In this document: in pieces, positions 1 through 64,000 of the stretch
Numbering within the stretch: the stretch's first letter is position 1
Layout: every line of letters begins with the position of its first letter
Source of the DNA: Bordetella genomosp. 12
Lineage (GTDB): Bacteria; Pseudomonadota; Gammaproteobacteria; Burkholderiales; Burkholderiaceae_B
Direction of reading: 5' to 3'
DNA: 64,000 nt
NCBI RefSeq assembly: GCF_002261355.1
Contig: NZ_NEVU01000002.1
Span: 1,116,001-1,180,000, forward strand
Translations under genes and position numbers: made by a program
The notes under the pieces: model-generated
What the model was told of the DNA's origin: nothing
Databases searched by the model: none
The model's input: only the letters and a program-made list of their open reading frames with translations

Positions 1-61
1 CGGCGTTTCCGTTTTGGCGATCTGGTCTACTATGCGCGCTCGCCCGGATTTCCCCGACCTG

Positions 62-973
62 ATGCCGTCTTCCCCCACCCCGAATGCCCGGGCCACCGCC
101 ATTGGCCTGCTTGCTGTCGTCTGCTGGAGCGCCGTCGTTGGCCTCATGCGCAGTATTGCCGAGGCCCTCGGGCCCGCAGGCGGCGCTGCCTGCCTGTTTT
201 CTGTCAGCGCCCTGCTGGTCTGCCTCGTGCGCGGCTTGCCCGCCCTGTCGCGCTTTCATCCCGTCTATCTCTACGGCTGTGGCGCGCTGTTCGCCGCCTA
301 TGAAATCTGCCTCGCGCTGGCCATCGGTTCTGCCCATACACGCGCCGAGGCGCTTGAGCTGGGGATGATCAACTATCTGTGGCCCAGCCTGACGATTGTC
401 GTGGCCGTATTGGCCCGTCAGGCACGAGGCAATGGGCTGTTGTGGCCAGGCGCCGCCCTCTCCTTCTTTGGCATTATCTGGATCACCGGCGCGGGCCAGG
501 CGCTGTCGCTGAGCCGCTTGCAGGATAACGTCGCCAGCAATCCGATCGCTTATGCGCTCGCGTTCGCGGCGGCAGGCCTCTGGGCGGCCTACTCGGTGCT
601 TACGCGCCTCTATGGGCGGGGCGAGAACGGGGTGTCGGTCTTTCTGCTGCTCACGGCGCTGGCCTTGTGGATCAAACACGGCATCAGTGGCGAGCCCAGC
701 GTCGCCACCAGCTTGCTCGCGCATCCCACCGCCGGGCTGCAAGTCCTGGTGCTCGGCGCCTTGGTGGCCATCGGCTATAGCTGCTGGAACCTGGGCATTC
801 AGAAGGGCAACATGGCCTTTCTCGCTGCGGCTTCCTATTTCACGCCCGTGCTGTCGGCGCTGCTGGCGGCCGTGTGGTTGCAGCAAGAGCCCGGTACTGC
901 CTTCTGGCAGGGCGTGGCGATGGTGACCCTCGGCTCGCTGATCTGCTGGTACGCGACCCGGGCGCGGGCCTGA
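62..973 (+). CDS. yddG: Aromatic amino acid exporter YddG (DMT/EamA family)
   Basis: Inner-membrane drug/metabolite-superfamily protein expected to export aromatic amino acids. About ten hydrophobic helices are visible, and blocks such as EICLALAIG, GMINYLWP and GNMAFLAAASYFTPVLS match the E. coli YddG pattern as I remember it. The frame is open further upstream (TTG at 14, ATG at 32). I chose ATG at 62 because its N-terminus (MPSSPTPNARATAIGLL) has the usual length before the first helix, but no start has a good Shine-Dalgarno. The upstream context is cut by the window edge. It converges on livF with a one-base gap and no visible terminator. Confidence 0.85.
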   Translation: MPSSPTPNARATAIGLLAVVCWSAVVGLMRSIAEALGPAGGAACLFSVSALLVCLVRGLPALSRFHPVYLYGCGALFAAYEICLALAIGSAHTRAEALELGMINYLWPSLTIVVAVLARQARGNGLLWPGAALSFFGIIWITGAGQALSLSRLQDNVASNPIAYALAFAAAGLWAAYSVLTRLYGRGENGVSVFLLLTALALWIKHGISGEPSVATSLLAHPTAGLQVLVLGALVAIGYSCWNLGIQKGNMAFLAAASYFTPVLSALLAAVWLQQEPGTAFWQGVAMVTLGSLICWYATRARA

Positions 974-974
974 G

Positions 975-1703
975 TCAAATGCTCAGATAGGCCCGGCCGG
1001 CCACCGGGTCGGCAGCGAGGTCGCGCATGCTGCCTTCATAGCAGATCTGGCCTTTCTCGAGCACATAGGCGCGATCGGCCACCAGAGCGGCAAAGTGCAG
1101 GTTCTGCTCCGACAGCAGAATGCTCGCGCCTTCGGCTTTTAAACGCAGAATCATCTGGGCCATTTGCTCGACGATGATGGGTGCCACTCCTTCGGACGGC
1201 TCATCGAGCAAGACCAGATAGGGGTTGCCCATCAAGGTGCGCGCCACGGCCAGCATCTGTTGTTCTCCGCCACTCATCTGTCCGCCGGGCCGCTCACGCA
1301 GGCTGCCCAGATTGGGAAACAGCTGATAGAGCGCTTGCGGCTGCCAACTCGGCGCGGCGCTGCCATCGGGCCATCGGCGCGTCGGCTGGCGTCCCATGTC
1401 CAGGTTCTCCGCAACGCTCAGGTCAGTGAAGATACGCCGGTCTTCTGGCACATATCCCAGCCCCAGGCGAGCCACCTCAAAGGGCCGCATGGTCGAGACG
1501 TCCTGTCCCATGAAGCGGATCCCGCCGCGCCGTTTGGCGACCAGCCCCATAAGACTTTTGAGCGTGGTGGATTTCCCTGCGCCATTGCGGCCCATCAGGG
1601 CAATCACTTCGCCCCGGCCCACACGCAGACTGACGTCAAACAGAATATGGGCGGCGCCATACCAGGCATTGAGGCGATCGACCTCCAACAAGGCCTGGCT
1701 CAC
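975..1703 (-). CDS. livF: Branched-chain amino acid-type ABC transporter ATPase LivF (operon 1)
   Basis: Cytoplasmic ATPase of a HAAT-family importer, 242 residues, the normal LivF length. Walker A GRNGAGKST lies at about residues 38-46, the signature MSGGEQQML at about 142, and Walker B LVLLDEPSEG follows. The GTG start overlaps the livG stop by four bases (GTGA), so translation is probably coupled. It is the last gene of a minus-strand operon that begins with the binding protein at 5566. The substrate is not certain: LivFG-type ATPases serve amino acid, amide and aromatic acid importers alike. Confidence 0.9.
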   Translation of the reverse strand: MSQALLEVDRLNAWYGAAHILFDVSLRVGRGEVIALMGRNGAGKSTTLKSLMGLVAKRRGGIRFMGQDVSTMRPFEVARLGLGYVPEDRRIFTDLSVAENLDMGRQPTRRWPDGSAAPSWQPQALYQLFPNLGSLRERPGGQMSGGEQQMLAVARTLMGNPYLVLLDEPSEGVAPIIVEQMAQMILRLKAEGASILLSEQNLHFAALVADRAYVLEKGQICYEGSMRDLAADPVAGRAYLSI

Positions 1704-2467
1704 CGCTGTTCTCCAGTTGCCGCAAAGGTACTGCCGCTGCCGAAATACACTTCCTGCACCTTGGGATGATTGCGTATCGCCTCGGCCGCGCCTTCGGCGA
1801 TGAGCCTGCCGCGTGCCAGCACGAGGATGCGATCCGCATAGCCAAAGACCACGTCCATACTATGCTCGGTAAAGAGCACGGCCATGTTGCGCTCGGTGAC
1901 GAGCCGCCGGGTGAGCGCCATCAGCGCCAGGCGTTCGGCCGGCGCCATGCCAGCCGTCGGTTCGTCCATCAGCAACAGCGCGGGGTCGCCGCCCAGGGCA
2001 ATGGCCAGCTCCACCCGCTTGATATCCCCGTAAGCCAGTTCACTGCACGGACGCTCTGTCTGCTCCTGCATGCCAACTTCGGCCAGCAGCGCCAGCGCCT
2101 GCCCACGGTAGCGGCGCGCAGCCGCCTTGCCAACCGCAAAGATCTGCCCATGCCGAGACAACAGCGCCAATTGCACGTTCTCCGCCACGGTCAGGGATGC
2201 GAAGGTGGCGGCGATCTGGAATGTCCGCCCTACCCCCAGCCGGTATATTTCGCGCGGTTTGCGCCCGATCAACGCCTTTCCCGCCAACTGGATGGAGCCT
2301 GAGCTGGCTCGCAGCTGACCGCCCAGCATATTGAACACGGTGGACTTACCCGCGCCATTGGGGCCGATGAGCGCCAGCAACTCGCCAGCGCGCAGATCGA
2401 AGCTCACGCCGTCGACGGCGCGCACACCGCCAAACGCTTTGGACAGATCCCTGACTTGCAGCATCAT
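1700..2467 (-). CDS. livG: Branched-chain amino acid-type ABC transporter ATPase LivG (operon 1)
   Basis: Second ATPase of the importer, 255 residues from the ATG at 2467. That start overlaps the permease stop as ATGA, which decides it over the longer open frame reaching 2500. Walker [10 protein letters not shown] is at about residues 35-43. The signature is the LivG-style [10 protein letters not shown] rather than LSGGQ, and Walker B is [10 protein letters not shown]. The C-terminus EVYFGSGS matches the LivG tail type. It works as a heterodimer with the LivF downstream. Confidence 0.9.
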
Positions 2468-4347
2468 GACCTCGCCTTGCGCTGCGCCCACTGGCGCCAT
2501 ACTCCGGCAATGCCCTGCGGAAACACCAATACCAGCAGCACAATGACGGCGCCAAAGAGCGCACGCCAGTACTCCGTGGCACGCATGACGTAATCCTGCA
2601 GCACGGTAAAGCTGGCTGCGCCGACAATCGGGCCGGCCAGGCTTTGGATGCCGCCTAGCAAGACCATGACCAGGCCGTCGACCGATTTGCCCACGGCCAT
2701 CACATCGGGCGACACACTACCTTTGGAGAAAACGAACAGCGCACCGGCCACGCCGCCAAACATGCCCGCCACGACAAACGCCGCCCACTGCACCGCTTTG
2801 ACATCGATTCCGATCGCCTCGGCGCGCAGCGCGGAGTCGCGCGCTGCCCGAAGCGCATAGCCAAAAGGCGAAAAGAGCAGGTGCCGCAAGAGCCACAGCG
2901 ATAGCGCAGCCAAGATGAGCACGAGGTAATAGAAGGCGGCGCCGCTCAACCATTGCGCGGGCCACACACCAATAATGCCGTTGGATCCTCCCGTCAGACC
3001 GTCCCATTGGAATACGACCGACCAGGCAATCTGCGCAAACGCCAGTGTCAGCATGGCGAGATACACCCCCGACAGTCGTACGCAGAACCAGCCAAAAACC
3101 AGTGCGCCCAGCGCCGCGGCAAGCGGCGCGAAAAGCAACGCGGCTTCCATCGGCAAGGCGGCCGCCTTGAGCAGCAGCGCCGCGCCATAAGCGCCGAGAC
3201 CGAAATAGGCGGCATGGCCAAAAGAATGCATGCCGCCCGGCCCCATGATGAAGTGCAGGCTGGCGGCAAACAACACGGCAATCAAAATATCCTGCGCCAG
3301 CACCATGGCGTATGGCCACGCCTGGGCGGCTAGCGGCAATAGCGCCAGCAGCAGCAATACGCCGCCCAGGCAGGCCAGCATACGGCGCGAGGCGAAACGC
3401 AACGGCGCTTCAATCGGCGCGCCGGCCCGGCTGACGGATTGGGGCTTGCCGAACAACCCCCAGGGCCTGAGGACCAGCACGACCGCCATGACGAGGAATT
3501 CCACCACCAGGGTCAGTTTGGAGAATGACAGCGTCCAGCCCATCCACTGAACCGTGCCCAGGGCGATGCACATCGCTTTGATCTCGGCAATGAGCAAGGC
3601 CGCCACGTAGGCTCCCGGCAAAGAGCCCAGGCCGCCCACGACCACGACCACGAAGGCGTCGCCGATAATGCGCAGATCCAGGCCAAGACTGGCCGGTTCG
3701 CGCGGCAATTGCAGTGCGCCGCCCAGGCCGGCGAGCATGGCGCCCAAGGCGAACACCCCCGTAAACAGCCAGGCTTGATTCACGCCCAAGGCACCCAGCA
3801 TCTCTCTATCCTGGGCGGCAGCGCGCACCAGTCTGCCCCAGCGCGTGCGGGTCAACAGCAGCCACAGCCCCCCCAACACGACCGGGCCGGCGGCGATCAG
3901 CACCAGGTTGTAGACGGGGTAACGACGCCCCAGCAGGTCGATCGCGCCTTCGAGCCCCGGCGCCCTTGGACCGAGCAGATCTTCGGCGCCCCAAAGCCAC
4001 AGGCAAGCGTCATTGATCAACAACACGAGGGCGAAGGTGGCCAGAAGCTGGAACAGCTCCGGCGCGCGGTACAGACGGCGCAGCAGGCAGACCTCGATCA
4101 GCGCGCCCAGCGCGCCGACCGCCAGCGCCGCGGCCAACACCGCGAACCAATAGCCGACGGCTCCTCCGCCGATTCCCTGGACCAGGGAATACGCGACGTA
4201 GACGCCCAACATATAGAGCGACCCGTGCGCGAAGTTGACCAGCCGGGTGACGCCAAAGATCAGCGACAGGCCCGCGGCGACCAGAAAGAGCGAAGAGGCC
4301 TCAGCCAGGCCGTTGAGCAGTTGCGCCAGAAAGGCCATGACATCCAT
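2464..4347 (-). CDS. Fused LivH-LivM permease of a branched-chain amino acid-type ABC transporter
   Basis: A single 627-residue membrane protein combines both permease halves. Residues 1 to about 300 are LivH-like ([16 protein letters not shown], then [15 protein letters not shown]). Residues from about 320 are LivM-like ([39 protein letters not shown]). The linker [20 protein letters not shown] is short and polar. The ATG at 4347 lies 13 bases after the binding-protein stop, and the stop overlaps livG by four bases. Such fusions are known in the HAAT family but differ from the separate livH and livM of the second operon at 36.5-38.7 kb. Confidence 0.88.
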
Positions 4348-4360
4348 GCCCCTGGCGGAC

Positions 4361-5566
4361 TCAATCCGGCCGACGCAGCTTGCTTACCTCGGCATCCGGC
4401 GGCATCACCTCGGCGCCGCCGACGTAACGAAAGTCCGTCATGATGCCCTTGCCGTCCTTGGTCGCCAGCCGGCCGACGTAAGCCCCCATGGTCGACTGAT
4501 GGTCCAGCGCCCGGTACTCGATCGGCCCGAACGGAATGGTGAGCTGCAAACCGCCAAATGCCTTGATCAAGGCCTCTGTCTCTGCGGATCCCGCCCGCCT
4601 CATCCCTTCGGCCAGCGACTTGATGGCGCTATAGCCCACCACCGATCCCAGGCGCGGATAGTCATGGAATTTGCTCTCATAGGCCTTGAGAAAAGCCTGG
4701 TGCTCGGGCGTATCAATGAACTGCCACGGATAGCCGGTGACGATCCAGCCCGCAGGCGTCTCATCACGGAAAGTGTCGAGGTACTCCGGCTCGCCCGTCA
4801 GCACACTGACGACAGGTCGGTCTTTGAACAGCCCCCGGGTGTTGCCCTCGCGCACGAACTTGGTCACGTCGGTGGCAAACAGCACATTGAAGATCGCATC
4901 GGGCCGGGCGTCATCCAGAGCCTGGACCACACTGCCCGCATCCACTTTGCCCAGCGGCACCGCTTGTTCGGTGACGAACTCGATATCCGGCTGGCCAGCC
5001 TTCATGAGCGCCTTGAAGGTGGCCACCGCCGACTGGCCGTATTCATAGTTCGGATAGACGATCGCCCAGCGCTTTTTATTCAGCTTGAGCGCCTCGGGCA
5101 CCAGCATGGCCACCTGCATATAGGTCGAGGTGCGCAGACGATAGGTGTAGCGGTTTCCCTCTTGCCAGACGATTTTGTCGGTCAGCGGCTCGCTGGCGAG
5201 GAAGAAAACCTTCTTCTGGCGGGCAAAATCACTTAATGCCAGCCCTATGTGCGACAGAAAAGATCCGGTCAGGACATCGACCTTTTCGCGCGTGAGCAGC
5301 TCCTCGGCAGCGCGCACGGCCTCGCCCGGATTGGCATTGTCGTCCCGGATCACCAGTTCGAGCGGCCTGCCGGCGATGCCGCCGGCGGCGTTGACTTCGT
5401 CCACGGCCAGCTGCATGCCCTTTTTATAGGGTTCAAGAAACGCGGGTTGCGCTTTATAGCTGTTGATCTCGCCGATCCGGATGGCGCCCTGCGCGCCCGC
5501 CAGAGCCGAAAAGGCGGCCATGCCCGCTGCCGCCAGCAGCCGTACGCATCCCGAGCCAAGCTTCAT
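4361..5566 (-). CDS. Periplasmic substrate-binding protein of a Liv/HAAT ABC transporter
   Basis: Peripla_BP_6-type binding protein that feeds the fused permease downstream. The ATG at 5566 is preceded by GGGGAAG at good spacing and opens directly into a signal peptide (MKLGSGCVRLLAAAGMAAFS, cleavage near AGA-QG), giving 401 residues. An ATG 12 bases upstream has a poorer site. Typical family blocks are DEVNAAGGIAGRPLELVIRD and WAIVYPNYEYGQSAV. It is first in the operon with permease, LivG and LivF. The ligand cannot be read from sequence; it could be a branched-chain amino acid, amide or aromatic acid. Confidence 0.88.
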   Translation of the reverse strand: MKLGSGCVRLLAAAGMAAFSALAGAQGAIRIGEINSYKAQPAFLEPYKKGMQLAVDEVNAAGGIAGRPLELVIRDDNANPGEAVRAAEELLTREKVDVLTGSFLSHIGLALSDFARQKKVFFLASEPLTDKIVWQEGNRYTYRLRTSTYMQVAMLVPEALKLNKKRWAIVYPNYEYGQSAVATFKALMKAGQPDIEFVTEQAVPLGKVDAGSVVQALDDARPDAIFNVLFATDVTKFVREGNTRGLFKDRPVVSVLTGEPEYLDTFRDETPAGWIVTGYPWQFIDTPEHQAFLKAYESKFHDYPRLGSVVGYSAIKSLAEGMRRAGSAETEALIKAFGGLQLTIPFGPIEYRALDHQSTMGAYVGRLATKDGKGIMTDFRYVGGAEVMPPDAEVSKLRRPD

Positions 5567-5634
5567 GTTCTTCCCCATTGGTGATTCTGCTGCGCGCCCG
5601 CGCGCGAGCCACAGAGTACACCGAGGGCCCGCCC

Positions 5635-7215
5635 TCAGGCGAGCGGCGAACGTCCCTTGAGGCGATACCACTGGGCAAACGCCTCGGCCCGTAAGGGCTG
5701 AGAGACAAGAAAGCCCTGCACATAGCCCACCCCGCGCGCGCGCAGGTAGTCCATCTGAGTCTGTGTGCTCACGCCCTCGGCCACCACCGCCAGGCCGAGC
5801 CGCTTGGCCAGGGCCAGGATGAGGTCCAGAATCGGCGACTCCTGCCCCGCTTCCGTGATGGCGTCGATGAACACCTTGTCCACCTTCAGATAATCGACGG
5901 GAAACTGCTGCAGGTACGACAAAGAGCAGTATCCCGCCCCAAAATCGTCGATGGCCACGCTCAGCCCGGCAGCGCGCAAGTCGCGGATATGTTGTTGCAC
6001 CCTGCCGCTGGTGTCCACCAGGCTGCGCTCGGTGAGCTCCAGCACCAAATGCGGCGCATTTGGCGCGACCTGCTCGGCAAAAGCCTCGATATCGGCCGGA
6101 AAATCCTCCCGCAACAGGTGCTCGGCCGCCACATTGACGCTCAAATGGAAACCCGGAGGCAACCCCAGGAGTGGCAGATCGCGCTCAATCAGGCGCAGCG
6201 CATGACGGGTCAGCGGCACAATGACGCCTTCGGCCTCCGCCGCCGCAATGAAGACCTCCGGGCTGATGACTCCCACGCCCGGCCGCTCCCATCGCATGAG
6301 GGCCTCCACGCCTTCCCAGCGCTCGCTGCCGATGCCCTGTATCGGCTGATACTCCATATGGAATTCACCCGCGCGCATGCCACGATGGATCTGGTCGTGA
6401 AACGACATGCGCTGCATCTGCAGCCGAAACACGGCCCAGCTCATCAGGCAGCCCAACACCAGCGCTACCGGCAGCGATACCAGCAGCAGATGTTGCCATT
6501 CGTCCTGAACCTGGCTCACCGGCAAAAACACGCTGATGTCGATCGGCACGCTTTGCGACAGGAAAGACACGTTCGCGCTCACGGCCCCATAGTCGCGCTG
6601 CTCATAGATCAAATCGCGCGCCGGCCGGCTGGCCAGGGCCATGCCGCCGTTTATCTTCAGCTCGATGCGGTGATTGCTCAGGGCCGCCATGGAATCGAGC
6701 AAGTCCTGCAGATACTGGCTGTCGATTACCGCGATCGCGTGACGGTCGCCCGGCCCGGCCGTGCCGGCCAGCAGCGCCGGACGCTCCTGCACGAAAGATG
6801 AGCCGTTGACCAGGCGTAGCCAACGCCCCGGAGGAATGGCCCAGGGCCAATCTCTGCCGTGGCCGCCCGCCTGAAAGGGTAAGGACGAACAATAAGCCTG
6901 GCGCCCCTCAAACAGCGTCAGCGAACGAAAATAAGGCCGCATGCTCATGGTGCGCGTCAGCACAGGCCGGGCCTGATCGCAGCCGATACGCAGCAAGGGC
7001 TCCATGGCATCGATGCCGAGCCAGGCCTCGCGCAGAATCCGCTCGACCTGGATGCGCGTGATGTTGGCCTCCGTCTCGGCCTGGGCACGGCTGAGCCGCT
7101 GGGCGTTCATCCAGGTCAGCGCCAGGCACGCCACCAGCGGCAGAAACAGCGCGAAGGCCAGCGCGATATACCGCCAATGCCTGCCGCTGCCGCCCGTCAA
7201 ATCCGCTTTATGCAC
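5635..7215 (-). CDS. CSS-motif EAL cyclic-di-GMP phosphodiesterase
   Basis: Membrane-bound c-di-GMP phosphodiesterase of the CSS-EAL (PdeC/YjcC) type, 526 residues. There is a TM helix at about 16-36, a periplasmic domain with C79 and the C109-S-S motif, a second TM near 240-262, and a C-terminal EAL domain. Catalytic signatures are all present: EALMRW, ELTERS, DDFGAGYCS, KVDKVF and AEGV. In the E. coli family a periplasmic disulphide between two such cysteines controls activity, so a redox-regulated enzyme is a fair inference. The GTG start at 7215 follows an AGGA site. It stands alone 68 bases upstream of the ABC operon. Confidence 0.88.
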   Translation of the reverse strand: MHKADLTGGSGRHWRYIALAFALFLPLVACLALTWMNAQRLSRAQAETEANITRIQVERILREAWLGIDAMEPLLRIGCDQARPVLTRTMSMRPYFRSLTLFEGRQAYCSSLPFQAGGHGRDWPWAIPPGRWLRLVNGSSFVQERPALLAGTAGPGDRHAIAVIDSQYLQDLLDSMAALSNHRIELKINGGMALASRPARDLIYEQRDYGAVSANVSFLSQSVPIDISVFLPVSQVQDEWQHLLLVSLPVALVLGCLMSWAVFRLQMQRMSFHDQIHRGMRAGEFHMEYQPIQGIGSERWEGVEALMRWERPGVGVISPEVFIAAAEAEGVIVPLTRHALRLIERDLPLLGLPPGFHLSVNVAAEHLLREDFPADIEAFAEQVAPNAPHLVLELTERSLVDTSGRVQQHIRDLRAAGLSVAIDDFGAGYCSLSYLQQFPVDYLKVDKVFIDAITEAGQESPILDLILALAKRLGLAVVAEGVSTQTQMDYLRARGVGYVQGFLVSQPLRAEAFAQWYRLKGRSPLA

Positions 7216-7283
7216 GCTGTCCTACCGCCCCTGTATCTCGGCAACCTGAAGTTGTGCCGCCAGCGTACCCGAGATTGGCGCAC

Positions 7284-8027
7284 TCAGGCAGCCTCTGAGC
7301 GGCGCGAGAGCAGCCAAGCCACAAATATCAGCCCGCCAGCCCCCAGCAGTGCCGCCGCGGCGTAATAAATCGGGCGTGCGCGCAGAATGTGCTCGGCCTG
7401 CACGCTGGCGCGCGCAATCATCTTCGCGTCAGCGCCGGCCGCCAGCGGCGTGGGGTCCAGCGGCGCGACGATATAGGCAAACGCCAGCAGGATGGCGCCG
7501 AGCAACATCACAAACAGCGCCGCCCAGCCTAGCGCGGCCACCCTGGGCGGGCGAGCCACGGATCGGGCTGACGCCTTGGGCGCCTTGCTATCTTTCTTGG
7601 CCGGGCTCTTCTTGGCCGCTTTGGGAGCCCGCGCTGGTTCACGCGCCTGCTCCGCGCGTGGCGTGCGTAGCCGGCGCCACAATCCCGGGGCGGCCGCGGC
7701 CAAACCGAGCGCGACGGTCGCGCCCATCAGCGCCGCCGCGGACACATGGCTGTTGCCAGCCAACCATTGCGCCTGCCCGGCGACCAGCGCACTTTTGCCC
7801 AGCCAGGCATGCAAGGCATGGCCGCTGGCATAACAGGCGGCCAGCGCAACCATCACCGCCACGAATACCGCCAGTCCGCTGGCCAGGTCCTGTTGGCGTT
7901 CGGTCTCGAACGACTGCACGGATCGCCGCACAAGGCCCAGACAAATGACGGCCAGCCCCAGAAAAATCGCCGCGGCGATCCAGGCCAGTGCAAATCCATA
8001 GGCAAAACGCGCCAAAACCACCGTCAT
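7284..8027 (-). CDS. Unknown four-helix membrane protein with a basic Ala/Lys/Pro linker
   Basis: I do not recognise the family. From the ATG at 8027 (AGGATT eight bases upstream) it is 247 residues. There are three hydrophobic helices in the first 125 residues (FAYGFALAWIAAAIFLGLAVI; LAVFVAVMVALAACYASG; AALMGATVALGLAAAAPGL). A cytoplasm-like stretch rich in Lys, Ala, Ser and Pro follows (KKSPAKKDSKAPKAS), then two helices at 165-190 and near the C-terminus. The first half resembles DUF350-type membrane proteins in spacing, but I would not assign it. The open frame continues to 8084 without a better start. Confidence 0.6.
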   Translation of the reverse strand: MTVVLARFAYGFALAWIAAAIFLGLAVICLGLVRRSVQSFETERQQDLASGLAVFVAVMVALAACYASGHALHAWLGKSALVAGQAQWLAGNSHVSAAALMGATVALGLAAAAPGLWRRLRTPRAEQAREPARAPKAAKKSPAKKDSKAPKASARSVARPPRVAALGWAALFVMLLGAILLAFAYIVAPLDPTPLAAGADAKMIARASVQAEHILRARPIYYAAAALLGAGGLIFVAWLLSRRSEAA

Positions 8028-8223
8028 CGAAGCAATCCTGTCTCTACCAGAAGGCGCCCCCGCTGCGCGAGCACCTAAATTCAATTAAATCAGCGGCTTA
8101 TTTACCACAATCAAAGTCAAAAATCTAAGAAATCACATCAATATTGCGCATGCCCCGTGGCAGCGCCCCGGCGCTGCCTGGCCGGCCGGCCTGCGAGGGC
8201 GTAGACTGGCGCCTTTGCCCGCC
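8028..8223. promoter_or_regulatory. AT-rich divergent promoter region
   Basis: This spacer separates the divergent membrane-protein and hydratase genes. Bases 8076-8130 are clearly AT-rich compared with the surroundings and are the likely shared promoter. I could not pick a convincing -35/-10 pair in either direction. Confidence 0.4.
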
Positions 8224-9000
8224 ATGACAGAAACCATTCAGTTCTATCCGGGCGCGCCAATGGCCGCGCGCTTGCTGCGTCAGGCCCGACGCCACCCGGC
8301 AGACCGCCTGCCCGAGACCTGCCGCCCCGCCACCCAGGGCCAGGCGCTGGCCGTCCAACAGGCCCAGGCGGCCTTGCGATTGGTCGAGGGTGACCCCATC
8401 GCGGGCTGGAAATGTGGCCTGCCTCAAGACGGCCGGCTGAAACTGGCGCCCATCTATGTCAGCGGGTTGCGCCAGGCCGGCGCCTTGACGCTGGGCCAGG
8501 ACACGATACGCATCGAGCCCGAAATCGCCTTTGCGCTGATTGCCGATCTGCCGCCGCGCGCTGAAGCCTATACCGCACCCGAGATCGATGCCGCCGTCGG
8601 TCAGGCCCGCCTGGCGCTGGAGGTCCTCGGCAGCCGTTATCGCCAGCCCGACACCTTGCCTCACGCTGAACTGCTGGCCGATCATCTCTACAACGCCGGC
8701 ATGGTGCTGGGCCCGGCCATCGACCGGGCCGCGCCGCTGACGATGACGCTGACCCTGGACGTTGCCGGGCAAGCGGCCCGCGTGCTGGAAGGCCGGCACC
8801 CCGATGGCGCCCCGCGCGCCGGCCTGTATTGGTTGGTCAATTTTCTACGTGAAAACGGTATCGGTCTGGTGAGCGGCCAGCACATCATCACCGGTTCTTA
8901 CGCCGGCTATCTGGACATCCCCGCCCAGGGCCAGGTCAGCCTGAGCTATGGCGACCTGGGTCGGATCACCCTCGATCTGACGGCCGGCCCGCCCCTCTAG
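8224..9000 (+). CDS. 2-keto-4-pentenoate hydratase family protein (MhpD/HpaH-like)
   Basis: A 258-residue member of the FAH-related hydratase/decarboxylase family that acts on 2-hydroxy-dienoic acids in aromatic ring-cleavage pathways. The family pattern is seen in AGWKCGL, IEPEIAFAL (metal-binding ExE), RLALEVLGSRY, DHLYNAGMVLG and GLVSGQHIITGSYAGYL. No other catabolic gene is adjacent, so the physiological substrate is unknown. The start is ATG at 8224; an in-frame TTG at 8215 would add three residues. It converges on the TerC-CorC gene with a 20-base gap. Confidence 0.78.
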   Translation: MTETIQFYPGAPMAARLLRQARRHPADRLPETCRPATQGQALAVQQAQAALRLVEGDPIAGWKCGLPQDGRLKLAPIYVSGLRQAGALTLGQDTIRIEPEIAFALIADLPPRAEAYTAPEIDAAVGQARLALEVLGSRYRQPDTLPHAELLADHLYNAGMVLGPAIDRAAPLTMTLTLDVAGQAARVLEGRHPDGAPRAGLYWLVNFLRENGIGLVSGQHIITGSYAGYLDIPAQGQVSLSYGDLGRITLDLTAGPPL

Positions 9001-9020
9001 GCCGCTCGGGCGGCGCGTTC

Positions 9021-10562
9021 TCAGCTCAGCTGGCGCGCCTGGACCTGGGCGATGCGGCGCCCATCCAGGCGCCTGACCTCGAATTCCCAGTCGCGCCAGC
9101 GCACGCGCACTCCCACTTGCGGCAGGCTATCGGCGGCGCGCAAGACGCAGCCGGCCAGCGTCGCATCGTCGGGGAAGTCCTGCCCCAAGTGGACAGCGCC
9201 GATGATCCGTGCCGCTTCGGGCGTCGCCAGACGTCCATCGAGCAGCCAGGAACCATCGGCCAGGCGCGCCGCGCCCGTAATCTGCCCTTCGGCCTGATCG
9301 GGCAGGTCGCCCGCCACGGCGGTCAGCAGATCCATCGGCGTGACCAGGCCCTCGCAGACCCCGTGCTCATCGACCACGATCAACAGATGATCGCGCGACT
9401 CGCGCATGACTTCCAGCAGTTTGATGACCGGTACGGTCTCGGGCACGTAATGCGGCTCCTGGGCCAGTTCCACCAGGTCGACCGCGCCGGGCGTGCGCAG
9501 CGGCACCAGAATGTCCTTAAAGTGCAGCACGCCCACGACGTTGGCGGGGTCGCCGTCACACAAGGGCAAGCGCGAATGGCCGGAAGCGAACTTGTTCAGG
9601 ACGGTCTGGGTGTCGTCACGCACATCCAGCCACACCATCTCGCCGCGCGGCACCATGATGCTGCGCAGATCACGCTGCCCCATGGACAGCACCCCCTCGA
9701 TCAGGCTGCTTTCCTCGGGAGCGAAGGCCGCCTCATCGTCGCGCGCCAGCGGTTCGGCCGCGGCGCCCGCGTCCTCGCCCTGGGCCCGCAACAGCTTGAG
9801 CACCATCCGGGCGGTACGCTCGCGCCGGCCCAGGCCGTGCTCGTCGCGCTGACGGTTACGCTGCGCCAACTGATTGAAGAGCTCGATCAGAATCGCGAAG
9901 CCGATCGCGGCATACAGATAGCCCTTGGGGATGTCGAAGCCCAGGCCTTCGGCCACCAGGCTGAAACCGATCATCAGCAGCAGGCCCAGGCAGAGGATGA
10001 CCACGGTCGGATGCCGCCCCACGAAGGCCATGAGCGGGCGGCTGGCCAGCATCATTACCGCCATCGCAATGATGACGGCGGTCATCATGATGCTCAGGTC
10101 CTGCACCATCCCCACGGCGGTGATGACCGAATCCAGCGAAAACACCGCGTCCAGCACGACGATCTGCGCGATCACTTGCCAGAAGACCGCATACTGCTGC
10201 CGACCGCTGGTGGCCTGCGCGTGCCCTTCGACCCGCTCATGCAACTCCATCGTTCCCTTGAAAAGCAGGAACAGGCCGCCGAGGATCAAAATGAGGTCGC
10301 GGCCGGAGATTTCCGCGCCGAACACGCTGAACAAGGGTTGCGTCAGCGTCACCACCCACGCAATGCTGGCCAGCAGACCCAGGCGCATGAGCAGCGCCAG
10401 CGTCAAGCCCAGCATGCGCGCTTTGTTGCGCTGATGTGCCGGCAGTTTATCGGCCAGGATGGCAATGAACACCAGGTTGTCGATGCCAAGCACGATCTCC
10501 AGCACGATCAAGGTGGCCAGGCCCACCCAGGCAGTCGGGTCGGACATCCAGTCAAAAAGCAT
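9021..10562 (-). CDS. TerC domain plus CBS pair and CorC/HlyC domain membrane protein (YoaE/YegH family)
   Basis: A 513-residue inner-membrane protein. Residues 1 to about 235 form a seven-helix TerC domain with its acidic motifs ([30 protein letters not shown]). Residues 295-415 are two CBS domains ([32 protein letters not shown]), and the rest is a CorC_HlyC transporter-associated domain. TerC proteins are linked to metal export, including manganese, and to loading of exoenzymes. The ATG at 10562 has a GAGGAT site. The transcript leader carries an intrinsic terminator immediately upstream, described separately. Confidence 0.88.
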
Positions 10563-10574
10563 CCACTATCCTCG

Positions 10575-10613
10575 AAATAAAAACGCCCATGGCCTCGGGA
10601 TGAGGCATGGGCG
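10575..10613 (-). terminator. Intrinsic terminator or attenuator in the TerC-CorC leader
   Basis: On the minus strand the arms CGCCCATG and CATGGGCG (10606-10613 and 10584-10591), extended by CCTC/GAGG with one bulged base, close a five-base loop. TTTTTATTT (10583-10575) follows. The T-run ends about four bases before the GAGGAT ribosome binding site of the gene starting at 10562. A terminator inside a leader implies premature termination that can be relieved, although it could also simply end an upstream transcript. Confidence 0.7.
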
Positions 10614-11305
10614 CATGACGAAAAGGCAACGGCCGCAGCAGGCGGCGTAGGGTCGAACGATGAGGTCCGCGCGGGGACCAAGGGGCGCGGCATCGGCCGC
10701 GTCTAGACGGAGGTTCTTCGGTCATAAGAGGGGAAGGGCTTCGCGACGACCACCTTCCCGGGTATCTGACAATAAACTGAATAATAGCAAAACTCGGATG
10801 CCTCTCAGGGCAGCCTCTCGGGTAAGTCCGCGATCCCACCCCCTGCCCGGCCTGACCAGACCCCGCGGCCCTAAAGTTATGTCGCTTGCGGCCGTTAACG
10901 GCGTAATACGCCGTTGCACCCCCTGGCCCGCCGCTTCGCATGGGATCGGTCTTGGATAACGGCATTGCCGATAGAACCCCAAGATTTATCTGATAGTTTG
11001 CACGATAGAGGGCAGCCATAGCGGTAATTAGCACGCTTGCTGCCTGGATATTTTCTCGATTCGACACCGCGCCGGAGCCGTATTGTTCCCGCAGTGTCGG
11101 GTCCCTCCAACGAGGCATGGCCACGGTGCCAAAAAAATCGGGACACTATCTTGGAAATTTGTGCTCAAACGGATATAAAAACGGATATAAATCGAAGGAA
11201 TTCTGTCCTAGGCGGCCAGATCTGGCAGCCGGTGACGCCTTTTGTCCCGGTCTGTCCCCTTTCGGCCCCCTCTGCTCTTCCCACCATTGATCGTCAATTT
11301 TCCGT
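10614..11305. other. Long intergenic region between divergent TerC-CorC and REC-EAL genes
   Basis: About 690 bases without a believable gene; short open frames here have no family pattern or start signal. It holds the 5-prime leader of the minus-strand TerC-CorC gene, an inverted repeat AACGGCG-TAATA-CGCCGTT at 10897-10915, and the 12-base tandem repeat at 11167-11191. I looked for the conserved GGGGAGUAG box of the yybP-ykoY manganese riboswitch and did not find it. Confidence 0.5.
11167..11191 (+). repeat. Tandem 12-bp repeat AAACGGATATAA upstream of the REC-EAL gene
   Basis: AAACGGATATAA occurs twice with a 12-base period, sharing one A between copies, about 115 bases before the ATG at 11306. 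The arrangement suits a direct-repeat operator for a regulator. No regulator can be named from sequence. Confidence 0.6.
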
Positions 11306-12505
11306 ATGAAACAGCCGGCCGTCCTCGTGATCGAAGACCATCCCGTGCAGCGGTTGGTTATCGTCCGAGCCCTCGAAATGCTGGGGTACACCCGCATTCT
11401 TCAGGCCCAGGAAGGCAGCCAAGCGCTCGAACAACTTGAATTGCACGGCGTGGCCGACATCGTGATCTGCGACGTCCGCACGCCCGGCATGGACGGCACC
11501 CAGTTCCTGCGCGAGTCCAGCCAGCGCAATCTCGTCAAATCGGTCATCCTCAGCAGCGACGTTCCCAGCGACCTGACGGCCGCCATTTTGCACATGGCCA
11601 GCCTGTGCGGCATCCAGGTGCTGGGAGATCTTGGCAAACCGCTCAAGCTCGGGCGTCTGGAATCCCTCTTGCGGCGCTACGAAACCGACGCCGACATCGC
11701 GCGGGGCGACGCGCAGACGCCCACGCAAGCGCTCCCTTCCGCCGAAGAAATCCGCATCGGTCTGGATCGGGGGGAGTTCATTCCCTATTACCAGCCCAAG
11801 TTCGACGTGCGCACCCTGCAACCGGCCGGCGCGGAGATCCTGGCTCGCTGGCATCACCCCGAGCGTGGCCTGCTGTCACCGGGCTGCTTCATCGAGGCCG
11901 TCAAAGACTGCAACGAGCTCGACCGCATGACCTGGGCCTTAGCCGATCAGGCCATGGCACAAACGGCACGTTCCGTCCCCACGGGCAGCGGCGCCAGCCT
12001 GGCGCTCAACGTCGAAACCTGCCAGTTGGGCAGCGCGCAGCTCTTGACGCATCTGATCTCCGCGCTGGAGCGGCATGCCTTGCCCGCTACGGCCCTGACC
12101 ATCGAGGTCACTGAAACCGGCCTGTTGTCCGTACAGGCCAGCACGCTTGAAACCCTCGTCCGCTTGCGGTTGCTGGGCTGCACGGTGTCTATCGATGACT
12201 TCGGAACGGGCTTTTCCTCCATGGAAAGGCTGTGCAACCTGCCCTTTAACCAGCTCAAGATCGATGCCTCTTTCGTCAGCCGGCTGCCTGGCGATGCCCG
12301 TAGCGAAAGCGTCATTGCCGCCACCCTGTCGCTGGCCGAAAGCCTGGGGATCACCGTCGTCGCCGAAGGCATCGAAACGGCCGATCAACGCAATGCCTTG
12401 CTCGATATGCGCTGCGCCCTGGGCCAGGGGTTTTGGTATGCCCGCCCCATGTCCGGTGACGAATATGCATCGTGGTTGTTCAATCCTATGGTCGCCAATA
12501 CCTGA
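11306..12505 (+). CDS. Response regulator with C-terminal EAL domain (RocR-like)
   Basis: A 399-residue protein with a receiver domain at about 1-125 (IEDHPVQR; phospho-acceptor in VICDVRTPGMDG; Lys in LGKPLKL) and an EAL domain at about 150-395. The EAL motif reads EILARW, keeping the catalytic Glu. LNVE, EVTETGL, SIDDFGTGFSS, KIDASF and VVAEGIET are intact, so phosphodiesterase activity is likely. The layout equals RocR of Pseudomonas aeruginosa, which works beside a BvgA/BvgS-like pair. Here it lies directly upstream of bvgA on the same strand, separated by 436 bases. Confidence 0.87.
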   Translation: MKQPAVLVIEDHPVQRLVIVRALEMLGYTRILQAQEGSQALEQLELHGVADIVICDVRTPGMDGTQFLRESSQRNLVKSVILSSDVPSDLTAAILHMASLCGIQVLGDLGKPLKLGRLESLLRRYETDADIARGDAQTPTQALPSAEEIRIGLDRGEFIPYYQPKFDVRTLQPAGAEILARWHHPERGLLSPGCFIEAVKDCNELDRMTWALADQAMAQTARSVPTGSGASLALNVETCQLGSAQLLTHLISALERHALPATALTIEVTETGLLSVQASTLETLVRLRLLGCTVSIDDFGTGFSSMERLCNLPFNQLKIDASFVSRLPGDARSESVIAATLSLAESLGITVVAEGIETADQRNALLDMRCALGQGFWYARPMSGDEYASWLFNPMVANT

Positions 12506-12941
12506 GCGCATGATCTGGCAGCACGCAGGCAGGAGCTTATCGACTCAGCTCGGATTGCCCCTGCGCGCCGTTATATCGTCTTATTCGATCTTGCTTAGCG
12601 GCGCCGCCGGAGTCTCCCGCGAGGCGGGCGCGCCGCCCTAGCGCCGGGAGCTTCAGCAGATAAGACGAAAAGAACACGGTTGGTCTGAGAACCCGGCCTT
12701 GCCCTTGGGGCAGATACTTAAACTAGCCTGATTTTTATTGGGTTCACCGTGACGCGCAGTCTCGCAATACACAGTAGCCAAACGGCGGACTATGCTCTAA
12801 CTTGTCACCGAATTGGCAGCTTTAGATGTTTAACTTTCAATCTGATCCTGGCCTCGTCCCCAATCCGCCGCTGGCTGACTACATCTTTTCAAACATAATA
12901 ACGATCATTAAAACTGAAGATTTGTGAGGCAGCAGACGGCC
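12506..12941 (+). promoter_or_regulatory. bvgA upstream region
   Basis: 436 bases without a gene. The first 150 are GC-rich with a small hairpin (CCCGC-GAG-GCGGG near 12617-12629) but no T-run. The last 60 bases before bvgA are strongly AT-rich and include TAATAACGATCATTA (a TAAT-N7-ATTA dyad, near 12897-12911). A weak ribosome site GAGG precedes the ATG at 12942. No good -35 is present, which would suit an activated promoter, but no BvgA heptad array could be defined with confidence. Confidence 0.4.
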
Positions 12942-13565
12942 ATGCAAAAGCTACTAATTATTGATGATCATCCCGTCATCCGCTATGCGGTCAAAGGCTT
13001 GATGGAGAAAGAGGGTTTCGAAGTGGTGGGCGAAACCGACAATGGCCTGGACGGCATCACCATGGCGCGGGAATTGCTTCCCAATCTGGTGATCCTCGAT
13101 ATCGCCATCCCCAAGCTGGATGGCCTGGAAGTCCTGACCCGCCTGCAGGCCCTCGGGCTGCCCATGCATGTTCTCATCCTTACCGGCCAGCAGCCTGCCC
13201 TTTTTGCGCGCCGCTGTCTGAACGCGGGGGCCGCCGGGTTTGTCTCCAAACATGGCAATCTGCAGGAGGTCGTGGACGCGGCCAAGGCGGTGGTCGCCGG
13301 CTACACCTATTTCCCCAAAACCACGCTGACCGACATTCGTGGCGTCGAGAACCAGGACGACGCCATGATGATCTCCTCGCTTTCCAATCGCGAGTTGGCC
13401 GTGCTGCAGCTCCTGGCGCAGGGCCTGACCAATAAAGACATTGCCGACAGTATGTTTCTGAGCAATAAAACCATCAGTACCTATAAAACCCGATTGTTGC
13501 AAAAACTCAATGCAACCACATTGGTGGAACTGATAGACATGGCCAAACGCAATAATCTGGGATGA
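12942..13565 (+). CDS. bvgA: BvgA-type virulence response regulator
   Basis: NarL/FixJ-class transcription factor, 207 residues. The receiver (LLIIDDHP, phospho-acceptor D53 in VILDIAIPKLDG, LTGQ, KH) is followed by a LuxR-type HTH at about 143-205 (LSNRELAVLQLLAQGLTNKDIADSM). Long blocks such as FARRCLN, AKAVVAGYTYFP and DSMFLSNKT agree with Bordetella BvgA as remembered. The ATG at 12942 aligns with the BvgA N-terminus, rather than the GTG at 12924. Its stop overlaps bvgS as ATGA. In Bordetella, phosphorylated BvgA switches adhesin and toxin genes; targets here cannot be inferred, and no fhaB lies next to it. Confidence 0.92.
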   Translation: MQKLLIIDDHPVIRYAVKGLMEKEGFEVVGETDNGLDGITMARELLPNLVILDIAIPKLDGLEVLTRLQALGLPMHVLILTGQQPALFARRCLNAGAAGFVSKHGNLQEVVDAAKAVVAGYTYFPKTTLTDIRGVENQDDAMMISSLSNRELAVLQLLAQGLTNKDIADSMFLSNKTISTYKTRLLQKLNATTLVELIDMAKRNNLG

Positions 13566-16500
13566 CGCGCATGCCGCCCTCGCTGGCCTGGCGCCGCCTG
13601 CTCTGGCGGGTGGGCCTGGCTGTCGCGCTTGCAATGGGCTGGGGGCCAGCGGCGTGGTCGTCCCCCGGTGGCCAACCGCTGCCGGAAGGCTCCACGGCCC
13701 AAGTGCCCAAGCTCGATGTGGAACTCGACGGCGACGACTGGCGCTGGCTGGCCGCCAAGCGTGAACTCAGGCTGGGCATTTACGCGCCGGATTACGCCCC
13801 CTTTCAGTTCACACAGAGCCGCCGTTTTCAGGGCATCAATGCCGATTACCTGAAGGCCATCAGCCACAACCTGGGGCTGATTCCGGTGGTGATCCATTTT
13901 CCAGACCGTGACACGGCGCTGCGCGCGCTGGCCGAGGGCCAGATCGATGCGGTCGATGACGTCGCCGGCGGCGCGCTGCAGGGCGACCTGTTCGCGACCA
14001 CCCTGCCCTATATCAACAACGAGGCGGTCGCCGTCGCGCGGCGCGAACTGGGCAAGATCCCGGCCGATCTCGGCGCCTTGCGCGTGGCCGTCAATCCCCG
14101 GTCTCAGCCCGCCGCGCTGCAGCAGGATGCCTCCCATCTGCACTGGACCCGCTATCCGAGCCCGCTGTTGGGCTTGAGTGCAGTGGCCTATGGGCAGGCC
14201 GAGGTCTATCTGGGCGATCCGCTGGCCGTGGCCTACTACCTGACGGCCGGCATCTTCAGCGACCTTCAGGTCCAGCGCCGCGACGATCTCGGCCGGCGGG
14301 GCAATGTGTACACCGTGCAGCGCGGCAATACACGCCTGCGCCACATTCTGGATCAGACCATCGCCAGCATCCCGCTGGCCTGGCGCCAGAATGTCATCTA
14401 TCGCTGGGGGCTGCCCACCGGCGCTTTCTTGCCGCCCCAACCCATTGCCCTGACCGACAAAGAGCAGCGCTGGGTGCACAAGCATCCCGTCGTGAAGGTG
14501 CAGGCCTTGAATCTTTTCCCGCCCTTCTCCATGCACAGCCAGGGGGATCCCGAGTTATCGGGCCTGTCCATTGCCCTGCTGCAACGCATCGGGCAGCTGA
14601 CGGGCTTGCAGTTCCGCGTCGAGGGTGCGGACACCTCCGCGGCGATGCAGCAGGCCTTGCTCAATCATGAAGCCGACATGAGTGCCGGGCTGTTCTGGAG
14701 CGAAAAGCGCGAGGACGTGCTGGATTTCAGCACCCCCTATCTGAGCACCGCTTTTGTCCTGGTGGGCAAGCAGGACAGCCCGGCGCAGCAGGCGGGGACG
14801 GATTTCGCCCGCATGCGTATAGCCAGTGTGCCTGGCAGTACCGCCTCGGATGCCTTAGGCCAGCACTATCCGCAGGCCGAACTGGTGGCGGCGGCCAGCC
14901 CCAACGACGCCCTGTTGAAGGTACTTGCCGGGCAAGCGGACTTTGCGGTGCAAACTCAGGTCGCCGCGAATTTCTATCTGCGCCATTATTTCCGCGACGA
15001 ACTGCGCGTGGTCACGGCGTTGGACACTGCGCCTGCCCGGCTGGCCTTTGCCTTTGCGCGCGACCAGGACGAGCTGCAAAGCATCGTGGACAAGGCGCTG
15101 GCCGCGCTGCCGGCCGACGAGCCGCTCTATCTCATGAATCGCTGGCGCCCCGAATCCGCACCGGCCATCAATACCTGGTACGCCTATCGCCAGGAAATCT
15201 ATCTGCTGATTGCCGCGGCCGTGGCCACGGCGGGGATTTTCCTTGCCTGGGTTATCTATCTGCGGCGGCAGATTCGTAAACGCCGCCAGGCCGAACGGGC
15301 CTTGAGCGACCAGTTGGCCTTTATGCGGGTGCTGATCGATGGCATCCCCAATCCGGTTTTTGTCCGTGACACGCAAGGCCGCATGGTGATCTGCAACCGC
15401 AGTTATCTCGACACCTTCGGCATCCAGGCCGAGGATGTCGTGGGCCGCACCCTGCTCGAGTCGCCCATGAACGCGGAAAACCCGGCGCAGACCGCCCGGG
15501 TGCATGCCCAGTATCTGGACGTGATGGGCCAGGCTGGCGGGCCGGTGTTCCAGGATCTGGAACTCGTACTGCGGGGCCAAACGCACTACCTCTACCACTG
15601 GCTGCTGCCCTATTCCGACTCCGTGGGCCAGGTCAGCGGGTTGATTGGCGGCTGGACCGATCTGACCGAGCGCACCCGGCTGCTGCACGACCTGCACGAA
15701 GCCAAGGAAGAAGCCGACGCCGCCAATCGGGCCAAAACCACATTCCTGGCCACCATGAGCCATGAAATCCGCACCCCGATGAACGCCATCATCGGCATGC
15801 TCGAGCTGGTGTTGCGCCGGCCGCCCGACCCCGCGGCCGATCGCGAAGCCCTGACGGTGGCTTACGACTCGGCCCGTTCCCTGCTCGATCTCATCGGCGA
15901 CATCCTGGATATTTCCAAGATCGAGGCCGACAAGCTCGAGCTCACCCCCGTGCCGACCGATCTGCGCCAACTGCTCGAAGGCGTGGTCAATGTGTTTCAG
16001 GGCATGGCGCGGCAAAACGGGTTGAGCCTCAAACTGCTCATGACGCCTGAGCAACCACCCGGGGTCGCGGTCGACGCGCCGCGTCTCAAGCAAGTGGTCT
16101 CCAACCTCGTGAGCAATGCCCTGAAATTCACCGACATCGGCGGGGTGACCGTGTCGCTGCGGGTCGACCCGGCCGAAGCGGGTCAGGCCCGCATCGAGAT
16201 CGCCGTTGACGACAGCGGGCCGGGCATCAGCGCGGCAGACCGCCGTCGGCTGTTCGAACCCTTTACCCAGGTCCATCAGGAGGCCAGCGCCGACAAGGCC
16301 CGGATCGCGGGTACCGGGCTGGGCTTGGCCATCAGCCGCCGCATCATCGAGACCATGGGCGGCAGCTTCGATCTGAGCAGTATCCCCGGCAAAGGCACAC
16401 GGATCGACGTGCAACTGACTGCCCCCTTGCTGGCGGCCGAGGCCCCGGCGCCTGTCGCGCCGCAGGCGGCCGCACCGGATGACGCCCCTATCGCCCGGCT

Positions 16501-17239
16501 GCGCGTGCTGGTCATCGACGACCACGCGCCCAACCGCATGCTGCTCGGCCAGCAACTGGCCTATATCGGGCACGATGTTCTGCAAGCTGCGGATGGGCCC
16601 CAGGGCCTGGCGCTCTGGCAGCAGCAGGTCTTGGATGTGGTTCTCACGGATTGCAATATGCCCGGGATGAGCGGCTACGACGTCGCGCGCGAGATCCGGC
16701 GCCTCGAGCGTGAGGCGGGCCGCGCCCCGACCGTCATCTATGCCATCACGGCCTCGGCGCAGGCCGAGGAGTTCGCGCGTTGCGAAGCCGCCGGCATGGA
16801 TGGTTGCCTGTTCAAGCCGCTGGATATCGACACCCTGCAGCAACGGCTGCATCCGCTGGCCGTTCTCAAGGCCCAAACTCGTCCCATGCCCGCTTCTCCC
16901 ACGCACTTCCGGCCTCAGGCCCTGCTCGAACTGACCCGCGGCGATGCCGCCATGACGCGGCGCATCATTGAGGCGCTCATCAAGACCAATCGCGAGGACG
17001 CCGTGGCGCTGGCGCAAGCGGCCCAGATCGGGGACAATCCGGCCGTGGCCGATTTGGCGCATCGTATTGCTGGCGGCGCGCGCGTGGTGGCTGCCGACCC
17101 GGCCGTCGCCCAAGCCCAGGCGCTGGAAGCGGCCGCGCGGCAAAGCCAGGATGACATGCAAGCTCAGGCCACCGCCCTGACCCAGGCGCTCAGCGCCCTG
17201 GAAAGTGAATTACAGGCCTGGTTGGCAAGCCAGGACTGA
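13562..17239 (+). CDS. bvgS: BvgS-type hybrid sensor histidine kinase
   Basis: A 1225-residue unorthodox sensor. It has a signal segment (about 10-34), two periplasmic Venus-flytrap domains (about 65-300 and 311-540), a TM helix (about 547-568), PAS (about 575-705), a kinase with H734 in SHEIRTPMN, an ATPase domain (GTGLGLAISRR), a receiver with D1030 in LTDCNMPG, and an Hpt with H1167 in AHRIAGG. All three phosphorelay residues are present, so the His-Asp-His-Asp relay to BvgA should work. The start overlaps the bvgA stop by four bases; an ATG at 13571 is an alternative. Length and order match Bordetella BvgS (about 1238 residues). Confidence 0.92.
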   Translation: MTRMPPSLAWRRLLWRVGLAVALAMGWGPAAWSSPGGQPLPEGSTAQVPKLDVELDGDDWRWLAAKRELRLGIYAPDYAPFQFTQSRRFQGINADYLKAISHNLGLIPVVIHFPDRDTALRALAEGQIDAVDDVAGGALQGDLFATTLPYINNEAVAVARRELGKIPADLGALRVAVNPRSQPAALQQDASHLHWTRYPSPLLGLSAVAYGQAEVYLGDPLAVAYYLTAGIFSDLQVQRRDDLGRRGNVYTVQRGNTRLRHILDQTIASIPLAWRQNVIYRWGLPTGAFLPPQPIALTDKEQRWVHKHPVVKVQALNLFPPFSMHSQGDPELSGLSIALLQRIGQLTGLQFRVEGADTSAAMQQALLNHEADMSAGLFWSEKREDVLDFSTPYLSTAFVLVGKQDSPAQQAGTDFARMRIASVPGSTASDALGQHYPQAELVAAASPNDALLKVLAGQADFAVQTQVAANFYLRHYFRDELRVVTALDTAPARLAFAFARDQDELQSIVDKALAALPADEPLYLMNRWRPESAPAINTWYAYRQEIYLLIAAAVATAGIFLAWVIYLRRQIRKRRQAERALSDQLAFMRVLIDGIPNPVFVRDTQGRMVICNRSYLDTFGIQAEDVVGRTLLESPMNAENPAQTARVHAQYLDVMGQAGGPVFQDLELVLRGQTHYLYHWLLPYSDSVGQVSGLIGGWTDLTERTRLLHDLHEAKEEADAANRAKTTFLATMSHEIRTPMNAIIGMLELVLRRPPDPAADREALTVAYDSARSLLDLIGDILDISKIEADKLELTPVPTDLRQLLEGVVNVFQGMARQNGLSLKLLMTPEQPPGVAVDAPRLKQVVSNLVSNALKFTDIGGVTVSLRVDPAEAGQARIEIAVDDSGPGISAADRRRLFEPFTQVHQEASADKARIAGTGLGLAISRRIIETMGGSFDLSSIPGKGTRIDVQLTAPLLAAEAPAPVAPQAAAPDDAPIARLRVLVIDDHAPNRMLLGQQLAYIGHDVLQAADGPQGLALWQQQVLDVVLTDCNMPGMSGYDVAREIRRLEREAGRAPTVIYAITASAQAEEFARCEAAGMDGCLFKPLDIDTLQQRLHPLAVLKAQTRPMPASPTHFRPQALLELTRGDAAMTRRIIEALIKTNREDAVALAQAAQIGDNPAVADLAHRIAGGARVVAADPAVAQAQALEAAARQSQDDMQAQATALTQALSALESELQAWLASQD

Positions 17240-17294
17240 GCGCTGTACCCAACCGGCTGACGCCAGGCCGTTATTCCACCTGAAGGTGAACAAG

Positions 17295-19346
17295 ATGTTG
17301 CGACTCTGGCAACGCTGGAAGGCGTCCCGTACCGCCGGCCACCAATTGGACAGCCTGCTGGCGGCCGCCAGGCCCGAAGCCGATCTGGTCGAGCGCAATC
17401 TTTGGGTGATCGAACTCGCGCACTGGATCCGGCGCGGCCGCAGTGCGCCGGGCAGCGCCAGTGAAGGGCACCCGCAATTGGCGCGCTTGCGTTATCTGCT
17501 GCACGTCCTTGACCGCCAGCCCGAGACCCGCGAACGGTTCGCGCAGACCTTGCGGTCCGTGGTGGCCGATAACGATGCGCTTTCACTTTTTTGCGACACC
17601 GGCGTGGCGTCGCACCCCGGTTTCTGGGGCGAAGTGGTCGAGCGCCTGCAGGCCCGCTATCTGCCCTCCCCGCCCAACCGCAGCGATATGTTCGCGGTGT
17701 TTTCGCTGGTATTCACCAGCGAGGATGATGCGCAATGGCTGCGCGCCATCGACGAAGACACCCTCGAGCGCCTGCGTGCGCTGCTACAGGTGCCCGACAG
17801 CCGCCGCGACCCCGCCCTGGGTCTGGACGAAGACCGGCTGCCCGGCTTCGAGCAGGCCTTGATCAACAGCCTGCAAGTCTTGGTCAGCCAGGTGCGCGCC
17901 ACAGGGCTGAGCCAGGCCATCCGCTCGCGCCTGCCCGGCCCGGTCAACGAAACCCCGTTCTTTAAGCTGGCCGCCGCGGCGGCCGAACTCAGCAACCCGA
18001 CCATCTGGCGCATGCCGGAAGCCTTCGCGCATTCCCTGGCCTATTTTCGTGCGCTGCTCGACGATTGCCGCCTGCAGGCCCGCAAGGTCTACGCGGAATT
18101 GGAGCAAAACGGCGTGTCGGTGGAAGTGGTGTTCCAGATCGAACGCATGAAGTCGCGCCTGCGCCGCATAGAACTGCTGCTGGGCGTGTGGGTGGATCCC
18201 ACCCAGAAGCACAAGCATCTGCACCTGATGGCCGAGCTCATCCAATCCACCCAGGCTCGGCGCAGTGTGCGGCATCTGGCGGCATCCTCCTTCGCGCATC
18301 TGGCACGCCGTGTCATGGAGCGCACGGCACAGACCGGCGAGCACTACATCGCGCGCGACAGCCGCGAATACCGGGAAATGCTCACGGCAGCGCTGGGCGG
18401 CGGGCTCATCACGGTGGTGACGGTGTATGTCAAGTTCGGCATCTACACCCTGCACGCCGGCCGCTTCATGGAAGGCATTCTGGCCTCGCTGAACTATGCG
18501 TGCAGCTTTCTGGCCATCCACTTTGCGCACTTCACGCTGGCGACCAAACAGCCCGCCATGACGGGCCCGGCGCTGGCCCATCGTCTCGACGACACGGGCA
18601 CACCACAGGGACGGCAAACCTTTGTCGACGACACGGTGGCCATGATCCGCTCCAATACGGCGGCCATTTTCGGCAACCTGGCCGCGGTGTTTCCCGTGGC
18701 CTATGCCGTGCAATGGCTGGCTGTCCACCTGTTCAAGCATCCCTTGCTCACGCCGGAAAAAGCGCAACAAACGATAGACTCTTTTTCCATCTGGGGACCC
18801 ACGCCGCTGTTCGCGATCGCCACCGGCGTCCTGCTGTGGCTGTCCAGCCTGATCGCCGGCTGGGCGGACAACTGGTTTGCGCTGCATCGCGTGCACGATG
18901 CCATGGTGTACAACCGCCGCCTGCGTTATGCCCTGGGCGATCGCGGCGCGCAGCGCTGGGCCGCGTTCTGGCAGCGCAATATTTCCGGCATTGCCGGCAA
19001 TGTTGCGCTGGGCTTTCTGCTGGGATTGGGGCCCGAACTCGTCAGTTTCTTCGGCCCCCAGGTCGAAGTCAGGCACGTCACGCTGAGCACGGGGGCCATG
19101 GGTGCGGCCATCGGCGTCTTGGGCTGGAATGTCGTCCACACGAGCGCATTCTGGCAAGCCGTCGCGGGCATTGCCGCAATGGGCGTGCTCAATGTGGCGG
19201 TCAGCTTTGCGCTGTCGTTCAATCTGGCGCTGCGCTCCCGGGCACTCAAGCGCAGCGACCGCCGCCAGATCAGCAGCGCCGTGCGGCATGCCATTCTGCG
19301 CGCTCCGGGTTCCTTGATTCTGCCTCCCCGGCGCAGGGCGCCCTGA
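17295..19346 (+). CDS. Gcr/COG4389 family membrane protein (annotated historically as site-specific recombinase)
   Basis: A 683-residue protein of the SpecificRecomb family. The N-terminal half is helical and soluble-looking. The C-terminal half has at least six hydrophobic helices (GLITVVTVYVKFGIYTL, LFAIATGVLLWLSSLIAG, NVALGFLLGLGPELVSFFG and others). No tyrosine or serine recombinase motif is visible, so the family name should not be taken as a function. The ATG at 17295 has GAAGGTG at seven bases; the open frame extends to 17205 inside bvgS. It follows bvgS by 55 bases and may be co-transcribed. Confidence 0.7.
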   Translation: MLRLWQRWKASRTAGHQLDSLLAAARPEADLVERNLWVIELAHWIRRGRSAPGSASEGHPQLARLRYLLHVLDRQPETRERFAQTLRSVVADNDALSLFCDTGVASHPGFWGEVVERLQARYLPSPPNRSDMFAVFSLVFTSEDDAQWLRAIDEDTLERLRALLQVPDSRRDPALGLDEDRLPGFEQALINSLQVLVSQVRATGLSQAIRSRLPGPVNETPFFKLAAAAAELSNPTIWRMPEAFAHSLAYFRALLDDCRLQARKVYAELEQNGVSVEVVFQIERMKSRLRRIELLLGVWVDPTQKHKHLHLMAELIQSTQARRSVRHLAASSFAHLARRVMERTAQTGEHYIARDSREYREMLTAALGGGLITVVTVYVKFGIYTLHAGRFMEGILASLNYACSFLAIHFAHFTLATKQPAMTGPALAHRLDDTGTPQGRQTFVDDTVAMIRSNTAAIFGNLAAVFPVAYAVQWLAVHLFKHPLLTPEKAQQTIDSFSIWGPTPLFAIATGVLLWLSSLIAGWADNWFALHRVHDAMVYNRRLRYALGDRGAQRWAAFWQRNISGIAGNVALGFLLGLGPELVSFFGPQVEVRHVTLSTGAMGAAIGVLGWNVVHTSAFWQAVAGIAAMGVLNVAVSFALSFNLALRSRALKRSDRRQISSAVRHAILRAPGSLILPPRRRAP

Positions 19347-19450
19347 GGCGACAGGCGATGGCGGGGCTGACTTGACAGCCCCGGGCGTGACGGGCGACTC
19401 TCGTGTTTCCGGTGGCTCAATGGCTGCCCAGGCAGGAGAGTCATTCCCCC

Positions 19451-21148
19451 ATGTTGCAAGCGCCCTCCGGACAAAACGACCTTCCCCCGGGCACCACGCC
19501 CCAAATGGACACCGCGTCGGCAAGCGTGGCCGCCCCGCTGCGGCACCCCGCGTTCCGCACCATCTGGATCGCCAACCTATTCGCCAACCTCGGCATCTGG
19601 GCCCAGTCCGTGGCCGCCGCGTGGATCGTCACCACGCAGCAGAGCAGCCCCGTGATGGTCGCCATGATTCAGGTGGCCGCGGCCTTGCCGCTGGTGCTGC
19701 TGTCCATCCTCACCGGCGTGATCGCAGACAACTACGATCGCCGCAAGGTCATGCTGGCGGGCATGAGCATGGAGCTCGTCATCGGGGTGATCATCACCAC
19801 GCTCGCCTTTCTCGGAGTGTTACATCCGGTCAGCCTGATCGTCGCCGTCTTTTTCATGTCGGTGGGCAGCGCCATTGTCACGCCCGCCTGGCAGGCCGCT
19901 GTCGGCGAACAAGTGCCCAAATCCGAAGTCAGCCGGGCCATCCTGCTCAATTCCGTCAACTTCAACGTGGCCCGGGCCCTGGGGCCGGCGCTGGGCGGGC
20001 TGCTATTGGGCATGTTCGGCGCGCCCTGGGTCTTCCTGTTCAACTGTGTTTGTTACGCCTCGCTGATCTGGGCCATATGGGTGTGGCGGCGGGATCTGCC
20101 CAAACGGTCCTTGCCGCCTGAGCGGATATTCGAGGGGATGGTGGCTGCCTGGCGGTTCACCGAGTATTCCAGCGTGACCAGGCTGGTCATGTTGCGCTCC
20201 TTCAGCTTTGGGATTTCGGCCAGCGCACTCTGGGCCCTGCTGCCCTTGCTCGCCCATGACCATGTCTCGGGCAGTGCGTCGCTATACGGTTATATGTTGG
20301 GCGCCTTGGGGCTGGGCGCCATCAGCGGCAGTTTCTGGATCAGCGGGGCGCAACGCCGCTTTGGCACCAGCCGGCTGATCAGTGCCGGTGCGCTCGTGAT
20401 GGCCGCATGTCTACTACTTTTGGGCACGGTGGACAGCCTGGCGCTGCTCTTTCCCGCCTTGCTGGTCGCGGGCAGTTGCTGGATCGCCGTGCTGGCGACC
20501 TACAACACGTCCATCCAGGTGCTGGTGCCCGATTGGGTCAAGGCGCGCGCCTTGGCGCTCTATCAGATGTCGATGTTTGGCGGCCTGGCACTGGGGTCCT
20601 TTACCTGGGGCCATTTCGCCGAAACCCTCGGCGTCAAAGGCAGCCTGGCGGCCGCAGGCGTGACTTTGGCATTTACGGCGCTGTTGTTTTTCCGTTCCCA
20701 TCTGCCGAGCCTGAACGACACGCAGGATCTGGCTGCCTGGCCTTCGGCCTCGCAATCCCCCGCCCGACAGGATTTCAATCCGCAGCGCGGCGCCATCATC
20801 ATTCATGTCCATTACCACATAGAAGAAGACAAACAAGCTGGTTTTCTGAGCAGTTTGCGCCCCTTGCGGCGCATGCGCATGCGCAATGGCGCCGATCAAT
20901 GGCAGGTGTTCCGCGATTTGGCCGACCTGTCATTGTGGACAGAAGTATTCGTCGTGGATAACTGGTTCCAGTATCTACGCATGATGGACAGGATGACGCT
21001 GGCCGACAAAATGGTACTGGAAGCCGTTCAGGCCTTTCACGACGGGCCACAGCCTCCACAGGTGAGCCAGGCGGTGAGTTATCTGGCCATACGCAGCCGT
21101 GCCGAAGTTAATGAGCCGCCACAACAGGACATACGAGCCGGCACTTGA
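19451..21148 (+). CDS. MFS transporter of the EntS-like MFS_3 family with C-terminal ferredoxin-like domain
   Basis: 565 residues. Twelve hydrophobic helices occupy roughly 45-425, with the MFS loop motif ADNYDRRKVM between helices 2 and 3. A soluble tail of about 120 residues (IIIHVHYHIEE to YLAIRSRAEV) resembles the stress-responsive barrel fused to this family. Members export siderophores or other small molecules; the substrate here is unknown. ATG at 19451 was chosen. The purine-rich AGGAGAG lies somewhat far upstream, so a start at 19505 is possible. Confidence 0.8.
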   Translation: MLQAPSGQNDLPPGTTPQMDTASASVAAPLRHPAFRTIWIANLFANLGIWAQSVAAAWIVTTQQSSPVMVAMIQVAAALPLVLLSILTGVIADNYDRRKVMLAGMSMELVIGVIITTLAFLGVLHPVSLIVAVFFMSVGSAIVTPAWQAAVGEQVPKSEVSRAILLNSVNFNVARALGPALGGLLLGMFGAPWVFLFNCVCYASLIWAIWVWRRDLPKRSLPPERIFEGMVAAWRFTEYSSVTRLVMLRSFSFGISASALWALLPLLAHDHVSGSASLYGYMLGALGLGAISGSFWISGAQRRFGTSRLISAGALVMAACLLLLGTVDSLALLFPALLVAGSCWIAVLATYNTSIQVLVPDWVKARALALYQMSMFGGLALGSFTWGHFAETLGVKGSLAAAGVTLAFTALLFFRSHLPSLNDTQDLAAWPSASQSPARQDFNPQRGAIIIHVHYHIEEDKQAGFLSSLRPLRRMRMRNGADQWQVFRDLADLSLWTEVFVVDNWFQYLRMMDRMTLADKMVLEAVQAFHDGPQPPQVSQAVSYLAIRSRAEVNEPPQQDIRAGT

Positions 21149-21577
21149 AGAAACTCAATCCGTAATGAGATCGCGGCGCAGTTGTGATAATTTCGTACCT
21201 CAGGCATTATGAATAAATCGGTACCGCAACGGTACCCGGCGTTGTGGCAAACCCCGCGCCATCGCAAGAGACAGTAGACATCGGGAACCGCCGCGCATCG
21301 CGTAAATGGCGGTTTGCATAAATCGGCGTTTATGTGAGCCTTACCCTATGAAAGTCAATGCGCTTGTCTGCTTGCCCTCCGCATTCTGCGGGCTCACACC
21401 CATGCTGCGCGCCCGCTGTGCGCGGCTGACTCCCTGTACCAAGAATTAAACAGCGCCAGGCTCGAGCCTGGCGTTTGACGTCCGCCCCGGGCGGACATGA
21501 TCCGGGATTCTCTTTTGCGGCAGCCGCCGAGCAGATCCCTAAACTTGTAGAGCGTGAGCCCTTTCGGAGAATCGAGC
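21149..21577. other. Intergenic region between the MFS gene and gadB
   Basis: 429 bases with no gene that I trust. The first 150 are moderately AT-rich. Two adjacent dyads stand out: a perfect 20-base palindrome CGCCAGGCTCGAGCCTGGCG at 21454-21473, and GTCCGCCC-C-GGGCGGAC at 21480-21496. The first is followed by TTTG and may be a weak terminator, the second could be part of the gadB leader. GGAGA before 21578 is the gadB ribosome site. Confidence 0.45.
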
Positions 21578-22957
21578 ATGAGTCAATCCCCTGACCTCTT
21601 GACCCCCTACGATCAATTCAATTTTGAAGTCCCTGAAGATCATTTCCCCAAGACGGGGATGAGTTCGCGGGCCGCTCAGGCGATCGTGCTCAGCGATGAG
21701 TGGACCGATACCAACCCGATGTTAAACATGTCGTCGTTCGTGACCACCTATGCCGAGCCCGAGGCTCGCGCGGTGGCGCACCAGAACATGTTCAAGAACT
21801 ACATCGACCACGACATGTATCCGCAGCTCTTCGCCATGGAAACCCGCATGGTCAAGTGGCTGCACGAACTCTGGAATGGCCCCAAAGGGGTCGAACCCTA
21901 CGGCACGGCCACCGTCGGCTCTTCCGAGGCGTGCATGCTGGCGGGACTGGCGCACAAGTGGAACTGGCGTCAGCGCCGCCAGAAGGAAGGCAAGGACGCC
22001 AGCCGTCCGAACATGGTGACGGGCGGCAATGTGCAGATCGTGTGGAAGAAGTTTCTGCGCTATTTCGACGTCGAGCCGCGCATTGTGCCGCTCAAGCCCG
22101 GCCAATACACCCTGACGGCCGAAGAGCTCGACCAATACGTCGACGAGAACACCATCGCGGTGGTGGCCATCGCCGGCCAGACCTTCACCGGAGAGGATGA
22201 CGACATCCAGGGCATCCACGATTGGCTCGACGCCTACGAAAAGAAGACGGGCGTCTCCATCCCGATGCACATCGACGGCGCCTCGGGCGGTTTCGTCAAC
22301 CCCTTCCTTTATCCCGACTACAAGTGGGACTTCCGGCTGCCGCGCGTGCAATCCATCAACGCTTCGGGCCACAAGTATGGCCTGACGCCGCCGGGGCTGG
22401 GCTGGGTGATCTTCCGTGAACGCGAGATCTTCAACGAAGAACTGGTGTTCTACGTCAACTACCTGGGCGGCGAGATGCCGACGGCCACGTTGAATTTCAG
22501 CCGCAACTCCATGCAGGTCGCGGCGCAGTACTACCAGTTCCTGCGCCTGGGCTTCGAGGGCTACCGCCGCATCATGCAGCGCACCCTGGACAATGCCGTG
22601 GCGCTGCGTAAACGCCTGATCGACAGCGGCTACTTCACCATCATGAACGACACCCAGCGTATCCCGGTCGTGGCCGTGACCCTGGACAAGAAGGTGAAGA
22701 AGTTCAGTGAGTTCGACGTGTCGAACAAGGTGCGCGAAAAGGGCTGGGTGTTGTCTGCCTATCAGATGCCGGCCAATGCCGAGTCCGTCAACAGCCTGCG
22801 CGTCGTGGTGCGCCCGCATATCAACCACAACGTGTCGATGAAACTGGCCGACGACATCATCAATGCATGCAAGTGGCTCGACCAGCACGGCGGTACCGCC
22901 ACGCCGCCGGAACTGCATGGCCATCCCGACGAGAAGACCACTCCGGCCAAGTGCTGA
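21578..22957 (+). CDS. gadB: Glutamate decarboxylase
   Basis: PLP-dependent enzyme converting glutamate to GABA and CO2 with proton consumption in the cytoplasm. It is 459 residues, close to E. coli GadB (466). PLP-binding signatures are visible: GSSEACMLAG, HIDGASGGFVNPF, and Schiff-base Lys K266 in NASGHKYGLTPPG. The N-terminus FPKTGMSSRAA and the C-terminal His-rich RPHINHNVS segment fit the Gad family. ATG at 21578 has GGAGA at eight bases. An AspT-family exchanger lies 89 bases downstream on the same strand, so the pair probably works as an acid-resistance system. Confidence 0.93.
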   Translation: MSQSPDLLTPYDQFNFEVPEDHFPKTGMSSRAAQAIVLSDEWTDTNPMLNMSSFVTTYAEPEARAVAHQNMFKNYIDHDMYPQLFAMETRMVKWLHELWNGPKGVEPYGTATVGSSEACMLAGLAHKWNWRQRRQKEGKDASRPNMVTGGNVQIVWKKFLRYFDVEPRIVPLKPGQYTLTAEELDQYVDENTIAVVAIAGQTFTGEDDDIQGIHDWLDAYEKKTGVSIPMHIDGASGGFVNPFLYPDYKWDFRLPRVQSINASGHKYGLTPPGLGWVIFREREIFNEELVFYVNYLGGEMPTATLNFSRNSMQVAAQYYQFLRLGFEGYRRIMQRTLDNAVALRKRLIDSGYFTIMNDTQRIPVVAVTLDKKVKKFSEFDVSNKVREKGWVLSAYQMPANAESVNSLRVVVRPHINHNVSMKLADDIINACKWLDQHGGTATPPELHGHPDEKTTPAKC

Positions 22958-23046
22958 TGCCGGTGTCGTTACTCGCGTAACCCACAACGCGCTCCCCGTT
23001 GATACGGGGGCGCGTTGTTGCAGTCTGGTGCTATCTGGAGCGCAAC

Positions 23047-24747
23047 ATGCACTCAGCAATGCAATTCCTTGCGGATAATCCGTATATTTTGCTCTTTTTG
23101 ACCATCGGCCTGGCCGTATGGGTGGGCAAACTCAACATCAAGGGCTATGGCCTGGGCTCGGTCGCCGCGGCCATCGTCGTGGGCTGCCTGCTGGCCACCG
23201 CTGCGGCGAGTTACGGCGTGAAGTTCCATCTGGACGACTTCGCCAAGTCGCTGCTGTATTACCTGTTCATGTACGGCGTGGGTCTGCGTGTCGGACCGTC
23301 CTTTCTCAACGCCCTGAACAAAGAATCCATCAATTACGCCATCCTCGCCGTGATTGCCCCGGTGCTCGGGCTGGTGATCGTGGTCTACGGCGTGAATTTC
23401 TTCGACCTGCCCCAAGGTGCAGCAGGCGGCGTGTTGGCCGGCTCGCAGACCATGTCGGCGGCCATCGGCTCGGCCGAACAGGCCATCAGTTCGGGGGCCC
23501 TGCCTTTGCGCGACAACATGACCGCGCAACAGGTCGACGCCATGATTGCCCTGTCCTATGGGATTACCTATATCTGGGGCACGGTCGGCATCATTCTGCT
23601 GTGCAAATACCTTCCCCGAATCTGGGGCGTGGACGCCAAGAAGGCCGCGCATGAGTTCGAAAAGGATCATGGCGTGCCCAATGTGGACGACGCCGGCATC
23701 ACCGCCTTCCACCCCTTCGACGTGCGGGCTTATCGGATCGTCAACGACGCGCCCATAGGCAAGAGCATCAAGGATTTCCGCAATCGCTGGCCCGAGTACC
23801 AGGTCATCAACGTCGAGCGCGACAACCAGTTGCTGGGGGCCGATGAGGCCATCGTCTTCCAGAAGAACGATGTCGTGGCGCTGGGCGGCAATCTGCAGTC
23901 CATGACCGACAACATGGGTATCCTGGGTCCGGAAGTCCCGGATGCCAAGGCCTTGAATGTGCCGTTGGATCAAGCCGAGATTCTGGTGATGAACAAGGAC
24001 ACCATGGGCATTCCGCTCAAGGACTTCCGCAGCCATCCCCTGGCCGGCCAGATTCAGCTGCAACGCATCGAGCGCGGCGGCGTGCCTATCCCCATGGGCC
24101 TGGAAACCAAGCTGCAAAAGCGCGACGTGCTTTTCGTCACGGGCTTGAAGGTCGCCGTGGACAAAGCGGGCGACATTTTTGGCGTGATCGCGCGCCACAG
24201 CTCGGCAACTGACCTGCTGACCCTGTCGGCCGGCATGATCCTAGGCTTTCTGATCGGGTTGATCGAGGTCCCGGCGTTCGGCGCCAAGGTGGGTCTGGGC
24301 AATGCCGGCGGCCTGCTGCTTTCGGGCATCATTGTTTCCTCCATCTCTTCGCGCTTGCGCTTTTTCGGTAATACGCCCAACGCCGCACGCAACATCCTGG
24401 AGGATCTCGGGCTTATCGGCTTTGTCGCCATCGTCGGCATCAACGCCGGCGCCGAGCTGCTCAGCCAGCTGACCGGCACGATCGCGCTGAAGATCTTCGC
24501 GGTGGGCTTCCTGGCGTCGACCATCCCGCCCATCATCATCTGGGCGATCGGGTTCCACATCATGAAGATCAATCCCGCGCTGCTCATGGGTGCCACCGCC
24601 GGGGCGCGCAGCCACTCGGGCCCGGCCCGCGAGGCGGCCAAAGAGGTGGGCTCCAGCGTGCCGTGGCTCAGCTTCCCGGTGGGTTACGCCGTGTCGGGTG
24701 TCTTGCTGACCGTATTCGGCTACTTCGCGATGATGATGGCCAAGTAA
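23047..24747 (+). CDS. aspT: AspT/YidE-family exchanger, probable glutamate/GABA or aspartate/alanine antiporter
   Basis: 566-residue membrane protein with two hydrophobic blocks of about five helices each (about 10-195 and 390-565), separated by two RCK_C (TrkA-C) domains at about 220-385 (VNDAPIGKSIKDFRNR and MNKDTMGIPLKDFRSH). This is the AspT layout. The ATG at 23047 has GGAG at eight bases. Known AspT exchanges aspartate for alanine. Because the partner gene here is a glutamate decarboxylase, glutamate/GABA exchange is the more economical guess, by inference only. A strong terminator closes the unit. Confidence 0.85.
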   Translation: MHSAMQFLADNPYILLFLTIGLAVWVGKLNIKGYGLGSVAAAIVVGCLLATAAASYGVKFHLDDFAKSLLYYLFMYGVGLRVGPSFLNALNKESINYAILAVIAPVLGLVIVVYGVNFFDLPQGAAGGVLAGSQTMSAAIGSAEQAISSGALPLRDNMTAQQVDAMIALSYGITYIWGTVGIILLCKYLPRIWGVDAKKAAHEFEKDHGVPNVDDAGITAFHPFDVRAYRIVNDAPIGKSIKDFRNRWPEYQVINVERDNQLLGADEAIVFQKNDVVALGGNLQSMTDNMGILGPEVPDAKALNVPLDQAEILVMNKDTMGIPLKDFRSHPLAGQIQLQRIERGGVPIPMGLETKLQKRDVLFVTGLKVAVDKAGDIFGVIARHSSATDLLTLSAGMILGFLIGLIEVPAFGAKVGLGNAGGLLLSGIIVSSISSRLRFFGNTPNAARNILEDLGLIGFVAIVGINAGAELLSQLTGTIALKIFAVGFLASTIPPIIIWAIGFHIMKINPALLMGATAGARSHSGPAREAAKEVGSSVPWLSFPVGYAVSGVLLTVFGYFAMMMAK

Positions 24748-24784
24748 GGCAAAGCGCTGCCCGCAACGGCAGGGCATGAAGAAG

Positions 24785-24812
24785 GGGCGGACTTTGCGGT
24801 CCGCCCTTTTTT
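24785..24812 (+). terminator. Rho-independent terminator of gadB-aspT
   Basis: GGGCGGAC-TTTGCG-GTCCGCCC followed by TTTTTT, 38 bases after the aspT stop. A textbook intrinsic terminator closing the operon. Confidence 0.92.
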
Positions 24813-24912
24813 CTTGTCGCGTCGGGTCCGGGCCGGCCGCCGTGTTCAACGAATGCTGGCTTTGCGCGCAGGCCTGGGTACAATGCCGCGCTTTCCGCTT
24901 ACAAGCCCCGCC

Positions 24913-25431
24913 ATGCGCGCAGCCCCTTTCCCGCCATCGATATTTCTCTACACCGAAGAGCAACGCGGCAACCAGCTCGTCGAATCGGAAGTCGTCGGCA
25001 TGCTTTCGGATATTTCCGGCGCGGAGAAATTCGTGGTGATCCGTGACCCGCACGCCGATCTGCAATATGTCTATCGTGTCGATCATGCCAGCAGCAATCT
25101 GGATGCGGTGGCCATGACCCAGGCCGATGCCGCGCATTTCGATGGCAAGCACAGCATCCAGATCAATGCCATGAGCTATCGTCTGGGCACCCCAGCGGCG
25201 GCGCTCGCCTTGCTGCGTGGCACGACGCATTGGATTCAGGACAAAGGAGCGCTGTTGTCCGTGCTTTTGCACAATGCGGCCAGCCGCGGCGCCGGCTTCA
25301 GCCCTCGGCGTATCCACCGCGAACGCGTGTACGCGGTGCCGCCCGGCGTGCCGATCGAACGCCTGTCCCGGCACGACCCTGGCGAGCAAGACGGCAGTCT
25401 CTGGCTCATGCCCGAGGGCGATGAGCGTTAA
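24913..25431 (+). CDS. Conserved-looking hypothetical protein, 172 residues
   Basis: I do not recognise a family. From ATG at 24913 it is a 172-residue soluble protein without signal peptide or TM helix. The middle contains [19 protein letters not shown] and a basic stretch [20 protein letters not shown]. Codon use is like its neighbours, so it is likely real. ATG at 24883 is in frame, but it lies in a TACAATG string that looks like a -10 element. The gene is 73 bases upstream of psd on the same strand and may share its transcript. Confidence 0.6.
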
Positions 25432-25504
25432 GACGCCCCAGACGTTACACTTCAGCCTTGTTTTGACCCGCCGGCCCGCAGCGCGCCGGCTATTCAGGGT
25501 ACCC

Positions 25505-26395
25505 ATGACGATCAAAGACCAGATTTTCCTCGCCAGCCAGTATCTCGCACCGCACCATCTCGTTTCGCGTGCCATGGGCGCGTTGGCCGACAGCCGCGCC
25601 CCTGAACTGAAAAACGCCATGATTTCGCGTTTCGTGCGGCGCTACCAGGTCAATATGAGCGAGGCCCTGGTCGAGGATCCACGCGCCTACGCCAGCTTCA
25701 ACGATTTCTTCACTCGCGCGCTCAAGCCCGATGCCCGTCCGCTGGACGATGATCCGGCCAATATCGTGTCCCCGGCCGATGGCGCCATCAGCCAACTCGG
25801 GCCTATTCAGGCCGGCCGTATCTTCCAGGCCAAGGGCCACAGCTTTGGGTTGAGCGCTTTGCTGGGCGGCGATGACGCGCGCGCCGCGCCTTTCGAGGGC
25901 GGGGATTTCGCCACGATCTATCTTTCTCCGCGTGACTATCATCGCGTGCATATGCCCGTCACGGGCACCTTGCGTGAGATGGTTCACATCCCGGGCCGGC
26001 TGTTCTCCGTCAATCCGCTCACGGCCAGCCATGTGCCGGAGCTGTTTGCCCGCAACGAACGGGTCGCCTGCATCTTCGATACGGAACATGGCCCCATGGC
26101 CCTGGTCCTGGTTGGCGCGATGATCGTGGCCTCCATAGAGACCACCTGGGCTGGCCTGGTGACCCCGCACAAACGTCAGACACGCAGCGTGCGTTATGAC
26201 AGCCCGGCGCGCGAACCCATCACGCTGGCGCGCGGCGCGGAGATGGGCCGTTTCAGGCTGGGCTCGACCGTCGTCGTATTGTTCGGACCGCGGCGCATCC
26301 GCTGGCTGGATACGCCCTCGGTGCGCGGCCCGATCCGCATGGGTGAGACCCTGGCGCTGCCCGCGCCGCCTAGCGCCGACGTGCTCGCGATCTGA
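25505..26395 (+). CDS. psd: Phosphatidylserine decarboxylase proenzyme
   Basis: Makes phosphatidylethanolamine from phosphatidylserine at the inner membrane. 296 residues. The self-cleavage/pyruvoyl motif LGST is in [13 protein letters not shown] near the C-terminus. Other family motifs are [39 protein letters not shown] and [12 protein letters not shown]. The ATG at 25505 gives the normal length, although the frame is open much further upstream. It will be processed into alpha and beta chains. Confidence 0.93.
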
Positions 26396-26509
26396 CTATC
26401 GTCGTTTCCAGAAAGCGAAAATTCCTTTATTGATTTATTCGCTTTCCGGGCACTGAAGGCACTGATAGATTGCCGGGTTTGGCGCAGATCGCGCCTGTCC
26501 GGAGTTCCC

Positions 26510-27709
26510 ATGCCCCTGCCCCGCGCCCTGCCGTCCATCTTGTCGCTGGATGACTTCGAAGACGCGGCACGCCGCCGCTTGCCGCGCCCGATTTTCGGCT
26601 ACATCGCGGGCGCGGCGGAAACCAATCTCTCGCGTGATGACAACCGGCAGGCGTTCTCGGAATTAGGCTTTGTGCCACGGGTGCTGCGCCAGGTGTCCGG
26701 CCGCGATCAGGGCGTCGACCTCTTCGGCACCCGTTACGCGACCCCCTTTGGCATCGCCCCCATGGGCATCAGTGCGCTGTCGGCCTATCGTGGCGACATC
26801 GTGCTGGCACGCGCGGCGCGGCAGGCTGGCATAGCCGCCATCATGAGCGCGACCTCCTTGATCCGTCTGGAGGAAGTCGCTGAAGCGGCGCCTGGCACCT
26901 GGTTTCAAGCCTATCTGCCTGGCGACATCGAGCGCATCGATGCCCTGGTCGATCGGGTCGCCGCTGCGGGCTTCAAGCAATTGGTGCTGACGGTAGACAT
27001 CCCGGTATCCGCCAATCGCGAAAACAATATTCGCACCGGCTTTTCCACCCCGCTCAAACCCAGTTTGCGTCTTGCCTGGGACGGGCTGACGCATCCCCGC
27101 TGGACGGCAGGCGTGTTTCTGCGCACGCTGGCGCGCCACGGCATGCCGCACTTCGAGAACTCCTTCGCCACCCGCGGCGCGCCCATCATGTCGGCCAGCG
27201 TCCTGCGTGACTTCAGTGCGCGCGACCACCTGAACTGGGAACACGTCGCCCGCATACGGGCCCGTTGGCAGGGACAACTGATCATCAAGGGCATCATGCA
27301 CCCGGCCGATGCGGCCTTGGCGCGCGAGCACGGCGCCGACGGCATCATCGTGTCCAACCATGGGGGCCGTCAGCTCGATGGCGCGGTCTCCCCCTTGCGC
27401 GTGCTGCCGGAAGTGGCACGCGCATCGGGCGGCATGGTGGTGATGATGGATAGCGGCATCCGGCGGGGTACCGACGTGCTCAAAGCCCTGGCGCTGGGCG
27501 CACACTTCGTTTTCGTCGGCCGGCCCTTTAACTATGCCGCCGCGGTAGGCGCAGACGCCGGGGTGGCCCACGCGATCGGCCTGTTGCGCGATGAGATCGA
27601 TCGGGATATGGCCATGCTGGGGATCGTAACGCCGGCCGAGATGGGGCCCGGGCTATTGGCCGCGCGCGGCCAACCCGGCCAGGCGCTCATTCCCAGGGAA
27701 AACGGATGA
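26510..27709 (+). CDS. lldD: FMN-dependent alpha-hydroxy-acid dehydrogenase (LldD-like)
   Basis: 399-residue enzyme of the L-lactate dehydrogenase/glycolate oxidase family, oxidising 2-hydroxy acids with FMN. Visible are YIAGAAETN, the FMN-site GIAPMGISALSAYRGD, ILTVDIPV-type LVLTVDIPVSANREN, the catalytic His-Gly-Gly-Arg in SNHGGRQLDG, and DSGIRRGTDVLKALALGA. The substrate may be L-lactate or another hydroxy acid such as mandelate. Its last 23 bases overlap the 3-prime end of the convergent metQ gene. Confidence 0.85.
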   Translation: MPLPRALPSILSLDDFEDAARRRLPRPIFGYIAGAAETNLSRDDNRQAFSELGFVPRVLRQVSGRDQGVDLFGTRYATPFGIAPMGISALSAYRGDIVLARAARQAGIAAIMSATSLIRLEEVAEAAPGTWFQAYLPGDIERIDALVDRVAAAGFKQLVLTVDIPVSANRENNIRTGFSTPLKPSLRLAWDGLTHPRWTAGVFLRTLARHGMPHFENSFATRGAPIMSASVLRDFSARDHLNWEHVARIRARWQGQLIIKGIMHPADAALAREHGADGIIVSNHGGRQLDGAVSPLRVLPEVARASGGMVVMMDSGIRRGTDVLKALALGAHFVFVGRPFNYAAAVGADAGVAHAIGLLRDEIDRDMAMLGIVTPAEMGPGLLAARGQPGQALIPRENG

Positions 27710-28508
27710 GATCGCCGTAAAGCCGCTTAAGCGTGGCTTTGACCTCGGGCGACTGCTGGTAGATATCGATAAAGCGCAACAAACGCGGATCCTGCGCCTT
27801 TTGCGGCGTGGTCACCCACCGTATGGCGTAACGTTTGATGGTGTCCGGATCGGTGTTATCGAACGCCAGACCATCTTTCTCATCGATGCCCGCGTGTTTG
27901 GCAAACGTGGTGTAGGTCACCGAGGCGGTAACGTCATCAAACGTACGGGCCGATTGCGATCCCTCGACTTGCACCAGGCGAATATTGCGCGGATTGGCGA
28001 CGATATCCTGCAAGGTAGCCCGGTGGCCGACGCCCGGCTTGAGCTTGAGCAGGCCGATCCGCTCCAGCAGCAGCAAGGCCCGGCCTGTGTTGACCGGATC
28101 GTTGGGAACCGCGATGGTGGCGCCCTGCGGAATCTCGTCGCCGCGCTTGAGCTTCTTCGAGAACAGGCCGATGGTGGTCGAATAACCGTAATCGATGGCT
28201 TGAAGCTGGCTGCCGCGGCTTTGATTGAAAAGCTGCAGAAACGGCTCATGCTGAAAGAAGTTGGCGTCGATGGAGCCATCCGCCACGGCGATGTTGGGCA
28301 GCACCCAATCACTGAACTCCACCAGCTTGACGTCCAGCCCCTGGGCGGCGGCCTGGCGGATGGCGATTTCCGTCGCTTCGTTGGCCACGCTGGCGATCAC
28401 GCCGATACGCAAGGGTTGGCTGGAGGCGGCCAGGGCCGAGCCCGTCAGCGCCAGCAGACCCAAGCCGAATACCCATGCCCGCAAGCTGCCTTTCATGCTT
28501 TTTTTCAT
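27687..28508 (-). CDS. metQ: MetQ/NlpA-family substrate-binding protein
   Basis: Periplasmic D/L-methionine-type binding protein, 273 residues. It has a signal peptide MKKSMKGSLRAWVFGLGLLA ending near ALA-AS. The family pattern is IGVIASVANEATEIA, VADGSIDANFFQHEPFL, IAVPNDPVNTGRALLLLE and YTTFAKHAGI. Unlike typical MetQ there is no lipobox cysteine, so it is probably soluble rather than a lipoprotein. No metN or metI is adjacent, so it is an orphan component. ATG at 28508; its ribosome site is weak. Confidence 0.83.
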   Translation of the reverse strand: MKKSMKGSLRAWVFGLGLLALTGSALAASSQPLRIGVIASVANEATEIAIRQAAAQGLDVKLVEFSDWVLPNIAVADGSIDANFFQHEPFLQLFNQSRGSQLQAIDYGYSTTIGLFSKKLKRGDEIPQGATIAVPNDPVNTGRALLLLERIGLLKLKPGVGHRATLQDIVANPRNIRLVQVEGSQSARTFDDVTASVTYTTFAKHAGIDEKDGLAFDNTDPDTIKRYAIRWVTTPQKAQDPRLLRFIDIYQQSPEVKATLKRLYGDLIRFPWE

Positions 28509-28628
28509 ATTGGATTCTGCCCCAAGACCCGGCCATATCGGTGGCCAATGGCCGAATTGTGCCCCAAGCTCCGTAGCGCCTGCGCTTTATCCCTGGCATT
28601 TTTGAGGGAATGACACAGGCCCGCCACA

Positions 28629-29144
28629 TCAAGCCGGCCGAGGACCCAGGCGCGGGTCATAGATGAACTTTTCGCAGCGCAAGACCCGCACTTTGGCGGC
28701 ATCGGCGTGGCGAGGATTGATCAGGATATTGCCATCGGGCAGGCCCTGATGCGGCAAGATGGCGCTGGGCAGCGCGAGTAATGCGGATTTGCCTGCCCGC
28801 ACCCAGTCGTCGCCAATGCGCTGCGACGCCTCGGCAAACGGCACCGCATCCCAGAACGGATGCTGACGGCGCAATTGAGCAACGGAGAGCACTTGCCGCG
28901 CGTCATAGACCGCTTGCGGCACCTGCAGCTCGACCAGATAGCGGTTGGCGTGCTCGCTGGCCTTGATGCCGAAATGCACCAAGGTCTCCAGAACGGCCAA
29001 GGCCACACTGCTGCTGGTGTAGAGCACTGCCGTACCGGCGCTGTTGTAGCGCCCGCCCACTGCGGCGGCCCCGGCTCCGCTCAGATCATCGGCGCGGTAC
29101 TTCCCGACGGTGGCGGCTATCCGCCACAAGGATACCGTGTTCAA
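28629..29144 (-). CDS. RES-domain toxin of a RES-Xre toxin-antitoxin pair
   Basis: 171-residue protein with the RES arrangement: Arg in GGRYNSAG, Glu in ALAVLETLVHFG and a C-terminal Ser-containing stretch ahead of NILINPRH. RES toxins deplete NAD in known pairs. The start is TTG at 29144, overlapping the antitoxin stop as TTGA, with GGAGTCC upstream. The longer frame to 29264 lies inside the antitoxin gene. Antitoxin-first order and overlap fit co-translation. Confidence 0.85.
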   Translation of the reverse strand: MNTVSLWRIAATVGKYRADDLSGAGAAAVGGRYNSAGTAVLYTSSSVALAVLETLVHFGIKASEHANRYLVELQVPQAVYDARQVLSVAQLRRQHPFWDAVPFAEASQRIGDDWVRAGKSALLALPSAILPHQGLPDGNILINPRHADAAKVRVLRCEKFIYDPRLGPRPA

Positions 29145-29605
29145 GCCAGGACTCCGGCCGCCGCGCGAGCCAGAGTGTCTTCGACCATGCGGCTGCCCGC
29201 GTCGGAGGTCAGCAGGGTCAAGGGGCGTTGATGGCCCAAGGCCGGCACCGGCGTATTCAGCCACTGCACGGCGTCCTCGACGCTACCGAGCAGTTGCCGC
29301 GCCAGACGCGTCACGCGGGCCACCCGCGCCAACCTGTCGGACTCTCCCATGGGCAAGGGCTGGCCCTCACGATGCCAACGCGACAGCGAGGCCGCCTTGA
29401 CCTCGGTAATCGCCATGATCTCGGCTTTGCTGACCTGCAGAAAATCCGCCGCGTCATCTACCAGCGTGGTGGCCAGACCCCGGCCGACCTCGTGGGCCAG
29501 ATGGGGCAGATCCGCGTCGATCAGGGCAAGAAAGGTCTTAGGCGCGGCCCGGCCCGCGCGGCGGCGGGCGGGATGCTCCGTGGTGCTGGCAAGCGCGATG
29601 GACAT
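29141..29605 (-). CDS. Xre/MbcA/ParS-like antitoxin (DUF2384)
   Basis: 154-residue antitoxin. A central HTH-like segment (DDAADFLQVSKAEIMAITEV) is followed by the toxin-binding domain with AVQWLNTPVPALGHQRPLTLL and SDAGSRMVEDTLARAAAGVLA, the classic Xre-MbcA-ParS C-terminus. ATG at 29605 follows GGAGA. It should neutralise the RES toxin encoded directly downstream and repress its own promoter at the inverted repeat 29625-29671. Confidence 0.87.
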   Translation of the reverse strand: MSIALASTTEHPARRRAGRAAPKTFLALIDADLPHLAHEVGRGLATTLVDDAADFLQVSKAEIMAITEVKAASLSRWHREGQPLPMGESDRLARVARVTRLARQLLGSVEDAVQWLNTPVPALGHQRPLTLLTSDAGSRMVEDTLARAAAGVLA

Positions 29606-29624
29606 GGTCGTCTCCGGCTAAGGT

Positions 29625-29671
29625 CAATTCATTCCGATTGGAATTTATTTTATACCAAACGGAATGAATTG
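29625..29671. promoter_or_regulatory. Operator-like inverted repeat at the RES-Xre promoter
   Basis: Perfect 12-base arms CAATTCATTCCG (29625-29636) and CGGAATGAATTG (29660-29671) flank an AT-rich 23-base centre. The centre contains a further GGAAT half-site (29640-29644) forming ATTCC-GATT-GGAAT. The site lies 20 bases upstream of the antitoxin ATG, between it and the end of hslR, and is the likely autoregulation site. Confidence 0.75.
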
Positions 29672-29680
29672 CGCATCGCG

Positions 29681-30067
29681 TCACGATTTGCCGCGCCAGG
29701 CATCGATCAGGCGGCGGTCACGTTTCGTGGGACGGCCATCGGCAATGTCCTGCGCCGGCTCGGGCGCCAGCCGGCGCATTTCGGCCGCACGCTCGCGAGC
29801 CTGTTGGCTCTCGGGCGTTTCCTCATACAACTGCCGTGCCACGGGCGCGGGCCCCCGCACGGCACTGATGCCGCGCACCCAGACTTCCATGGGCGGGTCC
29901 TCCTTGCGTACGCGGACCTTGTCACCCGGGGCCACCTCGCGCGCCGGTTTGGCCAATTGATCATTGACCAGCACGCGGCCGCGGCCGATCTCATCGGCGG
30001 CAAGGCTGCGCGTTTTGTAAAACCGCGCCGCCCACAGCCATTTGTCCAATCTCAGCTTCTCGGTCAC
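29681..30067 (-). CDS. hslR: Hsp15, S4-domain ribosome-associated heat-shock protein
   Basis: 128 residues from a GTG at 30067 with AAGGAT at seven bases. The S4 RNA-binding motif is at about 3-60 (EKLRLDKWLWAARFYKTRSLA, VLVNDQLAKPAREV), and the tail is basic (PTKRDRRLIDAW). Hsp15 binds 50S subunits carrying stalled nascent chains and helps recycle them. The open frame reaches 30232, but that extension is the shadow of the divergent DUF423 gene. Confidence 0.87.
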   Translation of the reverse strand: MTEKLRLDKWLWAARFYKTRSLAADEIGRGRVLVNDQLAKPAREVAPGDKVRVRKEDPPMEVWVRGISAVRGPAPVARQLYEETPESQQARERAAEMRRLAPEPAQDIADGRPTKRDRRLIDAWRGKS

Positions 30068-30146
30068 ACTGCTATCCTTACACGCGATAACCCTATGATA
30101 GCTGTACCGTCGCGGCCCGCCGCCACTGCAACACCCCGAGGATTCC

Positions 30147-30524
30147 ATGCCTGACCGCCCCTTCGTCATTCTTGCCGCGCTCAATATGATCCTCGCCGTG
30201 GGCGCGGGTGCGTTCGGGGCGCATGGTCTCAAGCGGGTGCTCGAGCCGGATATGCTGGCCGTCTGGCAGACGGGGGTGCTGTATCAGCTGATTCATGCGC
30301 TCGGCCTGCTGGCCGTGGCCTGGCTTACCACCCGCTATAGCTCGGCCCTGCTGCCGACGGCGGGTTGGTTGATGTTCGCCGGCATCGTGCTGTTCAGTGG
30401 CAGTCTCTATCTGCTTGCCGGCACCGGCACCCGCATCCTGGGCGCCATCACGCCCATCGGCGGCGTGGCCTTTCTGCTTTCCTGGGCGCTGATCGCCTGG
30501 GCCGTGTTGCGCAGCCCGCAGTAA
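30147..30524 (+). CDS. DUF423 (YgdD-like) small membrane protein
   Basis: 125 residues with four hydrophobic helices. The DUF423 signature is GAFGAHGLKRVLEPDMLAVW plus ALGLLAVAWL and GRILGAITPIGG-like TRILGAITPIGGVAFLL. Function unknown. Divergent from hslR with an 79-base spacer. The DMT transporter starts two bases after its stop. Confidence 0.83.
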   Translation: MPDRPFVILAALNMILAVGAGAFGAHGLKRVLEPDMLAVWQTGVLYQLIHALGLLAVAWLTTRYSSALLPTAGWLMFAGIVLFSGSLYLLAGTGTRILGAITPIGGVAFLLSWALIAWAVLRSPQ

Positions 30525-30526
30525 CC

Positions 30527-31423
30527 ATGGCCCGCGTAACGACCCACGCGCCCGATGCCGGCGCGGGCCCGCTAGCGGGCATTCTCTGTGTGGTGGCGGG
30601 GATTTTCTGCCTGACGCTCAGCGACGCCCAGGCCAAGTGGCTAAGCGCGTCCTATTCGCCCATCCAGATCCTCTTTCTGCGTGCCCTCATCGCCGCTCCC
30701 GTGGTGCTGGTGCTGGCCGCCAGCCTGGGCGGGCGTCGCAGCCTGCGCACCCGCCATCCGGGCATCCACCTCCTGCGTGGCGCCATCAATATCATCTCGG
30801 CGAGTTGTTTTTACCTGGGTTTGAGTTATCTGCCCCTGGCCGAAAACACCGCCATTGCATTTGCCGCGCCCCTGTTTGTGACCGCCCTATCGGTGTTCGT
30901 GCTCAAAGAGCGGGTCGACGGCCGCCGTTGGCTGGCCGTGGCCGCCGGATTTGCCGGTGTTCTGGTGATCGTGCGCCCCGGCTCGGCCAGTTTTCAGGTC
31001 GCGGCCCTCTTGCCGCTGGTGACCGCCCTGCTCTACGCGGTGATGATGATCACCGCGCGGGCGATCGGCCACGGAGAAGGCATGCTGACGACGATGTTCT
31101 ATATCGTGGCCGGCCAGCTTGTCTGCAGCGCGGTGGCCATCCCGTGGTTCTGGCACACGCCCCACCTGGCGGACCTGCCCTTGTTTGCCGGCGTGGCGCT
31201 GTTCAGCACCCTGGGGCTGACGCTCATCACGCAGGGTTTTCGCATCGGACCGGCTTCCGTGGTGGCTCCTTTCGACTACACAGGCTTGCTGTGGGCCACC
31301 TTGCTGGGCTGGCTCATCTGGGGCGAAAAACCGGCATTTTCCGCCACCCTGGGTGCGGTATTCATCGCGGGCAGCGGCCTGTACATCGCCTGGCGGGAAA
31401 CCGGCAAGCGCCGCCGCCGATGA
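30527..31423 (+). CDS. EamA/DMT-family transporter
   Basis: 298-residue membrane protein with two EamA repeats and about ten helices. Hallmarks are LFLRALIAAPVVL, LAENTAIAFAAPLFVTALSV, FAGVLVIVRPG and ALFSTLGLTLITQGFR. The substrate is unknown. ATG at 30527, two bases after the DUF423 stop, so the genes are probably co-transcribed. It converges on the sugar dehydrogenase gene with a three-base gap. Confidence 0.82.
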   Translation: MARVTTHAPDAGAGPLAGILCVVAGIFCLTLSDAQAKWLSASYSPIQILFLRALIAAPVVLVLAASLGGRRSLRTRHPGIHLLRGAINIISASCFYLGLSYLPLAENTAIAFAAPLFVTALSVFVLKERVDGRRWLAVAAGFAGVLVIVRPGSASFQVAALLPLVTALLYAVMMITARAIGHGEGMLTTMFYIVAGQLVCSAVAIPWFWHTPHLADLPLFAGVALFSTLGLTLITQGFRIGPASVVAPFDYTGLLWATLLGWLIWGEKPAFSATLGAVFIAGSGLYIAWRETGKRRRR

Positions 31424-31426
31424 GCG

Positions 31427-32566
31427 CTACTTTGGCGCAGCCGGTGTCACGCGCAGCAAGGCGCCCTCCCGGGCATCCGTGAGAACATAGACCGCGCCAT
31501 CCGGCCCGACACGCACGTCACGGATGCGCGCGCCCAGGTCCTTGAGCAGACGCTCTTCGGCCACGATGTCGTCGCCGTCGAGCGTCAGGCGGATGAGCGA
31601 CTCGTCAGCCAAAGCGCCAATGAAAAGCGAGTGTTTCCATTGCGGATAGGTGGGCGCGTCATAAAAGGCCATGCCTGAAATCGCTGGCGACTTCGCCCAC
31701 CAATACCGCGCCGGCTCTCCCGAAGGCAGGTCCGCGCCTTTGGCCTCGGGAATCTTCAGACCAGAGTAATTGATGCCATGGGTGGCCAAGGGCCAACCAT
31801 AGTTCGCACCGCGCTTGACGATGTTGATCTCATCGCCGCCGCGCGGGCCGTGTTCGTGCTCCCACAGCGCGCCGCTCCAGGGATTGACGGCCAGGCCCTG
31901 GGGATTCCGGTGGCCATACGACCAGATCTCGGGACGGGCCTGTTTCTGTGCCGTAAAAGGATTGTCCTGCGGCACCCCGCCATCCGGCCTCAGGCGCACG
32001 ATCTTGCCTTGCAGCTTGTCCAGATCCTGAGCGGTGGGCCGTTGGTTGTTCTCGCCCAGCGCTATGAAAAGATGCCCCGTCTTGTCGAAGGCCAGACGCG
32101 AGCCGTAGTGGTTGCCGGTGGAGAGTTTGGGCAACTGGCGGAAAATCTCGCGAAAGCCGGTCAAGGCTGTGCCATCGGGCGAGAGTTGTGCGCGGCCGAC
32201 CGCCGTGCCGCTCTTGCCTTCGCCCGATTGCGCATAGGCCAGATAGACCAGCCGGTCTTGCGCAAATCCGGGCGAGAGCGCGACATCCAGCAGGCCGCCC
32301 TGACCCTGGGCATAGACCTCGGGCACGCCGCTGATCGGCGGCGACAGCTTGCCGTCGCGCAACAGGCGCAAGGTGCCCGGCCGCTCGGTGATGAGCGCCG
32401 ACCCATCGGGCAGGAAGGCCAAGGCCCAGGGATGCTGCAGGCCGCCGACGACCTCACTGACTTGCACGCTTGCGGTGGTGGGGGGCCGGCTGCTGGCGGC
32501 CTGAGACAGGCCGAGCGGCGCTAGCGCCGCCACCAGGGCCAGGCTGGGTAACGGATGACACGACAT
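31427..32566 (-). CDS. Soluble aldose (PQQ-type) sugar dehydrogenase, YliI/Asd-like
   Basis: 379-residue periplasmic six-bladed beta-propeller of the GSDH family. The start ATG at 32566 has a strong GGGGAGG site and is followed by a signal peptide (MSCHPLPSLALVAALAPLGL, ending near SQA). Family blocks are LQHPWALAFLPDGSALITERPG, LSPGFAQDRLVYLAY, EIWSYGHRNPQGLA, EHEHGPRGGDEIN and NYGWPLATHG. Oxidises sugars if PQQ is available. No PQQ synthesis genes are nearby. Confidence 0.85.
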   Translation of the reverse strand: MSCHPLPSLALVAALAPLGLSQAASSRPPTTASVQVSEVVGGLQHPWALAFLPDGSALITERPGTLRLLRDGKLSPPISGVPEVYAQGQGGLLDVALSPGFAQDRLVYLAYAQSGEGKSGTAVGRAQLSPDGTALTGFREIFRQLPKLSTGNHYGSRLAFDKTGHLFIALGENNQRPTAQDLDKLQGKIVRLRPDGGVPQDNPFTAQKQARPEIWSYGHRNPQGLAVNPWSGALWEHEHGPRGGDEINIVKRGANYGWPLATHGINYSGLKIPEAKGADLPSGEPARYWWAKSPAISGMAFYDAPTYPQWKHSLFIGALADESLIRLTLDGDDIVAEERLLKDLGARIRDVRVGPDGAVYVLTDAREGALLRVTPAAPK

Positions 32567-32671
32567 GGGACCTCCCCGCGACAGGTGTCGGATGTGTGTG
32601 AACACGTTGTCTCCGCCAGGCGTACCATATGCGCTGGACAAGATACGTCCTCTTTTCGGAGACCACGCTCA

Positions 32672-33286
32672 ATGAAACTGTACTACATGCCTGGCGCCTG
32701 CTCGCTGGCGGACCACATCGTCCTCGAGTGGATCGGCAAGCCCTATGAGACCCATATGCTCAGCCGTGAAGCCCTGAAGGAACCGGCGTTCCTGAAGATC
32801 AATCCCCTGGGCGCGGTCCCCGCCCTGGTCGATGGCGACCTGGTGCTGACGCAGAACACCGCCATTCTCGAGTATCTGGCCGAAGCCGCACCGCAAGCCG
32901 GGCTCATGGGCGACGGCACGGCCGCCGGGCGCGCTGAAACGCGCCGCTGGTTGGGATTGATCAACTCCGATGTGCACAAGACGTTCTCCCTGGTCTTTGG
33001 CGCGCAACGCTATGTCGAAGACGAAGCCGCCCAGAATGCCCTGCGCGCCAGCGCCGCGCGGCAACTGCGCGCGCTGTTCGGCATCATTGATCAGCGCCTC
33101 GGTGGCCGCGCCTATCTGACCGGCGATCGCCCCGGCATCGCGGACGCCTACCTGTACGTCGTCCTGCGTTGGGCGCACGCCAAGGACATCGATCTGAGCG
33201 GCTACGAGGGCCTGGCTGCCTTCTTCAAGCGCATGGAAGCCGACCCCAAGGTTCAGGCTGCGCTCAAGGCCGAAGGCCTGGCCTGA
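32672..33286 (+). CDS. Glutathione S-transferase, beta class
   Basis: 204 residues. The N-terminus MKLYYMPGACSLADHIVLEW carries the Cys10 typical of bacterial beta-class GSTs. NPLGAVPALVDGDLVLTQNTAILEYLAE is the glutathione-binding region with cis-Pro and Ser/Asn contacts. The C-terminal helical domain ends with the GDRPGIADAYLYVVL N-capping box. ATG at 32672 has GGAGA upstream. It is divergent from the sugar dehydrogenase. Confidence 0.9.
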   Translation: MKLYYMPGACSLADHIVLEWIGKPYETHMLSREALKEPAFLKINPLGAVPALVDGDLVLTQNTAILEYLAEAAPQAGLMGDGTAAGRAETRRWLGLINSDVHKTFSLVFGAQRYVEDEAAQNALRASAARQLRALFGIIDQRLGGRAYLTGDRPGIADAYLYVVLRWAHAKDIDLSGYEGLAAFFKRMEADPKVQAALKAEGLA

Positions 33287-33363
33287 GTCAGAGGGACAGG
33301 GGCGGGCCATCCGGCCCGCTCCGGCGACGACGGCGCGGCGGGTCTGCGCTGGGGGAGCGCTAC

Positions 33364-34095
33364 ATGAGCTATCAACTCTGGTATTGGAGCGATATCCCCG
33401 GACGCGGCGAGTTCGTCCGGCTGGCCCTGGAGGCAGGAAACATCCCTTACCGGGATTGTGCCCGCGAGCCGGATATCGGCAGCAAGGGGCTGATCGACGA
33501 CATGCTGCGCCCGCGCCAGCATCCGCCTTTTGCTCCGCCCTATCTCGTGGCCGACGGCATGACGCTGGGGCAGACGGCCAATATCCTGTATTTCCTGGGC
33601 GAGCGCCACGGCCTGGCGCCCGACGATGTGGCTGGCAGGCTGTGGGTCAACCAGTTGCAGTTGACGATTGCCGATATCGTCGCCGAAGCGCACGATGTGC
33701 ATCACCCGATCGCGACCAGCCTGTACTACGAAGACCAGCAAACTGAAGCCAAGCGGCGGGCCAGTTATTTCCGCCAGGAAAGAATCCCCAAGTATCTGGC
33801 CTATTTTGAGCGCGTGCTGCAAGACGGCGATGGCTGGCTGGCGGGCGGGGCCCGCTGGAGCTATGCAGATCTGTCCCTTTATCACCTGATCTTCGGCCTG
33901 CTCTATGCCTTCCCGCACCGGATGGCACGCATCGCGCGCGACTATCCGCGGGTCTTCGCCGTGCACGATCGCGTGGCCAACCTGCCAGCATTGCAGACTT
34001 ATCTCACCAGCCCGCGGCGCCTGGCCATGGGCATGGATCTCTTTCGGCATTACGCCGAGCTGGATGACGGGCCCTCTGGCGACAGCCTAGGGTAA
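33364..34095 (+). CDS. Glutathione S-transferase family protein (sigma-like)
   Basis: 243 residues, distinct from the preceding GST. The N-terminus MSYQLWYWSDIPGRGEFVRLALE has the Tyr and GRGE pattern of sigma/alpha-like enzymes. YLVADGMTLGQTANILYFLGE replaces the usual substrate pocket, and WSYADLSLYHLIFGLLYAFP is the C-terminal motif. ATG at 33364 follows GGGGAG. 77 bases after the first GST on the same strand, so the two may be co-expressed. Confidence 0.82.
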   Translation: MSYQLWYWSDIPGRGEFVRLALEAGNIPYRDCAREPDIGSKGLIDDMLRPRQHPPFAPPYLVADGMTLGQTANILYFLGERHGLAPDDVAGRLWVNQLQLTIADIVAEAHDVHHPIATSLYYEDQQTEAKRRASYFRQERIPKYLAYFERVLQDGDGWLAGGARWSYADLSLYHLIFGLLYAFPHRMARIARDYPRVFAVHDRVANLPALQTYLTSPRRLAMGMDLFRHYAELDDGPSGDSLG

Positions 34096-34254
34096 ACCCT
34101 GGAAAAATAAGTCACGCCGCAGTATCATTAGGCAAACGTTTCTTAATCGGCTTTGCCCTTCTCCCTGGGAGACCCGGGCCGGCCGACCTGGCCCGGCTGC
34201 TCGGATGGCCGTCTCGAGGCGCGCGCGATGCCGCCCTGGTTTCACCGCTTTGTC

Positions 34255-34998
34255 ATGAATCACACCGCTTCTTGTTACTTGGGCATCCTAGGGGGCATGG
34301 GCCCGCTTGCCGGTGCCGCCTTTGCCATGCGCCTGGCAGCGCTCACCCCGGCCAGCATCGATCAGCAACACATCCCCGCCCTGCTGCTGAATGACCCGCG
34401 CATCCCCGACCGCAGCACGGCCCGCCTGTACGGCGGCACCGACCCCTGGCCGGCGATGCTGCGCGGCATCCGCATGCTCAACGACGCGGGCGCACGGCTG
34501 ATTGCCGTTCCCTGCAATACCGCGCATCTCTGGTACGAGCAGATGGCTCAGGCCTCCGATTGCGAGGTGCTGCACATCATCGAAGCCGTCGCGCAAGATC
34601 TGCAGCGTCAGGGCATCACCCGCGGGCGGATCGGCCTTATGGGCACGGCCGCCACGCTGGGCCTGGGCCTGTACCAGCAAACCCTCGAAAAACACGGCTA
34701 CACCTGCATCGTTCCCACCGAAGAAGAGATCGACACGCTCTGCATGGGTTCGATCCGGGCCGTCAAAGGCAACCAGGTCGAAGCGTCCTTCGCGCCCGCG
34801 GCGGAGTGCATCGAACGACTGCGCATGCGCGGCGCCGATGCCGTCGTGCTGGGTTGCACCGAGTTGCCCCTGGCCGTGCCGCACGCGCTGCGCAAAAGCC
34901 TGGGTATCCCCTTGACGGATTCGATCGACGCCCTGGCCCTGGCGGCAATCGCCCATTACCAGCTGCATAGCCTCGAAAGCGAAGCCGTTCCTGCCTGA
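34255..34998 (+). CDS. Aspartate/glutamate racemase-family protein
   Basis: 247-residue PLP-independent racemase. Both catalytic cysteines are present, in AVPCNTAH and VVLGCTELPL. The N-terminus is LGILGGMGPLAGAAFAMRL. Because both Cys-Thr/Asn motifs are intact, racemase activity on aspartate or a related amino acid is likely. ATG at 34255; upstream in-frame ATGs at 34228 and 34153 are less likely. It converges on livF of the second Liv operon. Confidence 0.82.
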   Translation: MNHTASCYLGILGGMGPLAGAAFAMRLAALTPASIDQQHIPALLLNDPRIPDRSTARLYGGTDPWPAMLRGIRMLNDAGARLIAVPCNTAHLWYEQMAQASDCEVLHIIEAVAQDLQRQGITRGRIGLMGTAATLGLGLYQQTLEKHGYTCIVPTEEEIDTLCMGSIRAVKGNQVEASFAPAAECIERLRMRGADAVVLGCTELPLAVPHALRKSLGIPLTDSIDALALAAIAHYQLHSLESEAVPA

Positions 34999-35031
34999 GG
35001 GCGGCCGGATTTGCTGGCGAACCTGCCCGGC

Positions 35032-35059
35032 GCGGGCGTCAGCGCCAGCTGACACCCGC
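35032..35059. terminator. Hairpin between convergent racemase and livF genes
   Basis: GCGGG-C-GTCAGC-GCCA-GCTGAC-A-CCCGC, an 11-bp stem with one mismatch. There is no T-run, so it is a weak or Rho-assisted terminator at best. Confidence 0.4.
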
Positions 35060-35073
35060 CGCCCGCGCGGCGC

Positions 35074-35775
35074 TCAGCCACCCAGATAGGCTTTGCGCAC
35101 CTCGTCATTGACCAGAAGGTTGGCGCCGGTGTCTTGCAGCACCACGCGGCCGTTCTCCAGCACATAGCCGCGATCGGCCACCTGCAAGGCCTTGTTGGCG
35201 TTCTGCTCCACCAGAAAAACCGTCACCCCTTCGTCGCGGATGGTGCGGATGATCTCGAAGATCTGCGCAATGATGAGCGGCGCCAGGCCCAGGGTCGGTT
35301 CGTCGAGCAGCAGCAGCCTCGGGCGGGTCATCAGCGCCCGGCCGATCGCCAGCATCTGCTGTTCGCCGCCCGACATGGTGCCCGCCCGCTGAGCGGCCCG
35401 CTCTTTCAGGCGCGGAAAGAGCTTGAATACATGCTCCAGCCCGGCCTCGATGTCGGCGCGCTTGGAGAAAAACCCGCCCATCTGCAGGTTCTCCGTCACG
35501 GTCAGGTCTTTGAAGACACGCCGCCCCTCGGGCGAAATGGCGATGCCATTGCGCATGATGAGGTGGGTGGGCTCTTGCGTGATGTCCTTGCCTTCGAAGG
35601 TGATGCGCCCTTCGCGTGCGCGCGGGTCGCCGCAGACCGTCATCAGCAGAGTCGTCTTGCCGGCGCCATTGGCACCGATCAGGGTAACGATCTCGCCTTG
35701 ATTGACCTCTACCGACACGCCGTTCAACGCCTGGATGGCGCCGTAATAGGTGTGGATGTTTTCCAGCTTGAGCAT
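35074..35775 (-). CDS. livF: Branched-chain amino acid ABC transporter ATPase LivF (operon 2)
   Basis: 233-residue ATPase. Walker A GANGAGKTT is at about 34-42, then GIAISPEGRRVFKDLTV, signature MSGGEQQMLAIGRAL and Walker B LLLLDEPTLG. ATG at 35775 directly abuts the livG stop. Last gene of livKHMGF on the minus strand; closer to classic LivF than the copy at 975. Confidence 0.93.
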   Translation of the reverse strand: MLKLENIHTYYGAIQALNGVSVEVNQGEIVTLIGANGAGKTTLLMTVCGDPRAREGRITFEGKDITQEPTHLIMRNGIAISPEGRRVFKDLTVTENLQMGGFFSKRADIEAGLEHVFKLFPRLKERAAQRAGTMSGGEQQMLAIGRALMTRPRLLLLDEPTLGLAPLIIAQIFEIIRTIRDEGVTVFLVEQNANKALQVADRGYVLENGRVVLQDTGANLLVNDEVRKAYLGG

Positions 35776-36543
35776 TTATTCTTCCCCCAGATAGGCCTTG
35801 ATGACGCGCGGATCATTGCGCACCTCGTCGGGGGTGCCCGTGGTGATGGGCTTGCCGTGTTCCATGACCAGAATGCGGTCGGAAATACCCATGATCAAGC
35901 TCATGTCGTGTTCGATCAGCAACACCGCCACGCCAAACTCGCGCCGTAACTGGTCGATCAAATGTTGCAGGTCGCGTTTTTCCTGGGGGTTGAGGCCGGC
36001 GGCCGGCTCGTCGAGCATGAGCAGCCGGGGCTTGGTGATCATGCAGCGCGCGATTTCCAGACGGCGCTGGTGGCCGTACGCCAGATTGCCGGCTTCACGA
36101 TTGGCCAGATCACGCAAACCCATGAAATCCAGCCATTGTGCCGCGCGTGCCAAGGCCTCGGCCTCCGACTGCCGGTAGGATTTCAGCTTGAGCAAACCGG
36201 GGATAAGCCGCGACTCCACCTGGGTATGCTGAGCCACCAGCAAATTCTCCAGCACGGTGAGCTGCTTGAATAGCCGGACGTTCTGGAAGGTACGCACCAA
36301 GCCATGACGCGCGACCTTATGGCTGGGCAGGCCGGTAATGGGCTTGCCGTCCATCAGGATCTCGCCAGCGCTGGGCTTGTAAAAACCGCCTACGCAGTTA
36401 AAGACTGTGGTCTTGCCCGCCCCGTTAGGGCCGATGATGGCAAACACCTCGTCACGCTTGACCTCGAAGGCGACACTGTCGACGGCCAGCAAGCCGCCGA
36501 AACGCATCGTCAGGCCGGAGACTTTAAGCAAGGTTGCACTCAT
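35776..36543 (-). CDS. livG: Branched-chain amino acid ABC transporter ATPase LivG (operon 2)
   Basis: 255 residues from ATG at 36543, which overlaps the livM stop as ATGA; the longer open frame to 36597 lies within livM. Walker [10 protein letters not shown] is at about 38-46. [20 protein letters not shown], signature [14 protein letters not shown] and Walker [14 protein letters not shown] are the classic LivG set. Heterodimer partner of LivF. Confidence 0.93.
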
Positions 36544-37777
36544 TTGCTCAGCTCCACGTGAGGACGCTTCATGGGCAGCAGACCCTGCGGACGCCACATC
36601 ATCATCAATACCATTACCAGACCGAACATCAACATGCGGTATTCAGCGAACTCCCGCGCCAGCTCAGGCAGAACCGTCAGCAAGATGGCGGCCAGGATGA
36701 CACCGAACTGAGAACCCATTCCGCCCAGCACCACGATGGCCAGAATCAGGGCCGACTCGATGAAGGTGAAGGACTCCGGATTGACCATGCCCTGGCGGGC
36801 AGCGAAGAATGCGCCGCCAAAACCGGCGAACATCGCGCCCAGCGTAAAGGCCGAGAGCTTGATGCGCGTGGGGTTCAGCCCCAGCGAGCGGCACGCGATC
36901 TCGTCTTCGCGCAAGGCCTCCCACGCGCGCCCGACCGGCATGCGGATCAAACGCGTCGACACAAAGAGCGTGACCAGGGCCAGCACCAGGGCCATCAGGT
37001 AGAGATAAATCACCATGTGCTGGTTCTGAAATGTCAGGCCGAAGAACTGGTGAAAGGTCTCGCTGCCCTCCTGGCTGGCGCGCCGGGTGAGTTCCATGCC
37101 CAGAAAAGTGGGTTTGGGGATACCGGAGATGCCGTCCGGGCCGCCCGTCAGGGCAGTCAGGTTGATCAGCAGCAGGCGGATGATCTCGCCAAAGCCCAGC
37201 GTCACGATAGCCAGATAATCGCCGCGCAAGCGCAGCACCGGAAAGCCCAGCACGAAGCCGAACAAGGCGGCCATCGCGCCCGAGAAGGGCAAGGCCTCCC
37301 AGAAACTCCAGCCACCCCAGTGGTACAGCAAGGCGTAGGTATAGGCGCCCACGGCGTAAAAGCCCACGAAACCCAGATCGAGCAGGCCAGCAAAGCCCAC
37401 CACGATATTCAGGCCCAGACCGAGCATGACGTAGATCAGAACCAGCGTGGCGATATCCACGGAACTGCGTCCGGCGAAAAATGGCCAGATCACCGCCGCC
37501 AGCAGGATCAGCACGAACAGCCATTTCCGGCCGCCGGCCGTCGGCGCGGACGGCAAGGTGGGCAGCCCGGTTTTCAGGCGCCGAAAGGGTTTAGCCAGCC
37601 AAGGGCGCAGCAGTTGAAAAATAAAGACCACGGCAGCGGCCAGCGCCACCAGATCCCAACGGGACTCCAGACTGGTGCGGGCGCCTTGCCGGATGAGCTG
37701 CAAGCCAAAGACGGGAGTGACGATCACGGCCGTCAGCACGGCCGCCATGGTGGCGTTTTTGAGCGAATGATTAGCCA

Positions 37778-37778
<1 letters not shown>
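36540..37778 (-). CDS. livM: Branched-chain amino acid ABC transporter permease LivM
   Basis: 412-residue inner-membrane permease. About 110 N-terminal residues precede the conserved core, as in enteric LivM. Key blocks are [47 protein letters not shown] and [14 protein letters not shown] (the EAA-type ATPase contact). The ATG at 37778 shares one base with the livH stop (TGATG). Confidence 0.93.
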
Positions 37779-38704
<926 letters not shown>

Positions 38705-38724
38705 ATTGCGAATGCTCCAAATAG

Positions 38725-38755
38725 CTCCGGCTCCGGTAATGTCACCCGGAGCCGG
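38725..38755 (-). other. Intercistronic hairpin between livK and livH
   Basis: TCCGGCTCCGG and CCGGAGCCGGA pair perfectly across a nine-base loop, 50 bases after the livK stop in the transcript, with no T-run. Such hairpins after periplasmic binding-protein genes commonly protect the upstream message and raise livK over the permease genes. Confidence 0.7.
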
Positions 38756-38805
38756 AAACCTTGGCTCTGCGAGGGTGCTGGCGGTTGGCCAGTCCCGCGG
38801 AGTGT

Positions 38806-39921
38806 TTACAGCTGGGTCTTCTTACCGTTCTTGTCCCACTTGAAGACGGCGAACTCGAAGTCCTTCAAATCGCCCTTGGCGTCGTACTCGACCTTGCCGA
38901 TGGCGGTATCGAAGGCCGTCTTGTGCAGATGGTCGGCCACCTTGGCGGGATCTTCGCCCACGGCATTGATGCTGTCGGCGATCAACTGCACGGCGGCATA
39001 AGCCGGCATCTGGAAGGCACCGTCCGGATCACGCTTGGCATCCTTGAAAGCCTTGACGATGCCTTCGTTGCCGGGCAACTTGGTGAAATCCGAGGGCAGC
39101 GTCACAAGCAGGCCCTCGATAGCCGGGCCGGCGATAGCGACCAGATCCTGGTTGGCCGTGCCTTCCGGACCCATGAACTGGACGTTCAGGCCCTGTTCAC
39201 GAGATTGGCGCAGCAGCAGGCCAAGCTCGGGGTGATAGCCGCCAAAGTAGACGAAATCCACGCCGGCCGATTTCAGCTTGGTGATGATAGCGGAATAATC
39301 GCTATCGCCCACGTTGATGCCTTCGAACAGGGCAACGTTGACTTTTTCCTTTTCCAGCGTGGCCTTGACCTGGTTGGCCACGCCCGAACCGTAGGTCTGC
39401 TTGTCATGCAGGACGGCGACTTTCTTCGGCTTGAGGGTGTTGGCGATATAGCGCGCCGCGAACGGGCCCTGCTGGTCATCGCGGCCGATCGTGCGGAAGA
39501 AATAGTGCGGCTTGGTCGTGTCGGTCACCAGCGGCGAAGTCGCTCCCGGGGTGATGGCGACAATGCCTTCCTGCTCGTAGACGTTGACGGCGGGCACGGT
39601 CACGCCCGAGCAGGCATGGGCCACGGCAAACTTGGCGCCGGAATTGACCACGCGGTTGGCGGCGGGCACGGCCTGTTTGGGCTCGCAGCCGTCATCGATC
39701 AGGATGGGTTCGAGTTTCTTGCCTTTCACACCGCCTTTGGCGTTGATGGACTCGATGGCAGTCAGCGCGCCGGCCTGAATCTGGTCCCCGTATTGGGTAT
39801 TGGGACCGGTCATGGGCTGGGGAATACCGATTTTGATGGTATCGGCAGCGTGCACGGCGCCGGCAAAGGCCAGAGCGCCAATCGCGACGGCTAGCGGGGT
39901 AAAGCGTTGCGACAACTTCAT
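38806..39921 (-). CDS. livK: Branched-chain amino acid-binding protein LivK
   Basis: 371-residue periplasmic binding protein. The signal peptide is MKLSQRFTPLAVAIGALAFA, ending near VHA-AD. Ligand-fold blocks are GPNTQYGDQIQAGALTAIE, CSGVTVPAVNVY, RTIGRDDQQGPFAARY and DFVYFGGYHPELGLLLRQ. It heads the livKHMGF operon. A second LivK with the same layout lies at 46.4-47.5 kb. Confidence 0.92.
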   Translation of the reverse strand: MKLSQRFTPLAVAIGALAFAGAVHAADTIKIGIPQPMTGPNTQYGDQIQAGALTAIESINAKGGVKGKKLEPILIDDGCEPKQAVPAANRVVNSGAKFAVAHACSGVTVPAVNVYEQEGIVAITPGATSPLVTDTTKPHYFFRTIGRDDQQGPFAARYIANTLKPKKVAVLHDKQTYGSGVANQVKATLEKEKVNVALFEGINVGDSDYSAIITKLKSAGVDFVYFGGYHPELGLLLRQSREQGLNVQFMGPEGTANQDLVAIAGPAIEGLLVTLPSDFTKLPGNEGIVKAFKDAKRDPDGAFQMPAYAAVQLIADSINAVGEDPAKVADHLHKTAFDTAIGKVEYDAKGDLKDFEFAVFKWDKNGKKTQL

Positions 39922-40269
39922 GCAAATTCTCCCGGCAAGAGTATTGGAGCGGACTTATTAGTGGGTAGGCGAAACATCGTTATTCCGCATGCCTTGCTTA
40001 CACGGCGCCGCAAACTCACGGCAGCGTCAATGTCGCGGCTATTCTGGAAGCAAGGCCCCGGGGTGTCACTGCGTGGAATCCCCAATAGTCTTAGCGCCGC
40101 TCCAATGCGGGACAGATAACAGCAATATCCGTCGATTTAGCCGGCGTAAGCCCCATGTAAGCGCAAAACCCCGTGAGCAGGAAGGCGCCATTTGGCCGAG
40201 GTTGGCCGCATTTATTATTGTTTGAAGCCTGAAACGTGCGCCGCCCGCAAGGGGCGGCGCCGCCGTGGC
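39922..40269. promoter_or_regulatory. livK upstream region with hairpin after yhhQ
   Basis: 348 bases with no gene. It must contain the livK promoter on the minus strand. At its right end GCGCCGCCC-GCAAG-GGGCGGCGC (40238-40260) forms a nine-bp stem just past the yhhQ stop, followed on the minus strand only by ACGTTTC, so it is a poor intrinsic terminator. No regulator site could be assigned. Confidence 0.45.
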
Positions 40270-40818
40270 TCAGCGGGCCTGTGGAACCGGGCGCGCCAGA
40301 TTCCACATCAGCGCGCGGAACGGCGCCAACATGCTGATGTTGACCACGAGCTTGATCGCCAGATCGCCCAGCATCCAGGTCACCCAGGGCGTACCGGTGG
40401 CGGCGAAGGCGACGCTGAAGAAAATCGCCGTGTCGGCCACGGCCCCGATAACGCCGGAGATCAAGGGCGCGCGCCACCAGCGCTGGTCGCGCAAGCGGTC
40501 GAACACCTGGATATCGATCAATTGCGCGCAGATATAGGCCAGCCCGGAGGCCAGCGCAATGCGCGGCGAAGCGACCCATACCGAGACGGCCAGGGCTGCC
40601 GCAAAGCCGAACCAGGCCACGCGGCGGGCGGCAGCCGGGCCGAAACGGCGGTTCAGGACATCGGTCACCAGAAAGGCCACGGGGTAGGACAGCCCGCCCC
40701 AGGTCAGCCAATTATTGAGGGGCACCTGGACCAGGATGTTGGAGCCCACCACCACGGCCCCCATGCAGAACACGGCAATCAGGAATTGATAGCCGCGCAT
40801 GGACTCGAAACGCCTCAC
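40270..40818 (-). CDS. yhhQ: Queuosine precursor transporter, YhhQ/VUT family
   Basis: 182-residue membrane protein with about six helices. The family pattern is LVQVPLNNWLTWGGLSYPVAFLVTDVLNRRFGP, ASGLAYICAQLIDIQVFDRLR and NISMLAPFRALMW. It probably imports 7-cyano-7-deazaguanine-type queuosine precursors. The GTG start at 40818 overlaps the proC stop as GTGA and has GAGGAG upstream. ATG at 40800 is an alternative. Confidence 0.85.
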   Translation of the reverse strand: MRRFESMRGYQFLIAVFCMGAVVVGSNILVQVPLNNWLTWGGLSYPVAFLVTDVLNRRFGPAAARRVAWFGFAAALAVSVWVASPRIALASGLAYICAQLIDIQVFDRLRDQRWWRAPLISGVIGAVADTAIFFSVAFAATGTPWVTWMLGDLAIKLVVNISMLAPFRALMWNLARPVPQAR

Positions 40819-41648
40819 TTGCCGAACTCCTCACCCAATTCTTGAGAGCGGCGCGCTGCCGCTTCGACAGCCTGGGCCACGATGCCGCGCAGGTCGGATT
40901 GTTCGAAAACCGCCAGCGCGGCGGCCGTGGTGCCACCCTTGGAGGTCACCCGCTCGCGCAGCACCGACGGCGGCTCCTCGGCCGCGCGGGCCAGTGACGT
41001 GGCGCCGGCGAACGTGCCCAGCGCGAGCTGCCGCGCTTGCTCCGGCGTCAGGCCCTGGGCCTGGCCGGCGGCGATCAGGGACTCGAGAAAGAGAAACACA
41101 TAGGCGGGCCCGCTGCCGGACAAGGCCGTCACGGCATCCAGCGCGGCATCGTCGGCCACCCAGACGACCTCGCCCACCGCGCCCAACAAGGTCTGGGCAA
41201 GCTGCCGGTCGGCGGCGCTCACGCCGTCGAGCGCGGCCATGCCCGTCATGCCCTGGCCCACCAGCGCGGGCGTATTGGGCATGCAACGCACCAGGCGGCC
41301 CCAGGGCTGATCGGGCTGGCCGAGCCAGCCGGCCAGCGTGTCGGCCCGCAGGCCAGCAGCCACGCTGATGACCAGCGTGTCGGGTTCCAGCCAGGGCCGC
41401 ACGGCCTGCACGACATCGCGCATGACTTGCGGCTTGACGGCGAAGATCCAGACGCGGCAACGCGACAAGGCGGCGTCCGGCGCGCTGGCGACGGTCATGC
41501 CGCGCGCCAGCCAGGCCGCATGCGTCTGGTCGTTGGTATCCAGCACGTGGATGTTGTGGGCGGGACACACTTTGTCGGCCAAGCCGACCGCCAGGGCGGA
41601 GGCCATATTGCCGCCGCCGATGAAGGCGATAGAGAGAGGGTTTTCCAT
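40815..41648 (-). CDS. proC: Pyrroline-5-carboxylate reductase
   Basis: Last step of proline synthesis, NAD(P)H-dependent. 277 residues. The Rossmann motif is IAFIGGGNMASALAVGL, then FAVKPQVMRDV, RCMPNTPALVGQGMT, ALSGSGPAYVFLFLESL and SPGGTT-like VTSKGGTTAAALAVFE. ATG at 41648; the open frame continues to 41756 without a better start. No strong ribosome site, but TACAAT lies just upstream, suggesting a short leader. Confidence 0.93.
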   Translation of the reverse strand: MENPLSIAFIGGGNMASALAVGLADKVCPAHNIHVLDTNDQTHAAWLARGMTVASAPDAALSRCRVWIFAVKPQVMRDVVQAVRPWLEPDTLVISVAAGLRADTLAGWLGQPDQPWGRLVRCMPNTPALVGQGMTGMAALDGVSAADRQLAQTLLGAVGEVVWVADDAALDAVTALSGSGPAYVFLFLESLIAAGQAQGLTPEQARQLALGTFAGATSLARAAEEPPSVLRERVTSKGGTTAAALAVFEQSDLRGIVAQAVEAAARRSQELGEEFGK

Positions 41649-41760
41649 GGCACGCCATTGTAAACCGGCCGGGCCGGATGCAGAATGCAGCAAGCAAGGT
41701 CCGGGCCGAGGACAGCAGCGCCATTTGACAGCCCAGGCAGGCGGTGTAAAAGTCACGCCT

Positions 41761-41778
41761 CTGTCACAAACAATTCAT
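41761..41778 (+). promoter_or_regulatory. Pho-box-like site upstream of ugpB
   Basis: CTGTCAC-AAAC-AATTCAT resembles the PhoB box CTGTCAT-N4-CTGTCAT: six of seven in the first repeat and four of seven in the second, with an AT-rich spacer. It lies about 60 bases before the ugpB ATG. ugp genes are Pho-controlled in E. coli, so the location supports the call. Confidence 0.5.
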
Positions 41779-41839
41779 AAGGTGTAACGCCTCGCGCGCG
41801 CAACCCGCCGCGCAGTCGCTCAAACCGGAGGAACACTTC

Positions 41840-43150
41840 ATGCAACCCCAACGTATCGCCCTGGCCGCGGCGCTGATCGCCGCCTTTGCAAGCGTCTCGG
41901 CCCACGCCGCCACGGAAATTCAATTCTGGCACTCCATGGAAGGCGCCCTGGGCGACCGCGTCAATGCGCTGGTTGAAGAGTTCAACAAGCAAAACCCTGA
42001 CTATCAGGTCAAGGCCGTCTACAAGGGCAATTACGGCGAATCCATGAACGCCGGCATCGCTGCCTTCCGCGCCGGCAATGCCCCGGACGTCCTGCAGGTA
42101 TTCGAAGTCGGCACCGCCACGATGATGCATGCCAAGGGCGCGATCAAGCCCGTGCAGCAAATGTCGGAGGAAGCCGGCGACCCGATCGACCCCAAGGCTT
42201 TCATCGGCGCGGTGGCCGGCTATTACTCCTCGCCCGAGGGCAAGCTGGTGTCCATGCCGTTCAACAGTTCGACGGTCGTCTTCTACTACAACAAGGATGC
42301 CTTCAAGAAGGCAGGCCTGGATCCCGAGAAGCCCCCCAAGACCTGGGAAGAAGTGGTTGCTGCCGGCCAGAAGCTCAAGGCCGCCGGCCAGGAGTGCGGC
42401 TACACCACCTCTTGGCCGTCGTGGGTACAGCTGGAGACGTTCTCGGCCTGGCATAACGTGCCCTACGCCACCAAGGACAATGGCTTTGGCGGCCTGGATG
42501 CCCGCCTGGCCGTCGACACGCCTTTGCATCAGCGCCATCTGGAAAACCTTGCCAAGCTCGGCAAGGACGGGATCTTCATGTATGGCGGCCGCGGCGATGA
42601 GCCCAATTCGCTGTTCATCAGCGGCAAGTGCGCGATGATCACGGGTTCGAGCGGCCTGCGCGCCAACATCATGAAGAATGCCAAGTTCGACTTTGGCACG
42701 TCGACCGTTCCCTATTACGCCGATGTGCAGGGCGCGCCGCAAAACACCATCATCGGCGGCGCCTCGCTGTGGGTCTTCGCCAACAAAAAGCCTGACGTCT
42801 ACAAGGGCGTGACCAAGTTCTTCAAGTTCCTGGCCAGCCCCGAGGTCGCCGCGCGCTGGCACCAGCAGACCGGTTATGTGCCGGTCACGGTGGACGCCTA
42901 CGAGCTGACCAAGAAACAGGGCTTCTATGACAAGAACCCTGGCACCGAAGTCGGCGTCAAGCAGCTCAACGTGCAGACCACCGCCCAATCGCGCGGCCTG
43001 CGCCTCGGTTATCTGCCGCAGATCCGCGAAATCGAGGATGCCGAGATCGAGCGCATCGTCTCGGGCAAGACCACGGCCAAAGAGGGTCTGCAGACCATCG
43101 TCAAGCGCGGCAATGACCTGCTCGAGAAGTTCGAAAAGAGCGTGAAGTAA
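41840..43150 (+). CDS. ugpB: sn-Glycerol-3-phosphate-binding protein UgpB
   Basis: 436-residue periplasmic binding protein for glycerol-3-phosphate and glycerophosphodiesters. Signal peptide MQPQRIALAAALIAAFASVS, cleaved near AHA-AT. UgpB blocks are IQFWHSMEGALGDRVNAL, VYKGNYGESMNAGIAAFRAGN, MPFNSSTVVFYYNKDAF and NSLFISGKCAMITGSS. ATG at 41840 follows a strong GGAGGAA. First of ugpBAEC. Confidence 0.95.
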   Translation: MQPQRIALAAALIAAFASVSAHAATEIQFWHSMEGALGDRVNALVEEFNKQNPDYQVKAVYKGNYGESMNAGIAAFRAGNAPDVLQVFEVGTATMMHAKGAIKPVQQMSEEAGDPIDPKAFIGAVAGYYSSPEGKLVSMPFNSSTVVFYYNKDAFKKAGLDPEKPPKTWEEVVAAGQKLKAAGQECGYTTSWPSWVQLETFSAWHNVPYATKDNGFGGLDARLAVDTPLHQRHLENLAKLGKDGIFMYGGRGDEPNSLFISGKCAMITGSSGLRANIMKNAKFDFGTSTVPYYADVQGAPQNTIIGGASLWVFANKKPDVYKGVTKFFKFLASPEVAARWHQQTGYVPVTVDAYELTKKQGFYDKNPGTEVGVKQLNVQTTAQSRGLRLGYLPQIREIEDAEIERIVSGKTTAKEGLQTIVKRGNDLLEKFEKSVK

Positions 43151-43188
43151 AATGCCCCTGACGGCTCCCGGACGGGCGGTGTCTGCTC

Positions 43189-43335
43189 CGGGGCCGCAGC
43201 CCCGATGTACGCCCGGGTCTGGCGGCATCCCCGTATCCGCAGTTGTCCTGATCCAGCCCCGCCCGGCGTTTTTTCAGGACAGTCTGCGGCGTTTGCGTTT
43301 CAGCAGGCCGGACGGCGGCAGCCCTGATGCCGCCG
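43189..43335 (+). other. Intercistronic hairpins between ugpB and ugpA
   Basis: The 280-base gap after ugpB holds two small hairpins, CGGGGC-CGCA-GCCCCG (43189-43204) and CGGCGGCA-GCCCTGA-TGCCGCCG (43313-43335). Neither has a T-run directly after it. They may protect the ugpB message, as for livK. No small gene is visible in the gap. Confidence 0.5.
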
Positions 43336-43430
43336 TAGCTGGCCCGGATGGGGGCCCCGCCCTATTCTCCCGTCGGTGTTTTTGACGGTTTTTGTCCTTG
43401 CGGCTTTTGCCGCCATTCGTATCCAGTGCC

Positions 43431-44312
43431 ATGGAAAAACGTGTCGTATTTGGCCACAAGACGCTGCCCTACCTGCTACTCGCGCCGCAGCTGATCATTA
43501 CCGTGGTCTTTTTCTTCCTGCCCGCCGGGCAGGCGATGTGGCAGTCCATGCGTCTGGAAGATGCTTTTGGCCTGTCTTCCGAGTTTGTCGGCCTGGATAA
43601 CTTTATCGAGCTGTTCTCGCAGCAGGCCTATCTGGAATCCTTCAAGGTCACCGCGGTTTTCTCCGTGCTCGTGGCCTTCGTCGGCCTGTCAGTATCGCTG
43701 CTGCTGGCCGTGATGGCCGACCGCGTGATTCGCGGCGCCGGCATGTACAAGACCCTGCTGATCTGGCCCTACGCCGTCGCGCCGGCGGTGGTCGGTGTGC
43801 TGTGGCTGTTCATGTTCTCGCCTTCGGTAGGCATTCTGGCCGTGGCCTTGCGCAGCCTGGGTGTGGACTGGAACCCGCGTCTCGACGGCACTCAGGCCAT
43901 GATGCTGGTGCTCGTGGCCGCCGTGTGGAAGCAGATTTCGTACAACTTCCTGTTCTTCCTGGCCGGGCTGCAATCCATCCCCCGCTCGCTGATCGAGGCG
44001 GCCGCCATCGATGGCGCATCGCCCGCGCGCCGCTTCTGGAGCATCGTCTTTCCGCTCCTGTCGCCCACGACGTTCTTCCTGCTCGTAGTCAACGTCATCT
44101 ACGCCTTTTTCGATACTTTCGCCGTCGTCGACACGACCACGCAGGGCGGCCCGGGCACCTCCACCGCCATCCTCGTCTACAAGGTCTACAGCGACGGGTT
44201 CCGTGGCCTGGATCTGGGCTCATCGGCTGCACAGTCCGTGGTGCTGATGTTCATCGTGGTCATGTTGACGGTCGTGCAGTTCCGCTACATCGACCGCAAA
44301 GTGCAGTACTGA
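43431..44312 (+). CDS. ugpA: Glycerol-3-phosphate ABC transporter permease UgpA
   Basis: 293 residues, six helices, N-terminus [20 protein letters not shown] like E. coli UgpA (295). The EAA loop is [24 protein letters not shown], the contact to UgpC. ATG at 43431 has no clear Shine-Dalgarno; the frame is open from 43392. Confidence 0.93.
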
Positions 44313-44336
44313 TTTCCGAATACAAGGTTAGCAACC

Positions 44337-45188
44337 ATGGTAGAACGCCGTCCCTGGCTCGACGCGCTGGCCCACGTCATCCTCCTCATGGGGGTGGCGC
44401 TGGTCGCCTTCCCGATTTATGTCACCTTCGTGGCCTCCACCCAGACCGCCCAGGAAGTTGCTTCCGCGCCGATGTCGCTGATACCGGGCAAGCACTTCGT
44501 CGACAACTATATGCAGGCCCTGTTTGCCGGCTCCGGCGGCGGCTCGTCGGGCGCGCCGGTCGCCCGCATGATGTATGTCAGCCTGATCATGGCGCTGGCC
44601 ATTTCGCTGGGCAAGATCGCCATTTCCCTGCTGTCGGCTTTTGCCGTGGTGTATTTCCGCTTTCCCGGGCGCATGTTTTTCTTCTGGATGATTTTCGTCA
44701 CCCTGATGCTGCCGGTCGAAGTGCGCATCGCGCCGACGTATAAAGTGGTGGCCGACCTTGGCTTGCTCAATAGTTACGCCGGCTTGACGCTGCCCTTGAT
44801 TGCCTCGGCCACCGCGACTTTCCTGTTCAGGCAGTTCTTTCTCACCGTACCGGACGAGCTGATCGAAGCCGCCCGCATCGATGGCGCCGGCCCGGTCAGG
44901 TTCTTCTTCGACGTCCTGATGCCGCTGGCGCGCACCAGCATCGCCGCGCTGTTCGTAATCCAGTTCATCTATGGCTGGAACCAATACCTCTGGCCCTTGC
45001 TGATCACCACCCAGGAAGACATGTATCCCGTGGTCATCGGCATCAAGCGCATGATCAGCGGTGGCGACAGCGTCACCGAATGGAATATCACCATGGCAAC
45101 CGCCCTGCTGGCCATGATCCCGCCCGCCCTGGTCGTGATCCTGATGCAGAAATGGTTCGTCAAGGGCCTGGTCGACACGGAAAAGTGA
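44337..45188 (+). CDS. ugpE: Glycerol-3-phosphate ABC transporter permease UgpE
   Basis: 283 residues with six helices. N-terminus [20 protein letters not shown] and EAA loop [24 protein letters not shown] are as in UgpE. It pairs with UgpA. ATG at 44337 follows CAAGG, 24 bases after the ugpA stop. Confidence 0.93.
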
Positions 45189-45233
45189 CCGGCACCCGCC
45201 CTCCCGACAAGCTACCGCAGACGAATAACACGT

Positions 45234-46322
45234 ATGGCTACTCTAAGTTTCCGCAACGTCAAGAAAACCTACGCCGGCAATGTGCCGGTGATCCATGGCA
45301 TTGACATGGATATCAAGGATGGCGAGTTCATCGTCATCGTCGGCCCATCGGGCTGCGGCAAATCCACGCTCATGCGCATGGTGGCCGGCCTGGAGACCGT
45401 GACCAGCGGCGAAATCATCATCGATGGCAAACCAGTCAACGACCTCGAGCCGGCCGAACGTGATATCGCCATGGTGTTCCAGAACTATGCGCTCTACCCT
45501 CACATGAGCGTGTTCGAGAACATGGCCTACGGTCTGAAGATCCGCAAAGTGCCCAAGGCAGAGATTCAAAAGCGCGTCGAAGCGGCTGCGCAGATCCTGG
45601 AGTTGGGCAAGCTGCTGGATCGCCGTCCGCGCCAACTCTCGGGCGGCCAGCGCCAGCGGGTCGCGATGGGCCGGGCCATCGTGCGCGAACCCAAGGTCTT
45701 TCTCTTTGACGAGCCGCTTTCCAACCTGGATGCCAAGCTGCGCGTGGCGATGCGTCTGGAGATCCTCAAGCTTCACCGTCGCCTGAACACCACCAGCCTG
45801 TATGTCACGCACGATCAGGTCGAGGCCATGACGTTGGCGCACCGCATGGTCGTCATGTATCAGGGCGTGCCGGAACAGATCGGTACGCCGATGGAGGTGT
45901 TCGACAAACCCGCCTCGACCTTCGTGGCCGGCTTCATCGGTTCGCCGCCCATGAATCTGGTGGAGGTCGATGTCGCCGGCGATGGCACCATGCAGACGAC
46001 CGAGGGTACGGCATTGCAGATTTCGCCGCTGCAGGTGCCGCCGGCGGTGCGCGGCCGTAAAGTCGTGATGGGTTTGCGGCCCGAGCACATGCTGCTCAAC
46101 GCCCAGGGTATTCCGGTCGTGATCGAGATGATCGAGACGCTGGGCTCGGAGCAACTCGTACACGGGCGCAACGGCAAGAATATGGTGGTGGTGCGCTGCA
46201 CGACCCGCCAACTGTCGGAATCGACGGTCAAGGTTGGCGACAGCATGAATATCGGCCCCGATGGCCGCCATGACCTACACTGGTTCGAGATCGACACCGG
46301 GCGCCGCGTTGCCGGCCTCTGA
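45234..46322 (+). CDS. ugpC: Glycerol-3-phosphate ABC transporter ATPase UgpC
   Basis: 362-residue MalK-type ATPase. Walker [10 protein letters not shown] is at about 37-45, signature [15 protein letters not shown], Walker [12 protein letters not shown]. The C-terminal regulatory OB domain from about 240 includes GLRPEHMLL. Last gene of the operon, closed by a bidirectional terminator. Confidence 0.94.
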
Positions 46323-46343
46323 ATCCGGAGACTATCCCCCAAC

Positions 46344-46373
46344 AAAACTGCCCGCGATCAAGCGGGCAGTTTT
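46344..46373. terminator. Bidirectional terminator between ugpC and livK paralogue
   Basis: AAAACTGCCCGC-GATCAA-GCGGGCAGTTTT: an eight-bp GC stem with A/T flanks that give a T-run on both strands. It serves the convergent ugpC (plus) and livK-like (minus) genes. Confidence 0.9.
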
Positions 46374-46391
46374 GTTTTACGTCATGCTGAC

Positions 46392-47516
46392 TTACTTGAA
46401 GGCGGACTTGCTGCCGTCCTTGTGCCAGGTGAAGACTTCGAACTCGAAGTTGTTCAGATCGCCCTGCTTGTTCCAGGCCGTCTTGCCAATAGGCGTTTCA
46501 AAGCTGTTGGCATGCATGTATTTGGCCACCTTGGCCGGATCCGTGCTGCCCGCGGCCTTGATGCCGTCGGCGATGGCTTGCGTGGCCGCGTAGGCCGTCA
46601 GTTGGAAGGCGCCGTTGGGATTGCGCTTCTTGTCCTGGAAGGCCTTCACTACCGCGGCATTAGCCGGGTTCTGCGCGAAGTCTGCCGGCAAGGTCAGCAA
46701 CATCCCTTCTGCGGCATCGCCGGCGATGGCATTGATGTCGGGATTGCCCACACCCTCGGGCCCCATGAAACGGGCCTTGACGCCCTGCTCGGCGGCCTGG
46801 CGCAACAGCAGGCCCATCTCGGGGTGGTAGCCGCCGTAGTAGACGAAGTCCACGCCATTGCTCTTGAGCTTGGTAATGACGGCCGAGTAATCGCTGTCGC
46901 CCGCATTGATCCCCTCGAACACCGACACTTTGACGCCGGCTTTCTCGAGATCCTTCTTGACGGCGGTGGCGATGCCCTGCCCATAGGACTGCTTATCGTG
47001 CAGCACCGCGACATTGGTCGGCTTGATCTTTTGCTCGATGAACTTGGCGGCCGCCGGGCCTTGCTGGTCATCCCGCCCGATGGTGCGGAAAATGAACTCG
47101 TAATTCTTGCCGTCCGTCACCGCAGGGGCCGTTGCGGAGGGCGTGACCATCACCACGCCTTCGTTGTTGTAGATGTCGGTGGCGGCGATGGTCGCACCCG
47201 AGCAGACGTGACCCACGACAAAGCCGATCTTCTGATTGACGACGCGATTGGCCGCCACGGGCCCCTGCTTGGGTTCGCAGGCGTCATCGATCACCACGGC
47301 TTCGAGCTTCTTGCCATTGACCCCGCCGGCGGCGTTGATCTGTTCGATCGCCGTATCGACGCCCTCGCGGACCATGTCCCCATATTGCGTCACGGGGCCC
47401 GTCGTCGGACCGACCACCGCGATTTTGATGTTCTGCGCCTGGGCGCCGGACCAGGCCAGGCTCATTGCCACGCCCATTGCGGCCAGAATCGGTGTCAGGC
47501 GAAAGTGCTTATTCAT
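46392..47516 (-). CDS. livK: Stand-alone LivK-type amino acid-binding protein
   Basis: 374-residue binding protein, signal peptide MNKHFRLTPILAAMGVAMSL, cleaved near AQA-QN. It is a close paralogue of the LivK at 38806: both have RTIGRDDQQGP, the GDSDYSA/ITKLKS stretch and GGYHPE.GLLLRQ. ATG at 47516 has a strong AAGGAG. No permease or ATPase is adjacent, so it may deliver to LivHMGF 7 kb away, widening its substrate range. Confidence 0.9.
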   Translation of the reverse strand: MNKHFRLTPILAAMGVAMSLAWSGAQAQNIKIAVVGPTTGPVTQYGDMVREGVDTAIEQINAAGGVNGKKLEAVVIDDACEPKQGPVAANRVVNQKIGFVVGHVCSGATIAATDIYNNEGVVMVTPSATAPAVTDGKNYEFIFRTIGRDDQQGPAAAKFIEQKIKPTNVAVLHDKQSYGQGIATAVKKDLEKAGVKVSVFEGINAGDSDYSAVITKLKSNGVDFVYYGGYHPEMGLLLRQAAEQGVKARFMGPEGVGNPDINAIAGDAAEGMLLTLPADFAQNPANAAVVKAFQDKKRNPNGAFQLTAYAATQAIADGIKAAGSTDPAKVAKYMHANSFETPIGKTAWNKQGDLNNFEFEVFTWHKDGSKSAFK

Positions 47517-47703
47517 GGGGTTACTCCTTCTTTGGCTTGTCTTCGTTGATCTACGCGCAGGGGCCAACCCGCGCCTTATGCAGGGCAAGCATAACCGAAG
47601 CCTTGCCGCCTTTGGCACTGTGGCCGGCGGGCCAGGCATATATCCCACGCGATATATGCAATGAAATAGATATTCGTTTGGGTTGGATAGCCCGGCAGGC
47701 AAT

Positions 47704-48321
47704 ATGGCGGACATGAGACTCCAACCGATCATCATTCCTGGGTGGAAAGACTCCGGGCCCGGGCACTGGCAGACGTTGTGGGCGGACAGCCTGCCCTATG
47801 CGCAGCGCCTGCGCCAACAAGACTGGCAGAATCCGCAACGGGCGCAATGGGTGGCCACCTTGTCGGCCTCGGTGGGCGAGGCAGCCTCACCGGTGCTCCT
47901 CATCGCCCACAGTCTGGGCTGCCTGGTCGCCGCTTCGCTGCCGGTGGCGCTGCGCACACGTGTGGCCGGCGCCTTGCTGGTGGCGCCAGCCGATGTCGAG
48001 CAATCCGGTACGCCGGCCTGCCTGCAGGATTTCTCGCCCATCCCCCGGCAGCCCTTGCCCTTCCAGAGTGTCGTGGTCGCCAGCGACAACGACCCTTATT
48101 GCTCGCTGGCACGCGCACGCAGCTTTGCGCTGGACTGGGGCAGCCGCTTTGTCGTGTTGCCCGATGCCGGGCATATCAATGCAGACAGCGGCCTGGGCGA
48201 CTGGCCACACGGCTTGAAACTGTTGGGCGCCTTGCGCCGACGGGCGGCTTGGCGCGTCTCACCGCCGATGCAGCGCATCTCGCCCGTGCCGCCGCTGGCC
48301 AGCGGCTCACGGGCCGGCTGA
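47704..48321 (+). CDS. RBBP9/YdeN-family alpha/beta hydrolase
   Basis: 205 residues. N-terminus IIIPGWKDSGPGHWQTLW is the RBBP9 family mark. Nucleophile Ser in IAHSLGC, acidic residue in VASDNDPYCS, His in PDAGHINADSG make a full triad. Substrate unknown. ATG at 47704 or 47713. It faces the capsule gene tviB with a three-base gap and is probably unrelated to it. Confidence 0.82.
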   Translation: MADMRLQPIIIPGWKDSGPGHWQTLWADSLPYAQRLRQQDWQNPQRAQWVATLSASVGEAASPVLLIAHSLGCLVAASLPVALRTRVAGALLVAPADVEQSGTPACLQDFSPIPRQPLPFQSVVVASDNDPYCSLARARSFALDWGSRFVVLPDAGHINADSGLGDWPHGLKLLGALRRRAAWRVSPPMQRISPVPPLASGSRAG

Positions 48322-48324
48322 GGC

Positions 48325-49611
48325 TTACAGGCGCAGATCCGACGCTTCGGCCGTCAGCACATACTTCAGATCACACAGCACATGGTCGGGCTTGCCCAGC
48401 TTGCGGATGGCTGCGGCCCCCATGTCCACGAACTGCTGGTGCGACACCGCCAGGATGATGGCGTCGTAGCTGCCCTCGGCAGGCTGGGCCACCGGCGTGA
48501 TGCCATACTCGTGGCGGGCTTCTTCGGCATCGACCCAGGGATCGTAGACATCGACATCGACGCTGTACTCGCCCAGCTCCTTGATGATGTCGACCACGCG
48601 GGTGTTGCGCAGATCGGGGCAGTTTTCCTTGAAGGTCAGGCCCATCACCAGCACGCGCGCGCCCTGCATGTGCAGGCGTTTCTTGGTCATGCACTTGACC
48701 AGCTGCGACACGACATAGCCGCCCATGGCGTCGTTCAGGCGCCGGCCAGCCAGAATGATCTCGGGGTGGTAGCCGATGGACTGCGCTTTGTGCGTCAGGT
48801 AGTAGGGATCCACGCCGATGCAGTGCCCGCCCACCAGGCCCGGACGGAAAGGCAGGAAGTTCCACTTCGTGCCGGCGGCTTGCAGCACGGCCTCGGTGTC
48901 GATACCCATCTTGTTGAAGATCAGGGCCAGCTCGTTGATGAGCGCGATGTTGACGTCGCGCTGGGTGTTCTCGATCACCTTGGCGGCCTCGGCCACGCGG
49001 ATGCTCGAGGCCTTGTGGGTGCCGGCGACGATGATCTCTTTGTAGAGCTGGTCCACCAGCTCGGCGACCTCGTCGGTCGAGCCCGAGGTCACCTTCTTGA
49101 TGGTCGAGACGCGGTGCGTCCTGTCGCCCGGATTGATGCGCTCGGGGCTGTAGCCGGCAAAAAAATCCTCGTTGAACTTCAGGCCCGACACGCGCTCGAG
49201 CACCGGCACGCAGTCTTCTTCGGTGGCGCCCGGATAAACGGTCGATTCGTAGATGACGATGTCGCCGCGCTTGAGCACCGCGCCGATGGTTTCGCTGGCC
49301 TTGATGAGCGGTGTGAGGTCCGGCTGCCTGTACGCGTCGATCGGCGTGGGCACCGTCACGATAAAGACATTGGCGCGGCCCAGTTGTTCGAGTTCGGTGG
49401 TATAGCGCAGCTGGCTGGCCTGGGTCAGTTCCTTGCTGTCGACTTCCCGCGTATGGTCGTGGCCCCGGCGCAGCGCATCAACGCGGCGCGCGTTGATGTC
49501 AAACCCGATGACCGAGCGCTTCTTGCCGAACTCCACCGCCAGCGGCAGGCCGACATAGCCCAGTCCGACGACGGCGATCTGCAGATCGGAAAGCGTGGGA
49601 AGCAAGCTCAT
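48325..49611 (-). CDS. tviB: UDP-N-acetylhexosamine 6-dehydrogenase (TviB/VipA/WbpO-like)
   Basis: 428-residue NAD-dependent UDP-sugar dehydrogenase. Rossmann motif [12 protein letters not shown] is at about 14-25, catalytic Cys264 in [12 protein letters not shown], and a C-terminal UDP-binding domain follows ([18 protein letters not shown]). The sequence is of the TviB/WbpO kind that makes UDP-GlcNAcA or UDP-GalNAcA, the precursor type of Vi-like capsules. ATG at 49611 with AGAGG. It ends the capsule operon; no TviC epimerase gene is in the window. Confidence 0.88.
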
Positions 49612-49631
49612 GAATACCTCTACTTAAAAAA

Positions 49632-50735
49632 TCAATTCGCGCCGACACGCTGGCCGACGATCAGGACTTGCACAATGGGAGTGATGATCTTCTCCCATTC
49701 GTACATGGGCGCGTTGCTGACATAGATGACGTCTTCGGGCCGCAGCTCAAACTGTTTGGCCAGAAACATCGATTCCGGGTTGCGCATATTCAGGCGGAAC
49801 ACCGTCGGGCGGGTTTGTCCCGCGGCGTCCAGACCGTCCAGACGAAAAACGAAGACCCCCGTGGCGTCGGCGGCCCGGTCATTCAGGCCGCCCGCCACGC
49901 CCAAGGCATCGAGCAGGTTGCTGCGTTTGGACGGCAGTTCATGCAAGCCGGGTTTGGTGATGGCTCCCATGGCGACAAAGCGCTTGAGGTTGGGCTCGAC
50001 CACCACCTCCGAACGCGGGTCCAGGGCGACATTGCGGCCATTGAGCAATTGTTGATATGGCACGCGCGTCATGCGCGTCCCGTTGCGAATGATCACGTCC
50101 ACCTGATAGGGCGGCAAGGTGGTGCCGCCCGCTTGCGCCACGGCGTCCAAAGCCGTCAGCGGACTTTTGTTGCCGCCAAAACGACCCGGTTGCGGCACGG
50201 CACCTGTCACCAGCACGGAGTTGGAACGGTCATCGGCCAGGTCCACCATGACCTGCGGCTGCACGGCGGCCGTATTGCGCAATGCGTTCTTGATCATCTG
50301 CTCGATCGCGCCGAGCGTTTTATTGCGTACCCGCAGATGTCCGGCGTAAGGCAGCGAGATCATGCCGTCGGCATCGATCCGCACGGCGTCGAACACCGTG
50401 CCCCCGGCGTTGAGCGGCGCGAACAGCCCGCCCTCCATGCTGTCAGCCACCATAATGCGCAGGACATCGCCGGCGCGCACGCGCATATTGCCGGCGTAGC
50501 CGTCCGAGGTGTTGCCCTCGACCTCCTCGACGCGCCTGAGCACGTACGGCGCTATCGTGGTGGCACTCAAGTCCACGACATCGTAGGCGCCAGGGGTGGC
50601 CGCGCCCTGCGCTGATCCGGCGTCCATGATGGCGCCGCGCGTCGGGCCGGAGCCGGCCAGAATACTGCAACCGGACAGGCCCATCAGTATCACCAAGGGC
50701 AGAAAGCGAAGCACGGGAAGGAAGGGTTTTCTCAT
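49632..50735 (-). CDS. Outer-membrane polysaccharide export lipoprotein (Wza/CtrA/VexA-like)
   Basis: 367-residue OPX protein. The signal peptide ends in a lipobox LSGC (Cys23). A Poly_export domain is at about 80-175 (VRAGDVLRIMVADSM, IDADGMISLPYAGHLRV) followed by SLBB repeats (VLVTGAVPQPGRFGGNKSPLTALDAVAQAGG, GAITKPGLHELPSKRSNLLDALGVAGG). Size fits the CtrA/BexD group of ABC-dependent capsules. It should form the outer-membrane channel with the KpsE-like protein. 8 bases after the GSCR gene stop. Confidence 0.88.
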   Translation of the reverse strand: MRKPFLPVLRFLPLVILMGLSGCSILAGSGPTRGAIMDAGSAQGAATPGAYDVVDLSATTIAPYVLRRVEEVEGNTSDGYAGNMRVRAGDVLRIMVADSMEGGLFAPLNAGGTVFDAVRIDADGMISLPYAGHLRVRNKTLGAIEQMIKNALRNTAAVQPQVMVDLADDRSNSVLVTGAVPQPGRFGGNKSPLTALDAVAQAGGTTLPPYQVDVIIRNGTRMTRVPYQQLLNGRNVALDPRSEVVVEPNLKRFVAMGAITKPGLHELPSKRSNLLDALGVAGGLNDRAADATGVFVFRLDGLDAAGQTRPTVFRLNMRNPESMFLAKQFELRPEDVIYVSNAPMYEWEKIITPIVQVLIVGQRVGAN

Positions 50736-50743
50736 GAGGGATC

Positions 50744-51613
50744 TCAGGACTCCGAATGGGTGGGGCTCTTGCGAGAGCCAATCCGGGCAGCGGCGTGCAG
50801 CTGCTGGTGCAGGTGCTCGGCCAGCACCGCCTCAAACGCCGGGCAATAGTGATTGAGGTCTTCGCCGTCACGGTCCAGCACCTGCTCGCGGGTCATGTCC
50901 CGGGCGCAATCGAGGGGATCGATGACATGCACGCCAGGCAGCGCCGCGGCCGCGGCCTTCACGCGCGCGACGTGCTGGCTGCGCGACACCATGAGGCGTC
51001 CGTCCGGGCGCGGCAGGTCCACATGTGTGACGGCAACGACCGGTTTACCTATGAGCCGGGCGGCATACTGCAGGTCGTCGCGCACGGCCTGTTCACTATC
51101 CAGCGCGCAACGCGCCCGCCGCAGCACCCGCTCGCCGGAGGCCAGCAGCGCCGGTTCGGCCAGCTGCCGGTACTCCCCCATCGCGCGCGCATAATCGTCG
51201 GGGTGAACCGATCCGCTGCGGATCAGGCCGCGCCACCATTGCATGCCGGGCTCGCCCAGTTCACGCACCAGGTGACGCACAACCAGATTCTTCTGCAGGA
51301 ATACCCCGTCGACCTCCACGCTGCGCTCGGCCGCGGCTTCGATCACCACGACGTCGGCCTGCGCCAGTTCGCGGCGATGCGTCTCCTCCAGGCGCGGCAG
51401 GACCGATCGCGCAAAGAGAAAGGGCAGCAACTGCCGGTCCAGCCCCTGGCCCTCGGAAAGCCAACGCAATCGCTGGCGCGCTTCGCGCGTGCTGTGGATA
51501 TAGCCCGGGATACCAGCTGTACACAGCAGCGCCCGCCCCTGCTCCTGAAGCAGGCGGATGGGCCGATGTACCCGGCAACTGCCAAGGACGAACAGTTTGA
51601 GTGGCTCTCTCAT
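50744..51613 (-). CDS. GSCR-motif SGNH-like protein of the capsule locus
   Basis: 289 residues, soluble, no signal peptide. I know no name for it. The N-terminus has FVLGSCRVHRP, with the Ser where SGNH enzymes have their block-I nucleophile. The C-terminus has EDLNHYCPAFEAVL, a DxxH like SGNH block V. It shares four blocks with the N-terminal part of the protein at 60280-62457. It lies inside the export operon, nine bases after the GT4 gene, so a role in modifying the polysaccharide (for example acyl transfer or removal) is a reasonable inference. A non-enzymatic role is possible. Confidence 0.6.
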   Translation of the reverse strand: MREPLKLFVLGSCRVHRPIRLLQEQGRALLCTAGIPGYIHSTREARQRLRWLSEGQGLDRQLLPFLFARSVLPRLEETHRRELAQADVVVIEAAAERSVEVDGVFLQKNLVVRHLVRELGEPGMQWWRGLIRSGSVHPDDYARAMGEYRQLAEPALLASGERVLRRARCALDSEQAVRDDLQYAARLIGKPVVAVTHVDLPRPDGRLMVSRSQHVARVKAAAAALPGVHVIDPLDCARDMTREQVLDRDGEDLNHYCPAFEAVLAEHLHQQLHAAARIGSRKSPTHSES

Positions 51614-51622
51614 GTCGAACGT

Positions 51623-53704
51623 TCAGGGCCCTTGGTAGCACCGCACGGTGGCGGCGATCATTTGCGATAAGGAAAAGCGCGCCCGTGCCCATTGGCGTGC
51701 TTTGTCTGCGATCGCGGCATCCTCTTGCCGCATCTCATACAAGCGGGTCAAGGCGGCGCTGACTTCCTCGGCCGTCACGCCTTCGGCAGGCAGGGTCAGG
51801 CCCGTGACGCCTTCCTGCACGGCCTCGCCCGCGCCGCCGGCCAAGGTGGTCACCACCGGCACCCCCGAGAACTGCGCTTCGATCAAGACATTGGGTAGCC
51901 CCTCGAAGCGCGATAGCAGCAAAAACGCATCGAACTGCCCCAGCCAGTAGCCCACACGCCGGGACAGACCGGTGAACAGGATGCGGTCGGCCATGCCCAG
52001 ACGTTCGGCAAACTCTTTGACCGGTTCGAGCAAGGGTCCTGCGCCGACCATGACGAAACGGGCGCGTGGATGAGTGCGGGCGAAATGCTGCGCCGCTTCC
52101 ACCCACAAGAACGGCCGCTTGTTTTCGTCGACACGCATGACGGTGCCGATGGTGAAATCCTGCTCAGGGGTTTTATCCGCAAAAGCGGACATCATGTTCT
52201 CGGCGGCCTCATCGCTGACGGCTTTCAACGGGGCCAGGCCGTTGTAGACCACGGGAATCCGGCGCGCATCCAACTGCAGCCACTCGGCGTAGCGACGCGC
52301 GGCGAAACCGGAGTTGGAACTCAACACCACGCCCCGCATCTTCAACAGCTCCGAGTAAATGATGTCGTACTCGACGCGGTAACGATCGGGACGGTCCACC
52401 GGCGGCATGGTGCGCACCGACAGCACGATGCGCGGCACGCCCGCCAGCAACGCCGCCAAAGCGGTGGCGAAGATAGAACCGTCTTGCCAGATGTGGACAA
52501 TGCGCGGTGCGCCCGAGCGCATCACATCGGTCAATTTACTGGTGCCTTCGATGATCTGCTTGGGCAGAAATCGCAGGTACTCACGATACGGTGCCAGCAG
52601 CGAAGCAAACTCCGAGCCTCCCCAGGCGTGCATGTCCGCATACACCGCCACCGGGATGCTGTGCTCGCGCAAGGTGGCAGCGAAGAAGTCCGCACCCTCG
52701 CGGCTGCGCAAGGAACGGCAGACGACCTGAATCGGTCCCAACACGTCATGGCCGGCGATGGTTCGCCCCTCCTGCAGGGCAGTCTGCAAGGCGACCGCCG
52801 TATTGACGAACTGCCGCTCTGCGCCGCCCGCGCCCAGGGAGCCATTGATCATCAACACCTTCCCGACGAAGCTGTCCGGTTCGGCATCCAGCTCCTCGTT
52901 ACGGCGCCGCCCGATCTCTTGAAACAGCCGTTGCAGCACCAGTACGCTGACCGGCACATTGCTCTGCGACCAGGACACCCCGAGGGCTGTCAACGCCGCC
53001 AGGTCTGCCTCCAGATCGGCAAGGCGGCGGGTCAACTTACGTCCGCGCTCGCCCAGCCGTTTGAGTCCGAGCTGCAAGATTTCCCGGCCGCGCCAGAGGA
53101 CGCCGCGCCGGTTCTGCGACTGCGCCCACACGACATAGCCGTCCTCGAACTCCGGATGCGTGTCCACCAATCGAGCGAAGGCTGCGTCGGCCAACTGCGG
53201 CTGGCCGATCTCATCCCAGCTTTTGGCTTCCAGCAGAATGTCGCGCGCGGCCGTGCTGCCGCCGGCGAAGAACTGTTCGATTTCCTCCCGCGCGGCTTCG
53301 ACACCCAGTTGCCGCTTGACGCCGCGCAGCGTCAGGATGAAGGCGTCCGCCGAGTCGGGAAAGCGCATCTGAATCCCACGCCATACCGCCAGGCTGTCAT
53401 CGGGGCGATGCGCGGCCTCCAGGCTGCGTGCCACCAACACCTGAAAGAGCTCCGTATCCGGGTAGCGGCGCACGTACTCGAGCAAACGCGGCACCGCATT
53501 GAGTGCGTCATTGGCCGCGACATGCCGCTGCATGACCGCCCGGGCCTCCTCCTCGACTTCGCGGCCCGGAGCCTCCTCCTGCACGGCCCCCACGAGCACC
53601 TCGTCCAATTGCACCGAGAAAGCGGGCGGCGCAAAGGCGGCGGCGCTGCCGCTTCGCTGCGGCGCCTGCTCCTGCCTGCGCAAACGAGATAGGAAAGAAA
53701 ACAT
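51623..53704 (-). CDS. GT4-family capsule glycosyltransferase with TPR-like N-terminus (TviE/VipC-like)
   Basis: 693 residues. Roughly 60-290 is an alpha-solenoid-like region. The GT-B half starts at MINGSLGAGGAERQFVNTA and contains VVYNGL, GTVMRVDENKRP, FVMVGAGPLLE, ILFTGL and the donor motif SRFEGLPNVLIEAQFSGVPVV. The overall kind recalls Vi TviE. It probably polymerises or co-polymerises the aminouronic acid chain. ATG at 53704; 29 bases separate it from kpsE. Confidence 0.83.
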   Translation of the reverse strand: MFSFLSRLRRQEQAPQRSGSAAAFAPPAFSVQLDEVLVGAVQEEAPGREVEEEARAVMQRHVAANDALNAVPRLLEYVRRYPDTELFQVLVARSLEAAHRPDDSLAVWRGIQMRFPDSADAFILTLRGVKRQLGVEAAREEIEQFFAGGSTAARDILLEAKSWDEIGQPQLADAAFARLVDTHPEFEDGYVVWAQSQNRRGVLWRGREILQLGLKRLGERGRKLTRRLADLEADLAALTALGVSWSQSNVPVSVLVLQRLFQEIGRRRNEELDAEPDSFVGKVLMINGSLGAGGAERQFVNTAVALQTALQEGRTIAGHDVLGPIQVVCRSLRSREGADFFAATLREHSIPVAVYADMHAWGGSEFASLLAPYREYLRFLPKQIIEGTSKLTDVMRSGAPRIVHIWQDGSIFATALAALLAGVPRIVLSVRTMPPVDRPDRYRVEYDIIYSELLKMRGVVLSSNSGFAARRYAEWLQLDARRIPVVYNGLAPLKAVSDEAAENMMSAFADKTPEQDFTIGTVMRVDENKRPFLWVEAAQHFARTHPRARFVMVGAGPLLEPVKEFAERLGMADRILFTGLSRRVGYWLGQFDAFLLLSRFEGLPNVLIEAQFSGVPVVTTLAGGAGEAVQEGVTGLTLPAEGVTAEEVSAALTRLYEMRQEDAAIADKARQWARARFSLSQMIAATVRCYQGP

Positions 53705-53733
53705 GGTTGAAGTCGTCTCCGGGTGGATGCGCG

Positions 53734-54906
53734 TCAGGCGTGATCGCGTATGGCGTACACCACCAGAACGACCACGATCCAGAGAATCAGAAAGCCCAGC
53801 AAGCCCAACGCCGTATCGACCCAGCGGCGCGGGTATTGCGATTCGTCGGCCAAGGTGGGTTGCGAGGCGATAACGGTGTAGAGCACTTGCCGCGCCGCAA
53901 GACTGCGGGCGTCTTCCAGCCCTTTGAGCGCGCCGGTGTAATAGACCTCGGCGAACTGACGTTCGGTTTCCGCCGACTCGTACTCGCGCAATACGGTGGA
54001 CAGGCTATCGGCCTTGTCCGCCCCGCGCCCGACACTGATCTGCTGGTCATTGAGCTCGCGCAACTGGCCCTGCAATGCCCGCAGGCGGGCCTGCGCGCGC
54101 TCCAGCCCAGGGCCGCCGCGCACGCCGCCTGCGCGCAAGGTGGCAACTTCGGCCGCCGTGGCGGCGATATCGCCGCGCACCTTGGCGGCCAACTGCAGAT
54201 TGGCTTCGGCCTCCTTGACGGGGTCGAGTACGCCAGTGCGCGCACGCAAGTCCTGCACCTTCAGCCGCGCGGCCGATAGCCGCTGCTCTGCGCCCTCGAC
54301 TTCCAGATGGGCGAAGCGAACGCTGTCCTCCCGCGCCTTCTTGGACATCTGGTTGACCAGCGTCTCGCTGGCCTGCAGAATCGCCTGCGACAGCCGCAAG
54401 GAGTCTTGCGGCGTGAAGGCCCTGACGCGCAGAATGATGGCCCCGGTCGACATATCGAACTGGATGTCGACCATACGGTTCCAGTGACGCCACAAAGACT
54501 CTTCAGACGCATCGCCCGATACGCGGTACCAGAAGTCGATCGCCGGCTTGGACCACATCTCGCGCAGGTTGAGTGTCTTGTCCAGCTCGCGCACGATCTG
54601 CCGCGACTTCACATAGTCAACGACCGCAAAGGAATCCACGAACAGCTCGGCCGTCATTTCGGCGCCACCCAGCGTCGCGTGCCCCTCGCGACTGGCCGCG
54701 GAGGCCTGCGTCACGGACCCCGCCCGCAGGCCAAAGCGGGCCTCCGACACGTACTGGTCCGCGGCAATCAGCAGCAGATACAACGCCAGCAACAGGCCAG
54801 GCAAAACAATCAGCAGCACGGCTGAATGCCGCAGCCAGCGCGACGGACGCCGCGGGGCGGTTCCGGGCAAGGCTGGACCGCGATAAGGTGTCTCCGAAGT
54901 CGTCAT
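53734..54906 (-). CDS. kpsE: Capsule export inner-membrane periplasmic adaptor KpsE/CtrB/VexD-like
   Basis: 390 residues from ATG at 54906; an ATG at 54924 is in frame and neither has a good ribosome site. TM at about 28-47, Wzz-like start of the periplasmic domain (QYVSEARFGLR), coiled-coil at about 190-290 (AEQRLSAARLKVQDLRARTGV), second TM at the C-terminus (WVDTALGLLGFLILWIVVVLV). It spans the periplasm between KpsMT and the OPX channel. Confidence 0.87.
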   Translation of the reverse strand: MTTSETPYRGPALPGTAPRRPSRWLRHSAVLLIVLPGLLLALYLLLIAADQYVSEARFGLRAGSVTQASAASREGHATLGGAEMTAELFVDSFAVVDYVKSRQIVRELDKTLNLREMWSKPAIDFWYRVSGDASEESLWRHWNRMVDIQFDMSTGAIILRVRAFTPQDSLRLSQAILQASETLVNQMSKKAREDSVRFAHLEVEGAEQRLSAARLKVQDLRARTGVLDPVKEAEANLQLAAKVRGDIAATAAEVATLRAGGVRGGPGLERAQARLRALQGQLRELNDQQISVGRGADKADSLSTVLREYESAETERQFAEVYYTGALKGLEDARSLAARQVLYTVIASQPTLADESQYPRRWVDTALGLLGFLILWIVVVLVVYAIRDHA

Positions 54907-54932
54907 AAAGGCACAGGCTCTCATCTAAAAAA

Positions 54933-55646
54933 TCACGTTTCGCTGTTGGCGGCTTGCGGGTCGGGGTCTTCTACCCGGCCGACGGCCTGGGTGAAGCGTT
55001 CGCTCACTGCCGTGAGCTCACCAAACCCTTGCAGACGGCCATCTCTCAATATCAATCCGTGGGTACAAAAGCGCCGCACGGTGGTCGTGGAACTGGAGGT
55101 CATCAGAATGGTCGCGCCGCGAGATCGCTCGGCGAACACCTCCAGGCACTTGCGCTTGAAGTCCATATCCCCGACCGCGAGCATTTCATCGACCACATAG
55201 ACGTCACAGGCCAGCGCCATGGAGACCCCGTAAGAAAGCCGGGCCCGCATACTGTTGGCATAGGTCGACACAGGCAGGTCGTAGGCCCTTCCCAGTTCGG
55301 AGAACTCCTGCACGAAGCGCTCGACTTCGGCAACGTCACAGCCATAGACGCGGGCGATGAAACGCACGTTGTCGCGTCCGGTCATGGAGGAGCTGATGGC
55401 GCCGGCGAAACCCAAGGGATAGGACACGCGCGCACGCCGCCGTACGACTCCGCTGTCGGGCAACTCCATGGCGCTGATCATGCGCAGCAGCGTGGACTTG
55501 CCGCTGCCATTGGCCCCGAGAATGGCGACGTTCTGCCCGGCCACGAAGTCGAATCGCACCCGGTCGAGGACCGTCTTCACACCTTTCTTGGACCGGAAGG
55601 CTTTGCTGACGTCGTACAGGGAAATCAGGACGGAGGCGTCTGTCAT
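54933..55646 (-). CDS. kpsT: Capsule export ABC ATPase KpsT/VexC-like
   Basis: 237 residues. Walker A GANGSGKST is at about 44-52. YPLGFAGAISSSMTGRDNVRF and the degenerate signature NSMRARLSYGVSMAL are KpsT-type, and Walker B is DVYVVDEML. ATG at 55646, nine bases after the kpsM stop. Powers export through KpsM. Confidence 0.92.
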   Translation of the reverse strand: MTDASVLISLYDVSKAFRSKKGVKTVLDRVRFDFVAGQNVAILGANGSGKSTLLRMISAMELPDSGVVRRRARVSYPLGFAGAISSSMTGRDNVRFIARVYGCDVAEVERFVQEFSELGRAYDLPVSTYANSMRARLSYGVSMALACDVYVVDEMLAVGDMDFKRKCLEVFAERSRGATILMTSSSTTTVRRFCTHGLILRDGRLQGFGELTAVSERFTQAVGRVEDPDPQAANSET

Positions 55647-55655
55647 GGCAGGGGC

Positions 55656-56429
55656 TCAGCGCGTATGCAGGCGGCGCCGCATGGCCCGCTCCAGGCACAG
55701 CCCGAGCACGGTCACGGCAATCGACCACTCAATCAGATAGGAGCGATCCAGGGTCAGCGAGCTGAAATTGGCGAAATAACCCTCTCGGAACCACTCGATG
55801 GCATGGACCATGGGGTTGTAGACCAGGACGGCACGTGCCTTTTCCGGCAGCGCGTCGACCAGATAGAACACTCCCGACAGGAGATAGAGCGGGCGGGTCA
55901 CCGCGCTGTAGAGGTGCTCCCATGACTTGAACATCATGTTCAGCACGGCATTGATCAAGCCCACGCCGAAACCGAGCAGGAACGTGAAGCAGGCAGCCAG
56001 TGCGCAAGTCTCCACATTCTCCGGCAGGATCAATTGGCCGCCGAGCAGGGTAAGAAAGAGCAGGATGCCGAAGACGGCGATCCACGTCAGCGCCTGGAGC
56101 AGCGCTTTGGCGAAGATCACGTCCATGTTGGTGATCGCCGGCAGCCGCAGCAACTGCGTGTTCGAGGTGATGGCCCGCGACAGGCGCGATGAGGTGTGGC
56201 TGAACAGAAAGAACGGCATGATGCCGGTGATGAAGAACATCTGCAGGTTGCCCAGGGGCGCCTGCCTGCCCCAAACCACGTAGATCGTCGACAGCACGGC
56301 CACGTGCATGATGGGCTCGATCAAGGCCCACAGATAGCCCAACCGGGTGCCACCAAAGCGCACCCGCGTCTCTCGGTAGACCAGTGCCGCAACGACTCTG
56401 GCTTGCGTGGCAAGCAACTGCGCGCTCAA
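55656..56429 (-). CDS. kpsM: Capsule export ABC permease KpsM/VexB-like
   Basis: Permease with six helices; RVRFGGTRLGYLWALIEPIMHV and MPFFLFSH, YNPMVHAIEWFREGYF are ABC-2 capsule marks. The frame is open to a GTG at 56567 (303 residues), but that extension is Arg-rich and unlike the family. A TTG at 56429 with AGGG upstream gives 257 residues, the usual KpsM size, and I prefer it with low certainty about the exact start. First gene of the minus-strand capsule operon. Confidence 0.85.
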   Translation of the reverse strand: MSAQLLATQARVVAALVYRETRVRFGGTRLGYLWALIEPIMHVAVLSTIYVVWGRQAPLGNLQMFFITGIMPFFLFSHTSSRLSRAITSNTQLLRLPAITNMDVIFAKALLQALTWIAVFGILLFLTLLGGQLILPENVETCALAACFTFLLGFGVGLINAVLNMMFKSWEHLYSAVTRPLYLLSGVFYLVDALPEKARAVLVYNPMVHAIEWFREGYFANFSSLTLDRSYLIEWSIAVTVLGLCLERAMRRRLHTR

Positions 56430-56730
56430 TGCGCCGACCCTGCGTGAATGTCCATTTCCTCTCCGATCCGGGCGCCTGGACGCCAATTGATGCCAAGGCC
56501 GCCTGGCCGTGGTGCTGGAAACGGGAGGGATGATACGGGCCAGAAACTCGCGCCGATATTTCAACACTTATCAAATAAAACCAAGTGCGAATATTTTCCG
56601 GCTTGAAAATGGATGATTTGGCTGTTTTCTATAATTTTATTATCAGCCAGACGATCTTCCGGCTGCCACCCTGGGGAGCAGCCCGTGGATGAAGCGTCAA
56701 TTTTCAAGTATCCATAGCCGAGCCGGATAA
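56430..56730. promoter_or_regulatory. Divergent capsule promoter region
   Basis: Bases 56565-56650 are strongly AT-rich (for example TTTTCTATAATTTTATTATC near 56624-56643), in contrast to flanking genes. This should hold promoters for kpsM (minus) and the GT2 gene (plus). TATAAT at 56629-56634 is a good -10 candidate on the plus strand. Confidence 0.5.
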
Positions 56731-58071
56731 ATGATCGGAACCATTCTGTTAAATATTTGCCAGAAACGCGCACATAAAACCGTCAATTTGTTGCAGAACT
56801 GGGAGGTGATGCATCGCTACCCCAACGATGCAACGCGGTTGAATCGCGTGGGTCTGTTCGATATCGCGCGGTGCAGCAATCGGCGCGGGCGCGATCAGGC
56901 CCTGGCCCGAGCCCGCGCAGCATTGGAATGGAGCGGCTCAGATCCGGGGCTGCGGCCCGAAGACTTCCTGGGGAAAGTGTCCGACTACGAGCGCCAGCAG
57001 TATGCCCTTGCCCTCGGAAGGCTGGACCCCGCCCGTGCGCATGCCTGGCTCAGGCGTTCGGAGAGCGCGCTGGCCTTGGGCTTGGCGCTGGCCGCCGGCG
57101 ACGCCCAGGCCGCACAGTGGCACGCATCGGCACTGGCGCCCTCACGGCGAGATGATCTTAAAAAAGCGAATAATTTGCATGCAGTTGTTGCTGCGCAGCA
57201 TTGCTTTTCCGGACTGCATGGTCAAGCGCGAAAACATTTAACTTATCTCCTCACAAACGCCGGCTTTGGCCTTGCCGAGAATAATCTTCCTCTAAGGATG
57301 GACGATTTCATTCCCGCTGATTCCCCATCTTCGGCCGCGCAGATCCAGGATGCGGGTTTGGTCAGTGTAATAATCTGTGCGCACAATGCGGCGGCTTTCA
57401 TAGATAAAGCCATATTATCCATTGCGCGGCAAAGCTATCGAAATATTGAAATCGTAGCGATTGATGACGGATCGGAAGATAACACTTACGCACATATATG
57501 CTCCGCCGCTGAAATTAATCCGCGTATAACTGCGCTGCGGATAGAAAACCGCGGAACATATGCCGCGAGAAATTTCGCGCTGAGCCAGGCAAGCGGCCGA
57601 TTCATTACGTTTCTCGACGCCGACGACGTCATGCTGCCCCGACGCATCGAGCAGCAGGTCGAGCCGTTGCAATACGCCGGGATCGTGGCCAGTACCAGCC
57701 GCCTGCTGCGGCTCACCGGCCAGGGCCGGATCGTTTCTCCGCGCATCTATCCGCTGATCCGCCACAACCCCGCGTCGCTGATGATGCGCCGCGAGGTCCT
57801 TGAACGCCTCGGTCCCTACGAGGAAGTGCGTTTCGGAGCAGACGACGAGTATGAACACCGTATACGACTTCATTGCGGCCCCACCAGCGTGCGACGCGAC
57901 GCCCAGGTGCAGACCATTGCCCTGCACCACCCCGACTCCCTGACGCAGTCCGCCGCAACCGGCCTGGACTCAGCGGCAGGCCGGCAGGCTCGCATCCGCT
58001 ACCGCGAAGCGTGGACCAGACGCCATATGGAACAGGGCCTGTCCGCCAAGCCCCCACTCTCTTTTGAGTAA
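56731..58071 (+). CDS. GT2-family glycosyltransferase with helical N-terminus
   Basis: 446 residues. An N-terminal helical part of about 200 residues is followed by a GT-A domain: SVIICAHNAAAFIDKAI, IVAIDDGSEDNT, NRGTYAARNFAL, the DxD region FLDADDVM and DDEYEHRIR. Activity is probably addition of a sugar from a nucleotide donor to the capsule or its anchor. The stretch about 57150-57600 is visibly poorer in GC than both ends. ATG at 56731 is chosen; ATG at 56809 is possible but GGGAGG is too close to it. Divergent from kpsM. Confidence 0.8.
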   Translation: MIGTILLNICQKRAHKTVNLLQNWEVMHRYPNDATRLNRVGLFDIARCSNRRGRDQALARARAALEWSGSDPGLRPEDFLGKVSDYERQQYALALGRLDPARAHAWLRRSESALALGLALAAGDAQAAQWHASALAPSRRDDLKKANNLHAVVAAQHCFSGLHGQARKHLTYLLTNAGFGLAENNLPLRMDDFIPADSPSSAAQIQDAGLVSVIICAHNAAAFIDKAILSIARQSYRNIEIVAIDDGSEDNTYAHICSAAEINPRITALRIENRGTYAARNFALSQASGRFITFLDADDVMLPRRIEQQVEPLQYAGIVASTSRLLRLTGQGRIVSPRIYPLIRHNPASLMMRREVLERLGPYEEVRFGADDEYEHRIRLHCGPTSVRRDAQVQTIALHHPDSLTQSAATGLDSAAGRQARIRYREAWTRRHMEQGLSAKPPLSFE

Positions 58072-58076
58072 AGGTC

Positions 58077-60113
58077 ATGACCGCCAGCAACGTAATTCGT
58101 CCTTTCAGCTTTGGCCGACCGACGGCCGCAACCCATGAAGCAGAGCAGATTCTCGCGCGTCTCGAGCAAGAGCATGCCGCCCGCGTCCAGGCCGAGAAAG
58201 ATCTGGCCAACGCCCGCGCCCTGCTGCGTGAAACCACTCAGCAACTGGCAAAGCAGCGCCTGACGCTGACCTGGAAGTTCGGCGAAGCCGTCATCCGGGC
58301 TCGCAATGTGGCCGACTACTTGCTCCTGCCCTATACCCTGCTGAGGCTGTCGCACGCGCATCGCCGCGAACATCGGCACAATCCGGTTGCGCGCAAACCG
58401 GGCGCCGCCGTTCTGCCCGCCGAGACGGCGAGCGCCATCAAGGACGCGTTGGACTACGTCAAACGCGTGCGCAGCCCGGAGGTGCTGCTGTGGTGCGCTC
58501 GCCAAAACTGGCCGACCGAAGTCCGCAGCAAGGTCTATTGCGAGATTGCGCGGTGGGCGCGCACGAGCTATCCCGACATCGCCGAGCAAGTCGCCCAACA
58601 GTTGCTGGAAATCGATCCGGGCGCGCCACACAGCCGTCAACTGGCATTCAGCCTGTTCGACGCGGGGCTGGTCACGATCGCGTCGCGCCTGCTCAAGGCC
58701 GCCAGCGCCAGCGGCGTGCGCCTCAACACTGCGGAGTCCCAGCGGTATGAGCGTATCGCTGCCGCACATGCTGTTCTGAACGCCACGGATACCGGCCCAG
58801 GTCCAGCAGGACACCGCTATGACTTTTCCGGTAGCGGCCCGGTTGTGATACTGGCCACGCACAGCCTGCTGCAGCGGCGCGGCGCCAACGAGAATGCCCT
58901 GCACCGTTATGCCACCAGCCTGGCTGCACGTGTCGGTGAAGTGCAAGTGATCAGCCTCGAAACCAGCGAGGAGGATCCCGCCGAAGCCGAACGGGCCGGC
59001 GCTTCGAGCTTGCGTGTGGACGGCGTCATCTATCAGGCCGTGACGCCGGAGCAGGCGCGACAGGCACGCCTTCGACCCGCCGCCTTCGCCGACGCAGTGC
59101 TCGCCCATACGGTGGAGCGGCGCCCACGCGCGGTTCTGGCTTGGGACGACGCACGTTGCGGCCTCGGCGCCCATGCCGCCGCCACGAGCCTGCGCGTGCC
59201 CTACGGTTTCATCGTGCAAGGACTGAATTTCTTTCAGAAGACTGCTGCCAATCATCGGCTCTCCGAGCGCGCCATGGCCGATTTACGCTTGCTCAAGCGC
59301 GCGCTGCGCCAGGCCGACATGCTGGCATTGGGCACCCCCGCGCTGGCCGCGGCCTTGCACCCCCTGATGCCCTCCGAGCCCGCCGTCAGCCTGTTGCCGC
59401 CTCTGCCTCTGCCCGCGGCCAACCTGCGCACCCCGAACAGCGACGCGGCGCTTGCGGGCACGCTCGCGCGCCTGCGCGACCGCAAGGTAATCGTTTGGAG
59501 CGAAGACGAGCCGCCGGCCATGTTGGCCCGCGTGGTGATAGACCTCTATGCGGAACTGGCCTTGCACGACGCGAACGCCGTCCTGCTGGTGCTATCCGAT
59601 GGGCGTGCCGCCGCCGCCATGCGCCAGCACGCCGTGGCAATCGGCCTATCCGAGGACCAGGTCATCTTCGCGCCGGCCATCACCGATGCCGTGTCGCGCG
59701 AACAGCTGTTGCGGCAAGCGCATCTCGCACTCTTTCCCTACTGGCCCACCCGGGCCGAGCAGGCGGCCATGCCGGGCGTGGCCGCCTTGCTCGAAGCCAT
59801 GGCGCTGGGCCTTTGCCCTGCGGTCGGGCCGAATCCCGCCTATACCGACATCGTCAGCCACGGCGAGAACGGCATCCACCTCGATCTGGCCGACGCCGCC
59901 GCCGACGGCGCGCAGAACCTGCACGAGCTGCTCGGCGACGCCGCCCGGCTGGCGCAGTATGGCCGCAAGGCCCGCGAATCCGTTCAACGTCACCTGCCCT
60001 GGCAGGCTTATGAAGACGCCATTACCGCCATGCTGATGCAGGCGGCCACTCCCGATCCCGCCAACCCGGCGCAACGCGCCGAACCGCAGTTCGCTGGCGT
60101 GCGCGCACGCTGA
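58077..60113 (+). CDS. GT4-like (GT-B) glycosyltransferase with N-terminal coiled coil
   Basis: 678 residues. A coiled-coil stretch is at about 20-62 (HEAEQILARLEQEHAARVQAE), a helical segment follows, and from about 255 a GT-B fold: VVILATHSLLQRRGANENALHRYA, FIVQGLNFFQKTA, VIWSED, then LFPYWPTR and the donor motif EAMALGLCPAVGPNPAYTDIV. ATG at 58077, five bases after the GT2 stop. Probably builds the capsule repeat or linker with its neighbour. Confidence 0.75.
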   Translation: MTASNVIRPFSFGRPTAATHEAEQILARLEQEHAARVQAEKDLANARALLRETTQQLAKQRLTLTWKFGEAVIRARNVADYLLLPYTLLRLSHAHRREHRHNPVARKPGAAVLPAETASAIKDALDYVKRVRSPEVLLWCARQNWPTEVRSKVYCEIARWARTSYPDIAEQVAQQLLEIDPGAPHSRQLAFSLFDAGLVTIASRLLKAASASGVRLNTAESQRYERIAAAHAVLNATDTGPGPAGHRYDFSGSGPVVILATHSLLQRRGANENALHRYATSLAARVGEVQVISLETSEEDPAEAERAGASSLRVDGVIYQAVTPEQARQARLRPAAFADAVLAHTVERRPRAVLAWDDARCGLGAHAAATSLRVPYGFIVQGLNFFQKTAANHRLSERAMADLRLLKRALRQADMLALGTPALAAALHPLMPSEPAVSLLPPLPLPAANLRTPNSDAALAGTLARLRDRKVIVWSEDEPPAMLARVVIDLYAELALHDANAVLLVLSDGRAAAAMRQHAVAIGLSEDQVIFAPAITDAVSREQLLRQAHLALFPYWPTRAEQAAMPGVAALLEAMALGLCPAVGPNPAYTDIVSHGENGIHLDLADAAADGAQNLHELLGDAARLAQYGRKARESVQRHLPWQAYEDAITAMLMQAATPDPANPAQRAEPQFAGVRAR

Positions 60114-60279
60114 GATCCCATGCAGATGCAACAAAGACTCAAGCCCGACGCGCGCACGTCCATGCGCCAGGCCGCGCAGCCATTGCACTGTCGTTACGTA
60201 AGCACACCCCCTGCATAAGGCTTGAAGCCAGGCCTGCGCTATCTTCAAACCGCTGTTGAACAAGACGGAGTCTCTCACC

Positions 60280-62457
60280 GTGAATATCACTACGATCGGA
60301 TCCTGCCGTGTGGCCGGGCCCATGGCCAAAGTCCAGGCCCGCCGCAATTTCGTGCTCGATAACCGCCTTTTGTATGGCTACACGCACAACACGAAAGAGG
60401 CCATACAGGCCATTCGCTACATGCGCGGCGACCTGAGCATTCCGGCGAGTCTTTGGCCCTTCATCTCCGGCCAAAGCCATCGCGAGGGCAACCCCAAACT
60501 GGGGCAAGGCAGCATTCCCGCCGAAGACCGGCACGTGGTCGAGATCAGCTCCATCAAGGTTCTGGAGCTCGACGGCTATCAATTGCAGCTGGTGCGCTTC
60601 AAAGAGGCCTTGGCCTTCTGCCCCGATCTGCGCAAAATATTCTTTGAGCATGGGTCGGCCGAGGCACGGGCTGAGCGTCTGCGACAGTTGCAGGCCAGCC
60701 CCACCTATGCGCGGGTGCCCGAATCCGTGCAGCATGTCCTGGCCCAAACCGTGCTGCGCACGCAAACGGCGGCCGAGATCGAAGGCGACCTCAAGCAGAT
60801 TGCCCTGTTGCTGGGGCCCGCCTTTGTGCTTGTCACCCATTGCAATGCCATGAACGCCCACGGCGAGCTCATCGCCGACCGCGCCAAGATGGTGGATCGC
60901 GTCTCGCGCGCCTGCGCTCGCGCTGGCATCACGCTGGTCGACCCGGGCTCTTTGCTGGCGGCCTATGGCCAGGAGCGCGGCATGCCCGATGACGGACGCG
61001 ACACCGCGCATTACACGCCTGCCTTTGCGCGTCTGGTAGGTAAAGAAATCTGCGACAAACTGCTAGGCGTGCAGGAAACCGCCGCTTTGCCGGAGGGCGA
61101 GGCGGCGCTGGATTGGAAACAAAGCCTGGAGCGCGCCAAGGCCTGCGGCCAGACCCAGGCCTGGGATCTTGCCCTGCTCTATGCCAACCGCGCGATCGAA
61201 CTCAAGCCCAACGTTTCGGCCGCCTACGTACTGCGCGCCCGGGCCATGACGGCGCTGAGCCAGAATGATGAGATTCTCGACGCCTGGGGCGCTGCCTTGG
61301 CCATCGATGCCAATCGCAATGCCTATATTCTGCGCCAGGCCGCCGAGTGCGCCTTGGGCCAGGGGCAGATTGACATGGCGCGCGAATGGGCTCAGGAATC
61401 CCTGCAACGCGAGAGCAGCGAGAAAACGGCGCTCTTGCTGGGCCGCATCCTTGCTCGGCTCGGTCACAACCAGGATGCCGAACAGGCCTTTCGCGTCAGC
61501 GCGCAGGCCGCGCCGGAACGGTCCTTGCGTCATGCCTTGCGTAGCAGCACGCCGCTCGAGGAAGGCGCCAGCATGGTCAGCGCCTTGGCCGCCACCCACG
61601 CCGTGGATGGCGCCAGCTTGCAAGGCGCGCGCGAGCAGGTGCTCAAAAGAGCCCGCCGCGAAGTGCGGCACGCGGGACGCGCAGGCGCTCTGCTGCCCAG
61701 CCTCGGCGCCTTCTATGCGCTGCAGACCCTGGCCGGCGAGCATAAGAGCGAGCTCGACGACGACATCAATCAAGCCTATCGGCGCATGCTCAAAGCCTAT
61801 GAGGCCAACGCGGAGTATCGCAACAGCGAGATGGCCATCCAGTTGCTGGCGGATCTAGCCGCGCTGGATGCCGTCGACGTCCGCTATGTCCAGCGGGCTG
61901 CCAAACAATTGCAAAGCGATGGCCATGCCGACGCAGCAATCGCCTGCTGGCATCGTCTGGCCGGCGCCACACTGCCGGCGGAGTCGGACAGCGTGCTGCT
62001 GGCAGCGGCCCGCCTGGTGCAGCTCGGCGCGCATGCCGATGCCGTCGCGGTGTATCGCAGGCTGGCCCAAAGCGGCGTGCTGCAACCCGAACAAACCAAA
62101 GCCATGATCGAGAAAAGCTTGCGGGCCCTGGCGCGCGCCATGCGCCGCCATCTCACGGAGGGCAATCTGAGAATGGCCGAGCAGGAGGTGCGCGCCATTC
62201 GCGCCATCGACCCGGCCTATGCCGGCCTGCCGTCGCTGCAACGCACGCTGTCCGATGCGCACAAGCGCGAGTTCCAGGATCAGCGGCAGCAGTCCAAAGA
62301 CCAGGGTGAGGTGATCGCCAGTGCCAGGCGTGTCATCGAGAGCAATCCCATGGACCGCGAGGCCAACGTGGAACTGGTGATGCAGAGCCTGCGTACCGGC
62401 AACCTCAACGAAGGCCGCCGGCTGCTGGAGCGCTTCATGGAAAACGCCCCGGCTTGA
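60280..62457 (+). CDS. GSCR-motif SGNH-like domain fused to TPR repeats
   Basis: 725 residues from a GTG at 60280 with GGAG at nine bases. A TTG at 60256 is in frame. Residues 1 to about 260 are the GSCR domain (TTIGSCRVAGP at the N-terminus, GRDTAHYTPAF at its end), paralogous to the protein at 50744-51613. From about 275 come TPR-like helices (ALLYANRAIELKPNVSAAYV, AAECALGQGQIDMAREWAQ) to the end. No signal peptide or TM. 166 bases after the glycosyltransferase on the same strand. A polysaccharide-modifying or scaffolding role is inferred from context only. Confidence 0.6.
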   Translation: MNITTIGSCRVAGPMAKVQARRNFVLDNRLLYGYTHNTKEAIQAIRYMRGDLSIPASLWPFISGQSHREGNPKLGQGSIPAEDRHVVEISSIKVLELDGYQLQLVRFKEALAFCPDLRKIFFEHGSAEARAERLRQLQASPTYARVPESVQHVLAQTVLRTQTAAEIEGDLKQIALLLGPAFVLVTHCNAMNAHGELIADRAKMVDRVSRACARAGITLVDPGSLLAAYGQERGMPDDGRDTAHYTPAFARLVGKEICDKLLGVQETAALPEGEAALDWKQSLERAKACGQTQAWDLALLYANRAIELKPNVSAAYVLRARAMTALSQNDEILDAWGAALAIDANRNAYILRQAAECALGQGQIDMAREWAQESLQRESSEKTALLLGRILARLGHNQDAEQAFRVSAQAAPERSLRHALRSSTPLEEGASMVSALAATHAVDGASLQGAREQVLKRARREVRHAGRAGALLPSLGAFYALQTLAGEHKSELDDDINQAYRRMLKAYEANAEYRNSEMAIQLLADLAALDAVDVRYVQRAAKQLQSDGHADAAIACWHRLAGATLPAESDSVLLAAARLVQLGAHADAVAVYRRLAQSGVLQPEQTKAMIEKSLRALARAMRRHLTEGNLRMAEQEVRAIRAIDPAYAGLPSLQRTLSDAHKREFQDQRQQSKDQGEVIASARRVIESNPMDREANVELVMQSLRTGNLNEGRRLLERFMENAPA

Positions 62458-62464
62458 TGCATAA

Positions 62465-62500
62465 GGCCGGTCAGCCCGCCTGCGGGCGGGTTGACCGGCC
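62465..62500. terminator. Large hairpin between convergent GSCR-TPR and dps genes
   Basis: GGCCGGTCA plus GCCCGCC pairs with GGCGGGT plus TGACCGGCC around a TGCG loop, a 16-bp stem eight bases past the plus-strand stop. T-runs are absent on both sides, so it is a stable transcript end rather than a textbook terminator. Confidence 0.6.
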
Positions 62501-62570
62501 GTTGCCCTGCCCTGCGCACAGGGCGGCAGGTGCGGCGAAGGCCGCTACACCGGCGTAATTGCCGTACAGC

Positions 62571-63071
62571 TCATTGCAGCAGGCTGCGCAGCATCCACGC
62601 GTTTTTCTCGTGGACGTCCAGGCGCTGGGTGAGCAGATCGGCGGTAGGCTGATCGTTGGCGGCATCGGCTTTCTCGAAGGCCGCGCGGGCGGTCTTGGCG
62701 ACGGCCTCATTGCCCTTGACCAACATGCGGATCATCTCGAGCGCTTCGGGCACATTGCTCGGCTCTTCGATGGACGTGAGCTGGCCATACTCGCGATACG
62801 TGCCGGGCGCGTAATGACCCAACGCACGGATGCGTTCGGCGATGGCGTCGAGCGCACCCCACTCTTCCGTGTACTGCGTCATGAACATATTGTGCAGGGT
62901 GTTGAACAACGGCCCGGTCACGTTCCAGTGGAAGTTGTGCGTCATCAGGTACAGCGAGTACGAATCAGCCAGCAGCTTGGCCAGCTCGCCTGCGACAGCC
63001 GCCCGATCCTTGTCGGAGATACCGATATTGATGCGCGGTGCGGCAGTGCTGTTCTTGGTCGATTTTGCCAT
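62571..63071 (-). CDS. dps: Dps, DNA-binding ferritin-like protein
   Basis: 166 residues forming a dodecameric iron store that protects DNA. Ferroxidase motifs are in THNFHWNVTGPLFNTLHNMF and EEWGALDAIAERIRALG; the C-terminal helix is DLLTQRLDVHEKNAWMLRSLL. The N-terminus is short and Lys-poor after MAKSTKN. ATG at 63071 with AAGGAG; the frame is open to 63275 with no other start signal. Usually stress- or OxyR-controlled; no site was identified. Confidence 0.92.
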   Translation of the reverse strand: MAKSTKNSTAAPRINIGISDKDRAAVAGELAKLLADSYSLYLMTHNFHWNVTGPLFNTLHNMFMTQYTEEWGALDAIAERIRALGHYAPGTYREYGQLTSIEEPSNVPEALEMIRMLVKGNEAVAKTARAAFEKADAANDQPTADLLTQRLDVHEKNAWMLRSLLQ

Positions 63072-63223
63072 GTAGTGCTCCTTCTCTAAAGGCGACGGAA
63101 ACACATCAAGAATACCACCGAGAGACACCCCGTCGCATCGGCGCAGGCCTGGGGTCTTGCGGCGGCGGCCGCACGCCGGATCCCCGTACGGCCACCGGCG
63201 CTCGGCTCGCCGCGCGGCTTGCC

Positions 63224-64000
63224 TCAACCCGAGCGCGGCATGGCGAAGGACATCCCCGCGGACTGGGCCGCCCAACGCTGCATCACGCTCTTTTGCCGCG
63301 TGTAGAAGCGCACGCCTTCTTCGCCGTAGACATGCAGATCGCCAAATAGCGATTGCTTCCAGCCGCCAAATCCTTGCCAGGCCGCCGGCACGGGAATCGG
63401 CACATTGACGCCGACCATACCGACCTCGATGCCTTGCACGAACTCGCGCGCCGCCGTGCCGCTGTCGGTGTACAGACTCACCCCGTTGGCAAACTCGTGG
63501 CGGTTGATCAGCGCGATGGCCTCCTCCAACGTATCCACGTGCACGCAGGCGAGCACCGGGCCGAAGATCTCCTCGCGATAGATGCGCATGTCCGGCTGGA
63601 CGTGGTCAAACACCGTCGGGCCCAACCAATAGCCCTGCTCGCAACCGGCTCCGCAGGCGGACGGGTCGATCTGCCGCCCATCGAGCAGCAGGCTGGCGCC
63701 TTCCTGCACGCCGGCGTCGATATACGCGGCGATGCGAGCGCGCGCCGCCGCGCTGATAATGGCGCCCATTTCGGCGTCTTCCTGCATGCCGCGGCGAACC
63801 TTGAGTTCGCGCGTCTTGCTCAAAATGTGCGGCATGACGGCCTGACCGGCGCCCGCCACGAACACGGCCACGGAGATCGCCATGCAGCGCTCGCCAGCAC
63901 TGCCGAACGCCGCGCCCACCAGTGCATCGGCCGCTGCCTGCGCATCGGCGTCCGGCATCACCGCCAGATGGTTCTTGGCGCCGCCCAATGCCTGCACGCG
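63224..64000 (-). CDS. mmsA: Methylmalonate-semialdehyde dehydrogenase, 3-prime part
   Basis: C-terminal about 258 residues of a CoA-acylating aldehyde dehydrogenase; the gene runs off the window at 64000. MmsA pattern: [14 protein letters not shown], catalytic Cys in [53 protein letters not shown]. Acts in valine and inositol breakdown. Confidence 0.9.

What the first reader, a model, noticed from the sequence alone, without database searches (positions are those of the whole stretch)
50744..62457. Two paralogous GSCR/DxxHY proteins flanking one capsule locus
The protein at 50744-51613 and the first about 260 residues of the protein at 60280-62457 align in four blocks: GSCRVHRP / GSCRVAGP; HSTREARQRLRWL / HNTKEAIQAIRYM; VVAVTHVDLPRPDGRLMVS / FVLVTHCNAMNAHGELIAD; DLNHYCPAF / DTAHYTPAF. 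The Ser near the N-terminus and the terminal DxxH are spaced as in SGNH hydrolases. One copy is free inside the export operon, the other is fused to TPR repeats beside the glycosyltransferases. I know no described family with this pair, and they may modify or terminate the polysaccharide.
Basis: partly seen in the sequence, partly recalled or inferred. Interest (0 to 1): 0.75.

Follow-up and report, generated by a model that had tools for sequence, protein, structure and literature searches.

The report
Stand-alone relative of capsule acetylase TviD
Two related proteins in a typhoid-Vi-like sugar-capsule locus belong to the family of TviD, the enzyme that puts acetyl groups on Vi capsule; one is the usual long form and the other is a short extra copy found so far only in Bordetella, so the family is known but the short copy and its exact job are not settled.

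Summary
In detail: both proteins share one domain over about 270 residues (27% identity, E 8e-19). The family is not undescribed: both match the N-terminal half of TviD, the Vi-antigen O-acetyltransferase, in a Vi-like capsule locus with TviB, TviE and exporters. The long protein is the TviD homologue with its TPR-like tail. The short one (SMALL, minus strand) is a tail-less paralogue found in 7 of 268 family genomes, all of one genus, Bordetella where named. The supposed catalytic Ser is Thr in 28 classical TviD rows; the next residue, Cys, and the D and H of DxxH are invariant (42 of 42), so Cys is the likelier nucleophile. SMALL is probably B. pertussis 'vipC': published deletion primers map to its gene in a related genome, and that mutant lost anti-Vi surface staining. 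Genomes with this locus type lack VexE (0 of 12) and all hold KpsC/KpsS relatives (12 of 12). Best reading: a second cytoplasmic polysaccharide O-acyltransferase. Fold and activity were not tested.

The parts
50744..51613 (-). SMALL: stand-alone TviD-N-domain paralogue, 289 aa, no TPR region; G-S-C13-R, V-T-H197-x-D199, D252-x-x-H255-Y
   Evidence: (NF011727 TviD E 2.1e-13, residues 7-263)
60280..62457 (+). TviD homologue of the divergent locus type: N-domain plus TPR-like C-terminal region; G-S-C9-R, D241-x-x-H244-Y
   Evidence: (NF011727 E 1.3e-28, residues 2-252)
51623..53704 (-). TviE-type GT4 glycosyltransferase, presumed Vi-like polymerase
   Evidence: NF011726 1034 bits against cut-off 733
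49632..50735 (-). VexA/Wza-type outer-membrane polysaccharide export protein
   Evidence: NF011658 E 3e-41, VexA model E 3e-21, both below cut-off
48325..49611 (-). TviB-type UDP-GlcNAc C-6 dehydrogenase
   Evidence: NF011729 693 bits against cut-off 592
53734..54924 (-). KpsE/VexD-type inner-membrane export protein
   Evidence: TIGR01010 E 3e-67, below cut-off
54933..55646 (-). KpsT/VexC-type ABC ATPase
   Evidence: no model above its cut-off among the 25 shown
55656..56567 (-). KpsM/VexB-type ABC permease (true start may be further in)
   Evidence: NF050053 E 1e-34, below cut-off
56731..58071 (+). GT2-domain glycosyltransferase, seen only in the divergent locus type among the regions compared
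58077..60113 (+). GT4-like glycosyltransferase, seen only in the divergent locus type among the regions compared
62571..63119 (-). dps, bordering gene of the capsule site in many relatives

Best explanation
The locus makes a Vi-like polysaccharide in the cytoplasm: TviB supplies the uronic-acid sugar nucleotide, TviE polymerises, KpsMTE/VexA export. The long protein is the locus's TviD: its N-domain transfers acetyl groups to the polymer and its TPR tail docks on TviE. SMALL is a second enzyme of the same catalytic domain without the docking tail. It is most likely a cytoplasmic O-acetyl- (or other O-acyl-) transferase acting on the same polymer or its end at another position, with an invariant Cys13 at the SGNH serine position, D252/H255 as the acid-base pair, and H197 also in the site. 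Shown: homology, invariant residues, purifying selection, operon position, restriction to this locus type in the genomes examined, and that published vipC deletion primers map to an orthologue. Inferred: acyl-transfer chemistry, donor, acceptor position, Cys nucleophile, roles of D252, H255 and H197, fold.
For: The TviD model hits both proteins. TviD is described as a membrane-associated O-acetyltransferase whose TPR region recruits TviE (passage in PMC9597891; acetyltransferase role also in a passage of PMC11385387). G-x-C-R, H40, E44, Q47, E92, Q107, R113, VTH195-197, R211, G250, D252, H255, Y256 are invariant in 42 of 42 rows: 6 SMALL, 12 long copies from this locus type, 24 classical TviD. 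SMALL is under purifying selection (dN/dS 0.088, 0.152, 0.174 in the three pairs tested). It lies 9 bases after tviE and 8 before vexA. The two inner primers of the B. pertussis vipC deletion fall in the 5' end (2 mismatches) and 3' end (exact) of the SMALL gene of G084, and the two outer ones in TviE and VexA (exact). The paper reports that this mutant stains with anti-Vi serum like a deletion of the capsule operon, that is at background (passages in PMC4264864). A tviD::Tn5 insertion likewise gave no Vi signal with a Vi-specific monoclonal antibody (passages in PMC3448643). No export signal is evident at SMALL's N-terminus, which runs straight into the first motif (my reading of the sequence; no predictor was run).
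Against: No structure, no assay, no polymer chemistry. SMALL has its own fixed residue at 11 positions that are fixed or nearly fixed in the 36 TviD rows, among them Asp199 for Asn (36 of 36) and AA for SS at 94-95, so activity or specificity may differ. Five loci of the same type in another genus lack SMALL, so it is not core machinery there, yet the vipC deletion reads as fully stain-negative. That staining is weak (about 20% of wild-type cells positive), and no vipC complementation was in the passages read. The G084 copy is itself frameshifted. Sequence and profile searches do not establish an SGNH fold.
Confidence: 0.55

Rival explanations
1. SMALL is an esterase that trims acetyl groups from the polymer, balancing the TviD-type transferase, as many SGNH enzymes hydrolyse esters.
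For: Same domain and same invariant Cys, D and H. N to D in the VTHxN motif and SS to AA after the invariant Glu could change transfer into hydrolysis.
Against: Losing an esterase should leave more, not less, anti-Vi epitope, whereas the vipC deletion abolished staining (mapping).
Confidence: 0.15
2. SMALL is a catalytically weak paralogue that serves as a structural partner of TviE, TviD or the export complex.
For: It is encoded between tviE and vexA, lies on a long branch, and the published deletion reads as loss of the whole surface capsule.
Against: The residues invariant across the family are kept in 6 of 6 intact copies, which a scaffold would not need.
Confidence: 0.17
3. SMALL acylates the reducing-end anchor in place of VexE.
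For: VexE is absent from all 12 genomes found with this locus type and present in all 13 examined genomes with a classical-type TviD.
Against: Five loci of the same type have no SMALL and their genomes no VexE. All 12 genomes carry KpsC/KpsS-family proteins, near the locus in 5, which points to a Kdo-type anchor instead.
Confidence: 0.06
4. Ordinary SGNH serine hydrolases with the Ser of GSCR as nucleophile, as first read.
For: DxxH is invariant; sub-threshold Lipase_GDSL_2 hits reach that region in some long copies.
Against: Ser is Thr in 28 classical TviD rows. Cys, not Ser, stands third after Gly, where SGNH proteins have Ser: the 24 usable GDSL_2 proteins of 25 fetched read GDS there.
Confidence: 0.05

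Closest known systems
TviD (Vi polysaccharide O-acetyltransferase; NCBIfam NF011727)
   Same: Both proteins align to its N-terminal domain; the long one also has a TPR-like tail and a TviE partner gene.
   Different: The classical copies fetched are mostly 826 aa with GTCR; the long protein here is about 725 aa with GSCR and scores 99.6 bits against a cut-off of 1808; SMALL has no tail, Asp for Asn in VTHxN, and a separate branch.
B. pertussis vipC (gene deleted in PMC4264864)
   Different: In the passages read it is called a capsular polysaccharide biosynthesis protein; the term tviD does not occur in that paper's main text.
SGNH/GDSL hydrolase superfamily (Pfam PF13472)
   Same: G-x-[nucleophile] near the N-terminus and DxxH near the domain end.
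   Different: Cys instead of Ser; Pfam matches below cut-off and only to long copies; fold not tested.
WcbI (PF18588) and DUF6270 (PF19786)
   Same: G-x-C at the first motif in the one WcbI and in one of two DUF6270 examples fetched.
   Different: No Pfam match of our proteins to either family and no profile similarity.
Classical viaB (Vi) locus
   Same: TviB, TviE, TviD and VexA-D type functions.
   Different: Divergent gene order, two extra glycosyltransferases, no VexE, no tviC beside it (a TviC-like gene lies on another contig).

Membership tests
TviD family (N-domain homology) | Significant match to the TviD N-terminal domain | tested here: met
   Long: E 1.3e-28; SMALL: E 2.1e-13
TviD equivalog as NCBI defines it | NF011727 score at or above 1808 bits over the whole protein | tested here: not met
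   99.6 and 49.3 bits; both are therefore called homologues, not TviD proper
[quoted passage not shown]
   Long: TPR-like by PDB matches and weak Pfam hits. SMALL: not met, no tail (289 aa). TviE binding not testable
TviD function | O-acetyltransferase activity on the polymer | not testable with these tools
   Reported for TviD in passages of PMC9597891 and PMC11385387; not for these proteins in any text read
SGNH hydrolase superfamily | Block I Gly-x-Ser nucleophile | tested here: not met
   G-[S/T]-C-R; Cys third, invariant 42 of 42; the second residue varies Ser/Thr
SGNH hydrolase superfamily | Block V DxxH | tested here: met
   42 of 42
SGNH hydrolase superfamily | Profile match to PF13472 above cut-off | tested here: not met
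   4 of 14 members, best 17.9 bits against 32.9, no SMALL row among them; hhalign to 24 GDSL_2 proteins at most 1.7% probability
SGNH hydrolase superfamily | Three-layer alpha/beta fold with the triad in contact | not testable with these tools
   Structure prediction switched off
WcbI and DUF6270 families | Pfam match to PF18588 or PF19786 | tested here: not met
   No hit at E 10 or 5
Classical Vi locus | VexE anchor acyltransferase | tested here: not met
   0 of 12 genomes found with this locus type; 13 of 13 examined with a classical-type TviD
Vi-like locus in the wide sense | TviB and TviE above NCBI cut-offs | tested here: met
   693 against 592 and 1034 against 733 bits

The most novel reading that the evidence does not exclude
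SMALL founds a Bordetella-only branch of TviD-type enzymes that use a Cys nucleophile and work without the TviE-docking tail. It puts a second, differently placed O-acyl group on a Vi-like polymer carried on a Kdo-type anchor, and that group is needed for the capsule to appear at the surface, so that acylation acts as a licence for export.
Probability: 0.2. Interest if true: 0.6.

Novelty: new variant of a known kind. Interest (0 to 1): 0.4.

Why it matters
O-acetyl groups weigh heavily in immune recognition of Vi-type capsules (recalled, and in line with titles and abstract starts in the listing), and the capsule of animal-adapted Bordetella has, as I recall, no published structure. A second TviD-type enzyme, matched to an existing knockout and to a locus type that lacks VexE and occurs with KpsC/KpsS relatives, makes concrete predictions about that structure: an extra acyl group and a Kdo-type end. 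It also moves the likely nucleophile from Ser to Cys.

Tried and rejected
Structure prediction: switched off, so no fold search was possible. PDB sequence searches with the long protein, SMALL and profile A1 gave no SGNH hit. hhalign of four TviD-type profiles against 24 GDSL_2 proteins, two DUF6270, one WcbI and eight unrelated control alignments: nothing above 2.8% probability. GDSL_2 ranked first for two of the four profiles, but at 0.5% and 1.0%; for the other two a control scored higher. hmmsearch with a GDSL_2 profile built here: best E 0.095, not significant. VexE replacement by SMALL: rejected because five loci lack SMALL in genomes that lack VexE. The idea that SMALL is a recent copy of the long gene beside it: not supported. 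The long copies of this locus type group together (100/98) and SMALL is outside them on a branch of 3.5 changes per column (100/100), though midpoint rooting, the long branch and odd letter make-up of one SMALL row leave its age uncertain. The genome-contig scan used one peptide pattern around DxxHY, so stand-alone copies lacking that motif would be missed. Samples of order (399 genomes) and class (369) found no further stand-alone copy, but these are samples.
Full report
OBSERVATION. Both genes exist where stated. The first is on the minus strand, 289 aa; the second is on the plus strand, 725 codons from a GTG at 60280. They align over 271 positions at 27% identity, E 8e-19; 2000 shuffles of the short protein reached at most 28.1 bits against 83.2. 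A search of the own genome with the short protein found no third copy.

WHAT IT IS. Pfam has no family for the shared domain, but NCBIfam's TviD model matches both: long protein residues 2-252, E 1.3e-28; short protein residues 7-263, E 2.1e-13. Neither reaches the equivalog cut-off of 1808 bits, so I call them TviD homologues. The neighbours are TviB and TviE above cut-off, and KpsM/T/E and VexA-type exporters below their cut-offs. Held papers describe TviD as the Vi O-acetyltransferase (passages in PMC9597891, and PMC11385387), the first adding a TPR region that recruits TviE. The primary source they cite (Wear et al. 2022, PMC8760489) is not held. From recall only, its abstract models TviD as SGNH-like with an atypical catalytic triad and reports active TviD and TviE homologues in a B. 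bronchiseptica locus.

TWO LOCUS TYPES. Gene maps of relatives fall into two kinds. Classical: tviD-tviE-vexA-kpsM-kpsT-kpsE in one direction, with TviB hit ahead of it in 7 of the 10 such regions fetched by handle, TviD mostly 826 aa. Divergent (this window): kpsM-kpsT-kpsE-tviE-[SMALL]-vexA-tviB one way and GT2-GT4-tviD the other, TviD about 725 aa. I found the divergent type in twelve genomes. SMALL is in all 7 of these in the window's genus (G000, G082, G083, G084, G085, G087, G088; in G084 it is frameshifted). It is in none of the 5 in another genus (G007, G008, G024, G025, G040), where tviE and vexA overlap or nearly touch. In the family-wide search 73 of 268 genomes had a TviD-type match at E 1e-5 and only those 7 had a SMALL-type one, at 54% identity or more; the next best matches are 22-29%. 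Named records with SMALL are B. pseudohinzii, B. hinzii and Bordetella genomosp. 5 and 1.

ANCHOR. VexE, the acyltransferase for the Vi lipid end (PMC9597891 passages), was not found in 12 of 12 divergent-type genomes or in 3 of 3 genomes without a TviD match. KpsC/KpsS-family proteins (PF05159) are in 12 of 12 divergent-type genomes, close to the locus by coordinates in G007, G008, G084, G087 and G088. The contrast is not clean: 4 of 15 genomes with a classical-type TviD also have them, and 1 of 3 without a TviD match. In the window's genome they lie on another contig in a second capsule locus with NeuB, LegB, NeuD and KpsM-type genes, so sharing would be in trans. That KpsC/KpsS build a Kdo linker is recalled knowledge.

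ACTIVE SITE. The alignment holds 42 sequences (6 SMALL, 12 divergent-type TviD, 24 classical TviD). The broken SMALL of G084, the broken TviD of L049 and repeats were dropped; G084's TviD was kept because its N-domain is whole. In SGNH proteins the nucleophile is the third residue of G-D-S, as in the 24 usable GDSL_2 proteins of 25 fetched; here the third residue is the invariant Cys. SMALL has its own fixed residue at 11 positions that are 95% or more fixed in the 36 TviD rows, among them N to D199 and SS to AA 94-95. Evidence for the SGNH fold itself is weak here, and structure prediction was off.

IS SMALL WORKING? dN/dS is 0.088, 0.152 and 0.174 in three pairs, against 0.046-0.094 for TviE, TviD and VexA in the five pairs tested: purifying selection, perhaps somewhat relaxed. 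A published B. pertussis vipC in-frame deletion used primers of which wbpTF lies in TviE, wbpTR in the 5' end of SMALL (2 mismatches), wzaF in the 3' end of SMALL and wzaR in VexA of G084 (10 of the 12 primers typed were found with at most 2 mismatches, two were not). So vipC is, with fair confidence, SMALL. The passages read say the mutant lost anti-Vi surface staining while lung colonisation was like the parent's except at day 17. Staining was weak, with about 20% of wild-type cells positive. Another paper states that TviD (BP1618) of B. pertussis has been reported as a pseudogene (passage in PMC7774529); in G084 the TviD tail is cut and partly inverted.

INTERPRETATION. The simplest account is that SMALL is a second O-acyltransferase for the same polymer. 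Antibody-negative mutants are what loss of an acetyl epitope would give, as may hold for tviD::Tn5, but loss of the polymer would look the same. Esterase, scaffold and anchor-acylase rivals are listed with their tests.

NOVELTY. TviD, its acetyltransferase role and (recalled) its SGNH-like modelling are known. The short TPR-less paralogue, its match to vipC, and the Cys reading were not seen in the passages read, nor in the listings of the searches. The key paper could not be read, so they may be in print. Papers were seen as passages (PMC9597891, PMC3448643, PMC11385387, PMC7774529, PMC8116675, PMC12722373) or passages plus the first part of the Discussion (PMC4264864).

Noticed in passing
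L032 (G083) and L037 (G084): The capsule loci look decayed: in G083 the TviB and GT4 hits fall into pieces and the VexA frame is interrupted; in G084 SMALL is frameshifted near residue 110 and the TviD tail is cut after about residue 635 and partly inverted.
   Followed up: partly
window 62571-63119 and L049, L051, L052: The site beside dps holds the divergent locus type in some genomes and the classical type in others, as at a capsule-switch site.
   Followed up: partly
L120 (G000:C3:764500-784000): A second capsule locus in the same genome with export protein, KpsM, LegB, NeuB, NeuD, KpsS and a KDO8P synthase, pointing to a nonulosonate capsule.
   Followed up: partly
L122 (G000:C1:1311000-1326000): A second TviB (706 bits, above cut-off) next to a TviC-like epimerase (475 bits, below cut-off), with a MurJ-like protein and an amidotransferase, perhaps an O-antigen locus that could supply UDP-GalNAcA.
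   Followed up: partly
L063: A Burkholderiaceae metagenome-assembled genome has a classical-order locus whose TviD reads GSCR, not GTCR, on a long branch.
   Followed up: no
G022: One genome carries two TviD matches (843 and 826 aa frames) and two VexE matches, so probably two Vi-type loci; only one was mapped.
   Followed up: no
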